Of a stretch of DNA of 31,077 nt, positions 1 to 31,077 are shown piece by piece. Under the pieces are notes generated by a model. That model was not told the origin of the DNA. It worked only from the letters and a program-made list of their open reading frames with translations, and did no database searches. Made by a program: the position numbers and the translations under genes. Position 1 is the stretch's first letter. Each line of letters starts with the position of its first letter. This stretch comes from a virus, in the IMG/VR virus record IMGVR_UViG_3300007344_000142, positions 1 to 31,077 of that record; one strand, written 5' to 3'.

Positions 1-474
1 CTGGCAGGGATTATCCTAAGTGAATACGACAACACCCGATATCAAGACCGGCCGACCCATATTTACATTGATAGCATCGGCGTTGGTGCTGGCCTTGCTG
101 ACCGCTTAAAGGAATTGGATTTGCCGGCATACGGCATCGCCGTTTCTGAAAGCCCTAGCCTAAAAGACAAATTTATGCGGCTGCGCGATGAGTTATTTTG
201 GAACGCCCGCGAATGGTTTGAGGCGCGCGACTGCCATATTGAAAACGATGAAGCCTTAATAAGCGAAATAACAAGCATCCGTTATAAATATCAATCTAAC
301 GGCAAGTTGAAAATCGAAAGCAAGGATGAAATGAAGCGGCGCGGGCAAAGAAGCCCTGACGTTGCTGACAGCTTTGTTTTGACGTTTGCTGGCGCTGGCG
401 CAATTGCAAGCGGCAACCAAACCCGCTGGAATAACAAGGCGGCGCTAAAGCGCGATATGGGATGGGTTGTATGA
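1..474 (+). CDS. terL: Terminase large subunit, C-terminal part (5' truncated by window)
   Basis: The reading frame is open from base 1 to the TGA at 472-474, giving about 157 residues; the N-terminal ATPase domain lies outside the window. The visible part is the RNase H-like nuclease half of a phage packaging motor. It has a strand ending in an acidic residue followed by a Gly-rich turn (IYIDSIGVGAGLADRL, about residues 21-36). Near the end, SPDVADSFVLTF matches the conserved 'PD-x-aDa' acidic motif that completes the metal site. The enzyme cuts concatemeric DNA and pumps it into proheads through the portal encoded downstream. Its stop overlaps the next ATG (ATGA), as is common in this late operon. 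The family assignment rests on these two motifs and on position just upstream of the portal. Confidence 0.88.
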   Translation: MAGIILSEYDNTRYQDRPTHIYIDSIGVGAGLADRLKELDLPAYGIAVSESPSLKDKFMRLRDELFWNAREWFEARDCHIENDEALISEITSIRYKYQSNGKLKIESKDEMKRRGQRSPDVADSFVLTFAGAGAIASGNQTRWNNKAALKRDMGWVV

Positions 475-734
475 GCGATAATATAATCGAGTTCCCTGAT
501 AAGCAGGATTTGCACGTTGAGGTCACTTTTGATGAGCCTGATGTTGTTGATGATGTTTTTTATGGCCTGATGATTATGCTGCGCGGCATGACTGCCGATG
601 CTGAGGTTAGCTATGGTGAATGCGTTGATGCTTGCATTATGGCCGCCGCTTGGAGCGCCAAGCAGGCAGGCTATAGCGCTGATGATCTAATGGCGGTGTT
701 CCAAAGCGTAAAAGTGGATGATGCCGATGGCTAA
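471..734 (+). CDS. Small acidic hypothetical protein
   Basis: An 87-residue protein starting at the ATG at 471, which overlaps the terminase stop as ATGA. An in-frame ATG at 462 exists but lacks a better ribosome site. The protein is acidic (many D/E in residues 8-25), with a predicted helical middle (FYGLMIMLRGM, then CVDACIMAAAWSAKQAG). No signal peptide is evident and I recognise no family. Its place between terminase and portal suggests a virion-assembly or packaging accessory role, but that is position only. Confidence 0.7.
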   Translation: MSDNIIEFPDKQDLHVEVTFDEPDVVDDVFYGLMIMLRGMTADAEVSYGECVDACIMAAAWSAKQAGYSADDLMAVFQSVKVDDADG

Positions 735-1017
735 AAGCAAAGACCCCCGCATAACAAAAACAGGCGTGGCCGGTTACAATAAGCCGAAGCGGACGCCGAA
801 CCATCCGAAGAAATCGCACGTTGTTGTTGCCAAAGAAGGCGACAAGGTTAAGACCATCCGTTTTGGGCAGCAAGGCGCAAAGACAGCCGGCAAGCCCAAA
901 GCAGGCGAAAGCGCGGCCATGAAAACAAAGCGCGCATCTTTTAAAGCCCGCCATGCAAAGAATATAGCAAAAGGCAAAATGAGCGCGGCCTATTGGGCTG
1001 ATAAAACCAAATGGTGA
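727..1017 (+). CDS. Small basic conserved phage protein (DUF6321-like)
   Basis: A 96-residue Lys-rich protein. I chose the ATG at 727 (MAKSKDPRITK), which overlaps the previous stop; in-frame ATGs at 718 and 721 are alternatives. Recognisable conserved stretches are GVAGYNKPKRTPNHPKKSH, VVVAKEGDKVKTIRFGQQG and FKARHAKNIAKGKMSAAYW. From memory these match a small family (DUF6321-type) found near packaging and head genes of many marine podoviruses. Function is unknown. The strong positive charge would suit DNA or RNA contact or a head-internal role (inference). Confidence 0.8.
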   Translation: MAKSKDPRITKTGVAGYNKPKRTPNHPKKSHVVVAKEGDKVKTIRFGQQGAKTAGKPKAGESAAMKTKRASFKARHAKNIAKGKMSAAYWADKTKW

Positions 1018-1021
1018 TCTG

Positions 1022-1186
1022 ATGAGCCTTTACGAGAATATCCATAAAAAGCGCAAGCGCATAAAAGCCGGCAGCGGCGAAACCATGAAGCGGGCTGGCG
1101 CTAAAGGGGCGCCAAGCGATGCAGCTTTTAAGCGCGCCGCAAAGACTGCCAAAAAGACAACCAAGAAAACCAAGAAGGCGAAGTGA
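1022..1186 (+). CDS. Very small Lys/Arg-rich protein
   Basis: A 54-residue ORF starting at the ATG at 1022, four bases after the previous stop, and ending at the TGA at 1184-1186 that overlaps the next ATG. It begins MSLYENIHKKRKRIKAGSGE and ends in a run of KKTTKKTKKAK-type sequence. The 'SLYxNIHxKRKRIxAGS' start is a recurring motif of tiny proteins beside portal genes in marine phages. Function is unknown. Stop/start overlaps on both sides support it as a real member of the operon. Confidence 0.75.
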   Translation: MSLYENIHKKRKRIKAGSGETMKRAGAKGAPSDAAFKRAAKTAKKTTKKTKKAK

Positions 1187-1383
1187 TGGAAAATTGTTCG
1201 ACTTGCCCTTACCCGCAAAAGTGCGGCGCTAGGGGTCAATGCCTAACCGGCAAGATTGCCGGCGAGGCGACAACGCTGGCGCAGCCAAAGCCTATGTCAG
1301 TCCTGACAACGGACGGCATGAGCATGACCGGCATCATTAAAAGCGTTAAAAGAAAGCAATTTAAAAAGGCTGAAAAGAAATGA
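1186..1383 (+). CDS. Small Cys4 (zinc-knuckle-like) protein, copy 1
   Basis: A 65-residue protein whose ATG overlaps the previous stop (TGATG). Near the N-terminus are four cysteines in the pattern C-x2-C-x5-C-x5-C (CSTCPYPQKCGARGQC, residues 4-19), likely metal-binding, followed by a linker and a Lys-rich tail. A second protein with exactly the same cysteine spacing is encoded at 2250-2447, beyond the inverted cassette, so the two look like paralogues. Function is unknown. Confidence 0.75.
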   Translation: MENCSTCPYPQKCGARGQCLTGKIAGEATTLAQPKPMSVLTTDGMSMTGIIKSVKRKQFKKAEKK

Positions 1384-1466
1384 AATACGGTTCAAAAAAA
1401 GGCACAAAAAAAGGCACCAAAAAATCTGGTGCCAAAATGGGTTTGGGAAAATATTGCAGTCAGTGA
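1380..1466 (+). CDS. Possible 28-residue Lys/Gly-rich micro-protein
   Basis: The ATG at 1380 overlaps the previous stop (ATGA) and opens a 28-codon frame beginning MKYGSKKGTKKGTKKSG and ending at the TGA at 1464-1466. Coupling and the basic composition, like that of its neighbours, favour translation. Against it, the stretch also holds the terminator hairpin of the opposing cassette, which could by itself explain the Lys codons (A-runs). It is listed as a possibility only. Confidence 0.35.
   Translation: MKYGSKKGTKKGTKKSGAKMGLGKYCSQ
1406..1433 (-). terminator. Intrinsic terminator of the leftward two-gene cassette
   Basis: Read leftwards, the sequence forms a GGCACC/GGTGCC stem (forward coordinates 1428-1433 with 1413-1418) around a 9-base loop, followed at once by seven T residues (forward A-run 1406-1412). 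It lies just past the stop of the 1460-1720 gene, so it would end that transcript before it opposes the late operon. Confidence 0.75.
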
Positions 1467-1720
1467 GTTGTGTTCTTGCCGATGACCTTTAGGGTTGCCC
1501 GCGCTGATGCAACAATACCGCCGCAGCCGTTAGCGTAATAATCGCCGCCCACGTCGTTAGCGTAATCCGTTGCACGGCTTCGCAGTTCTGACAGCGCTTC
1601 GTTTTCTTCGGCGCTGATAAAATAGTGGGTTTTTGTTTCCCTGATAATGGCGGGCGCTTCGCAATCGCACTCAACGTGGTCGATGTAATAGCGCTTCGGA
1701 ATCTTGTATGTGCTTTTCAT
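1460..1720 (-). CDS. Hypothetical protein of the inverted cassette
   Basis: An 86-residue protein. I chose the ATG at 1720 (MKSTYKIPKRYYIDHVE) because a good Shine-Dalgarno (GGAAGGGAG, about 6 bases upstream) precedes it; a longer in-frame start at 1756 lacks this. The middle has C-D-C and a helical stretch (SAEENEALSELRSRATDYAND), and a Gly/Tyr-rich end (VGGDYYANGCGGI). I recognise no family. It is the second gene of a leftward pair that runs against the late operon. Its stop overlaps the tail of a possible micro-ORF on the other strand. Confidence 0.7.
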   Translation of the reverse strand: MKSTYKIPKRYYIDHVECDCEAPAIIRETKTHYFISAEENEALSELRSRATDYANDVGGDYYANGCGGIVASARATLKVIGKNTTH

Positions 1721-1761
1721 TTCGATCTCCCTTCCGGCGGGGCTGTTAAGCCCCACATTGG

Positions 1762-2151
1762 TTAAAAATTAAAATCGTATTTTTTTGCTGGCGTGTCGCT
1801 CATGTAGTAACGGCTGCCGCAAGCGCTTTGCCATCTCATCTTTGCCTTCGACCAGCGCAGCGTAACCAGACGGCCTTCTTCGTCAGGCGAGATGCTCCAT
1901 GCGTTGCGCTGATCTCCGTTGTTTGTGCAATGGCCGGCAAAGCCACCAGAAACAATCTCAGGCTTCCAGCCTTCGGCGCGCTCTGCCTTCATGGCGCGGA
2001 TAACAACTTTGTTCTCAGTGCGAACATCGACAACCTCAAACGGCTCGACATCTGAGTAACCAGAAAAATTTGCAAAAGCTTTGATTGGCTTGTTGCGGGC
2101 GATTGTTTCAGCGTTTCGATTTGCGATGTATTCGTTGTGGTTAAAGGTCAT
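1762..2151 (-). CDS. Hypothetical phage protein, first gene of the inverted cassette
   Basis: A 129-residue protein. The ATG at 2151 (MTFNHNEYIANRNAE) is preferred over 2163 because GGAG lies about 6 bases upstream of it. Residues from WKPEIVSGGFAGHCTNN through to the aromatic/basic C-terminus (RYYMSDTPAKKYDF) resemble a small family of uncharacterised proteins that recurs in phages and mobile elements of aquatic bacteria (family memory, no assigned function). No membrane segment or catalytic motif is visible. The operator-bearing promoter at 2183-2211 lies directly upstream, so the gene is probably controlled with the early or lysogeny genes and not with the surrounding late genes. Confidence 0.75.
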   Translation of the reverse strand: MTFNHNEYIANRNAETIARNKPIKAFANFSGYSDVEPFEVVDVRTENKVVIRAMKAERAEGWKPEIVSGGFAGHCTNNGDQRNAWSISPDEEGRLVTLRWSKAKMRWQSACGSRYYMSDTPAKKYDFNF

Positions 2152-2182
2152 TTTGCTCTCCATTTGTTTAACTCATATGAAG

Positions 2183-2211
2183 ACAATATGCGCATATTTA
2201 CCAATAGTAAA
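2183..2211 (-). promoter_or_regulatory. Leftward promoter with embedded operator (inverted cassette)
   Basis: Leftwards: -35 TTTACT (forward 2206-2211), 17-base spacer, -10 TATTGT (forward 2183-2188). The 14-bp perfect palindrome AATATGCGCATATT (2185-2198) overlaps the -10. The same arrangement is found upstream of 20735, 26626 and 30052, so a shared phage repressor very likely binds here. Confidence 0.7.
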
Positions 2212-2249
2212 GCATAAAATACGCATAAAAAGGAAGTTTCTCAGAAAAA

Positions 2250-2447
2250 ATGTATACCATTCGCACATTTCGCCGGCCTCGCCCGCAGCCATCACCAGAA
2301 CAAATGGCGCCTAAATTTGCGCTATGCGCTGGATGCGTGACGCCGAAGTTTTGCCGCGAAAATGGCAAGTGCGATGTCGAAGCATTGTCCAGGACAAAAG
2401 CCGTTAAAAAACAAGTAGTTAGCAAGAAACCAAAGGCCAGCAAATGA
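2250..2447 (+). CDS. Small Cys4 (zinc-knuckle-like) protein, copy 2
   Basis: A 65-residue protein ending in an ATGA overlap with the portal gene. The ATG at 2250 is the first candidate; AGGAAG lies rather far upstream (about 13 bases), and an internal ATG at 2304 would give a 47-residue product that keeps the motif. The cysteine pattern C-x2-C-x5-C-x5-C (CAGCVTPKFCRENGKC) has the same spacing as the protein at 1186-1383. The C-terminus is Lys-rich. A metal-binding role is likely; the biological role is unknown. Confidence 0.7.
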   Translation: MYTIRTFRRPRPQPSPEQMAPKFALCAGCVTPKFCRENGKCDVEALSRTKAVKKQVVSKKPKASK

Positions 2448-4450
2448 AAATGAACGATGAAGAAGTTGGTCAAATCGTTGCGCGCGAGATTTCTGACGCC
2501 CTTAATCATTATGATAGCGAGTACGCTTCGGATCGAATTAAGGCGCTGGATTATTATCTAGGCGAGCCGTTTGGCAATGAAATCGAAGGCAAAAGCCAAG
2601 TCGTTTCGACAGAAACGGCAGATACCATCGAACAAATTATGCCTTCCCTCATGCGCATTTTTTGCGGCTCAGATAAATATGTCCGCTTTGCGCCCCGCAA
2701 TGCTGAAGACACCGAAGCCGCTGAACAGATAAGCGATTATGTGAATTACATAATCAGCCATGACAACAACGGTTATCGCATCATTGACGCATGGTTGCGC
2801 GATGCGCTTTTGTTCAAATTAGGCGTGGTCAAGTTTTATTATGACGAAACCACAACTATCGAAGAAGCCGAATATGAAGGCCTAACTGAAGCCGAACTGG
2901 CAAAGCTGTTAGAAAACCCTGATATTGATGTTGTTGCTCAGTCTGAGACAGTCACAGAGATTGTCAACGAAATGGGGATGCTTCAGCCGGTTGCAGAAAG
3001 CTATGACATAAAGGTCAAGATTTCCAAGAAATCAGGCAAGGTTAAAATCGAGAACGTGCCGCCGGAAGAATTCATATTTAACCGGCGCGCCAAGAGCCTT
3101 GAGGATGCCCGCTTTATTTCGCATCGCACGACCATGACTGTCAGCGATCTTGTCAGCATGGGTTTCGATGAAGATGAAATTGTTGAACACGCTGGCACCG
3201 CGCAAGTTGAAAACGAAGTCGAGCGCGATGTTCGCTTTGGCGATATTGGCAACGGCGTTGAAACCGATCCGGCTGATGACAGCCAGCGCCTTGTGCCTGT
3301 CTTTGACAGCATTGTTTTGATGGACGCTGATGGCGATGGCATATCAGAGCGCCGCCGCATCCTGTCTATTGGTGATTCCGGCGCGCATATTCTTGAAAAC
3401 GAAGTGACCGATATTATTCCGTTTGCCGTTATTAGCCCGATACTAATGCCGCACCGGCTTGTTGGCCGCAGCATCTTTGATCTGACAAAAGATTTGCAGC
3501 AAATTAAATCTGTTCTGATGCGCCAATACCTTGATGCGACTTACCTAACCGTCAACCCGCGCACCGTTGCGGTCGAGGGGCAAGTCAATTTCGATGACCT
3601 ATTAGATGGAACGGCTGGCGGAATCGTGCGTGTTCGCAACGCTGGCGCCGTTCAAATGCTAACCGGCACAGGCGTTGGCAACGAAATCCAGCCATTAATG
3701 GGATATCTGGATTCCGTAAAAGAACAAAGAACAGGGATGAGCAAAGCTAGTCAAGGCCTCGATAGCAATGCCCTGCAAAGCACAACAGCAAGCGCTGTCG
3801 CTGCGACAGTTAAAGGCGCAGGCCAGAAGCTTGAAAGCTATGCGCGAACCATTGCTGAGACTGGTTTTAAGGATTTGTTTCGCGGTATTTTGGCACTTGT
3901 TACCAAATACCAACAGCAAGACCGCATCATCCGCCTGCGCAATAAATTCGTGCCAATTGACCCGCGTGAGTTTGACAGCGAGTTTGATGTGATCGTGAAT
4001 GTTGGGCTTGGCACCGCAGATGATGAACAAAAGATCGCTTTCCTGACGCAGATTGCCGGCAAGCAAGAGCAAATTTTGCAAACGCTAGGCGCAAATAACC
4101 CGATGGTCACGATGGCACAATATGCCGGCACGTTGCGCGAGATCGCCGAAATTGGCGGCTTCAAAGACGCCAGCAAGTTTTTCAACTCGCCTGAGATGAT
4201 TACGCAGCAAATGCAGCAACAACAGGCGCAGCAAGCGCAGCAAGGCCAACAGCCATCGCCAGAAACGATGAAGCTGCAACAGGACTTTGAATTAAAGAAA
4301 ATGAAGATCGAAGCTGAAATAAAGCTTGCCCGCGAAAAGATGGAAGCCGAACTGGAAATGCGGCGCGAGGAACTTGCGTTGGAAAGCCAGTTACGCCTAG
4401 CGAAATCCATCACTGACGCTGAAATATCAACTAATTTGCCGCGAGTGTAA
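2444..4450 (+). CDS. Portal protein
   Basis: A 668-residue protein translated from the ATG at 2444 (AAAGG about 7 bases upstream, coupled to the previous stop). It belongs by sequence feel and position to the large podovirus portal family seen in SU10-like and pelagic phages. The N-terminus is helical and acidic (AREISDALNHYDSEYASDR); a phrase typical of these portals follows (STETADTIEQIMPSLMRIF, about residues 56-74). A long stem/crown region leads to a Gln-rich stretch at about residues 585-603 and a charged coiled-coil C-terminus (about 610-655). Twelve copies should form the ring at one head vertex, through which terminase loads DNA and the tail attaches. Size and position between terminase and scaffold agree with this. 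Confidence 0.88.
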   Translation: MKMNDEEVGQIVAREISDALNHYDSEYASDRIKALDYYLGEPFGNEIEGKSQVVSTETADTIEQIMPSLMRIFCGSDKYVRFAPRNAEDTEAAEQISDYVNYIISHDNNGYRIIDAWLRDALLFKLGVVKFYYDETTTIEEAEYEGLTEAELAKLLENPDIDVVAQSETVTEIVNEMGMLQPVAESYDIKVKISKKSGKVKIENVPPEEFIFNRRAKSLEDARFISHRTTMTVSDLVSMGFDEDEIVEHAGTAQVENEVERDVRFGDIGNGVETDPADDSQRLVPVFDSIVLMDADGDGISERRRILSIGDSGAHILENEVTDIIPFAVISPILMPHRLVGRSIFDLTKDLQQIKSVLMRQYLDATYLTVNPRTVAVEGQVNFDDLLDGTAGGIVRVRNAGAVQMLTGTGVGNEIQPLMGYLDSVKEQRTGMSKASQGLDSNALQSTTASAVAATVKGAGQKLESYARTIAETGFKDLFRGILALVTKYQQQDRIIRLRNKFVPIDPREFDSEFDVIVNVGLGTADDEQKIAFLTQIAGKQEQILQTLGANNPMVTMAQYAGTLREIAEIGGFKDASKFFNSPEMITQQMQQQQAQQAQQGQQPSPETMKLQQDFELKKMKIEAEIKLAREKMEAELEMRREELALESQLRLAKSITDAEISTNLPRV

Positions 4451-4452
4451 AA

Positions 4453-5616
4453 ATGGAAAAAAGATCATCACCACCTAAAAAGCTGAAGATTAAAGGCCAG
4501 CCACACAAGCTGGCTTATATTAATGATGTCGAAGAAGGCCTTTTGCGGGCTAGAGGCGGCAGCGGTGAGATGGTGCATGGCATACCGGCTTTTTATTCTG
4601 ACGATGATGATGCGTTTGCTGGCGCAGCCATGCAGGACTTTCAAGATCAGTTTGGTGGGGGACTTGGCGGAGACAGTGATGAATATGAAAAAACAGCTAA
4701 TTTAAATGATTTAATGGTTGGCGCCGCTGCCCGAAATAGAATAAACGCGCAAAACGCCGCCACAATAGCAGCGGCGCAAAACAAGCCAAAAGTCCAACAA
4801 GTTTTTGATGACACAAATTATGGCGCAGCAACGAAAGCACAGCTAGACGCGCTTGCTAGAAGCTTTGTAAATTCACGCATGAGTAACGCACAAAACCTTT
4901 TTGCTCCCTCCATTTACTCAAATCAACGTGTCGGCGGCAGCATTGGTGATTTCTTAAAAGGCGGCGGGCTAAACAGCTTGCGCGGAACATCGCTCTATTC
5001 AAATTATTTTGACGACCCATCTATTAATAAAGCTATCGGTCAAGCCGCAATAGACCAAATTCAAGCCAGCGGCCGAATAGAAAACGCTGAAGCTGGATAT
5101 GGTATTCCAAAATTTGGCTCTGTTCTTGGCGCCGTTGGCGGTTACAACTTAGACAATATTCAAGAAAAGATTGCGGCGGGTGGCCGGCCAGTTTTAGATG
5201 AAAACGGTGTTGTGCAAGGCGTGTTCCATGAAGGCCTTTTTGGGATGGAAGTCTATAGCGGCAACCCTGTCGCTGGCATTGAAGGCACAGGCTATAACGC
5301 GGGCGGTTCTAGTGGCGATCCTGAGCCTATAGAAAACCCACTAACCGGCGAGAAAGAATGTCCGGAAGGATATTTCTTTGACGAAGATTTGCAGGCCTGC
5401 CGCATGGGTTCAGCGCCAGCCGCAGCGCCAGCCGCGCCTGTTACAGCGCCGGCAACTGGCGCATATTACCGGCCAACAGGGCTGGAAACAGCGTCAGCAT
5501 TTACGCCTGCCGGTTTCGATTATAATGCAGCGAATAGCGCGTTTCTGGACAGCTATGCTTATCGGCCAGAAAACTACCAAGACCCGATGAGCCTTAATGG
5601 CTTCAAGCAAATATAA
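4453..5616 (+). CDS. Hypothetical virion-associated protein with CPxGY motif
   Basis: A 387-residue protein starting two bases after the portal stop. The N-terminus (KKLKIKGQPHKLAYINDVEE, then GGSGEMVHGIPAFYSDDDD) matches a protein family commonly coded next to portals in marine phages, function unknown. The middle is Ala/Asn/Gln-rich and probably disordered. Around residues 300-316 lies CPEGYFFDEDLQAC, a two-cysteine motif recurring in low-complexity linkers of such proteins, followed by an Ala/Pro-rich linker. The C-terminus is Tyr/Asn-rich. I infer a head-proximal structural or assembly protein; there is no catalytic signature. Confidence 0.7.
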   Translation: MEKRSSPPKKLKIKGQPHKLAYINDVEEGLLRARGGSGEMVHGIPAFYSDDDDAFAGAAMQDFQDQFGGGLGGDSDEYEKTANLNDLMVGAAARNRINAQNAATIAAAQNKPKVQQVFDDTNYGAATKAQLDALARSFVNSRMSNAQNLFAPSIYSNQRVGGSIGDFLKGGGLNSLRGTSLYSNYFDDPSINKAIGQAAIDQIQASGRIENAEAGYGIPKFGSVLGAVGGYNLDNIQEKIAAGGRPVLDENGVVQGVFHEGLFGMEVYSGNPVAGIEGTGYNAGGSSGDPEPIENPLTGEKECPEGYFFDEDLQACRMGSAPAAAPAAPVTAPATGAYYRPTGLETASAFTPAGFDYNAANSAFLDSYAYRPENYQDPMSLNGFKQI

Positions 5617-5879
5617 TGAACGAAGGAAAACTCCGCGAACAACGCGAGCGCGCAGCGCAGGCTGAACGCATCCTTAACGAGCCTCTAATTTTAGAGGCTT
5701 TTGATTATTTAGACACTGAATTTATGCGCGCATGGAAGCAATCCTCAATCGAGGACACGCAAGCCCGCGAGCGCATATATAACCTGTGCCAAGCCTTAGA
5801 GGCGGTCAAAGGCCACCTCAAGTCGGTTGTCGAAACCGGCAAAATGGCGAAGGCGCAATTGGATCAACTTAAAAAATAG
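5616..5879 (+). CDS. Small helical conserved phage protein
   Basis: An 87-residue protein whose ATG overlaps the previous stop (TAATG). It is almost entirely helical and charged (KLREQRERAAQAERILNEP, then DTQARERIYNLCQALEAVKG). This layout is seen in many phages as a short helical-hairpin protein just before the scaffold gene. Function is not established. Position suggests head assembly. Confidence 0.72.
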   Translation: MNEGKLREQRERAAQAERILNEPLILEAFDYLDTEFMRAWKQSSIEDTQARERIYNLCQALEAVKGHLKSVVETGKMAKAQLDQLKK

Positions 5880-5888
5880 GTGTAAATT

Positions 5889-6905
5889 ATGGCTGACAAT
5901 TCCAATCAGGAAACCAGCAATTTTTCTATAAACGATGCAATGACTTCGCTTTTGCAAGACCCCGCAGCGGACAACCAAGCAGAAGAAGAAGCAGCACCAG
6001 CCGAAGGCCTTGAGCCGGAAGCTGAAGCCTTAGAAGATGAGGCGTTAGAAGCAGGCGATGAAACTGATGAAGATCAGGATTACGCCGAAGCCGATGACGC
6101 TGACGATGATGAGGAAGATGCCTTTGACGATGATGAACAAGACGATGACGATGAGCCTCAAACTGTAACCGCCACAATTGACGGCGAAGAAGTTGAGATA
6201 ACCATCGAAGAAGCGGTTGCGGGATATCAGCGGCAAAGTGCGTTCACAAAGCGGATGCAGCAACTCGCATCTGAGCGCAAAGCCTTTGAGGCTGAAGTGG
6301 CTCAGACTAAACAGATGCGGGATGCTTATGCGCAAGGCCTAACCGAATTATCTGAGCAACTACAAGCCACGCAGGCCGATGAGCCTGATTGGGACAGGGC
6401 TTATGATGAACTCGATGCGAAGGAATATGCCCGCCTTGTCCAAGTTTACAACCAGCGCAAAGAACATAGCGCATTGGTTGAGCAGGAAAGGCAACGCATT
6501 GCACAAGAGCAAAACATGGAACACCAACAGCTTTATCAGCGCCACTTAAAGAATGAAGGTGAACGCATGATTGAGGTCATCCCTGCATGGGCTGACAATG
6601 CTGTTCGAGATAGTGAACGGAAACAGGTGATCCAATACGCTCAAACTTTGGGATATACCGCACAAGAAATATCGCAGGCCAGCGATCACCGTGCGGTCAA
6701 AGCGCTCTATGATTCTTGGAAACTAAGTCAGATCAATCAGTCTGCCGGCGTTGCCAAGAAAAAAGTCCGCAAAGCACCAAAGATGGCAAAAGCAGGCACT
6801 CCGCGCGCGAAAGGTGAAAGCCAAACCAGACGGAAAAAGCAATTAGCGAACCGGCTGGATTCCGAACGCAGCGTCAATGCTGCTGTTGAACTTTTACTTG
6901 GATAA
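5889..6905 (+). CDS. Capsid scaffolding protein (putative)
   Basis: A 338-residue protein directly upstream of the major capsid gene, the usual scaffold position. Residues about 20-95 are extremely acidic (runs of E and D). A short conserved segment follows (GEEVEITIEEAVAGYQRQSAF, residues 98-118), then a long predicted coiled coil, then a basic C-terminus (about 285-330, rich in K/R) of the kind scaffolds use to hold coat protein. The 'tx-eEAvaGYqRQsaFtkRmqqLa' segment recurs in podovirus scaffolds. The protein would be packed inside the prohead and removed during maturation. Confidence 0.82.
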   Translation: MADNSNQETSNFSINDAMTSLLQDPAADNQAEEEAAPAEGLEPEAEALEDEALEAGDETDEDQDYAEADDADDDEEDAFDDDEQDDDDEPQTVTATIDGEEVEITIEEAVAGYQRQSAFTKRMQQLASERKAFEAEVAQTKQMRDAYAQGLTELSEQLQATQADEPDWDRAYDELDAKEYARLVQVYNQRKEHSALVEQERQRIAQEQNMEHQQLYQRHLKNEGERMIEVIPAWADNAVRDSERKQVIQYAQTLGYTAQEISQASDHRAVKALYDSWKLSQINQSAGVAKKKVRKAPKMAKAGTPRAKGESQTRRKKQLANRLDSERSVNAAVELLLG

Positions 6906-6921
6906 TTAATAGGAGCCTAAA

Positions 6922-7872
6922 ATGGCATTAGCACAAACATCGACTGCCGTTGGTGAGAAGGAAACCCTCGCCGACATTATTTATAAAGTGGATTCGGATG
7001 AAACTCCGATCTTTTCTGCAATCGCAAAAGAAACCTCAACTGGCATTTTCACAGAATGGCAAGTGCAGGAATTGTCAAACGCGGCTGCAAATGCCGTTGC
7101 CGAAGGTGCCGATATGGCCGATACCGGCGTGACTGCAACTTCGCGTCTTGGTAACTACCATCAAATCTCACAAAAGGGCTATATTGTGAGTAAAACACTT
7201 GACGCTGTGGATAAAGCAGGCCGTGCAAGAGAAGTGGCATATCAGCGGGTTTTAAAAGGCCTTGAGCTTCGCCGCGATAACGAACATATGATCGGCAACA
7301 CAGACCAAGCCCGCGCGGCTGGTGGAACACGCCAATCAGCATCTTTGTCATCTTGGATCACAAATGGTTCTGTTGGCGCGGGTGTGGGCGCATTCGCAAC
7401 CGGCGATGGAACTGATGTTCCTACGGCTGGCACGGCTCGTGCCTTGACACTTGCATTGCTTGACGATTCGGTACAGGACGCATGGTCAGATGGTGGCTCA
7501 CCATCTTTGCTAGTTTGCTCTGCAACGAACCGCGCTAACATTAGCGATCTGGCTCAAGCCGGCACAAACTTGGTAACAAATCAGGTCAACACAACCGCAA
7601 ACAAAGCGCCTTCATTTGTTGGCTCTGTCAGCGTTTACATGACCGATTTTGGAACTTTGGATATCACCCCATCGCGTTTCATGGGTAATGACCGCGTCTT
7701 TGTGATTGATCCTAACTTTGTATGTCTGTCAACTTTGACTGGACGTAACTTTGCAGAGAACGACATTGCCAATACCGGCGATGCCGAAAAATCGCAAATT
7801 GTGACTGAGTGGGCTTTGAAAGTTAAGGCTCCGAAGGCGCACGGCGCGATCTTTGATCTGAATGGTTCTTAA
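6922..7872 (+). CDS. Major capsid protein (SU10/DUF5309-like)
   Basis: A 316-residue protein with a strong ribosome site (AGGAGCC). The start (ALAQTSTAVGEKETLADIIYKVDSDETPIFSAI) and the segment with RLGNYHQISQKGYIVSKTLD are characteristic of the SU10-like major capsid family (DUF5309). The C-terminal part (DRVFVIDPNFVCLSTLTGRNF, then EWALKVKAPKAHGAI) also fits. These proteins adopt the HK97 fold and form the icosahedral shell (family knowledge). A clear intrinsic terminator follows, as expected for the most highly expressed structural gene. Confidence 0.9.
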   Translation: MALAQTSTAVGEKETLADIIYKVDSDETPIFSAIAKETSTGIFTEWQVQELSNAAANAVAEGADMADTGVTATSRLGNYHQISQKGYIVSKTLDAVDKAGRAREVAYQRVLKGLELRRDNEHMIGNTDQARAAGGTRQSASLSSWITNGSVGAGVGAFATGDGTDVPTAGTARALTLALLDDSVQDAWSDGGSPSLLVCSATNRANISDLAQAGTNLVTNQVNTTANKAPSFVGSVSVYMTDFGTLDITPSRFMGNDRVFVIDPNFVCLSTLTGRNFAENDIANTGDAEKSQIVTEWALKVKAPKAHGAIFDLNGS

Positions 7873-7892
7873 AGCCAAAAATATAATGACTA

Positions 7893-7917
7893 AAGGGGCG
7901 CTCCGGCGCCCCTTTTT
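7893..7917 (+). terminator. Intrinsic terminator after the major capsid gene
   Basis: AAGGGGCGC (7893-7901) pairs with GCGCCCCTT (7906-7914) around a TCCG loop, followed by a T run to 7917. It is a strong GC-rich hairpin immediately after the capsid stop. It probably lowers transcription into the connector and tail genes. Confidence 0.9.
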
Positions 7918-7929
7918 AATGAGGTAAAC

Positions 7930-8247
7930 ATGACCAAAAAATTATTGAGCAAAGTCGGCGAAACCGAAACTTGGATGCACGATGCTGATAAAGGTTTCAT
8001 CATCGAAAAGCGGCAAGAAGTTGATGCCATTTTAGACGCTAATAAAGCGCGGGCGGCTGAGTATCGGGCGGGCAGTATGATTGGCAACACTCAGCGGCAT
8101 TGGCAGCATGTGGCCGAAATACCAGCGACAGTCTATTTGGAATTACGCGCCAGATTAGGCGAGCCAAAAGACAACCCGACAGAGTGGAAACGCTGGCTCA
8201 ATGATTATGACAATCGTTTTTTTAGAACAGGCGGCGGGAACATCTAA
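7930..8247 (+). CDS. Conserved phage protein between capsid and adaptor
   Basis: A 105-residue protein with ribosome site GAGGT. The start (KKLLSKVGETETWMHDADKG) and the segment TQRHWQHVAEIPATVYLELR, ending in NDYDNRFFRTGGG, match a small protein found at this position in SU10-like and pelagic podoviruses. It may help the capsid or connector; the role is unproven. Its stop overlaps the next ATG (TAATG). Confidence 0.75.
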   Translation: MTKKLLSKVGETETWMHDADKGFIIEKRQEVDAILDANKARAAEYRAGSMIGNTQRHWQHVAEIPATVYLELRARLGEPKDNPTEWKRWLNDYDNRFFRTGGGNI

Positions 8248-8885
8248 TGGCAATCACCGACTATGCTTCGCTCCAAACCGCTATCGCAAATTTTGCGGCG
8301 CGCAGCGATTTAACGCAGCAAATCCCTGAGTTTATCCAGCTTGCCGAAGCGCGTATGTCGCGCGAGTTAGAAAGCCGCAGCCAAGAAAAGCGCGCGCAGG
8401 CAACGCTAACAGCAAACAACGAATATATCAGCCTCCCGACCGACTTGCGTGAAGTCAGGGAAGTTAAGCTGAATACAAGCCCGCTGACAGTTTTGGAATA
8501 TAAAAGCCCTGTCGCGTTGGATACAGATTACTCAACAACTGGCGCAGGCAAGCCACAGGCCTATAGCATAGTTGGCGATGAAATGAAGCTGCGCCCTGTT
8601 CCTGATACGGCTTACAGCGCCGAAATCGTTTATATCGGTTCTATTGAACCGCTATCGAATACAAACACAACAAACAACATTCTGCTTCGCCATTCAGACG
8701 CCTATTTAGCCGGCGCGTTGGCGGAACTTTATACCTATCTGATGGATGAACAACGCGCGCAGCTTTACGACCAAAAGTTCAGCCGTGCCATTTCTGAAAT
8801 CCAGAAAGACGAGCAAAGAAGTCACTACGGCACAGGCTCGTTGCAAATCCAATCAATCTATCAACGTCAAAACACAGGAGCCTGA
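8247..8885 (+). CDS. Head-tail adaptor protein (SU10-adaptor-like)
   Basis: A 212-residue protein with the layout of the podovirus adaptor that sits below the portal. It has an N-terminal helix (YASLQTAIANFAARSDLTQQIPEFIQLAEARM), a beta-rich middle with SLPTDLREVREVKL and YSIVGDEMKLRPVPD, and a C-terminal helical bundle (LAGALAELYTYLMDEQRAQLYDQK). These phrases are typical of the adaptor family in SU10-like phages. Twelve copies would bridge portal and tail nozzle. Confidence 0.85.
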   Translation: MAITDYASLQTAIANFAARSDLTQQIPEFIQLAEARMSRELESRSQEKRAQATLTANNEYISLPTDLREVREVKLNTSPLTVLEYKSPVALDTDYSTTGAGKPQAYSIVGDEMKLRPVPDTAYSAEIVYIGSIEPLSNTNTTNNILLRHSDAYLAGALAELYTYLMDEQRAQLYDQKFSRAISEIQKDEQRSHYGTGSLQIQSIYQRQNTGA

Positions 8886-8889
8886 TTAA

Positions 8890-9276
8890 ATGTCAGCAAT
8901 GAGCGATTATCTGGAAAATGCTTTCCTTGACCACTTCACCGGCACAACATCAACAAGCGCACCGGCGGCCGTCTATCTTGGCCTTTCAACCGCATCAATG
9001 AATGATGACAATAGCGGCACAGAACTGTCTGGTTCTGGATACGCCCGCCAAGCCATTACGTTTGCATCAGCCGCTTCAGCGTCTATTGCAAGCAACGCGG
9101 CGGCTGAGTTTCCAGCCGCAACCGGCTCTTGGGGCAGCGTATCGCATTGGGCTATTTATGATGCGGCAAGCGGCGGCAACCAGCTTTTTCATGGAAGCTT
9201 CGCGACTGCTAAAACCATCGCAACTGGTGATATCTTGAAGGTCGCTTCTGGCGATCTGACAATCACAGCGGCCTAG
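8890..9276 (+). CDS. Virion protein resembling Gp80-type tail/decoration proteins
   Basis: A 128-residue beta-rich protein with AGGAG about 9 bases before the ATG at 8890. The pattern MSDYLENAFLDHF, then VYLGLSTA, SGSGYARQAITF, and a closing WAIYDAASGGNQLFHGSF is familiar from short tail- or fibre-associated proteins annotated as Gp80-like. It probably decorates the tail or fibre-attachment region. The family call is from memory, with moderate certainty. Confidence 0.7.
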   Translation: MSAMSDYLENAFLDHFTGTTSTSAPAAVYLGLSTASMNDDNSGTELSGSGYARQAITFASAASASIASNAAAEFPAATGSWGSVSHWAIYDAASGGNQLFHGSFATAKTIATGDILKVASGDLTITAA

Positions 9277-9280
9277 CTGC

Positions 9281-9856
9281 ATGGCAACGCTTGATGATCT
9301 TGCTGCGCTTGGCGCTTTAGATGGCGCCAATAGCATCGGCAACATGGATCAGCTTGACAATGTGACAATTCACGAAGCGTCAGGAACGGCTGCGGTATCA
9401 GCTTCGGCAACCGCAGCCGCACCTATCAAGCTCAAAGGCGTTAGTGCGGTTGCTGCAACATCTGCTTCTGTTTCCGGCAGCGCTGACAGAATACGCTTGT
9501 TTGATGCAACAATCGCAACGGCCGGTTCAGTTAGTGCTTCTGCGATATTAATCAGGCTTGTTGGCGGCCAGCCAACAGCTAACGTCAGCGCAACCGCAAG
9601 CATAACGCCAGTGCGTCAGCTTACGGCGGCGGCAACAACCGCAGCAGCTACAAACCAGCCGACACCAAATTTTGTTTTTAACGCCCAAGCCAGCGCGGCA
9701 ACAAGCGCCGCAACATCCGGCCAGCTTGTCGGCGTTTTTGCATTTGCTGGCGCAGGCGGAATCACAACATCGGCTTCAGCTAATGCAACGCCAAAGATTA
9801 TTGGCGAGGCATGGACTGTCCAGCCTGACGCAGCGGGAGCGTGGTTTATTCAATGA
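9281..9856 (+). CDS. Ala/Thr/Ser-rich repetitive virion protein
   Basis: A 191-residue protein starting at the ATG at 9281, with no clear Shine-Dalgarno (perhaps coupled to the gene before). It is made of short alternating A/S/T-V stretches (such as ATSASVSGSADRIRLFDA), suggesting beta repeats, and ends in WTVQPDAAGAWFIQ. This is the composition of a structural, surface or fibre protein. No catalytic motif is seen and I do not recognise the family with confidence. The stop overlaps the next ATG (ATGA). Confidence 0.65.
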   Translation: MATLDDLAALGALDGANSIGNMDQLDNVTIHEASGTAAVSASATAAAPIKLKGVSAVAATSASVSGSADRIRLFDATIATAGSVSASAILIRLVGGQPTANVSATASITPVRQLTAAATTAAATNQPTPNFVFNAQASAATSAATSGQLVGVFAFAGAGGITTSASANATPKIIGEAWTVQPDAAGAWFIQ

Positions 9857-11307
9857 TCGAATTTAAGGATTGGCTGCCCGACCAGCCCGCATATTTGAAC
9901 AAAGGCGTCACAACTGCGCTCAACTGCTATCCATCTGCGGTTGGCTATAGAAGCGTCAATGCTTTTCAAGCGGTATCAGGCGCAGCGACAAACAAGATTG
10001 CGGGCGTATTTGCGGCAAAAGATAATAATGGAAACGTCAAGCTTTTTGCAGGCGATGCGACAAAACTTTATGTCTTTGGCGGGGCAGGCAACGCGCTTGT
10101 CGATGCAAGCAAGGCTGGCGGCTATAACATCGGCGCATCTGGCCGCTGGCGGTCAACGCAGTTTGGCGACAAGCTTTTGGTCGCAGGCGGCACCGGCGAA
10201 GAAGTGCAAAAGTGGCAGCTTGGAACTGACACCAGTTTTTCAGACCTGTCAGCATCTTGCCCAAATGCCGATTTCATAACTGTAGTTCGAGATCAGGTTT
10301 GGGTCGCGTCTATTGACGATGGATCGGGTAAAAAGCCATCGCGGGTTCAATGGTCTGGCATTAACGATGAAACAAGCTGGACAGTCGGAACCGATCAGAG
10401 CGATTTTCAAGAAATTCCTGATGCCGGAAATATCACCGGATTATGCGGCGGTCAGAATGCTGTCATCCTTATGGAACGCGCTATTGCCGTTGCATCTTAT
10501 GTCGGATCACCGCTTATCTATCAGATCGACCGCGTTGAGACTGCGCGCGGTTGCGCGTATAGCGGCAGCGTCGCGCAAATTGGCGGGCTGGTGTTCTTCC
10601 TTGCCGAAGATGGTTTCTATGCTTTCGATGGCTCCAAAAGCCAGCCGATAGGCGCCGAAAAGGTCAACCGCTTTTTCCTTAATGACATGGATTTAGCTTA
10701 TACGTCAAAAATGTCGGCAGCCGTTGACCCAACGCAACAAGTGGTCGCTTGGTCTTATGTCAGCAACGCATCGCCCGATGGCGAGCCTGATCGCATGATT
10801 GTTTTCAATTACACGCTTGGCCGCTGGTCGTTGGTTGAGGTTGGCGCTGATATTATTGCGCCATTTTTTACAAGCGGACAGGATTTGGAATCGCTGGATG
10901 CGCTTTATGCCGATATTGATGCGGTTGGTTCGATATTGGATTCACACCTATTTAAAGGCGGGTCATTTGTTTTTGGCGGCGCATATCAAAAGAAGCTTCA
11001 CGCTTTTTCTGGCGCGCCAATAGCCGCAACATTTGAAACCGCAGAATTCCCTGTCGCAAAAGATAAACACGCGCTGGTCACAAGAACGGTTCCACATTTC
11101 ACCGGCGGCAGCGTTTCGATGCAAGTTGGTGCGCGTGACCGTCACGATGACCCTGTTGTTTTTGATGCGGGAAGCGCGCTAACAGATGAAGGCTTTTGCG
11201 AGCATCGTGTTCAAGGCCGCTTCCATCGCGCCAAGATGACCATTTCTGGCAATTGGGAAAACGCGCAGGGCTTAGATATAGAGGGTCGGGCGCTTGGCAG
11301 ACGTTAA
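9853..11307 (+). CDS. Tail nozzle / tubular tail protein (putative)
   Basis: A 484-residue protein. I chose the ATG at 9853 (MIEFKDWLPDQPAYLNKG) because of the ATGA overlap; 9841 is an upstream in-frame alternative. The phrases GYRSVNAFQAVSGAATNK, GDATKLYVFGGAG, SRVQWSGINDETSW and a later FFLAEDGFYAFDGS belong to a large family in short-tailed phages. That family resembles the nozzle proteins of SU10-like and T7-like tails, with propeller-like repeats. It would form the distal tail tube through which DNA leaves. Confidence 0.75.
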   Translation: MIEFKDWLPDQPAYLNKGVTTALNCYPSAVGYRSVNAFQAVSGAATNKIAGVFAAKDNNGNVKLFAGDATKLYVFGGAGNALVDASKAGGYNIGASGRWRSTQFGDKLLVAGGTGEEVQKWQLGTDTSFSDLSASCPNADFITVVRDQVWVASIDDGSGKKPSRVQWSGINDETSWTVGTDQSDFQEIPDAGNITGLCGGQNAVILMERAIAVASYVGSPLIYQIDRVETARGCAYSGSVAQIGGLVFFLAEDGFYAFDGSKSQPIGAEKVNRFFLNDMDLAYTSKMSAAVDPTQQVVAWSYVSNASPDGEPDRMIVFNYTLGRWSLVEVGADIIAPFFTSGQDLESLDALYADIDAVGSILDSHLFKGGSFVFGGAYQKKLHAFSGAPIAATFETAEFPVAKDKHALVTRTVPHFTGGSVSMQVGARDRHDDPVVFDAGSALTDEGFCEHRVQGRFHRAKMTISGNWENAQGLDIEGRALGRR

Positions 11308-11617
11308 TTTTAGGCGGCTGCCTTATGAGGCAAACGATCCGCGAGAAGTCAGTCTTGTTGTAAACAATATTTTGGCCGGAAAACTGAACTCAACCGGCAC
11401 TGTCACGCTCGCTGCAAACGCGGCATCAACTGTCGTTGCAGATGATCGCGGTGGTTATGAAAGCGTAATCCTGTTCATGCCAACAACCGCAGCGGCGGCC
11501 TCAGAGCAGGCCGGCGGTGCAATGTTTGTCTCATCACGCGGCAAGCAAACTTTTACGGTCACACATGCAAACACAACGTCAACAACAAGAACATTCGATT
11601 ATATCATTATCGGCTGA
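11294..11617 (+). CDS. Small beta-rich conserved virion protein (TTG start)
   Basis: A 107-residue frame with no ATG near its beginning. The start at TTG 11294 gives xADVNFRRLPYEANDPREVS, matching the usual start of this family, and GAGGG lies about 9 bases upstream. The pattern VVNNILAGKLNSTGTVTL, then ESVILFMPTTA and a final RTFDYIIIG recurs in podovirus tail regions. It probably builds a small trimeric beta domain of the tail or fibre (inference). It overlaps the previous gene by 14 bases. Confidence 0.75.
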   Translation: MADVNFRRLPYEANDPREVSLVVNNILAGKLNSTGTVTLAANAASTVVADDRGGYESVILFMPTTAAAASEQAGGAMFVSSRGKQTFTVTHANTTSTTRTFDYIIIG

Positions 11618-11969
11618 ATGGGATCGTTGCGCTGGCTGGATACAAGCAGCGCTAGACCATGCGCACGGAACGCACACGCTTGCCGATGTTTTTGACATGG
11701 TTGAGCGCGGCGATGCGCAGTTTTGGCCGTTTCATAATGCGGCAATCGTCACTGAAATAGTCCAATATCCGCAATTCAGAACGCTTCGTTTCTGGCTGGC
11801 GGGTGGCAATCTGAAAACATTAGTTGAGGCTGAACCAGCTTTGGTCAATTGGTCAAAAAGTTGGGGATGCAAATCTGTTGAAATAGTCGGGCGGCGTGGC
11901 TGGCACCGCGCTCTAAGAGGTTACAAACCGACTTCAACAATTATGGCAAAGGAAATACACCATGAGTAA
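11565..11969 (+). CDS. Conserved phage protein with GNAT-like C-terminal motif
   Basis: A 134-residue protein starting at the ATG at 11565, which overlaps the previous gene by 53 bases; no later in-frame ATG precedes the conserved region. The C-terminal half (FRTLRFWLAGGNLKTLVEAEP, then WGCKSVEIVGRRGWHRAL) looks like the compact acyltransferase-fold proteins sometimes annotated near internal virion genes. Active-site residues cannot be confirmed by eye. The long overlap is unusual for this otherwise tightly coupled operon. Confidence 0.68.
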   Translation: MQTQRQQQEHSIISLSAEWDRCAGWIQAALDHAHGTHTLADVFDMVERGDAQFWPFHNAAIVTEIVQYPQFRTLRFWLAGGNLKTLVEAEPALVNWSKSWGCKSVEIVGRRGWHRALRGYKPTSTIMAKEIHHE

Positions 11970-12696
11970 AGGCGGCGGAACCCCATCAACTGTGAATACG
12001 CAAGTTGAGCCACCATCATACGCGAAGCCCTTTTTGGAATATGGCTTATCGCAGGCGAAAGACCAATACACGTCATCGGCTCCGAACTATTATCCAAACA
12101 GCACAGTCGTTGGCTTTGCGCCCGAAACCAGCATGGCGCTCGATATGGTTCGCGATAACGCGCTCGACCCAAATGGCATGACAGCGCAGACCGCAAACGT
12201 GGTGCGCCAAAACCTGATGGGAACAAACCCGCTAATGAACGCCGCGTTTCAGCCCGCAATAAACCAAGTTATGAGCCAGTTTGCAAAAGCTGGCAGATAC
12301 GGCAGCGGCGCAAACCAGCAAGCCCTAGCGACAGCGCTGGCGCCTATTTCCTACCAAGCGCAACAGCAAGCAATTAGCCAAGCGCCACAGGCTGAAAATA
12401 TGGCGGCGCAACAGCTTGCCGGCGTTGGCGCAGCGCGCGAAGGCCAATCACAAGCAGAACTCCAAGCACAGATCGACAAGTTTAATTTTGAGCAAAACAA
12501 GGACGCGGCAAAGCTTGCGGCCTATATGGGCTTGGTTGGCGGCGGTACGGTTGGCAGCAATACAATCCAGCCTGTCGCGCGCAACTCAGCCGCTTCGGCT
12601 TTGGGTGGCGCATTAGGCGGCGCGCAGTTAGGCAAAAACGCCGGTTTTGATCCGATGATGGGCGCCATTGGCGGCGGCCTTCTTGGCTTGTTTTAG
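11962..12696 (+). CDS. Internal virion protein (small, Gly/Ala-rich)
   Basis: A 244-residue protein with AAAGGA about 8 bases before the ATG at 11962. It has a Gly-rich start (SKGGGTPSTVNTQVEPP) and a helical Gln/Ala-rich body (QQQAISQAPQAENMAAQQLA). The C-terminus is glycine-zipper-like and hydrophobic (ALGGALGGAQLGKNAGF, then MMGAIGGGLLGLF), suitable for membrane insertion. Proteins of this type precede the larger ejection proteins in T7/SU10-like phages and are delivered with the DNA. The function is inferred from composition and order. Confidence 0.7.
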   Translation: MSKGGGTPSTVNTQVEPPSYAKPFLEYGLSQAKDQYTSSAPNYYPNSTVVGFAPETSMALDMVRDNALDPNGMTAQTANVVRQNLMGTNPLMNAAFQPAINQVMSQFAKAGRYGSGANQQALATALAPISYQAQQQAISQAPQAENMAAQQLAGVGAAREGQSQAELQAQIDKFNFEQNKDAAKLAAYMGLVGGGTVGSNTIQPVARNSAASALGGALGGAQLGKNAGFDPMMGAIGGGLLGLF

Positions 12697-12702
12697 GGGG
12701 TT

Positions 12703-13992
12703 ATGATGGGAAAATACGACTTTTTGTTTAGCACTCCGCAAAACAGCTATTTGGATCAGGCGTTACCGCCCATATCCCGAAACCCTGTTTTAGCCCGCCC
12801 AACAGTGCCTTCGGCGTCTATGGCTAACCGCCCGCAACTTAGCAATGAAATGATGGCCGCTTTAACAGGCCGAACCATGAACCGGCCAATGAGCCTGCCA
12901 ATGCGCAGCCCTGTCCGCATGGCGCAGTCTAACAGCCCAATCCCACTACCCACCAGCAAGCCTTCGCAATATACCGGTGCGCTCCCTATTAGCAAACCAA
13001 TGAAGCCATTCACACCGCTTCCGCCTGCGGCTGGAACGGCGCAAATGATGCGGCCAAACCAGCCGTCAGATATACCAGCATCACCAGAGCAAGCCGCACC
13101 ATCGGGCGGGTTTTTTGGCGGTTTGTTAGGCGATGGCTTCGATGATCCGAGATCGCAAGGTATCCTTGCCGCATCTGCCGCATTGCTAGAGGCTGGAGCG
13201 CCTGTCGTTGGCGGTGTTGCGCCGTCTCTTGGCAGCGCACTTGGCAAAGGCTTGCGCGCTGGAATGGGCGCATATGGCGCAGCAAAGAAAGGCATTGCTG
13301 ATGCCGAAGATGCTGAGATTAACCGGCGTTATAAAATAGCGCAGGCCGATCTGATGGATAGAAAGATGAAAACGCCAACGCGCGAGCAAATCCAGAATGG
13401 CGCGTTCACCGTTGTTACTGATCCGAAAACTGGCGAACAAAAGATCGTTCCAAACGAAGAAATTATCAAATACCAAAAAGAGATGAAGGCTTTAACAACG
13501 ACAGAAAAGAAGCCTGTCAGAATGTCAACCGCAGCGTTTAAAGCTGAAGATGAAGATTTTACGGCTTTAGATTTATCTGATGGCATCAATGATGATGTGG
13601 GAACCTATATCGACTTAATAAAGAATGGAGAAATGTCGCTTAATTTATTTGATATGCCGATGGACAAGTTTAGGACATCAGTAGGTCTTGCTGATGAAGC
13701 TGTGCAAAATCGCGCGAACTTTGATGCTTTTCTCAACAAATTAAGAAACGACACTTTGCGTCTTAATAAAGGAACGCAAACCGAAGGTGACGCGGAGCGC
13801 GCTCTTTTGGAAATCGTTGCGAACAAGACCGATGAAAAAATTGTTATAGCGCGCCTGCAAGAAATCCAGCGCATCAATGAACGTGCGATTAAGAACCGCA
13901 GGCGCGCAATCAATCGCAGGCGCAAAAACGAGGGTGTCGATGTTTTCGATTTCAGCACCTATAACGATGTCAAGTTTGAGGTGGTCGAATAA
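12703..13992 (+). CDS. Internal/ejection protein (putative)
   Basis: A 429-residue protein. Adjacent ATGs at 12703 and 12706 follow a GGGGG ribosome site; the second has the better spacing. The N-terminal 130 residues are Pro/Met-rich and disordered. A Gly/Ala helical hydrophobic segment follows (about residues 150-190: ILAASAALLEAGAPVVGGVAP). A long charged helical C-terminal half carries RAIKNRRRAINRRRKNEG near the end. Its position between two other core-type proteins suggests it belongs to the set ejected into the cell. I recognise no enzyme domain. Confidence 0.68.
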   Translation: MMGKYDFLFSTPQNSYLDQALPPISRNPVLARPTVPSASMANRPQLSNEMMAALTGRTMNRPMSLPMRSPVRMAQSNSPIPLPTSKPSQYTGALPISKPMKPFTPLPPAAGTAQMMRPNQPSDIPASPEQAAPSGGFFGGLLGDGFDDPRSQGILAASAALLEAGAPVVGGVAPSLGSALGKGLRAGMGAYGAAKKGIADAEDAEINRRYKIAQADLMDRKMKTPTREQIQNGAFTVVTDPKTGEQKIVPNEEIIKYQKEMKALTTTEKKPVRMSTAAFKAEDEDFTALDLSDGINDDVGTYIDLIKNGEMSLNLFDMPMDKFRTSVGLADEAVQNRANFDAFLNKLRNDTLRLNKGTQTEGDAERALLEIVANKTDEKIVIARLQEIQRINERAIKNRRRAINRRRKNEGVDVFDFSTYNDVKFEVVE

Positions 13993-16031
13993 TGGCGAAA
14001 ATCAAAGTCGATGGTCTAGGCGTAGTTACCGTTCCAGACACTTTTTTGGACATGACACAAGCCGAAAAGCAGCAATATGTGAACCAGATCGCCAAAAGCG
14101 GCGCACAACGCAAACGCAAACAAGCAAAGCCTAAAGATGAAGAAAAAAGCGATGGCGAAGATGGTTATGGCGCAAACTTGGCGCGGCTTGCCGGTCAAGG
14201 CTTATTGCTTGGCTTTGGCGATGAGATCGAAGCGGGCTTGCGCACAGGTTTTGGCTTTGCTGGCGATTATGATAAAACCCGCGATGACATTCGTGAAAAC
14301 ATATCAGATTTTCGCGATGCAAACCCTAAGACAGCCCTAGCGGCTGAAATCGGCGGTGGTTTGCTGACCGGCGGCATTGGCGGCGCAAGGGCGGCTGGTT
14401 CAGCCGTTGGGCGCAAGATCATCAACAAAGTTGGCACAACTGGTTTTGGCGGGCTTGTTGGCGCTGCCGAAGGCGGCATTGCTGGCGCTGGCGTTGGCGA
14501 AAGCGCCGGCGAAAGATTGGCTGGCGGGCTGGTCGGCACAACGCTTGGCGGCGTATTAGGATCAGCCGCGCCGGCTGTTGTAAATGCTGCCGGTAAAGGC
14601 CTCAACAGAGCCGCTTATTCGCTTGGTCTAAAGTCTGATGATGCAATCCAGCGCGGGGCAGACTTGAAGGCCGTGCAGGCGCTTGAAAACGCTGGCATGA
14701 CCCCTTCAGCCGTGCAGCAAAGCCTAGATGAAGCCGTTGTTCCAAACATGATGATTCCTGATGTTGCCGGCGAGGCGACACGGCGTCTTGCGCGCGGTTC
14801 TGCGACTGTTTCTGGCGAAGGCGCTGATATAGCGCAAAAGGCGCTAGATGACCGCATGGCGGGGCTTGGCGATGATATTGCTGATGATATTGGTTTCGTG
14901 CTTGGCGGTAACACTTCCAAGAAAGAAGCGCTTGATGTTATTGCCGACAGGCAAGCAGCAAATGCAAGCAATGATTATGATAAAGCTTTCAACATTGACG
15001 GCAGGCCTGCAACGGTGCCGGTGACGCCGGAAATAAAGCGCATCCTTTCATTGCCTGCTTTTGATGAAGCTGTCGAAAAAGCTGCAAATCTGGCAAAGTT
15101 TGACGGCATCGAACTTCCAAGCGCAAAGCGTTTAATTGATGGCGGCGCTATCGACAACCTGTCAGTCCAAGAATTGCATTATATCAAAATGGGTCTTGAT
15201 GAGGTTATGGGGCTTGGCAAGCGCGGCGCCTCAAAAACTAGCATCGGGCGGGGCATGGAACGTGGCCTTAAAAATGCGCGGGCAAGCTTTATTGATATAA
15301 TCGACAACGCATCACCAAAAGTTTTGGACGATGCTGGCAATGAGGTTAGCGCATACAAAATAGCCCGCAACAAATTTGCCGGCGATGCCCGCTTGAAAGA
15401 TGCGCTTGATGATGGAGAGGCTTTCATTAAATCTGGCGCTGATGATCTTGCCTCAGATGTGAGCAAGCTATCAGCAAGTGAAAAAGAGGCTTTTAAAGTT
15501 GGTGTCGCGCAAGCTATCCGCAACAGCGTTGACAAGACGGCTGACATGGCAGATGCGGGAAAACGCATTTTTGGCAGCAAGGCCAAGCGCAAGCAATTGC
15601 GCGCAGTCTTTGATGATGATGCTTCGTTTGAGGCTTTTGAAAAGCGCATGACGCAGCGTCAGAATCAGGTTTTGACGCGGGCTAGAACTGCGCCAACCGC
15701 TGGAAGCCGAACTGCGCCATTGGGCGAAGATGTCGCAAACTTAGGCCAAGACGCAAGCGCTGTCGGTCAGCTTTTGATGGGCAACCCATTACCAACCGCC
15801 CGCAGCTTATTTGAGCGAGCAACAACACGCGGCGGTATGCCAGAACAAATCGGCAGCGCATTATCACGCGATCTGTTTTCGACTAACCCGCAACAACAAA
15901 GAGCGTTTCTTGAAAGGCTGGCAAGACGCCAAGCAGAAGAAATGAAGCGTATCGCGCGCAGCGGGCGCAGAACCGGCGCATCAAGCGGCTTTATTGGCAC
16001 AACTGGCGGTCTGTTGACCGGCGACAGATAA
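13992..16031 (+). CDS. Large internal/ejection protein
   Basis: A 679-residue protein coupled to the previous gene (TAATG). It has a short N-terminal domain (residues 1-30), a charged linker, then a segment LARLAGQGLLLGFGDEIEAGLRTG (about 62-85) common in phage injection proteins. Long glycine-zipper hydrophobic stretches occupy about 115-200. The remainder is helical with repeated Asp/Ala, and the C-terminus is basic. The glycine zippers suggest membrane passage during DNA delivery. No lytic transglycosylase motif is visible, so the peptidoglycan-cutting activity of some homologues seems absent. Confidence 0.72.
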   Translation: MAKIKVDGLGVVTVPDTFLDMTQAEKQQYVNQIAKSGAQRKRKQAKPKDEEKSDGEDGYGANLARLAGQGLLLGFGDEIEAGLRTGFGFAGDYDKTRDDIRENISDFRDANPKTALAAEIGGGLLTGGIGGARAAGSAVGRKIINKVGTTGFGGLVGAAEGGIAGAGVGESAGERLAGGLVGTTLGGVLGSAAPAVVNAAGKGLNRAAYSLGLKSDDAIQRGADLKAVQALENAGMTPSAVQQSLDEAVVPNMMIPDVAGEATRRLARGSATVSGEGADIAQKALDDRMAGLGDDIADDIGFVLGGNTSKKEALDVIADRQAANASNDYDKAFNIDGRPATVPVTPEIKRILSLPAFDEAVEKAANLAKFDGIELPSAKRLIDGGAIDNLSVQELHYIKMGLDEVMGLGKRGASKTSIGRGMERGLKNARASFIDIIDNASPKVLDDAGNEVSAYKIARNKFAGDARLKDALDDGEAFIKSGADDLASDVSKLSASEKEAFKVGVAQAIRNSVDKTADMADAGKRIFGSKAKRKQLRAVFDDDASFEAFEKRMTQRQNQVLTRARTAPTAGSRTAPLGEDVANLGQDASAVGQLLMGNPLPTARSLFERATTRGGMPEQIGSALSRDLFSTNPQQQRAFLERLARRQAEEMKRIARSGRRTGASSGFIGTTGGLLTGDR

Positions 16032-16052
16032 CCCTAAAAAAAGGAATATAAA

Positions 16053-16367
16053 ATGAGTAAAGTCAATTTCGGTCAGTACGATTCAACGGCTGCCAATAAT
16101 ACGGATGTCGGCGGGGTCAATCTTGCAGAAAACTCAATGCTGCCAAGCGATGTGAACAATGCTTTCCGCACGTTGATGAGCCATATTAAAGACTTTGAGC
16201 AAGGCACAGACAGCATCACCAAGCTTGCAATTGGCGCAGGATGGACTATTGAGCAAGATGGGTCAAATAACCTTCTGCTAAAATATGGCGGCACCGGCGT
16301 CTTAAAGGTAACAAGCGCAGGCGCAATCGTTGCGGCTGGCGATATTACAGCTTTCGGCTCTGTCTAA
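16053..16367 (+). CDS. Short tail-fibre/adhesin protein
   Basis: A 104-residue protein with AAGGAA before the ATG at 16053. The middle (NSMLPSDVNNAFRTLMSHIKDFEQGTDS) is the hallmark found near the N-terminus of many phage tail fibres, where it serves as a short helical attachment segment. A small beta domain follows (LLLKYGGTGVLKVTSAGAI). Being so short, it probably acts as a fibre base or adaptor on which the next protein assembles (inference). Its stop overlaps the next ATG (TAATG). Confidence 0.72.
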   Translation: MSKVNFGQYDSTAANNTDVGGVNLAENSMLPSDVNNAFRTLMSHIKDFEQGTDSITKLAIGAGWTIEQDGSNNLLLKYGGTGVLKVTSAGAIVAAGDITAFGSV

Positions 16368-17437
16368 TGGCGATCGCGGCAAGTGGGGCTGTCAGCTTCA
16401 GCGACTTGCGCACGGAGTTTTCGGGCGCGGGCGCGATTAGTTTTAGCGATCTCTATCGTGGTGGAACGCTAGTCAAAGGCAACGCGGCAAACAATACGGC
16501 AACAAATCTAGCCGCTTCTGTTCCCGCATCTGGCACGATAAATTTCACTAATTTTCGCAGCACGGCTAAAGGCTGGCGCAAAACATTTGCCAGCGGCGCA
16601 ACCAACCAAAATGCAAGCACAATTTTTGGCAGTGATTACGGCGTTGATTATCCAAAAGAAATCGTCATTAACTCAGGCGTCACGCTAGGCGCAACAAGCA
16701 CCAGCGATGAGGCTTTAGAAATTAACACAGGCGGCATTGGCTCAATTACAATCACAAATAATGGCACGTTGATTGGCGCGGGTGGCGCGGCTGGTGCTGA
16801 TGGCGGTGATGCGTTTGAAGCGTTTGTTGCTTGCACGTTTGTGAACAATGGCTTTGTCTATGCTGGCGGCGGTGGCGGTGGCACAGGTGGAACAGGCGGT
16901 AACGGAACTGTTTCTTCAACTGTTAATGAAGGACCAACTTACAGCGCGTATTCTACTTATTGGGAAAAAACAAGTAGTTTCATCTACGTGTATTGGGGCG
17001 GCTCATATCAAGGACAAGTTTTTAACTCTGGTCAATCATCGGCAAGTTTTAGTGGAAAAACTTACAGTCGATCAGGATCAGTTAGGCGTACATTTAATGA
17101 TAACAACAATTTCTGGTATGCTGTTTCTAGAACCTACTCATCTACCAGTAGCACAACAGGTGGCTCTGGTGGTGCTGGTGGGGTTGGCGCTGGTTACAAC
17201 CAATCGGCGGCGGCCGGTGGAAGTGGCGCATCTGGCGGCACAAACGCTGGCGCTGGCGGAGCTGGCGGAACCGGTGGCGGTTATGGGGCATCCGGCTTAA
17301 ACGGCAGCTCTGGTGCAAATGGAAACTCATCAAATGGCGCATCTGGCGGAACCGGTGGCGCTGGTGGCAAATATATTCGCGGTCTTTCTTTCGTAACATT
17401 TACAAATAACGGCACTGTCGCAGGCGGCACGGCTTAG
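16367..17437 (+). CDS. Gly-rich receptor-binding tail fibre protein
   Basis: A 356-residue protein with a duplicated N-terminal motif SFSDL (residues 10-14 and 25-29) common in marine phage fibres. Glycine-rich blocks lie at about 135-180 and 265-340, made of GG[AST]GG-type repeats. This composition resembles the polyglycine-II sandwich receptor-binding tips of Salmonella phage S16 gp38-like adhesins (family knowledge; inferred here). The block between (about 188-262) is rich in Tyr, Trp, Ser and Asn and could be the host-contact loop region. It is likely the host-range determinant of the virion. Confidence 0.75.
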   Translation: MAIAASGAVSFSDLRTEFSGAGAISFSDLYRGGTLVKGNAANNTATNLAASVPASGTINFTNFRSTAKGWRKTFASGATNQNASTIFGSDYGVDYPKEIVINSGVTLGATSTSDEALEINTGGIGSITITNNGTLIGAGGAAGADGGDAFEAFVACTFVNNGFVYAGGGGGGTGGTGGNGTVSSTVNEGPTYSAYSTYWEKTSSFIYVYWGGSYQGQVFNSGQSSASFSGKTYSRSGSVRRTFNDNNNFWYAVSRTYSSTSSTTGGSGGAGGVGAGYNQSAAAGGSGASGGTNAGAGGAGGTGGGYGASGLNGSSGANGNSSNGASGGTGGAGGKYIRGLSFVTFTNNGTVAGGTA

Positions 17438-17447
17438 AGGATAAAAA

Positions 17448-17690
17448 ATGACTGATCCAATTTATACAGTGACTAAAGTTTCAACAGATGGCGTTCAAGT
17501 TGAATACGAAGATGGCTCTTGGGCTGTTTTGCCGGTGACGGCTGAAATGGACGCCGCTGACGTTGACGATTTGGCGTTGCAATACGCGCCAAAAGATTTG
17601 ACACCACCAGCTTTTTTGAGCGTTGGGACACAAAGATCGGCTGTCAAAAAGCCTGATCCTGTTGTCGAAGAAGAAGGCGCGCCAGAATAA
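17448..17690 (+). CDS. Small acidic hypothetical protein after the fibre gene
   Basis: An 80-residue protein with AGAGGAT before the ATG at 17448. A short beta-like domain (YTVTKVSTDGVQVEYEDGSW, then VLPVTAEMDAADVDDL) is followed by a Pro/Glu tail. It may be a fibre chaperone or assembly factor given its position, but no homology is recognised. The stop overlaps the next ATG (TAATG). Confidence 0.65.
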   Translation: MTDPIYTVTKVSTDGVQVEYEDGSWAVLPVTAEMDAADVDDLALQYAPKDLTPPAFLSVGTQRSAVKKPDPVVEEEGAPE

Positions 17691-17767
17691 TGATCGCTTA
17701 TCCTTTTGTTGATCTGATCCAAACGGCGCTTCTGCTTTTGGTGGTCTTCCAGCTTCACAAAAAATGA
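17690..17767 (+). CDS. 25-residue single-membrane-segment micro-protein
   Basis: The ATG at 17690 overlaps the previous stop and opens 25 codons: MIAYPFVDLIQ followed by a Leu/Val core and a basic end (QLHKK), i.e. one short membrane span. The next ATG (17764) overlaps its TGA. Coupling on both sides and the hydrophobic core make it a credible lysis-region membrane peptide. There is no homology to name it. Confidence 0.5.
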   Translation: MIAYPFVDLIQTALLLLVVFQLHKK

Positions 17768-17943
17768 TAGAATTTGTCCTGTTTGTTTACATCGGGGCAA
17801 ATATCTATAATCAAACACAGGTTTTCGCAGACATAGATCGTTGCCTTTATTTTGCACAACGGCTGCGGGGTCAGTACGTCCAAACGGCTGACGGTTCAAA
17901 GCCTGTGACAACTGCCTGTCTCCCAAAAATAAAGGTGAATTGA
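17764..17943 (+). CDS. 59-residue small protein with hydrophobic N-terminus
   Basis: The ATG at 17764 overlaps the previous stop as ATGA; the frame ends at the TGA at 17941-17943, which in turn overlaps the next ATG. Residues 1-14 are hydrophobic (MIEFVLFVYIGANI), perhaps a signal or anchor. Two cysteines follow (FADIDRCLYFAQRL and VTTACLPKIK). Small proteins of this shape are common near lysis genes of marine phages, function unknown. A spanin-like role is possible but unsupported. Confidence 0.6.
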   Translation: MIEFVLFVYIGANIYNQTQVFADIDRCLYFAQRLRGQYVQTADGSKPVTTACLPKIKVN

Positions 17944-18437
17944 TGGAGCCTATTACGACAGCCATCGCTGCGGTTACGGCTGCGTCCAATGCGATAGCCT
18001 TTATAAAATCACGCATCAACGATGTGCAGTCTGTTGCTGAAATCGGCGATCAGATAGGCACCTTGTTTATGGCTCAGAAAAAGCTAAACGAGGAGCGCAA
18101 CAAAAAAGCGGGAACCGGCGATATCCAGTTTAAGGGTTCCATTGATGCGGTTCTTGAAGCCAAACGGTTGAATCAAGAAATGCAGCAAATTGCCTCAATG
18201 ATAAACATGCGCTGGCCGAAAACCGCCGATCAAAAGTCAACATGGCAGGAAATCATTGACCACCATAATCAAGCACTGCGCGAGCAAAAAGAAGCTCGCC
18301 AGAAAGCGGCGCGTGAAGCGCTTAGAAAACAGCACGAAATCGAGGAGACTATCAAGGCGATCTTACTCATCGCCGTTGTTGCCGTCATCGGATTAGGCCT
18401 GTTTGTCTTTTTATTTTCAATTTTAGCGAAAGCATAA
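17943..18437 (+). CDS. Coiled-coil protein with C-terminal membrane anchor
   Basis: A 164-residue protein starting at the ATG at 17943 (TGATG overlap). The N-terminus (MEPITTAIAAVTAASNAIAF) begins like a set of phage proteins found beside lysis genes. A long charged helical region spans about 60-135. The last 25 residues contain one clear membrane span (AILLIAVVAVIGLGLFVFLF). A lysis or membrane-associated role is inferred from position and topology. Confidence 0.7.
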   Translation: MEPITTAIAAVTAASNAIAFIKSRINDVQSVAEIGDQIGTLFMAQKKLNEERNKKAGTGDIQFKGSIDAVLEAKRLNQEMQQIASMINMRWPKTADQKSTWQEIIDHHNQALREQKEARQKAAREALRKQHEIEETIKAILLIAVVAVIGLGLFVFLFSILAKA

Positions 18438-18440
18438 AAA

Positions 18441-18656
18441 ATGAGCGTTGAACGTGAACTTGGCGAAATGTCTAGCCGACTGCGAACTTTAGAGCGCGAA
18501 ATGGCTGAGACGCGGGCTTGCTTGCGCGAAATCCATGAACTTGCTTTGCAGGCAAAAGGTGGCTGGAAAACTGTTATGATGCTGGCTGGTATCGCCGGCA
18601 TAGTTGGTGCGCTTGCGACCAAGCTTGCTTTGACTGTCGGGTTTTTGCCGAAATAA
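18441..18656 (+). CDS. XhlA-like small membrane protein
   Basis: A 71-residue protein with an N-terminal coiled coil (SVERELGEMSSRLRTLEREMAET) and one C-terminal membrane span (MMLAGIAGIVGALATKLAL). This topology is that of XhlA-type haemolysin/holin-associated proteins that work with holins and endolysins. The next gene begins directly after its stop. The role in lysis timing is inferred from fold class and neighbours. Confidence 0.65.
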   Translation: MSVERELGEMSSRLRTLEREMAETRACLREIHELALQAKGGWKTVMMLAGIAGIVGALATKLALTVGFLPK

Positions 18657-19076
18657 ATGAGCGCAATTGTTACTGGTCGTATCGGCGAATATATCGCTGC
18701 GGCCGTCTGCGAAATGCACGGCTGGAAAACCGCAATATCACCAGCCGCCGGTTTCGACATGATTGTAACTAGGGCATCAAAAATTTATCGCGTTCAAGTT
18801 AAAGCGTCATCGTTTCACACGCCTGACGGCAAGCGGTACGCGGCCGGAAAGCTGCAATGGCATTTTGGTATCGGCGGCGCCAAACGCCCGCCAACGATTG
18901 ATGATTACGACTTTGCTGCCTGCGTTTCGATCCCTCATCGCAAGTGCATTTTCATCCCCATAGAAGAAATCACCACCATCACCCTTTCAAGGTCTGGCGA
19001 CATTTTTGACGACCATGAACTTGAGTCCTCATCACTTCATAAAACTTTGGAGATTTTAAATGATCGAACTTCCTAA
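18657..19076 (+). CDS. PD-(D/E)XK endonuclease-like protein
   Basis: A 139-residue protein whose ATG directly follows the previous stop. It shows the core of a PD-(D/E)XK nuclease: GE (E11) in the first helix, GFD (D34), then a strand carrying QVK (Q47, K49), the variant used by the intron-associated/resolvase-like subgroup. It may act as a resolvase, a repair or homing nuclease, or a DNA-processing accessory. Its place between two lysis genes is unusual. Catalysis is plausible because D and K are present; substrate unknown. Confidence 0.72.
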   Translation: MSAIVTGRIGEYIAAAVCEMHGWKTAISPAAGFDMIVTRASKIYRVQVKASSFHTPDGKRYAAGKLQWHFGIGGAKRPPTIDDYDFAACVSIPHRKCIFIPIEEITTITLSRSGDIFDDHELESSSLHKTLEILNDRTS

Positions 19077-19290
19077 CCGCCGGCCATGCGTTTCTCAAGA
19101 TGTGGGCGAAGGTATGACCGTCACTGTTTCATACCACCCAAAATCAGGCGATGCGGTTGAGGTGTTTTTAACTGGTAGAGGCATGAAGGCTTCAGATAGC
19201 CCGATGACCGATGCGCTTTACAAGCTTGGCGTGGTTGCCAGCAAGATGATGCAAAAGGAAGATGACGATGACGATGAGCAAGCTGCTTGA
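19060..19290 (+). CDS. Small TSCPD-like domain protein
   Basis: A 76-residue protein starting at 19060, overlapping the previous gene by 17 bases. The stretch VTVSYHPKSGDAVEVFLTGRG, then MTDALYKLGVVASKMMQ, has the beta-hairpin plus helix pattern of short TSCPD-like phage proteins, with an acidic tail (DDDDDEQ). The family match is tentative. It sits inside the lysis cassette and overlaps the endolysin start. Confidence 0.62.
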   Translation: MIELPNRRPCVSQDVGEGMTVTVSYHPKSGDAVEVFLTGRGMKASDSPMTDALYKLGVVASKMMQKEDDDDDEQAA

Positions 19291-19693
19291 TCTGGTAAAA
19301 CTGCATGAAGGCGTGGTCAGCCATGCTTATGAAGACAGTCGTGGATATTTGACTATAGGATGCGGCAGGCTGATTGATGAAAAACTTGGCGGCGGGTTAT
19401 CAGACGATGAGATCAGCTATCTTCTGGCGAATGATATAAAGCGTTGCGAAGATGAAGCGGTCACATATGCGTTTTATCCAAAACTTGATGAGGCCAGAAA
19501 GGCCGTCATCATTTCTATGCTGTTTAATTTGGGAAAACCAAATTTCGATAAGTTCCAGAATTTCCAAGCTGCGTTGCTGGTTGGCGATTATCGACTAGCG
19601 GCTGCCGAAATGTTGCGAAGCCGATGGGCGGATCAGGTTAAGGGCAGGGCTGTTGAACTTTCGCAAATGATGGAAAGTGGGGAATGGCATTGA
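19268..19693 (+). CDS. Endolysin, T4-type lysozyme (GH24)
   Basis: A 141-residue muramidase that hydrolyses the MurNAc-GlcNAc bond of peptidoglycan at the end of infection. I chose the ATG at 19268 because AAGGA lies about 8 bases upstream; 19262 is too close and 19274 rather far. The catalytic triad is visible with T4-lysozyme spacing: E14 (LHEG), D23 (YEDS) and T29 (LTIG), i.e. +9 and +6. Helical C-terminal phrases (ISMLFNLG, SRWADQVKGRAVEL) complete the fold. There is no signal peptide, so release should depend on a holin, and holin candidates follow at once. Confidence 0.93.
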   Translation: MTMSKLLDLVKLHEGVVSHAYEDSRGYLTIGCGRLIDEKLGGGLSDDEISYLLANDIKRCEDEAVTYAFYPKLDEARKAVIISMLFNLGKPNFDKFQNFQAALLVGDYRLAAAEMLRSRWADQVKGRAVELSQMMESGEWH

Positions 19694-19887
19694 GCAAAGT
19701 TTTGCTGGAATACAAGATTATCCCTCGATTGATGATTTTCACGATGACGGTTGTTTATGTTCGTTGCATCGAATGGGCGCTTGCAATGCCGGATTTATCG
19801 ACCCAACAGGCCAGTCTGATTTCTGTTGTCACCGGAGCCATGACTGGATCGCTTGCCGTCTTTTTAAATAGCGAGGCAAAAAAATGA
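19684..19887 (+). CDS. Holin candidate with two membrane spans
   Basis: A 67-residue protein overlapping the endolysin end. The motif YKIIPRLMIFTMTVVYVRCIEW, then LSTQQASLISVVTGAMTGSLAVFL, recurs in phage lysis cassettes as a two-span holin-like protein. The ATG at 19684 is directly next to GGGGA; a TTG at 19690 has better spacing and may be the true start. The stop overlaps the next ATG (ATGA). It probably forms the membrane hole or regulates it. Confidence 0.78.
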   Translation: MALSKVLLEYKIIPRLMIFTMTVVYVRCIEWALAMPDLSTQQASLISVVTGAMTGSLAVFLNSEAKK

Positions 19888-20276
19888 TCGCACAGATTTT
19901 AAGTTTAGCCAGCCCAATCCTTGACAAGTTTGTGCCGGATGCCGATACGAAGATGAAGCTGGCAGCAGAATTAGAAACCCAACTTATTTCGCTGCAAGCG
20001 GCTCAAGCGGCGACCAATCTTGAGCAAGCGAAACACCCATCAATTTTTGTCAGCGGCGCAAGGCCGGCGATCATGTGGATTTGCGCTTTAGGTTTGGCCT
20101 CACAATTTTTTATTATGCCGATTGCTGAATGGGCTGTCGCGATTTGGGCGCCCGAAATTGTCTTGCCAAAATTGCAGACCGAAGAACTGATGAGCTTAAC
20201 GCTTTCGCTTTTAGGGCTGTCAGGGATGCGCTCTTGGGAAAAATCGCGTGGCGTTGCTAGAGAAAATATGAAATAG
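19884..20276 (+). CDS. Holin of the 3TM family
   Basis: A 130-residue protein. An amphipathic N-terminal region (IAQILSLASPILDKFVPD, ELETQLISLQAAQAA) is followed by two hydrophobic helices around SGARPAIMWICALGLASQF, then FIMPIAEWAVAIW and LTLSLLGLSGMRSWEKSRGV. The 'aRP-imW-calg' and 'LLGLxGxRxxEKxxG' phrases mark the Holin_3TMs family also found in gene-transfer agents. With the two-span protein before it, the phage carries at least two holin-type proteins. This is the last gene before attP. Confidence 0.85.
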   Translation: MIAQILSLASPILDKFVPDADTKMKLAAELETQLISLQAAQAATNLEQAKHPSIFVSGARPAIMWICALGLASQFFIMPIAEWAVAIWAPEIVLPKLQTEELMSLTLSLLGLSGMRSWEKSRGVARENMK

Positions 20277-20380
20277 CTTTTGTCCGCCGAAAATTGCGGA
20301 CACAGCGCCTCTAAGTAAATTCTGGCACATCCATGCCCAAAACAAGCCAGCGGCGTTTTTAGCGTCCAGCATAGGGTTCC

Positions 20381-20442
20381 GATAGCTCCATCATAGCGCC
20401 ATCTTTGAAAGTAAATCGGCCATAGCGCCATCATAGCGCCAA
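20381..20442 (+). repeat. Left-arm direct repeats, CATAGCGCCAT-like (probable integrase arm sites)
   Basis: Copies run in the same orientation. GATAGCTCCAT at 20381-20391 is degenerate; CATAGCGCCAT at 20392-20402 and at 20421-20431 is exact; CATAGCGCCAA lies at 20432-20442. Adjacent copies are spaced 11 bases, about one helical turn. Together with the right-arm copies they flank the tRNA core, as arm-type binding sites of tyrosine integrases do. Confidence 0.78.
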
Positions 20443-20473
20443 CGGATAAACAGCGCAGCAAACCCCCACTTTT

Positions 20474-20525
<52 letters not shown>

Positions 20526-20550
20526 ATATTCAACAAAATCAACAGTTTCT

Positions 20551-20586
20551 AGCCTCGCAAGCCTTCGGGTTTGCGGGGCTTTTTTG
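20551..20586 (+). terminator. Intrinsic terminator downstream of the tRNA segment
   Basis: A 13-pair stem (AGCCTCGCAAGCC with GGTTTGCGGGGCT, two or three G-T wobbles) closed by a TTCG loop, followed by a run of six T. It sits about 26 bases past the tRNA CCA. It may be the host tRNA-fMet terminator carried along, so that an integrated prophage keeps the tRNA transcript ended (inference). It would also block late read-through into the integrase operon. Confidence 0.85.
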
Positions 20587-20602
20587 CGTTTTAGGCCTAT
20601 CC

Positions 20603-20625
20603 CATAGCGCCATCCATAGCGCCAT
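20603..20625 (+). repeat. Right-arm direct repeats CATAGCGCCAT (two exact copies)
   Basis: Exact copies lie at 20603-20613 and 20615-20625, in the same orientation as the left-arm copies and 12 bases apart. They lie on the integrase side of the core, i.e. the P' arm or its equivalent. Confidence 0.78.
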
Positions 20626-20645
20626 CCCGTCAGGTTTTCTTCGGT

Positions 20646-20657
20646 TTATGCGCATTT
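20646..20657. promoter_or_regulatory. Secondary operator copy upstream of the integrase-operon promoter
   Basis: TTATGCGCATTT has the same ATGCGCAT core as the main operators and is only slightly imperfect as a palindrome. A further half-site (AATGCGC) follows at 20658-20664. It lies about 40 bases upstream of the main operator at 20687, so cooperative binding is possible. Confidence 0.55.
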
Positions 20658-20672
20658 AATGCGCTTTTATGG

Positions 20673-20701
20673 TTGCATAATAGTAAATATGCGCATATCT
20701 T
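20673..20701 (+). promoter_or_regulatory. Promoter and operator of the ardA-integrase operon
   Basis: -35 TTGCAT (20673-20678), 17-base spacer, -10 TATCTT (20696-20701). The 12-bp palindrome ATATGCGCATAT (20687-20698) runs from the spacer into the -10. The sequence from the -35 to the operator is nearly the same as at the repressor promoter (26495-26522) and at 2183-2211. Confidence 0.7.
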
Positions 20702-20734
20702 CATCATATCGAAACGAACTTGCTGGAGGGCAAA

Positions 20735-21073
20735 ATGACTTATCAAAACAGAATGATTAACCGGATTATTCAACGCGCCGGCGATATAGGCGCAACAGTC
20801 GAGATCGAATATTCAGATTATGGCACGGCGTCAATTGACGTTAATTGGAACGGCAGTTCAACTTGCGCGGGTTTGTTTGTGATAATTGGCAAGCGCGGCG
20901 GCGTTAGATACGGCCAATATAGTGATTTGCTCGATATGTTTTATACGTTTGACAAAAACGCTTCAAACAAGTGGATGAGGGTTTGGGATTTCTTCAAAAC
21001 TGTTGAGCGCCAAAAGAAGCTCACTCTAACGCTAGAAGATAAATTAAACGCACATCGCGGGGCGGCGGCATAA
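20735..21073 (+). CDS. Hypothetical protein, first gene of the ardA-integrase operon
   Basis: A 112-residue protein. The ATG at 20735 follows a GGAGG ribosome site at ideal distance. It is a mixed alpha/beta protein (RIIQRAGDIGATVEIEYSD, then VIIGKRGGVRYGQYSDLLDM) with a charged helical C-terminus. I recognise no family. By position it is an early gene under operator control; such genes next to ArdA often serve as anti-host factors, but nothing in the sequence shows this. Confidence 0.7.
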   Translation: MTYQNRMINRIIQRAGDIGATVEIEYSDYGTASIDVNWNGSSTCAGLFVIIGKRGGVRYGQYSDLLDMFYTFDKNASNKWMRVWDFFKTVERQKKLTLTLEDKLNAHRGAAA

Positions 21074-21098
21074 TGCCCCGCCCGAAAGGGAGATTGAT

Positions 21099-21320
21099 AT
21101 GTTTACTTTTGAAAATCCAAATACGCCCATTATTGTTAGCGGCACAACAGTATCGCACAATGGCAAAAACTTCATTATCACCGCTGGTGTGTTGCAATAT
21201 TTTTATAATGTCAAAATTGATGGTGGCCGCAATCTTGGTTTGGTTTATATGGGCGGTCACGGTCACGATTGGCAAGCTGGCGTAGATGCCGTTGAGACGC
21301 TTATTCGGGCGGCAGCATAA
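21099..21320 (+). CDS. Hypothetical protein
   Basis: A 73-residue protein with GGGAGA before the ATG at 21099. It is beta-rich in the first half (TFENPNTPIIVSGTTVSHNG) and has a His-containing turn, MGGHGHDWQAG, near residues 51-61. A longer-starting overlapping frame (21073-21285) was judged a shadow because it lacks a ribosome site. The stop overlaps the next ATG (TAATG). Function unknown. Confidence 0.65.
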   Translation: MFTFENPNTPIIVSGTTVSHNGKNFIITAGVLQYFYNVKIDGGRNLGLVYMGGHGHDWQAGVDAVETLIRAAA

Positions 21321-21838
21321 TGGAAAAGCTTGTTTTATATGCGCAGCCATACAGCCTTGATGCAGAAGGCTTCTACTTTAGCGACATGGCAGATTATGGT
21401 TTGAAATATTCTGCCAATCGCGACAGCTTCGGCGGGCTTGTCGAGGAATACGAAATCCAAATGATAGACGGCCGCAGTATCGACATCGCTTTTGGGATTG
21501 CGGTAGGTGTCGATCAGGCCAACTTGCATGAATTTTTTAACGCGGTTGACACATGGTCTGATTATGAGTTGCTGCGCGCAACTTTGGCGCACAAGGAAGG
21601 CATCGCGTCAAGCTGGTTTGGCAACGATGCCAGCGCCAGCGATTATGACAATATAATCATTTATGAGGACATGACGTTTGATGAGTTGGCTGAACAGTTT
21701 GTTGACGATGGACATTATGGCGAAATTCCAGAGCCGCTTGTTGGCTTCATTGACTACAAACAAATCGCATATGAGTTGAAGCATAGTTACAGCGAAACGG
21801 AGATTGCTGGCACCAACTACATTTATCAAGCTGATTAG
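21320..21838 (+). CDS. ardA: ArdA-like antirestriction protein
   Basis: A 172-residue very acidic protein. ArdA proteins are elongated dimers that mimic bent B-form DNA and occupy type I restriction-modification enzymes. The family pattern is visible in the start (KLVLYAQPYSLDAEGFYFSD), the EEYEIQMIDG region, and above all the C-terminal part, from MTFDELAEQFVDDGHYGEIP through FIDYKQIAYEL to a final 'IAGTNYIY'. Length fits the family (about 165-180). Being first to enter or early expressed would protect incoming DNA. It lies directly upstream of the integrase in one operon. Confidence 0.85.
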   Translation: MEKLVLYAQPYSLDAEGFYFSDMADYGLKYSANRDSFGGLVEEYEIQMIDGRSIDIAFGIAVGVDQANLHEFFNAVDTWSDYELLRATLAHKEGIASSWFGNDASASDYDNIIIYEDMTFDELAEQFVDDGHYGEIPEPLVGFIDYKQIAYELKHSYSETEIAGTNYIYQAD

Positions 21839-21847
21839 GAGGGCATT

Positions 21848-22960
21848 ATGGATATTACAATTTCAGACGGCGAAATGCTGACTACCACTAAGCATGGCAA
21901 AACCGTTGGCGTCATCTACTATCGCGACCTTCAAGGCCGGTCTAAAAAAGCCATCACTAAAAATTGCCCGCAAGCATGGAAAAAGAAACGCGATCAGATA
22001 CGCGATATGCTGGTTAGCGGCAGGGCTGGCGCATCAAAAATCAGCCTTGAGGCGGTTGCTGCGCAGGCTTTACGCGAGCGCCAAAAACTTATTGGCAAGC
22101 GCAACGGCTTGCGCCAGCAAACCTATGGCAACGATGAGCGCCATGTCAGGCTTCATATTGTGCCGCACATAGGCGGCAAGCAGATGGCGCGTCTGTCTGT
22201 TGCTGACGTTAATTTGTTCATCCAAGACATGCGGGTTCGCGAGATTGCGCCAAAGACGCAAAGAGAGATCGTCCACACTTTGAGCATGATTTGCAAACAC
22301 GCGGTCAACAGCGGCATCTTGCAGACCAACCCATGCACCAAAGGCGATAGGCAGGCCATAAAGGGCAATGACGGCGGGCGTGATGGTTATCATGCTGATG
22401 AGGTTAAAAGCATCCTTGCCGCAACGACACGCCATTACACAAAAGCGCTGATCCATGTTGCAGCTTTCACCGGCTTGGCGGCAAATGAGTTGCAAGGCTT
22501 GCTATGGGATTGCGTTGATCTAAAGGCAGGCAAAATTTACGTCAAACGCACCGGCTATCGGGGCGCATTAGTTGACGAAACAAAAACGCCGTATCGGGTT
22601 CGCGAGTTGCCGTTAGATAGCACAACCATGCGCATCTTGCGCGAATGGAAACTGCAAGCAGACAGCGACTATTTTGTTTTTCCTAGCGCGACCGGCGTGA
22701 TGGGCGATCAAAAGCATTGGTCGGGGCTGTTGGCAACAGTATGCCGCCACGCTCAAGTCGATTTTAAAGGCATCGGCGGATTCCGCAAATTTTATCACAC
22801 GCAGCAATTGCTTGCAGGCGTACCGGAAAACATCCGCAAATATCGCATGGGTCATAGCAAGAAAAGCCAAACAGCGATGGTGCATTATACCGTCACCGAT
22901 CTTTCGCTGGCTCATCATCCGGCTGATATTGAGAAGATTGTCCAAGCTGTTTCGACATAA
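21848..22960 (+). CDS. int: Tyrosine integrase with atypical active site
   Basis: A 370-residue site-specific recombinase next to attP, with ribosome site AGGAGG upstream. The N-terminal arm-binding region (about 1-65) is followed by a SAM-like core-binding domain (about 66-165) and a catalytic domain (about 175-365). Recognised residues: K246 in the beta-hairpin (ETKTPYRVRELPL), R313 (GGFRKFYH), H336 (RMGHS) and nucleophile Y347 (MVHYT). Unusually, box I reads TGLAANEL, with alanine (A211) in place of the first catalytic arginine, and the box II histidine position is glycine (G310). It would insert the phage at tRNA-fMet. A strong terminator follows. Confidence 0.88.
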   Translation: MDITISDGEMLTTTKHGKTVGVIYYRDLQGRSKKAITKNCPQAWKKKRDQIRDMLVSGRAGASKISLEAVAAQALRERQKLIGKRNGLRQQTYGNDERHVRLHIVPHIGGKQMARLSVADVNLFIQDMRVREIAPKTQREIVHTLSMICKHAVNSGILQTNPCTKGDRQAIKGNDGGRDGYHADEVKSILAATTRHYTKALIHVAAFTGLAANELQGLLWDCVDLKAGKIYVKRTGYRGALVDETKTPYRVRELPLDSTTMRILREWKLQADSDYFVFPSATGVMGDQKHWSGLLATVCRHAQVDFKGIGGFRKFYHTQQLLAGVPENIRKYRMGHSKKSQTAMVHYTVTDLSLAHHPADIEKIVQAVST

Positions 22961-22994
22961 TCAAACAGCGCCGCGAATGGTGACTGTGAAGCAT

Positions 22995-23020
22995 AAGGCT
23001 GGCGATTTGCCAGCCTTTTT
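22995..23020 (+). terminator. Intrinsic terminator after the integrase
   Basis: A 9-pair perfect stem AAGGCTGGC/GCCAGCCTT (22995-23003 with 23009-23017) around a GATTT loop, running into a T tract to 23020. It ends the rightward integrase transcript. In the leftward direction the hairpin is the same but the T tract is poor, so it may act only weakly for the converging recombination operon. Confidence 0.88.
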
Positions 23021-23062
23021 CTTGGTAGTCATAAAGTTCATCATGGCCGACATATCGGCAGG

Positions 23063-23410
23063 CTATTTTTGTTCCAAACGCCAAACCCGCCATCCTTTAT
23101 CCCGCCGCATATAGCGCTTCGCAACTTTGGCGCCGATATGAATTAGCGCATAACGCAAAGACATCGCTTTTTCTTCGTCCTTAAAAAACACACTGTCGCC
23201 GGCTTTCATCCGCGCTGCTTGCGTTCTCCAATAACCAACAACCGGTGGCAATTCTATGCCGTGTTCTATGACAAGATCAGGCTCTTGAATTGTTACTCTT
23301 TCCGGCTTGGCTTTGCCAATCACTTTTCTGGTGGCAACAAATCTTTCAACCTTAATTTCTTCCGGCCTAGCTTCGCGTGAAACTTTGCCGTCAATTTTAA
23401 AATTCTGCAT
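23063..23410 (-). CDS. Hypothetical basic protein, last gene of the recombination operon
   Basis: A 115-residue protein. The ATG at 23410 follows GGGAGG and overlaps the stop of the preceding gene. The sequence is rich in Lys/Arg/Val. Its C-terminal half (GDSVFFKDEEKAMSLRYALI, then GWRVWRLEQK) resembles the compact C-terminal domain of several small phage DNA-associated proteins that end in 'GxRVWRI/L'. No catalytic motif is seen. A nucleic-acid-binding accessory to the recombination genes is a reasonable guess. Confidence 0.66.
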   Translation of the reverse strand: MQNFKIDGKVSREARPEEIKVERFVATRKVIGKAKPERVTIQEPDLVIEHGIELPPVVGYWRTQAARMKAGDSVFFKDEEKAMSLRYALIHIGAKVAKRYMRRDKGWRVWRLEQK

Positions 23411-23592
23411 TACAAGTCCTCCCAACTTATAGGCTTGCGGCGCTTGTCAAAGCATATATGGCCGCATAAAAACTCTTTTGCTCCATTTACTAGCCAGCCA
23501 TTGTCATCGAGCTGCACCATGCGGCTGCATTGAACGCACTTAGCCTCGCGGCTAATGTGGCGGCTAGCCCTTTTCTTTTTCACGCATCGCCT
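23410..23592 (-). CDS. Small zinc-ribbon-like protein
   Basis: About 60 residues from the ATG at 23592, or 56 from a GTG at 23580 that has a better ribosome site (GAGG 6-7 bases upstream). It has a basic N-terminus, then two cysteine pairs, CVQC and CGHIC, about 22 residues apart, forming a likely zinc ribbon. It overlaps both neighbours in the leftward operon. Role unknown; DNA binding is possible. Confidence 0.62.
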   Translation of the reverse strand, partial: RRCVKKKRASRHISREAKCVQCSRMVQLDDNGWLVNGAKEFLCGHICFDKRRKPISWEDL

Positions 23593-23755
23593 CATCTGCG
23601 CGCCGCAAAAACTCAAGACCCATCTGATACAATTGACGAGGTTCCATCTGCTTTTGCGCTTGGTTTGTGCCGATAACCAGCAAACACCCTTCGCGGTTTG
23701 GTATTATCAGCAAAGGGTGTTCTGGCCGTTCTGACACGCTAGAAAGGGATTTCAT
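23564..23755 (-). CDS. Small hypothetical protein in the recombination operon
   Basis: A 63-residue protein starting at the ATG at 23755, inside the end of the preceding gene (translational coupling); a TTG at 23761 is an alternative. The first half is beta-like (HPLLIIPNREGCLLVIGTNQ) and the second half a helix (EPRQLYQMGLEFLRRADEAMRE). No family recognised. Confidence 0.58.
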   Translation of the reverse strand: MKSLSSVSERPEHPLLIIPNREGCLLVIGTNQAQKQMEPRQLYQMGLEFLRRADEAMREKEKG

Positions 23756-24008
23756 CTTCAACCGGCGCCGATGCGGCTGGCGCTGCGGCTTGTGCCGGTG
23801 CGTCTGCTTTTGGCGGGGCTAGTTTAAGCTTGCCAGCTTTCCAGCTATCCGATTTATCGCGGAGATCGACATAGTAAGTCTTTCCATCGACAACCAGCTT
23901 GCCACGCCAATCGCTATGCCAATCTTCTTTTTTATTGGCGGCGTCATCGTTGAGGCTGATTGTTAAGTCATCAACCCCATATTTTATTTGTGGTCTTTCT
24001 TCAGTCAT
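23739..24008 (-). CDS. Small protein with SSB-like C-terminal tail
   Basis: An 89-residue protein coupled to erf (ATGA) with AAGGAG 7 bases before its ATG. The core (DWHSDWRGKLVVDGKTYYVDL) is beta-rich. It is followed by an Ala/Pro linker and the terminal peptide VEDEIPF, which has the acidic-IPF form of bacterial single-strand-binding protein tails that dock repair and replication proteins. It is shorter than a normal SSB (about 110-180) and the OB fold is not certain. As a partner of Erf and the exonuclease it may coat single strands or act as a tail mimic (inference). Confidence 0.7.
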   Translation of the reverse strand: MTEERPQIKYGVDDLTISLNDDAANKKEDWHSDWRGKLVVDGKTYYVDLRDKSDSWKAGKLKLAPPKADAPAQAAAPAASAPVEDEIPF

Positions 24009-24778
24009 GCGCTTTGCTCCTTCGCAGTTTTTTGCACTAATTCGAGTTTCTTCGTTGCGAAAATCTTTATGATTTGTTCGCTTGAAGGTTGTAAGAACCG
24101 GAACATCTGTTCAACGCCATCGAGCGTTTTAGCTGAGTTGACGGCTGTTGTTGTGATCTGAACCGCTTCGTCATAACTGCCAGCGGCTTTGATTTTTGCT
24201 TGCAGTTTTTCAAGATATTCTTCGGCGGGTGTTTTAACCGTGCCGGCGTCTGAAAGCTTTTTTAGCGTTGGCTTAATGGTTGCGGCTGCTTCGTTAGCGG
24301 AGGGAGATACGCTTGGCGAAGCAGCCTGACCAGCCGGTGCGTCTGATGGCTGGAGAGCATTTCCATCATCGCTTCGCGCTGGCTTTGTTTTTGGTGGGTC
24401 TTCTATATCGCCATTAACTAGACCATCATCATCGGTGACGCCAACGGCCAAGCCCAAAGCGGCATTAAGGCCATACCGGCGCGCATAGGTTGAGGCAGAG
24501 CCAACCTTCTGCGCATTAGTCCAATCATCAACGGCTAGAGGCCAGTCAGACGGCGGCATCTGTTCGCCGCTGGTATGGAATATAATTGTGCGCAAGACTT
24601 GGCTGCCATCCGCCTTCGTTACGCCTTGCCACCATGAAAGACCAAACTTTGTGGCTTCTTTAGCTGTGTTAATAACCTCGCCGATATCAGCGTATGCGCC
24701 GCGATTACCTTTTGCGTTTTTCTCAAGCCCGCCCATTTGCGACTGAAATTTATTCAGCGCCGTTGCTATTTCCTTCAT
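24005..24778 (-). CDS. erf: ERF-family single-strand annealing protein
   Basis: A 257-residue recombinase of the P22 Erf type, which anneals complementary single strands for phage recombination and genome circularisation. Family marks: GAYADIGEVI and FGLSWWQGV (residues 27-53), IIFHTSGEQMPPSDW (65-79), and QKVGSASTYARRYGLNAALGL followed by a DDD acidic turn (90-118). Then come a Pro/Ala/Ser linker and a helical C-terminal domain. Its start overlaps the exonuclease stop (ATGA), so annealing protein and exonuclease are translated as a pair, as with Red-type systems. Confidence 0.9.
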   Translation of the reverse strand: MKEIATALNKFQSQMGGLEKNAKGNRGAYADIGEVINTAKEATKFGLSWWQGVTKADGSQVLRTIIFHTSGEQMPPSDWPLAVDDWTNAQKVGSASTYARRYGLNAALGLAVGVTDDDGLVNGDIEDPPKTKPARSDDGNALQPSDAPAGQAASPSVSPSANEAAATIKPTLKKLSDAGTVKTPAEEYLEKLQAKIKAAGSYDEAVQITTTAVNSAKTLDGVEQMFRFLQPSSEQIIKIFATKKLELVQKTAKEQSA

Positions 24779-25677
24779 TTCAATACCTCGATGCGTTTTG
24801 ATTTATTTTTTGCAACCCGCACTTTGATGCCTGCGCCGAAAGCTTCAGACGCATGGCGGGGAACCATTTTTTTGATTTCTGTTTCAGCTTTTTTGCATGT
24901 CGCAACGGCGCCGACTGTTTGCGTCCAAAGTTCAGCCCATTGTTTCCAATGCGGATCGCCTTCCATAGAAACCGGCACGGTTTCGTCTGGTGGCACTGGC
25001 GCTTCGCTTATCGGCATTTCTGTTGGCGGCACACCCATTTCAACGCAACCCATAAAATAGGTGGCAAGGCCGATCAATTCAGCCTGATAAAGCGGGTCTA
25101 TTTTTATTTCGTGAAGGGTTGGCTCGCTGCCTGCCTTTATGATCGAAAGCAGGCCGAAAGGGCATTTTTTGCCGGTGTTTTCTTCCAGCAAATAGGCGTT
25201 CCAATGGAGTTGAGGACTATACTGTTTGCAAAGGCGCGGGATAACATCGCGCCATTCTTCGCCAGCTAAAGGCCTGCCCATAGTGAATTTTGCATCAATG
25301 ACCGCCTGCTTGCCCCTATATTTCGGAACAGAGCCGTCTAATGTGCATCGCATTATTTTGTGTTTTTTGCTGGTTAGCACGGCCTGACGGTTTACGATCT
25401 CAAAGCCGTGCTTTTGCTGACACCATTCGATGTTTAGTTCTTCTGTGATATGACCCATCAAAACAGGCCAGACCATCGACAGATCATCGGCTTCTATTTC
25501 GCCGCGCTTGCGCAGATAAAGCTGGTGGATGCGTTCAGCATTGCCGGAGGCCAGCGTATTAATATCGCTGCCGCCAACAGTGCCAAAGCGCTCACCAAGC
25601 GACTTCGTGTCCATTTGGTATTTGGCAAAAAATGCGGGTGTTAAGTCGCAATCTGTGGGTTGTTTTTGCTCATCCAT
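24775..25677 (-). CDS. YqaJ/lambda-exonuclease-like recombinase nuclease
   Basis: A 300-residue PD-(D/E)XK 5'-to-3' exonuclease candidate and first gene of the recombination operon. Visible marks: FGTVGGSDI (residues 31-39, with the Ser of the 'G-x-S' helix), GHITEELNIEW (75-85), LDG with D114, and IDAK (D128, K130) where most relatives have E-x-K. It would resect ends to give 3' single strands for Erf. AAGGTGGG lies directly before the ATG at 25677. The promoter with adjacent operator is at 25684-25728, so it is controlled with the other early units. Confidence 0.85.
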   Translation of the reverse strand: MDEQKQPTDCDLTPAFFAKYQMDTKSLGERFGTVGGSDINTLASGNAERIHQLYLRKRGEIEADDLSMVWPVLMGHITEELNIEWCQQKHGFEIVNRQAVLTSKKHKIMRCTLDGSVPKYRGKQAVIDAKFTMGRPLAGEEWRDVIPRLCKQYSPQLHWNAYLLEENTGKKCPFGLLSIIKAGSEPTLHEIKIDPLYQAELIGLATYFMGCVEMGVPPTEMPISEAPVPPDETVPVSMEGDPHWKQWAELWTQTVGAVATCKKAETEIKKMVPRHASEAFGAGIKVRVAKNKSKRIEVLK

Positions 25678-25683
25678 CCCACC

Positions 25684-25712
25684 TTTTTACTATTGCGAAT
25701 ACCTTATGTCAA
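25684..25712 (-). promoter_or_regulatory. Leftward promoter of the recombination operon
   Basis: Read leftwards: -35 TTGACA (forward 25707-25712), 17 bases, then TAAAAA (forward 25684-25689), which is a poor -10. The perfect -35 and the adjacent operator support the assignment. The short distance to the start codon (few bases) is a doubt. Confidence 0.5.
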
Positions 25713-25714
25713 CA

Positions 25715-25728
25715 ATTATGCGCATAAT
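25715..25728. promoter_or_regulatory. Operator at the recombination operon
   Basis: The perfect 14-bp palindrome ATTATGCGCATAAT, with a trailing half-site (ATATGCG, 25728-25734). Unlike the other sites it lies just upstream of the candidate -35, not in the spacer. It also abuts the end of the repressor gene. Confidence 0.72.
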
Positions 25729-25733
25729 ATGCG

Positions 25734-26330
25734 TTATAGATCATACTTAACCATAACGATCTGATCTACGCTTTCAATGTCGCGGCTGAACTCTAGTTCC
25801 TCTTGTGGGTCTATGGTTTCAATAGCGCAGCCGTCTTTATCAAGCGATGTTAGGATGCCCATAAAGCCCTTTCCATTTTCCCGCACAATAACAAGCGAAC
25901 CGATCTTTGGTTCGATGTTAGGGTTTACGAAAGCCAGATCACCATTTGATATTTTTGGGCTAAGTGCATCGCCGAAACAGAAACAAGCATATGCGTCATC
26001 GACAGCCGCCAAATCTGGCGGACAGTCCACTTTGCTCATCATTTGTTTGCTAAAGTTTAAGCCATCGCCGTCTGGTGATGGAAATCCATAAACCGGCAAG
26101 GTTTCAGCCGGTGCGATGCTGTTAATAACATCCGCGACATATTCTTCTGTGATCTCATTTTGCTCAACGCCAAACGCTTTGGCGAGGGCTGGTTGATGCG
26201 GCGTGATTTTACGCTTGCCGCTTTCTATTCTTGAATATTCTGCTTGCCCGATATTAAGGCTTGAAGCGATATCGGCTTGCCTCTTGCCAGCCATAAGCCT
26301 CAAGCTTTTCAAATTGTTTTGGTATTCCAT
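25734..26330 (-). CDS. Phage repressor, HTH plus S24-like domain lacking catalytic residues
   Basis: About 198 residues from the ATG at 26330 (GAGGCAGG upstream), or 204 from the ATG at 26348; numbering here uses 204. The N-terminal Cro/CI-type helix-turn-helix spans about 12-60 (LKSLRLMAGKRQADIASSLN, then EYSRIESGKRKI). A linker and an S24-like dimerisation domain follow (from PVYGFPSP to the end). At the nucleophile motif, normally G-D/E-S-M-x-P, the protein reads GDALSP (126-131), so serine is alanine. The lysine-bearing strand reads GKGFMGILT, with no obvious catalytic lysine. It is the probable lysogeny repressor binding the shared ATGCGCAT operators. Confidence 0.88.
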   Translation of the reverse strand: MEYQNNLKSLRLMAGKRQADIASSLNIGQAEYSRIESGKRKITPHQPALAKAFGVEQNEITEEYVADVINSIAPAETLPVYGFPSPDGDGLNFSKQMMSKVDCPPDLAAVDDAYACFCFGDALSPKISNGDLAFVNPNIEPKIGSLVIVRENGKGFMGILTSLDKDGCAIETIDPQEELEFSRDIESVDQIVMVKYDL

Positions 26331-26460
26331 TTTCCTGCCTCTCGCCATGTAAGCGTCTCACTATGCTTCCGATCAATCCAAACAAGGCTCTTGGCGGCGC
26401 GCAATCCGTGCAGTCAGTATCAAATTTGCAATAAGCATTTTTTGTGAATATTCCCTCCAT
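26254..26460 (-). CDS. Possible leader ORF overlapping the repressor start
   Basis: A 68-codon frame from the ATG at 26460, with AAAGGAAA about 7 bases upstream, a better ribosome site than the repressor's first ATG. It runs through the 5' leader of the repressor mRNA and ends at 26254 inside the repressor gene in another frame. The start MEGIFTKNAYCKFDTDCTDC is Cys-rich. It may be a translated leader that affects repressor expression, or chance. No homology is recognised. Confidence 0.35.
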   Translation of the reverse strand: MEGIFTKNAYCKFDTDCTDCAPPRALFGLIGSIVRRLHGERQENGIPKQFEKLEAYGWQEASRYRFKP

Positions 26461-26494
26461 AATCATTTCCTTTAAGCTTTCAATAGGATTGCGG

Positions 26495-26522
26495 ACTTTA
26501 GCATATGTTTACTTTTATGCAA
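26495..26522 (-). promoter_or_regulatory. Repressor maintenance promoter
   Basis: Leftwards: -35 TTGCAT (forward 26517-26522), 16 bases, -10 TAAAGT (forward 26495-26500). The stretch from the -35 on closely matches the integrase-operon promoter, but the operator is decayed (CATATGC, not ATATGCGCATAT). That would let the repressor gene stay on while the other units are shut (inference). Confidence 0.55.
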
Positions 26523-26560
26523 CTATTAAGCGCGTAAATTAAAAATATGCCTCTAGCGAG

Positions 26561-26588
26561 TTGACTTTACCGTTCATGCGCATATTAT
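26561..26588 (+). promoter_or_regulatory. Rightward early promoter (PR-like) with operator
   Basis: -35 TTGACT (26561-26566), 16 bases, -10 TATTAT (26583-26588): the best promoter in the window. The operator TCATGCGCATAT (26574-26585) overlaps spacer and -10. It drives cro and the replication genes. Confidence 0.78.
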
Positions 26589-26625
26589 GCCTCTTGGTAA
26601 ACATAACAACAGGTGGCCTCTCATA

Positions 26626-26835
26626 ATGAAACTTAAACAATATCTGGTAGAAAACGCCATGTCGCAAAAAGAATTTGCGGCGCGTCTTGGCGTTTGTCAG
26701 GCAACTGTTCACAAATATCTATATAAAAGCACCGTTCCTAGCGGTATGCGCATGATGCAAATCCACAAAATGACTAAGGGCGCGGTATCAGTCCAAGACT
26801 GGATGACCATGCACGATGTTGACGCTGATGGGTAA
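26626..26835 (+). CDS. Cro-like helix-turn-helix regulator
   Basis: A 69-residue DNA-binding protein from the ATG at 26626 (AGGTGG about 9 bases upstream). An in-frame ATG at 26587 overlaps the -10 and is not credible. The HTH is MSQKEFAARLGVCQATVHKYL (about residues 12-32). It is the first gene of the rightward early operon and divergent from the repressor, the classic position for Cro, so it should bind the same operators and favour lytic growth. An extra ATGCGCAT occurs within its coding sequence. Confidence 0.85.
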   Translation: MKLKQYLVENAMSQKEFAARLGVCQATVHKYLYKSTVPSGMRMMQIHKMTKGAVSVQDWMTMHDVDADG

Positions 26836-27139
26836 GGCCAGCCGCGATAAAGGCGGGCGCTTTGAGCGCGAACTTGTAAACACCGCAAAAGCGCATGGCC
26901 TTGAGGCTTATCGGGTTCCGCTTTCTGGCGCCGCCGCTGGCTTTAAAAATGACATCATTATAAAGCAAGGCCGGACAACGTGGGAAGTCGAGGCCAAAAA
27001 ACGCGCAACCGGCTTCAAGTTTATCTATGACAACATTGTCGGCGCCGACATTTTGGTTATTGGCGCAGACCGTCAAAAGCCTCTTGCCGTGCTTGATTAC
27101 GAAGATTTTTGCGATCTTTTAAATGGAGCGCATAAATGA
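26828..27139 (+). CDS. Holliday-junction resolvase-like PD-(D/E)XK nuclease
   Basis: A 103-residue protein from the ATG at 26828, overlapping the end of cro; 26816 is an alternative start. It has the archaeal/phage resolvase pattern: KGGRFERELVNTAKAHG (E13/E15), YRVPLSGAAAGFKNDI with D42, and WEVEAKKR carrying E55-x-K57. It would cleave four-way junctions made during recombination and replication before packaging. Length and motif order match the family. It is coupled to the next gene (ATGA). Confidence 0.82.
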   Translation: MGKASRDKGGRFERELVNTAKAHGLEAYRVPLSGAAAGFKNDIIIKQGRTTWEVEAKKRATGFKFIYDNIVGADILVIGADRQKPLAVLDYEDFCDLLNGAHK

Positions 27140-27531
27140 GCCAGCCGCCAAAAAATCCCGCCCGCAAGCATTTGGAAGAAGATATGGTTTTGCTGTTTAG
27201 GACGACAGGCTGCGGAAATTATGCGTTGGGCATCCGCCGCATTGCAAAATGGTGCGGCATTACTGAAAAGCATGTCCGGTTCTGGTTTGATTACCAGCAA
27301 CGGATTCCAGACCGCCGCTTTGATGAAGTCCAAAAATGCTGTCATTATTTTTCTGGCAAGCGCGTTGAAATACGCATCTTAAATGAAGAGCTTGCCATGC
27401 GAAAATGCCTGCGTTGCACCAGAAATTTCGAAAGCACTCATAAGGGCAACCGCATCTGCGCGCGTTGTAAAAACAAGCCAAACTTTCAAAAAGAACTTGG
27501 CGGCCTTGATGAATATAGGGTGGCAACATGA
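27136..27531 (+). CDS. HTH and zinc-finger DNA-binding protein (putative regulator)
   Basis: A 131-residue protein. The N-terminal part has a helix-turn-helix-like stretch (YALGIRRIAKWCGITEKHVRFWFD, about 28-51). The C-terminal part has a four-cysteine finger: CLRC, then NRICARCK (about residues 90-111). The phrase 'CxRCxxxFxSxxxGNRxCxxC' recurs in small phage proteins encoded near replication genes. It could be an early or late transcription regulator (inference). ATGA overlaps join it to both neighbours. Confidence 0.72.
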   Translation: MSQPPKNPARKHLEEDMVLLFRTTGCGNYALGIRRIAKWCGITEKHVRFWFDYQQRIPDRRFDEVQKCCHYFSGKRVEIRILNEELAMRKCLRCTRNFESTHKGNRICARCKNKPNFQKELGGLDEYRVAT

Positions 27532-28016
27532 TTGCCGTGACCCTTAACAGCTATGAACTGGCGCAGGCTGGCACAACCGGCTTGCTGCGCAATATTGCGG
27601 CGCTGAAACGCGGTTATAAAAACAAGAATGAGAACGCCAACTGGCAGAACCATGTGGAAGGCGCTTGCGGTGAAGTTGCCGTTGCCAAACTGCTTGGCAA
27701 ATATTGGGGCGGCTCGATCAATACATTTAAAGAGGGTGGCGATCTGGACTCGACTGGTTGGGAAGTCAGGACGCGTTCTAACCATCATTATGACCTAATT
27801 ATCCGCAAAGATGATGCTGATGATCGGGTTTTTATTTTAGTAACCGGCAATGCGCCAAATTATCAGGTGCATGGCTGGATTTTAGCTGCCGATGGAAAGC
27901 AGCCTAAATGGCTCAAAGATCATGGCGGTCATGGAGACGCCTATTTTGTGCCGAAAGACGCATTGCGTAGATTGGGAGATTTAGATGAGCATAAAGGCAG
28001 TAACGTGGGCGTTTGA
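27528..28016 (+). CDS. Putative PD-(D/E)XK-type nuclease of marine phages
   Basis: A 162-residue protein with the pattern GACGEVAVAKLLGKYW (E49), then GGDLDSTGWEVRTRS (D72, E79-x-R81), then VFILVTGNAPNYQVHGWI. This arrangement is that of a nuclease-fold family common in pelagic phage genomes. The usual catalytic lysine is arginine, so activity is uncertain. It may process replication or host DNA. It overlaps the next gene by 32 bases. Confidence 0.7.
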   Translation: MIAVTLNSYELAQAGTTGLLRNIAALKRGYKNKNENANWQNHVEGACGEVAVAKLLGKYWGGSINTFKEGGDLDSTGWEVRTRSNHHYDLIIRKDDADDRVFILVTGNAPNYQVHGWILAADGKQPKWLKDHGGHGDAYFVPKDALRRLGDLDEHKGSNVGV

Positions 28017-28761
28017 ACAGAAGCTGGACGATCCTATCGCAAAGCTTGTTTTGATTGCTATCTGCGACCGTTTCAACCCTGATGTCGGCTATGCTTGGCC
28101 GTCTGTGCAATGGCTGGCTGATGTTGCAGATTGCAGCCATAGAACAGCGCAAAACAAAATCAAGCTTCTTGAGGAACTTGGTTTTGTGGTTAAAAGCTAT
28201 GTCCGCGATGGAAATACCAACCTTGCCAACCGTTACCGTTTACCAAGTTTGGAGGGGGGTGCAAATGGTGCAGGGGTGCAAGAGCTGGTGCATGAGGGGG
28301 GTGCAGCCTGCTTGCATGAGGGGGGTGAAGATAGCGTTCACCCAAACTATAGAAACGATATTAACAATAAAGATATCTCCATTTCGTTTTCAAAGTGGTG
28401 GGATGAAGCCCCCAAAAAGATAGGCAAGAAAGCAGCCCTTCGCGCTTACAAGACAGCGCTAAAGGATACCGATGCAGATATGTTGCTGGAAGGCATCAAG
28501 GCCTATAGCGCAAAGGTTAAAAGCGAACAAACCGATGCAAAATATATTTGCCATCCTGTCACATGGTTAAATCAAGGGCGTTGGGAAGATGTTGAACTAG
28601 CCACAACCCCAAAGCACGAAAACTTCGGAATCAGCCAACGCTGGTTCCCATCAACGAAAGATGAGTTTTTGTCCAAATATAACGCGATGCCAAATTACTA
28701 TGAAAAAAGCCGGCCAGATATTATTTCGCTGGCAAAGCAGAAAGGATGGTTTGATGCCTGA
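27985..28761 (+). CDS. Replication initiator/helicase-loader-like protein (HTH_36 type)
   Basis: A 258-residue protein with GGGAG 6 bases before the ATG at 27985. The N-terminal winged-helix (KAVTWAFEQKLDDPIAKLVL, then WPSVQWLADVADCSHRTAQNKI) is the HTH_36 type used by phage O-like initiators. A Gly-rich linker (about 89-115) coincides with iteron-like DNA repeats. The C-terminal domain (FSKWWDEAPKKIGKKAALRA, then YICHPVTWLNQGRWED) resembles the helicase-recruiting part of DnaT/O-like proteins. It probably binds the origin inside its own gene and brings in the host helicase. Confidence 0.82.
   Translation: MSIKAVTWAFEQKLDDPIAKLVLIAICDRFNPDVGYAWPSVQWLADVADCSHRTAQNKIKLLEELGFVVKSYVRDGNTNLANRYRLPSLEGGANGAGVQELVHEGGAACLHEGGEDSVHPNYRNDINNKDISISFSKWWDEAPKKIGKKAALRAYKTALKDTDADMLLEGIKAYSAKVKSEQTDAKYICHPVTWLNQGRWEDVELATTPKHENFGISQRWFPSTKDEFLSKYNAMPNYYEKSRPDIISLAKQKGWFDA
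28251..28386 (+). other. Candidate origin of replication inside the initiator gene
   Basis: Four A-G(n)-TG elements occur within 75 bases: AGGGGGGTG at 28253-28261, AGGGGTG at 28272-28278, AGGGGGGTG at 28295-28303 and again at 28319-28327. The last two belong to an exact 15-base repeat (TGCATGAGGGGGGTG) with a 24-base period. An AT-rich stretch (about 28342-28386) follows. Iterons then an AT-rich region inside the initiator gene is the lambda ori layout. G-runs lie all on one strand. Confidence 0.6.
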
Positions 28762-29233
28762 TAACGATGTGCTTTTGCCGACACCTGAGTTTTTAGCAAA
28801 ACATTCGATAGAGGAGATCGAAACCAGACAGGCCGGCAAAAAGCGTATCCGCGTCACTGACCAACTTTGGATTGATTATTATCTGAAGCATAAGCACATC
28901 CAGCCGTACCAGTACGCAGCCGCGACAAGGCTGTTGGCGCTATATCGCGCCGCAGGCCGCGCGCAGAAGATGACCGGCAGCATGGAAGGGATGCCCAAAG
29001 GCGGCAGCGCAGAGATGACAGAGCGCGCATCTGATGCTTTTGCTGACTTTAACAAGATAGCGCGGCGCATGGGCAGGGAAAGCTATAGCTGCGTGGAAGA
29101 AGTTGTGCTGCATGATCGAAGCGCTGCGGATTGGGCTAGACAAAAAGGGCGCAACCCAAAGGCTGCGCCGGAGATATTAAGGCTTTGTCTTGATGATCTA
29201 GACGATGCGTTCACAAAAATTCACAGCCGCTAG
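28754..29233 (+). CDS. DUF6456-like conserved protein
   Basis: A 159-residue protein from the ATG at 28754 (AAAGGA 8 bases upstream), overlapping the initiator stop by 8 bases. It is helical. The central part (VTDQLWIDYYLKHKHIQPYQ) and the C-terminal part (YSCVEEVVLHDRSAADWARQKG, then LRLCLDDLDDAF) resemble the C-terminal helix-turn-helix-like domain of DUF6456 proteins of alphaproteobacteria and their phages. A transcription or antitermination role, as the last early gene, is conceivable. I am sure of the gene, less so of the family. Confidence 0.7.
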   Translation: MPDNDVLLPTPEFLAKHSIEEIETRQAGKKRIRVTDQLWIDYYLKHKHIQPYQYAAATRLLALYRAAGRAQKMTGSMEGMPKGGSAEMTERASDAFADFNKIARRMGRESYSCVEEVVLHDRSAADWARQKGRNPKAAPEILRLCLDDLDDAFTKIHSR

Positions 29234-29266
29234 TTTTGGGTTCAAGTTTCTTCAAACCCCATTCTG

Positions 29267-29764
29267 CTATGATTTGGCTTTAAACCTTTCGCCGGCTGTC
29301 TTTAGCAAGTTTTCTGCATAACGCGCATTTTCGTTGCTGTCTTGCTTATGTATTTCATCAACCTGTTTTCTGATGTTATTAGCCAAGCCCCATTGCGTTC
29401 CACCATTCATTGCATGTCTGACCAATTCTTTTTGGTCAAGGCGTTCCAATATGGTTTTGCCTTTACCTTTATAATCAGCATATCCAGCTTCTATATCGCA
29501 AATACCGTCAACCCATGCGGCGCCAAGCTTATCAGCATCATCAACTAATGGCTGAACCTTGTCTATCAGATCGCGGGCTTCGGCAATAAAATCGCTCAAA
29601 CGCTCGCTGCCTGCTTCTGGATCGCCTTCAAACCAGCTCAAACCGTGCTGACCTATTATCTCAGCATCAACAACGGCAGCCCTGCCGTTGGGCGTTTCTT
29701 TAAGGGCAACAGCCCTGTCTTTCAGTAATCGCTGCAAATCATGCAGCATTTCGCCCGCATTCAT
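29267..29764 (-). CDS. Hypothetical helical protein
   Basis: A 165-residue protein. The ATG at 29764 has GGAG about 8 bases upstream and is preferred over 29779. It is mostly helical and charged (NAGEMLHDLQRLLKDRAVAL, then SDFIAEARDLIDKVQPLVDD). A phrase HGLSWFEGDPEAG lies near residue 45. No family recognised. It is the third gene of a leftward, operator-controlled unit. Confidence 0.65.
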   Translation of the reverse strand: MNAGEMLHDLQRLLKDRAVALKETPNGRAAVVDAEIIGQHGLSWFEGDPEAGSERLSDFIAEARDLIDKVQPLVDDADKLGAAWVDGICDIEAGYADYKGKGKTILERLDQKELVRHAMNGGTQWGLANNIRKQVDEIHKQDSNENARYAENLLKTAGERFKAKS

Positions 29765-29921
29765 GTTCAATCTCCTCATCTTCTGTTAATTGGCGCCAGC
29801 CGCGCCCATCGCAGTCAAGGCAGCCGCGCAGTTCGCCAAAGCGCTCAACGCAGCTTTCGCATTCTGCAACGGTTTCCCAACCTATATCGGCGTGTCTGTA
29901 AAGCTTTAGCAGCGCAGGCAC
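29739..29921 (-). CDS. Small zinc-finger protein (DnaJ-like CxxC pairs), GTG start
   Basis: A 60-residue protein beginning with GTG at 29921, where the stop of the upstream gene overlaps (TAGTG), so coupling supports this start. Two CxxC pairs are present (CESC and CLDC, followed by DGRGW), resembling a DnaJ-type zinc finger half-repeat. It overlaps the next gene in the unit. Function unknown; a small protein- or nucleic-acid-binding zinc module. Confidence 0.62.
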   Translation of the reverse strand: MPALLKLYRHADIGWETVAECESCVERFGELRGCLDCDGRGWRQLTEDEEIEHECGRNAA

Positions 29922-30052
29922 TAGCTAATCAGCCAAGCAAACGCTTGCCAAAAATAGCTATCTTTGCCGCCAATCATGCTGATCGCAATCGGGCAAAGCA
30001 CACCGCCAAACAGCGCAAGTTCAATAAAAAAGCCTTTTGTGTCGTTATTCAT
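29921..30052 (-). CDS. 43-residue membrane mini-protein
   Basis: A 43-codon frame from the ATG at 30052 with a consensus AGGAGG ribosome site 6 bases upstream. It is a hydrophobic protein: NNDTKGFFIELALFGGVLCPIA, then a short loop and FWQAFAWLIS, i.e. one or two membrane segments. It is the first gene after a strong promoter/operator. The strong signals make it real despite its size. Superinfection exclusion is one known job of such early or lysogenic membrane peptides, but this is only a guess. Confidence 0.68.
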   Translation of the reverse strand: MNNDTKGFFIELALFGGVLCPIAISMIGGKDSYFWQAFAWLIS

Positions 30053-30081
30053 ATCAACCTCCTGTTTTATTACTCTGAGGC

Positions 30082-30110
30082 ATATTATGCGCATTAATTT
30101 GGATAATCAA
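30082..30110 (-). promoter_or_regulatory. Leftward promoter with operator (30-kb unit)
   Basis: Leftwards: -35 TTGATT (forward 30105-30110), 17 bases, -10 TAATAT (forward 30082-30087). The operator TTATGCGCATTA (30085-30096) overlaps the -10 and spacer, as in the other units. Confidence 0.75.
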
Positions 30111-30125
30111 CAATAAATCGCTCAT

Positions 30126-30137
30126 ATATGCGCATAT
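30126..30137. promoter_or_regulatory. Second operator in the 30-kb divergent region
   Basis: The perfect palindrome ATATGCGCATAT, 41 bases (about four helical turns) from the operator at 30085-30096. It lies next to the candidate rightward promoter(s) of the ParB/methyltransferase gene. Confidence 0.72.
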
Positions 30138-30139
30138 GC

Positions 30140-30168
30140 TTGCAAGTGGGGGCGGAAGGTGATATGGT
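30140..30168 (+). promoter_or_regulatory. Candidate promoter of the ParB/methyltransferase gene
   Basis: TTGCAA (30140-30145), 17 bases, TATGGT (30163-30168), with the operator directly upstream of the -35. An alternative is TTGGAT (30099-30104), 17 bases, TCATAT (30122-30127), which would place the operator over the -10 as elsewhere. I cannot decide between them by eye. Confidence 0.4.
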
Positions 30169-30214
30169 CTAGGCAGAATAAAATTATTCCCTAAAATATA
30201 AATGAGACAACTCG

Positions 30215-31077
30215 ATGCGAGACCTCGATGTGGTATGGCATGGCGTTACAGCGCTGACGCCATACGCCAGAAACAGCCGGACGCATTCCGATGAGCAAGT
30301 GGCACAGGTTGCCGCCTCTATTAAGGAATTTGGCTGGACAAACCCTATCCTGATTGATGAGGACAAAAGCATCATCGCCGGTCATGGGCGCCTACAAGCT
30401 GCGCAGCGGCTTGGCGAAGATAAGGTGCCAACAATAACGCTGACAGGCTTAACTGATGCGCAGAAGCGCGCTTATGTCATAGCTGACAACAAGCTGGCGC
30501 TGAACGCTGGTTGGGATGAGGAAATGCTAAAGATCGAAGTCAACGATCTTTTGGGCGAAGGTTTTGATATTGATCTGATAGGCTTTGACCCTGCGGAGAT
30601 AGATGCGCTTCTTGACCATAACGATGAAAATGAAGTCACTGATACGGCTGTCAAAGGCTCGCTATCGGATCGCTTTGGTGTACCGCCATTCAGCGTCATG
30701 TCAGCTCGCGAAGGCTGGTGGCAAAACCGCAAGCGCGGCTGGCTGGCATTAGGCATCAAGAGCGAACTAGGGCGCGGTGATAACGCTGCGCCAAGCGGAA
30801 GCGCAAGGCCTGCAACAGATTACAGCAAGAGCAAGGCTATAGGCGATGGACATGGCAGGGCTATGCCTGAATCTATGCTTGGCAAGACCTACGGCGGTCA
30901 AGACAGGCTGAACGCTTTAATGGGCGGCAAGCCTGACGATATGAACGCCACAAGCATTTTTGACCCTGTTCTTTGCGAACTTGGTTATAGCTGGTTCAGC
31001 CCTAAAGATGGGGTCATTTTAGACCCATTTGCAGGCGGTTCCGTTAGGGGCGTTGTTGCCTCTAAGCTTGGCCGACA
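30215..31077 (+). CDS. ParB-domain DNA methyltransferase (3' truncated by window)
   Basis: The frame opens at the ATG at 30215 (an in-frame TGA at 30203 rules out an earlier start) and stays open to the window end, 287 codons. The N-terminal ParB/Srx-like domain includes PYARNSRTHSDEQVAQVAAS and IAGHGRLQAAQRLG, the nucleotide-binding motif of ParB-fold proteins. A middle phrase FGVPPFSVMSAREGWWQNRK is frequent in phage modification genes. The last visible part has LDPFAGGSVRGVVAS, i.e. motif I (DPFaGsG-like, S-adenosylmethionine binding) of a class I methyltransferase. The catalytic motif lies outside the window. It likely modifies phage DNA against restriction or marks packaging sites. Confidence 0.85.
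   Translation, partial: MRDLDVVWHGVTALTPYARNSRTHSDEQVAQVAASIKEFGWTNPILIDEDKSIIAGHGRLQAAQRLGEDKVPTITLTGLTDAQKRAYVIADNKLALNAGWDEEMLKIEVNDLLGEGFDIDLIGFDPAEIDALLDHNDENEVTDTAVKGSLSDRFGVPPFSVMSAREGWWQNRKRGWLALGIKSELGRGDNAAPSGSARPATDYSKSKAIGDGHGRAMPESMLGKTYGGQDRLNALMGGKPDDMNATSIFDPVLCELGYSWFSPKDGVILDPFAGGSVRGVVASKLGR

Follow-up and report, generated by a model that had tools for sequence, protein, structure and literature searches.

Morons consist of a promoter, one or more genes and a terminator inserted between conserved late genes, are patchily present, and should be active in the repressed prophage. The locus described here, an inverted slot within the late operon of an environmental phage, shares with the morons of lambdoid phages (e.g., HK97 gp15) the promoter-gene-terminator layout and the patchiness, but its promoter carries a phage operator. 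By analogy, the slot appears most like the immI region of P22 and unlike a moron expressed in lysogeny (PMC8022706). Both are variable regions in the late operon; immI is for the most part not covered by the late transcript, and the slot holds seven payload arrangements on the opposite strand. Whereas immI (mnt-arc-ant, sieA) has its own regulators, mnt and arc, and an antirepressor, the site in the slot is that of the candidate prime repressor. P22 sieA is a prophage-expressed gene (PMC10883804), while the slot is predicted to be silent in the lysogen and its genes are joined by linkers.

Two mycobacteriophage systems offer further points of comparison. The SAS/ESAS of cluster K phages is a short conserved element with a Shine-Dalgarno sequence at the starts of many genes (PMC3203893), which sometimes includes the upstream stop codon and in about half of its copies has inverted repeats (PMC3203893). 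The linker of the slot is likewise a short conserved element with a Shine-Dalgarno sequence at the starts of different genes, yet the GGGATAGGAGCCC consensus is unrelated to its sequence, and whereas the ESAS repeats do not support an RNA hairpin, the linker keeps its pairing and has a stop codon placed in the loop of its hairpin. Cluster A phages, for their part, possess operators and stoperators, i.e., repressor sites found genome-wide, also outside the immunity region (PMC9283540). The operators of the phage described here are similarly dispersed beyond the immunity region, but they are palindromes at promoters, whereas the cluster A sites are asymmetric 13-mers, many of which lie between genes to stop elongation.

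The slot and its contents among relatives

The stretch of DNA analyzed, hereafter the window, is the 31,077-bp virus record IMGVR_UViG_3300007344_000142, derived from environmental DNA. Its source is, as read from the sequence, a temperate phage of the short-tailed type. Profile searches recognized a structural set made of portal (phrog_1216), scaffold and major head protein; a tyrosine integrase, a CI/S24 repressor, a Cro-like protein and a replication initiator are also encoded, together with an Erf-like annealase and a RecE-like exonuclease (Table 1). The region 20280-20640 is a probable attP containing a tRNA 3′-end-like stretch with a CAT anticodon arm (about 20470-20525) and about six CATAGCGCCATC repeats on either side (20381-20443, 20603-20626), which are likely arm sites of the integrase. 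No complete tRNA was found at this candidate by ARAGORN, and Rfam and tRNA searches over the whole window gave no match. At 30215-31077, a ParB-like domain occurs with DNA methyltransferase matches in a gene truncated by the end of the window. A portal search in genomes returned three MAG contigs only, none usable as a pointer to the host, and the linker was absent from the genomes of these three contigs.

Table 1. Positions of the main features in the window.
Feature	Position	Strand	Remark
casA, 129 aa, small β-barrel protein, phrog_19789-like	1762..2151	-	first slot gene
casB, 86 aa	1460..1720	-	second slot gene
-35 element TTTACT	2206..2211	-	from the relatives compared
-10 element TATTGT (TATAAT in L028)	2183..2188	-	from the relatives compared
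Inner operator TATGCGCATA	2187..2196		in promoter spacer, touching -10
Outer degenerate operator AATACGCATA, 31 bp from inner	2218..2227		perfect near same position in L043
Intrinsic terminator	1413..1433	-	followed by T-run to 1406
casA-casB linker	1726..1761	-	hairpin core 1736-1754, TAA in loop, then Shine-Dalgarno
Second linker, between first two genes of integrase operon	21058..21093	+	
Integrase-operon operator pair, 41 bp apart	20647..20697		leader paralogous to slot leader
int3, weak ArdA-like antirestriction protein	21320..21838	+	sister slot (integrase operon)
Operator at PL-like promoter (recombination operon)	25717..25726		
CI/S24-type repressor	25734..26330	-	presumed reader of operators
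Operator at PR-like promoter (Cro-like gene)	26575..26584		
Operator pair, 41 bp apart, upstream of ParB-methyltransferase gene	30086..30136		

The original prediction had described a self-contained inverted unit of two leftward genes opposing the late operon. Sequence and comparison bear this out for its genes, promoter, operator and terminator: both ORFs were confirmed and have relatives in viral contigs, and the predicted intrinsic terminator is the best hairpin with T-run of the region (-13.6 kcal/mol, z -4.2), retained in nearly all slot-bearing relatives, with one stem base changed in L030 and a different structure in L043. Among 80 portal relatives, an inverted slot with operator was found only at portal identity of at least 82%, in the same place, in a clade of about a dozen contigs, several of them fragments. 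Nearly all of these share the same leader and terminator; L043, the most distant clade member, has its own leader layout and its own 3′ end. The proposed comparison with relatives lacking the cassette did find such relatives, farther away: the operator is missing from this place in portal relatives at 58-76% identity, whose few leftward TerL-portal ORFs are not this unit, and casA is absent from phage C72C1 (portal 62%).

Instead of the same genes in the same place with late expression in all relatives, at least seven gene arrangements occupy this one site, on the strand opposite to the late operon: casA+casB (window, L026, L110), casA+papL (L027, L005), casA alone (L030), g87+casA+g67 (L028), g87+casB (L029), papL+g52 (L174, L234 and, partially, L197) and g125 (L043). 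The predicted two-gene unit thus holds for the window, but the pair is not fixed, and contents are swapped within a conserved slot. In one case the exchanged segment itself can be delimited: papL of L027 and L234 is 97.8% identical across a block of 413 bp, against 91% for the flank on either side, and this excess of identity marks a recent single-gene transfer of papL. A homologue of g87 (58%) was also seen in a distant portal relative (69%; L040:1631-1906), outside any operator-bearing inverted slot.

Variation also affects the first genes of the sister slot, which precedes the integrase. Its int3 product matches Pfam ArdA at 20.7 bits, under the curated cut-off of 27, and phrog_14321 with an E-value of 9e-4; this ArdA-like gene is retained in several relatives, and the genes preceding it vary.

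The inter-gene linker

The inter-gene linker, an addition to the original prediction, reads GGCGG(C)GGC-TTAACA-GCCCCGCC, followed by a few bases, GGGAG and a start codon. It occurs at two sites only in the window, both in operator-controlled accessory slots. A pattern search of fetched contigs (loci L027-L262), which yields lower bounds, gave at least 105 unique copies in uncultivated-phage contigs; as the loci were partly fetched by the linker search itself, such counts show use, not frequency. Among the matches listed, the TAA of the loop is the in-frame stop codon of an ORF of at least 40 aa in 93 of 105 copies, and an ORF of at least 40 aa follows in 103 of 105. The flanking proteins fall into at least 74 families forming at least 82 distinct pairings, and among the matches listed at least two partners were found for 20 of 38 upstream and 19 of 48 downstream families. 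Integrases, a serine recombinase and HNH proteins are among the linker-joined families, most of which have no known function. Some linker-joined genes look papain/C39-like by eye (L027:6647-7039, the gene after casA in L008, L242:1879-2253), with a DCG or NCGPTA motif and a later His; one matches phrog_3754, and none had a Pfam match. Searched against named phages, the linker query never matched across 80% of its length (best partial E-values about 2-8), and no description of a comparable linker was found in open-access papers.

The hairpin itself is conserved. Among the matches listed, the loop-closing pair is T-A in 85 copies, T-G in 11, C-G in 6 and C-A in 1, a covariation with a Fisher p of 5e-5 when kinship among copies is ignored. 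Among copies with a coding 5′ arm, most have a bulged base, and the upstream protein ends in -AAA (68/93) or -AVA (11/93). In L043, the 3′ arm is shortened to give a perfect stem, and the -AAA codons are retained. The bulge is missing from the six intact linkers in which the arm lies past the gene's own stop codon; five of the six follow casA. Since the bulge is kept where the arm is coding and missing where the arm follows a stop, the C-terminal tail itself may be under selection, a hint drawn from about two independent cases only. The -AAA tail written by the linker might be a ClpXP-type degradation tag that would keep early proteins short-lived, a suggestion less certain than the one that follows for the linker as a whole.

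Near-identical linkers lie between unrelated genes, in many pairings, which exceeds what base pairing needs. We tentatively read the linker as a dedicated modular joint by which uncultivated phages would trade small early genes one at a time, with the repressor-controlled slots, that in the late operon and that preceding the integrase, serving as docking sites for a shared pool. The linker may instead be merely a strong intercistronic stabilizer or translation signal, the swaps arising from ordinary illegitimate recombination and selection; a hairpin with conserved pairing followed by a Shine-Dalgarno sequence is plausible as an mRNA-stability or translation signal, and this somewhat doubtful alternative would be compatible with the slot model set out below.

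Promoter, operators and leader

The slot promoter was defined by comparison of relatives, as TTTACT, a 17-bp spacer and TATTGT in the window, or TATAGT, TATATT or TATAAT in relatives; a consensus promoter scan of the window missed it, and in the window itself it is weak (TATTGT). A promoter had been predicted, with a transcript from 2183. The promoter stands, but because that position marks the downstream end of the -10 element, the transcription start is more likely at about 2176. As had also been predicted, the cassette bears the phage's own operator, TATGCGCATA being identical to the operators flanking cI. The operator core ATGCGCAT has 10 copies in the window vs. 2.6 expected, and 7 of the 10 lie in intergenic DNA, which represents 5% of the window; a Markov model predicts 0.08 copies in that DNA, and a count of seven was never reached in 2000 simulations. 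The seven intergenic copies are distributed among the cassette (one), the integrase operon (two), the PL-like promoter (one), the PR-like promoter (one) and the 30.1-kb promoter (two). Relatives retain the sites and the 41-bp spacing despite diverged flanks, and TATGCGCATA still adjoins cI in loci whose CI is only 50% identical. The distances of 41, 41 and 31 bp come close to whole numbers of helical turns and would fit cooperative binding by CI, whose binding at TATGCGCATA is suggested by position.

The slot operator ends inside the -10 element, with the same geometry as at PR. In all relatives examined except L043, a perfect operator lies in the spacer touching the -10; L043 has a degenerate inner operator and its perfect copy at the outer position. 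This exchange of the perfect copy indicates that both are probably real operator positions. Because the operator sits in the promoter spacer against the -10, repression in the lysogen is expected, and occlusion of the -10 would be its simplest explanation. The upstream location of the perfect site in L043 suggests that CI might also act from there, and this bears on whether the cassette is a moron, as originally proposed. In a true lysogenic-conversion moron, CI would activate from the outer operator and the genes would protect the lysogen through superinfection exclusion or defence. The own promoter and terminator, the location between conserved late genes and the patchy presence all agree with this, as does the upstream perfect operator of L043. 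We nonetheless regard it as unlikely, since the perfect operator has the repression geometry of PR in all other relatives examined, and the CasA relatives of named phages lie among small non-structural-region genes. Nor is the composition of the cassette genes distinct (50.9% GC vs. 49.4% for the window, with a standard deviation of 2.7 points among 690-nt windows). Strictly defined, then, the slot probably does not qualify as a moron. Because the repressor is expected to silence it in the lysogen, a role there in superinfection exclusion or defence is less likely than early host takeover or anti-defence.

The assignment of the palindrome to CI is itself drawn from sequence, and the palindrome could belong to a host regulator, so that the cassette would answer to the state of the host and not to CI. 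This seems quite improbable, as all seven intergenic copies lie at the phage's own promoters, including those on both sides of the immunity region, with conserved spacing.

The slot leader, made of the two operators, the promoter and the 5′ UTR, aligns to the integrase-operon leader of L134 with a score of 49, the shuffled maximum being 23. Its core GGTAAATATGCGCATAT has 11 exact viral matches, 10 in cassette leaders and one in an integrase-type leader. The alignment and the presence of exact core matches in both leader types identify the two leaders as paralogues, one copied from the other, a kinship that also adds to the original prediction. Given this paralogy, silence in the lysogen and early expression are the most likely behaviour of the slot.

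Slot products and model

Relatives of CasA number at least 281 in viral contigs, and 13 named phage records contain a match to it; CasB relatives were found at 18 viral-contig loci. Pfam searches of the cassette genes gave no match, searches of the PDB by sequence and by fold gave no convincing match for either CasA or CasB, and a profile search of cassette proteins recognized no regulator, most of them matching no profile. The CasA model, a helix and a small β-barrel, is of high confidence (pLDDT 93.5), and its strong structural neighbours are phage proteins only, including ones of Itty13 and phage G; the homologues in Itty13 and CRP-901 sit amid small non-structural-region genes. The CasB model (pLDDT 76) had no structural match. 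A second-look structure list for CasA (VIA) contained weak Tudor/MazF-like barrels only (Z < 4). That casA-casB is a toxin-antitoxin pair, on the strength of the MazF chains in this list (Z 2.5-2.9), is very improbable, because such scores are at the level of a common fold, Tudor-type domains score equally, and casA occurs alone in L030 or with other partners and casB with g87. The company of the genes and their control make early host takeover or anti-defence plausible roles for CasA and CasB, given that the sister operon carries an ArdA-like gene.

The locus is probably an early-class, repressor-controlled slot with swappable contents, inverted within the late operon. In the lysogen, the CI/S24 repressor would bind TATGCGCATA in the spacer and keep the slot off, and, judging from the position of the operators, the same repressor would co-silence PL, PR, int and the 30.1-kb promoter. 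Upon infection or induction, the slot would be read leftward to its own terminator, before antisense read-through by the late operon. Its products would most likely act early on the host, in takeover or anti-defence. Over time, linker-joined small genes would be gained, lost and reordered while the frame of the slot stays, most likely by homologous recombination at the linkers and the leader, perhaps driven by the phage's own Erf/RecE pair.

The slot is a concrete case of early accessory genes being placed and exchanged by temperate phages, with a conserved regulatory frame and swappable contents. The linker, which is widespread and merits separate study, may be a joint through which small early genes are traded. 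It makes single-gene exchange among mosaic phages directly measurable, and can be used as a search handle for new small phage genes, probably host-directed, in environmental sequence.
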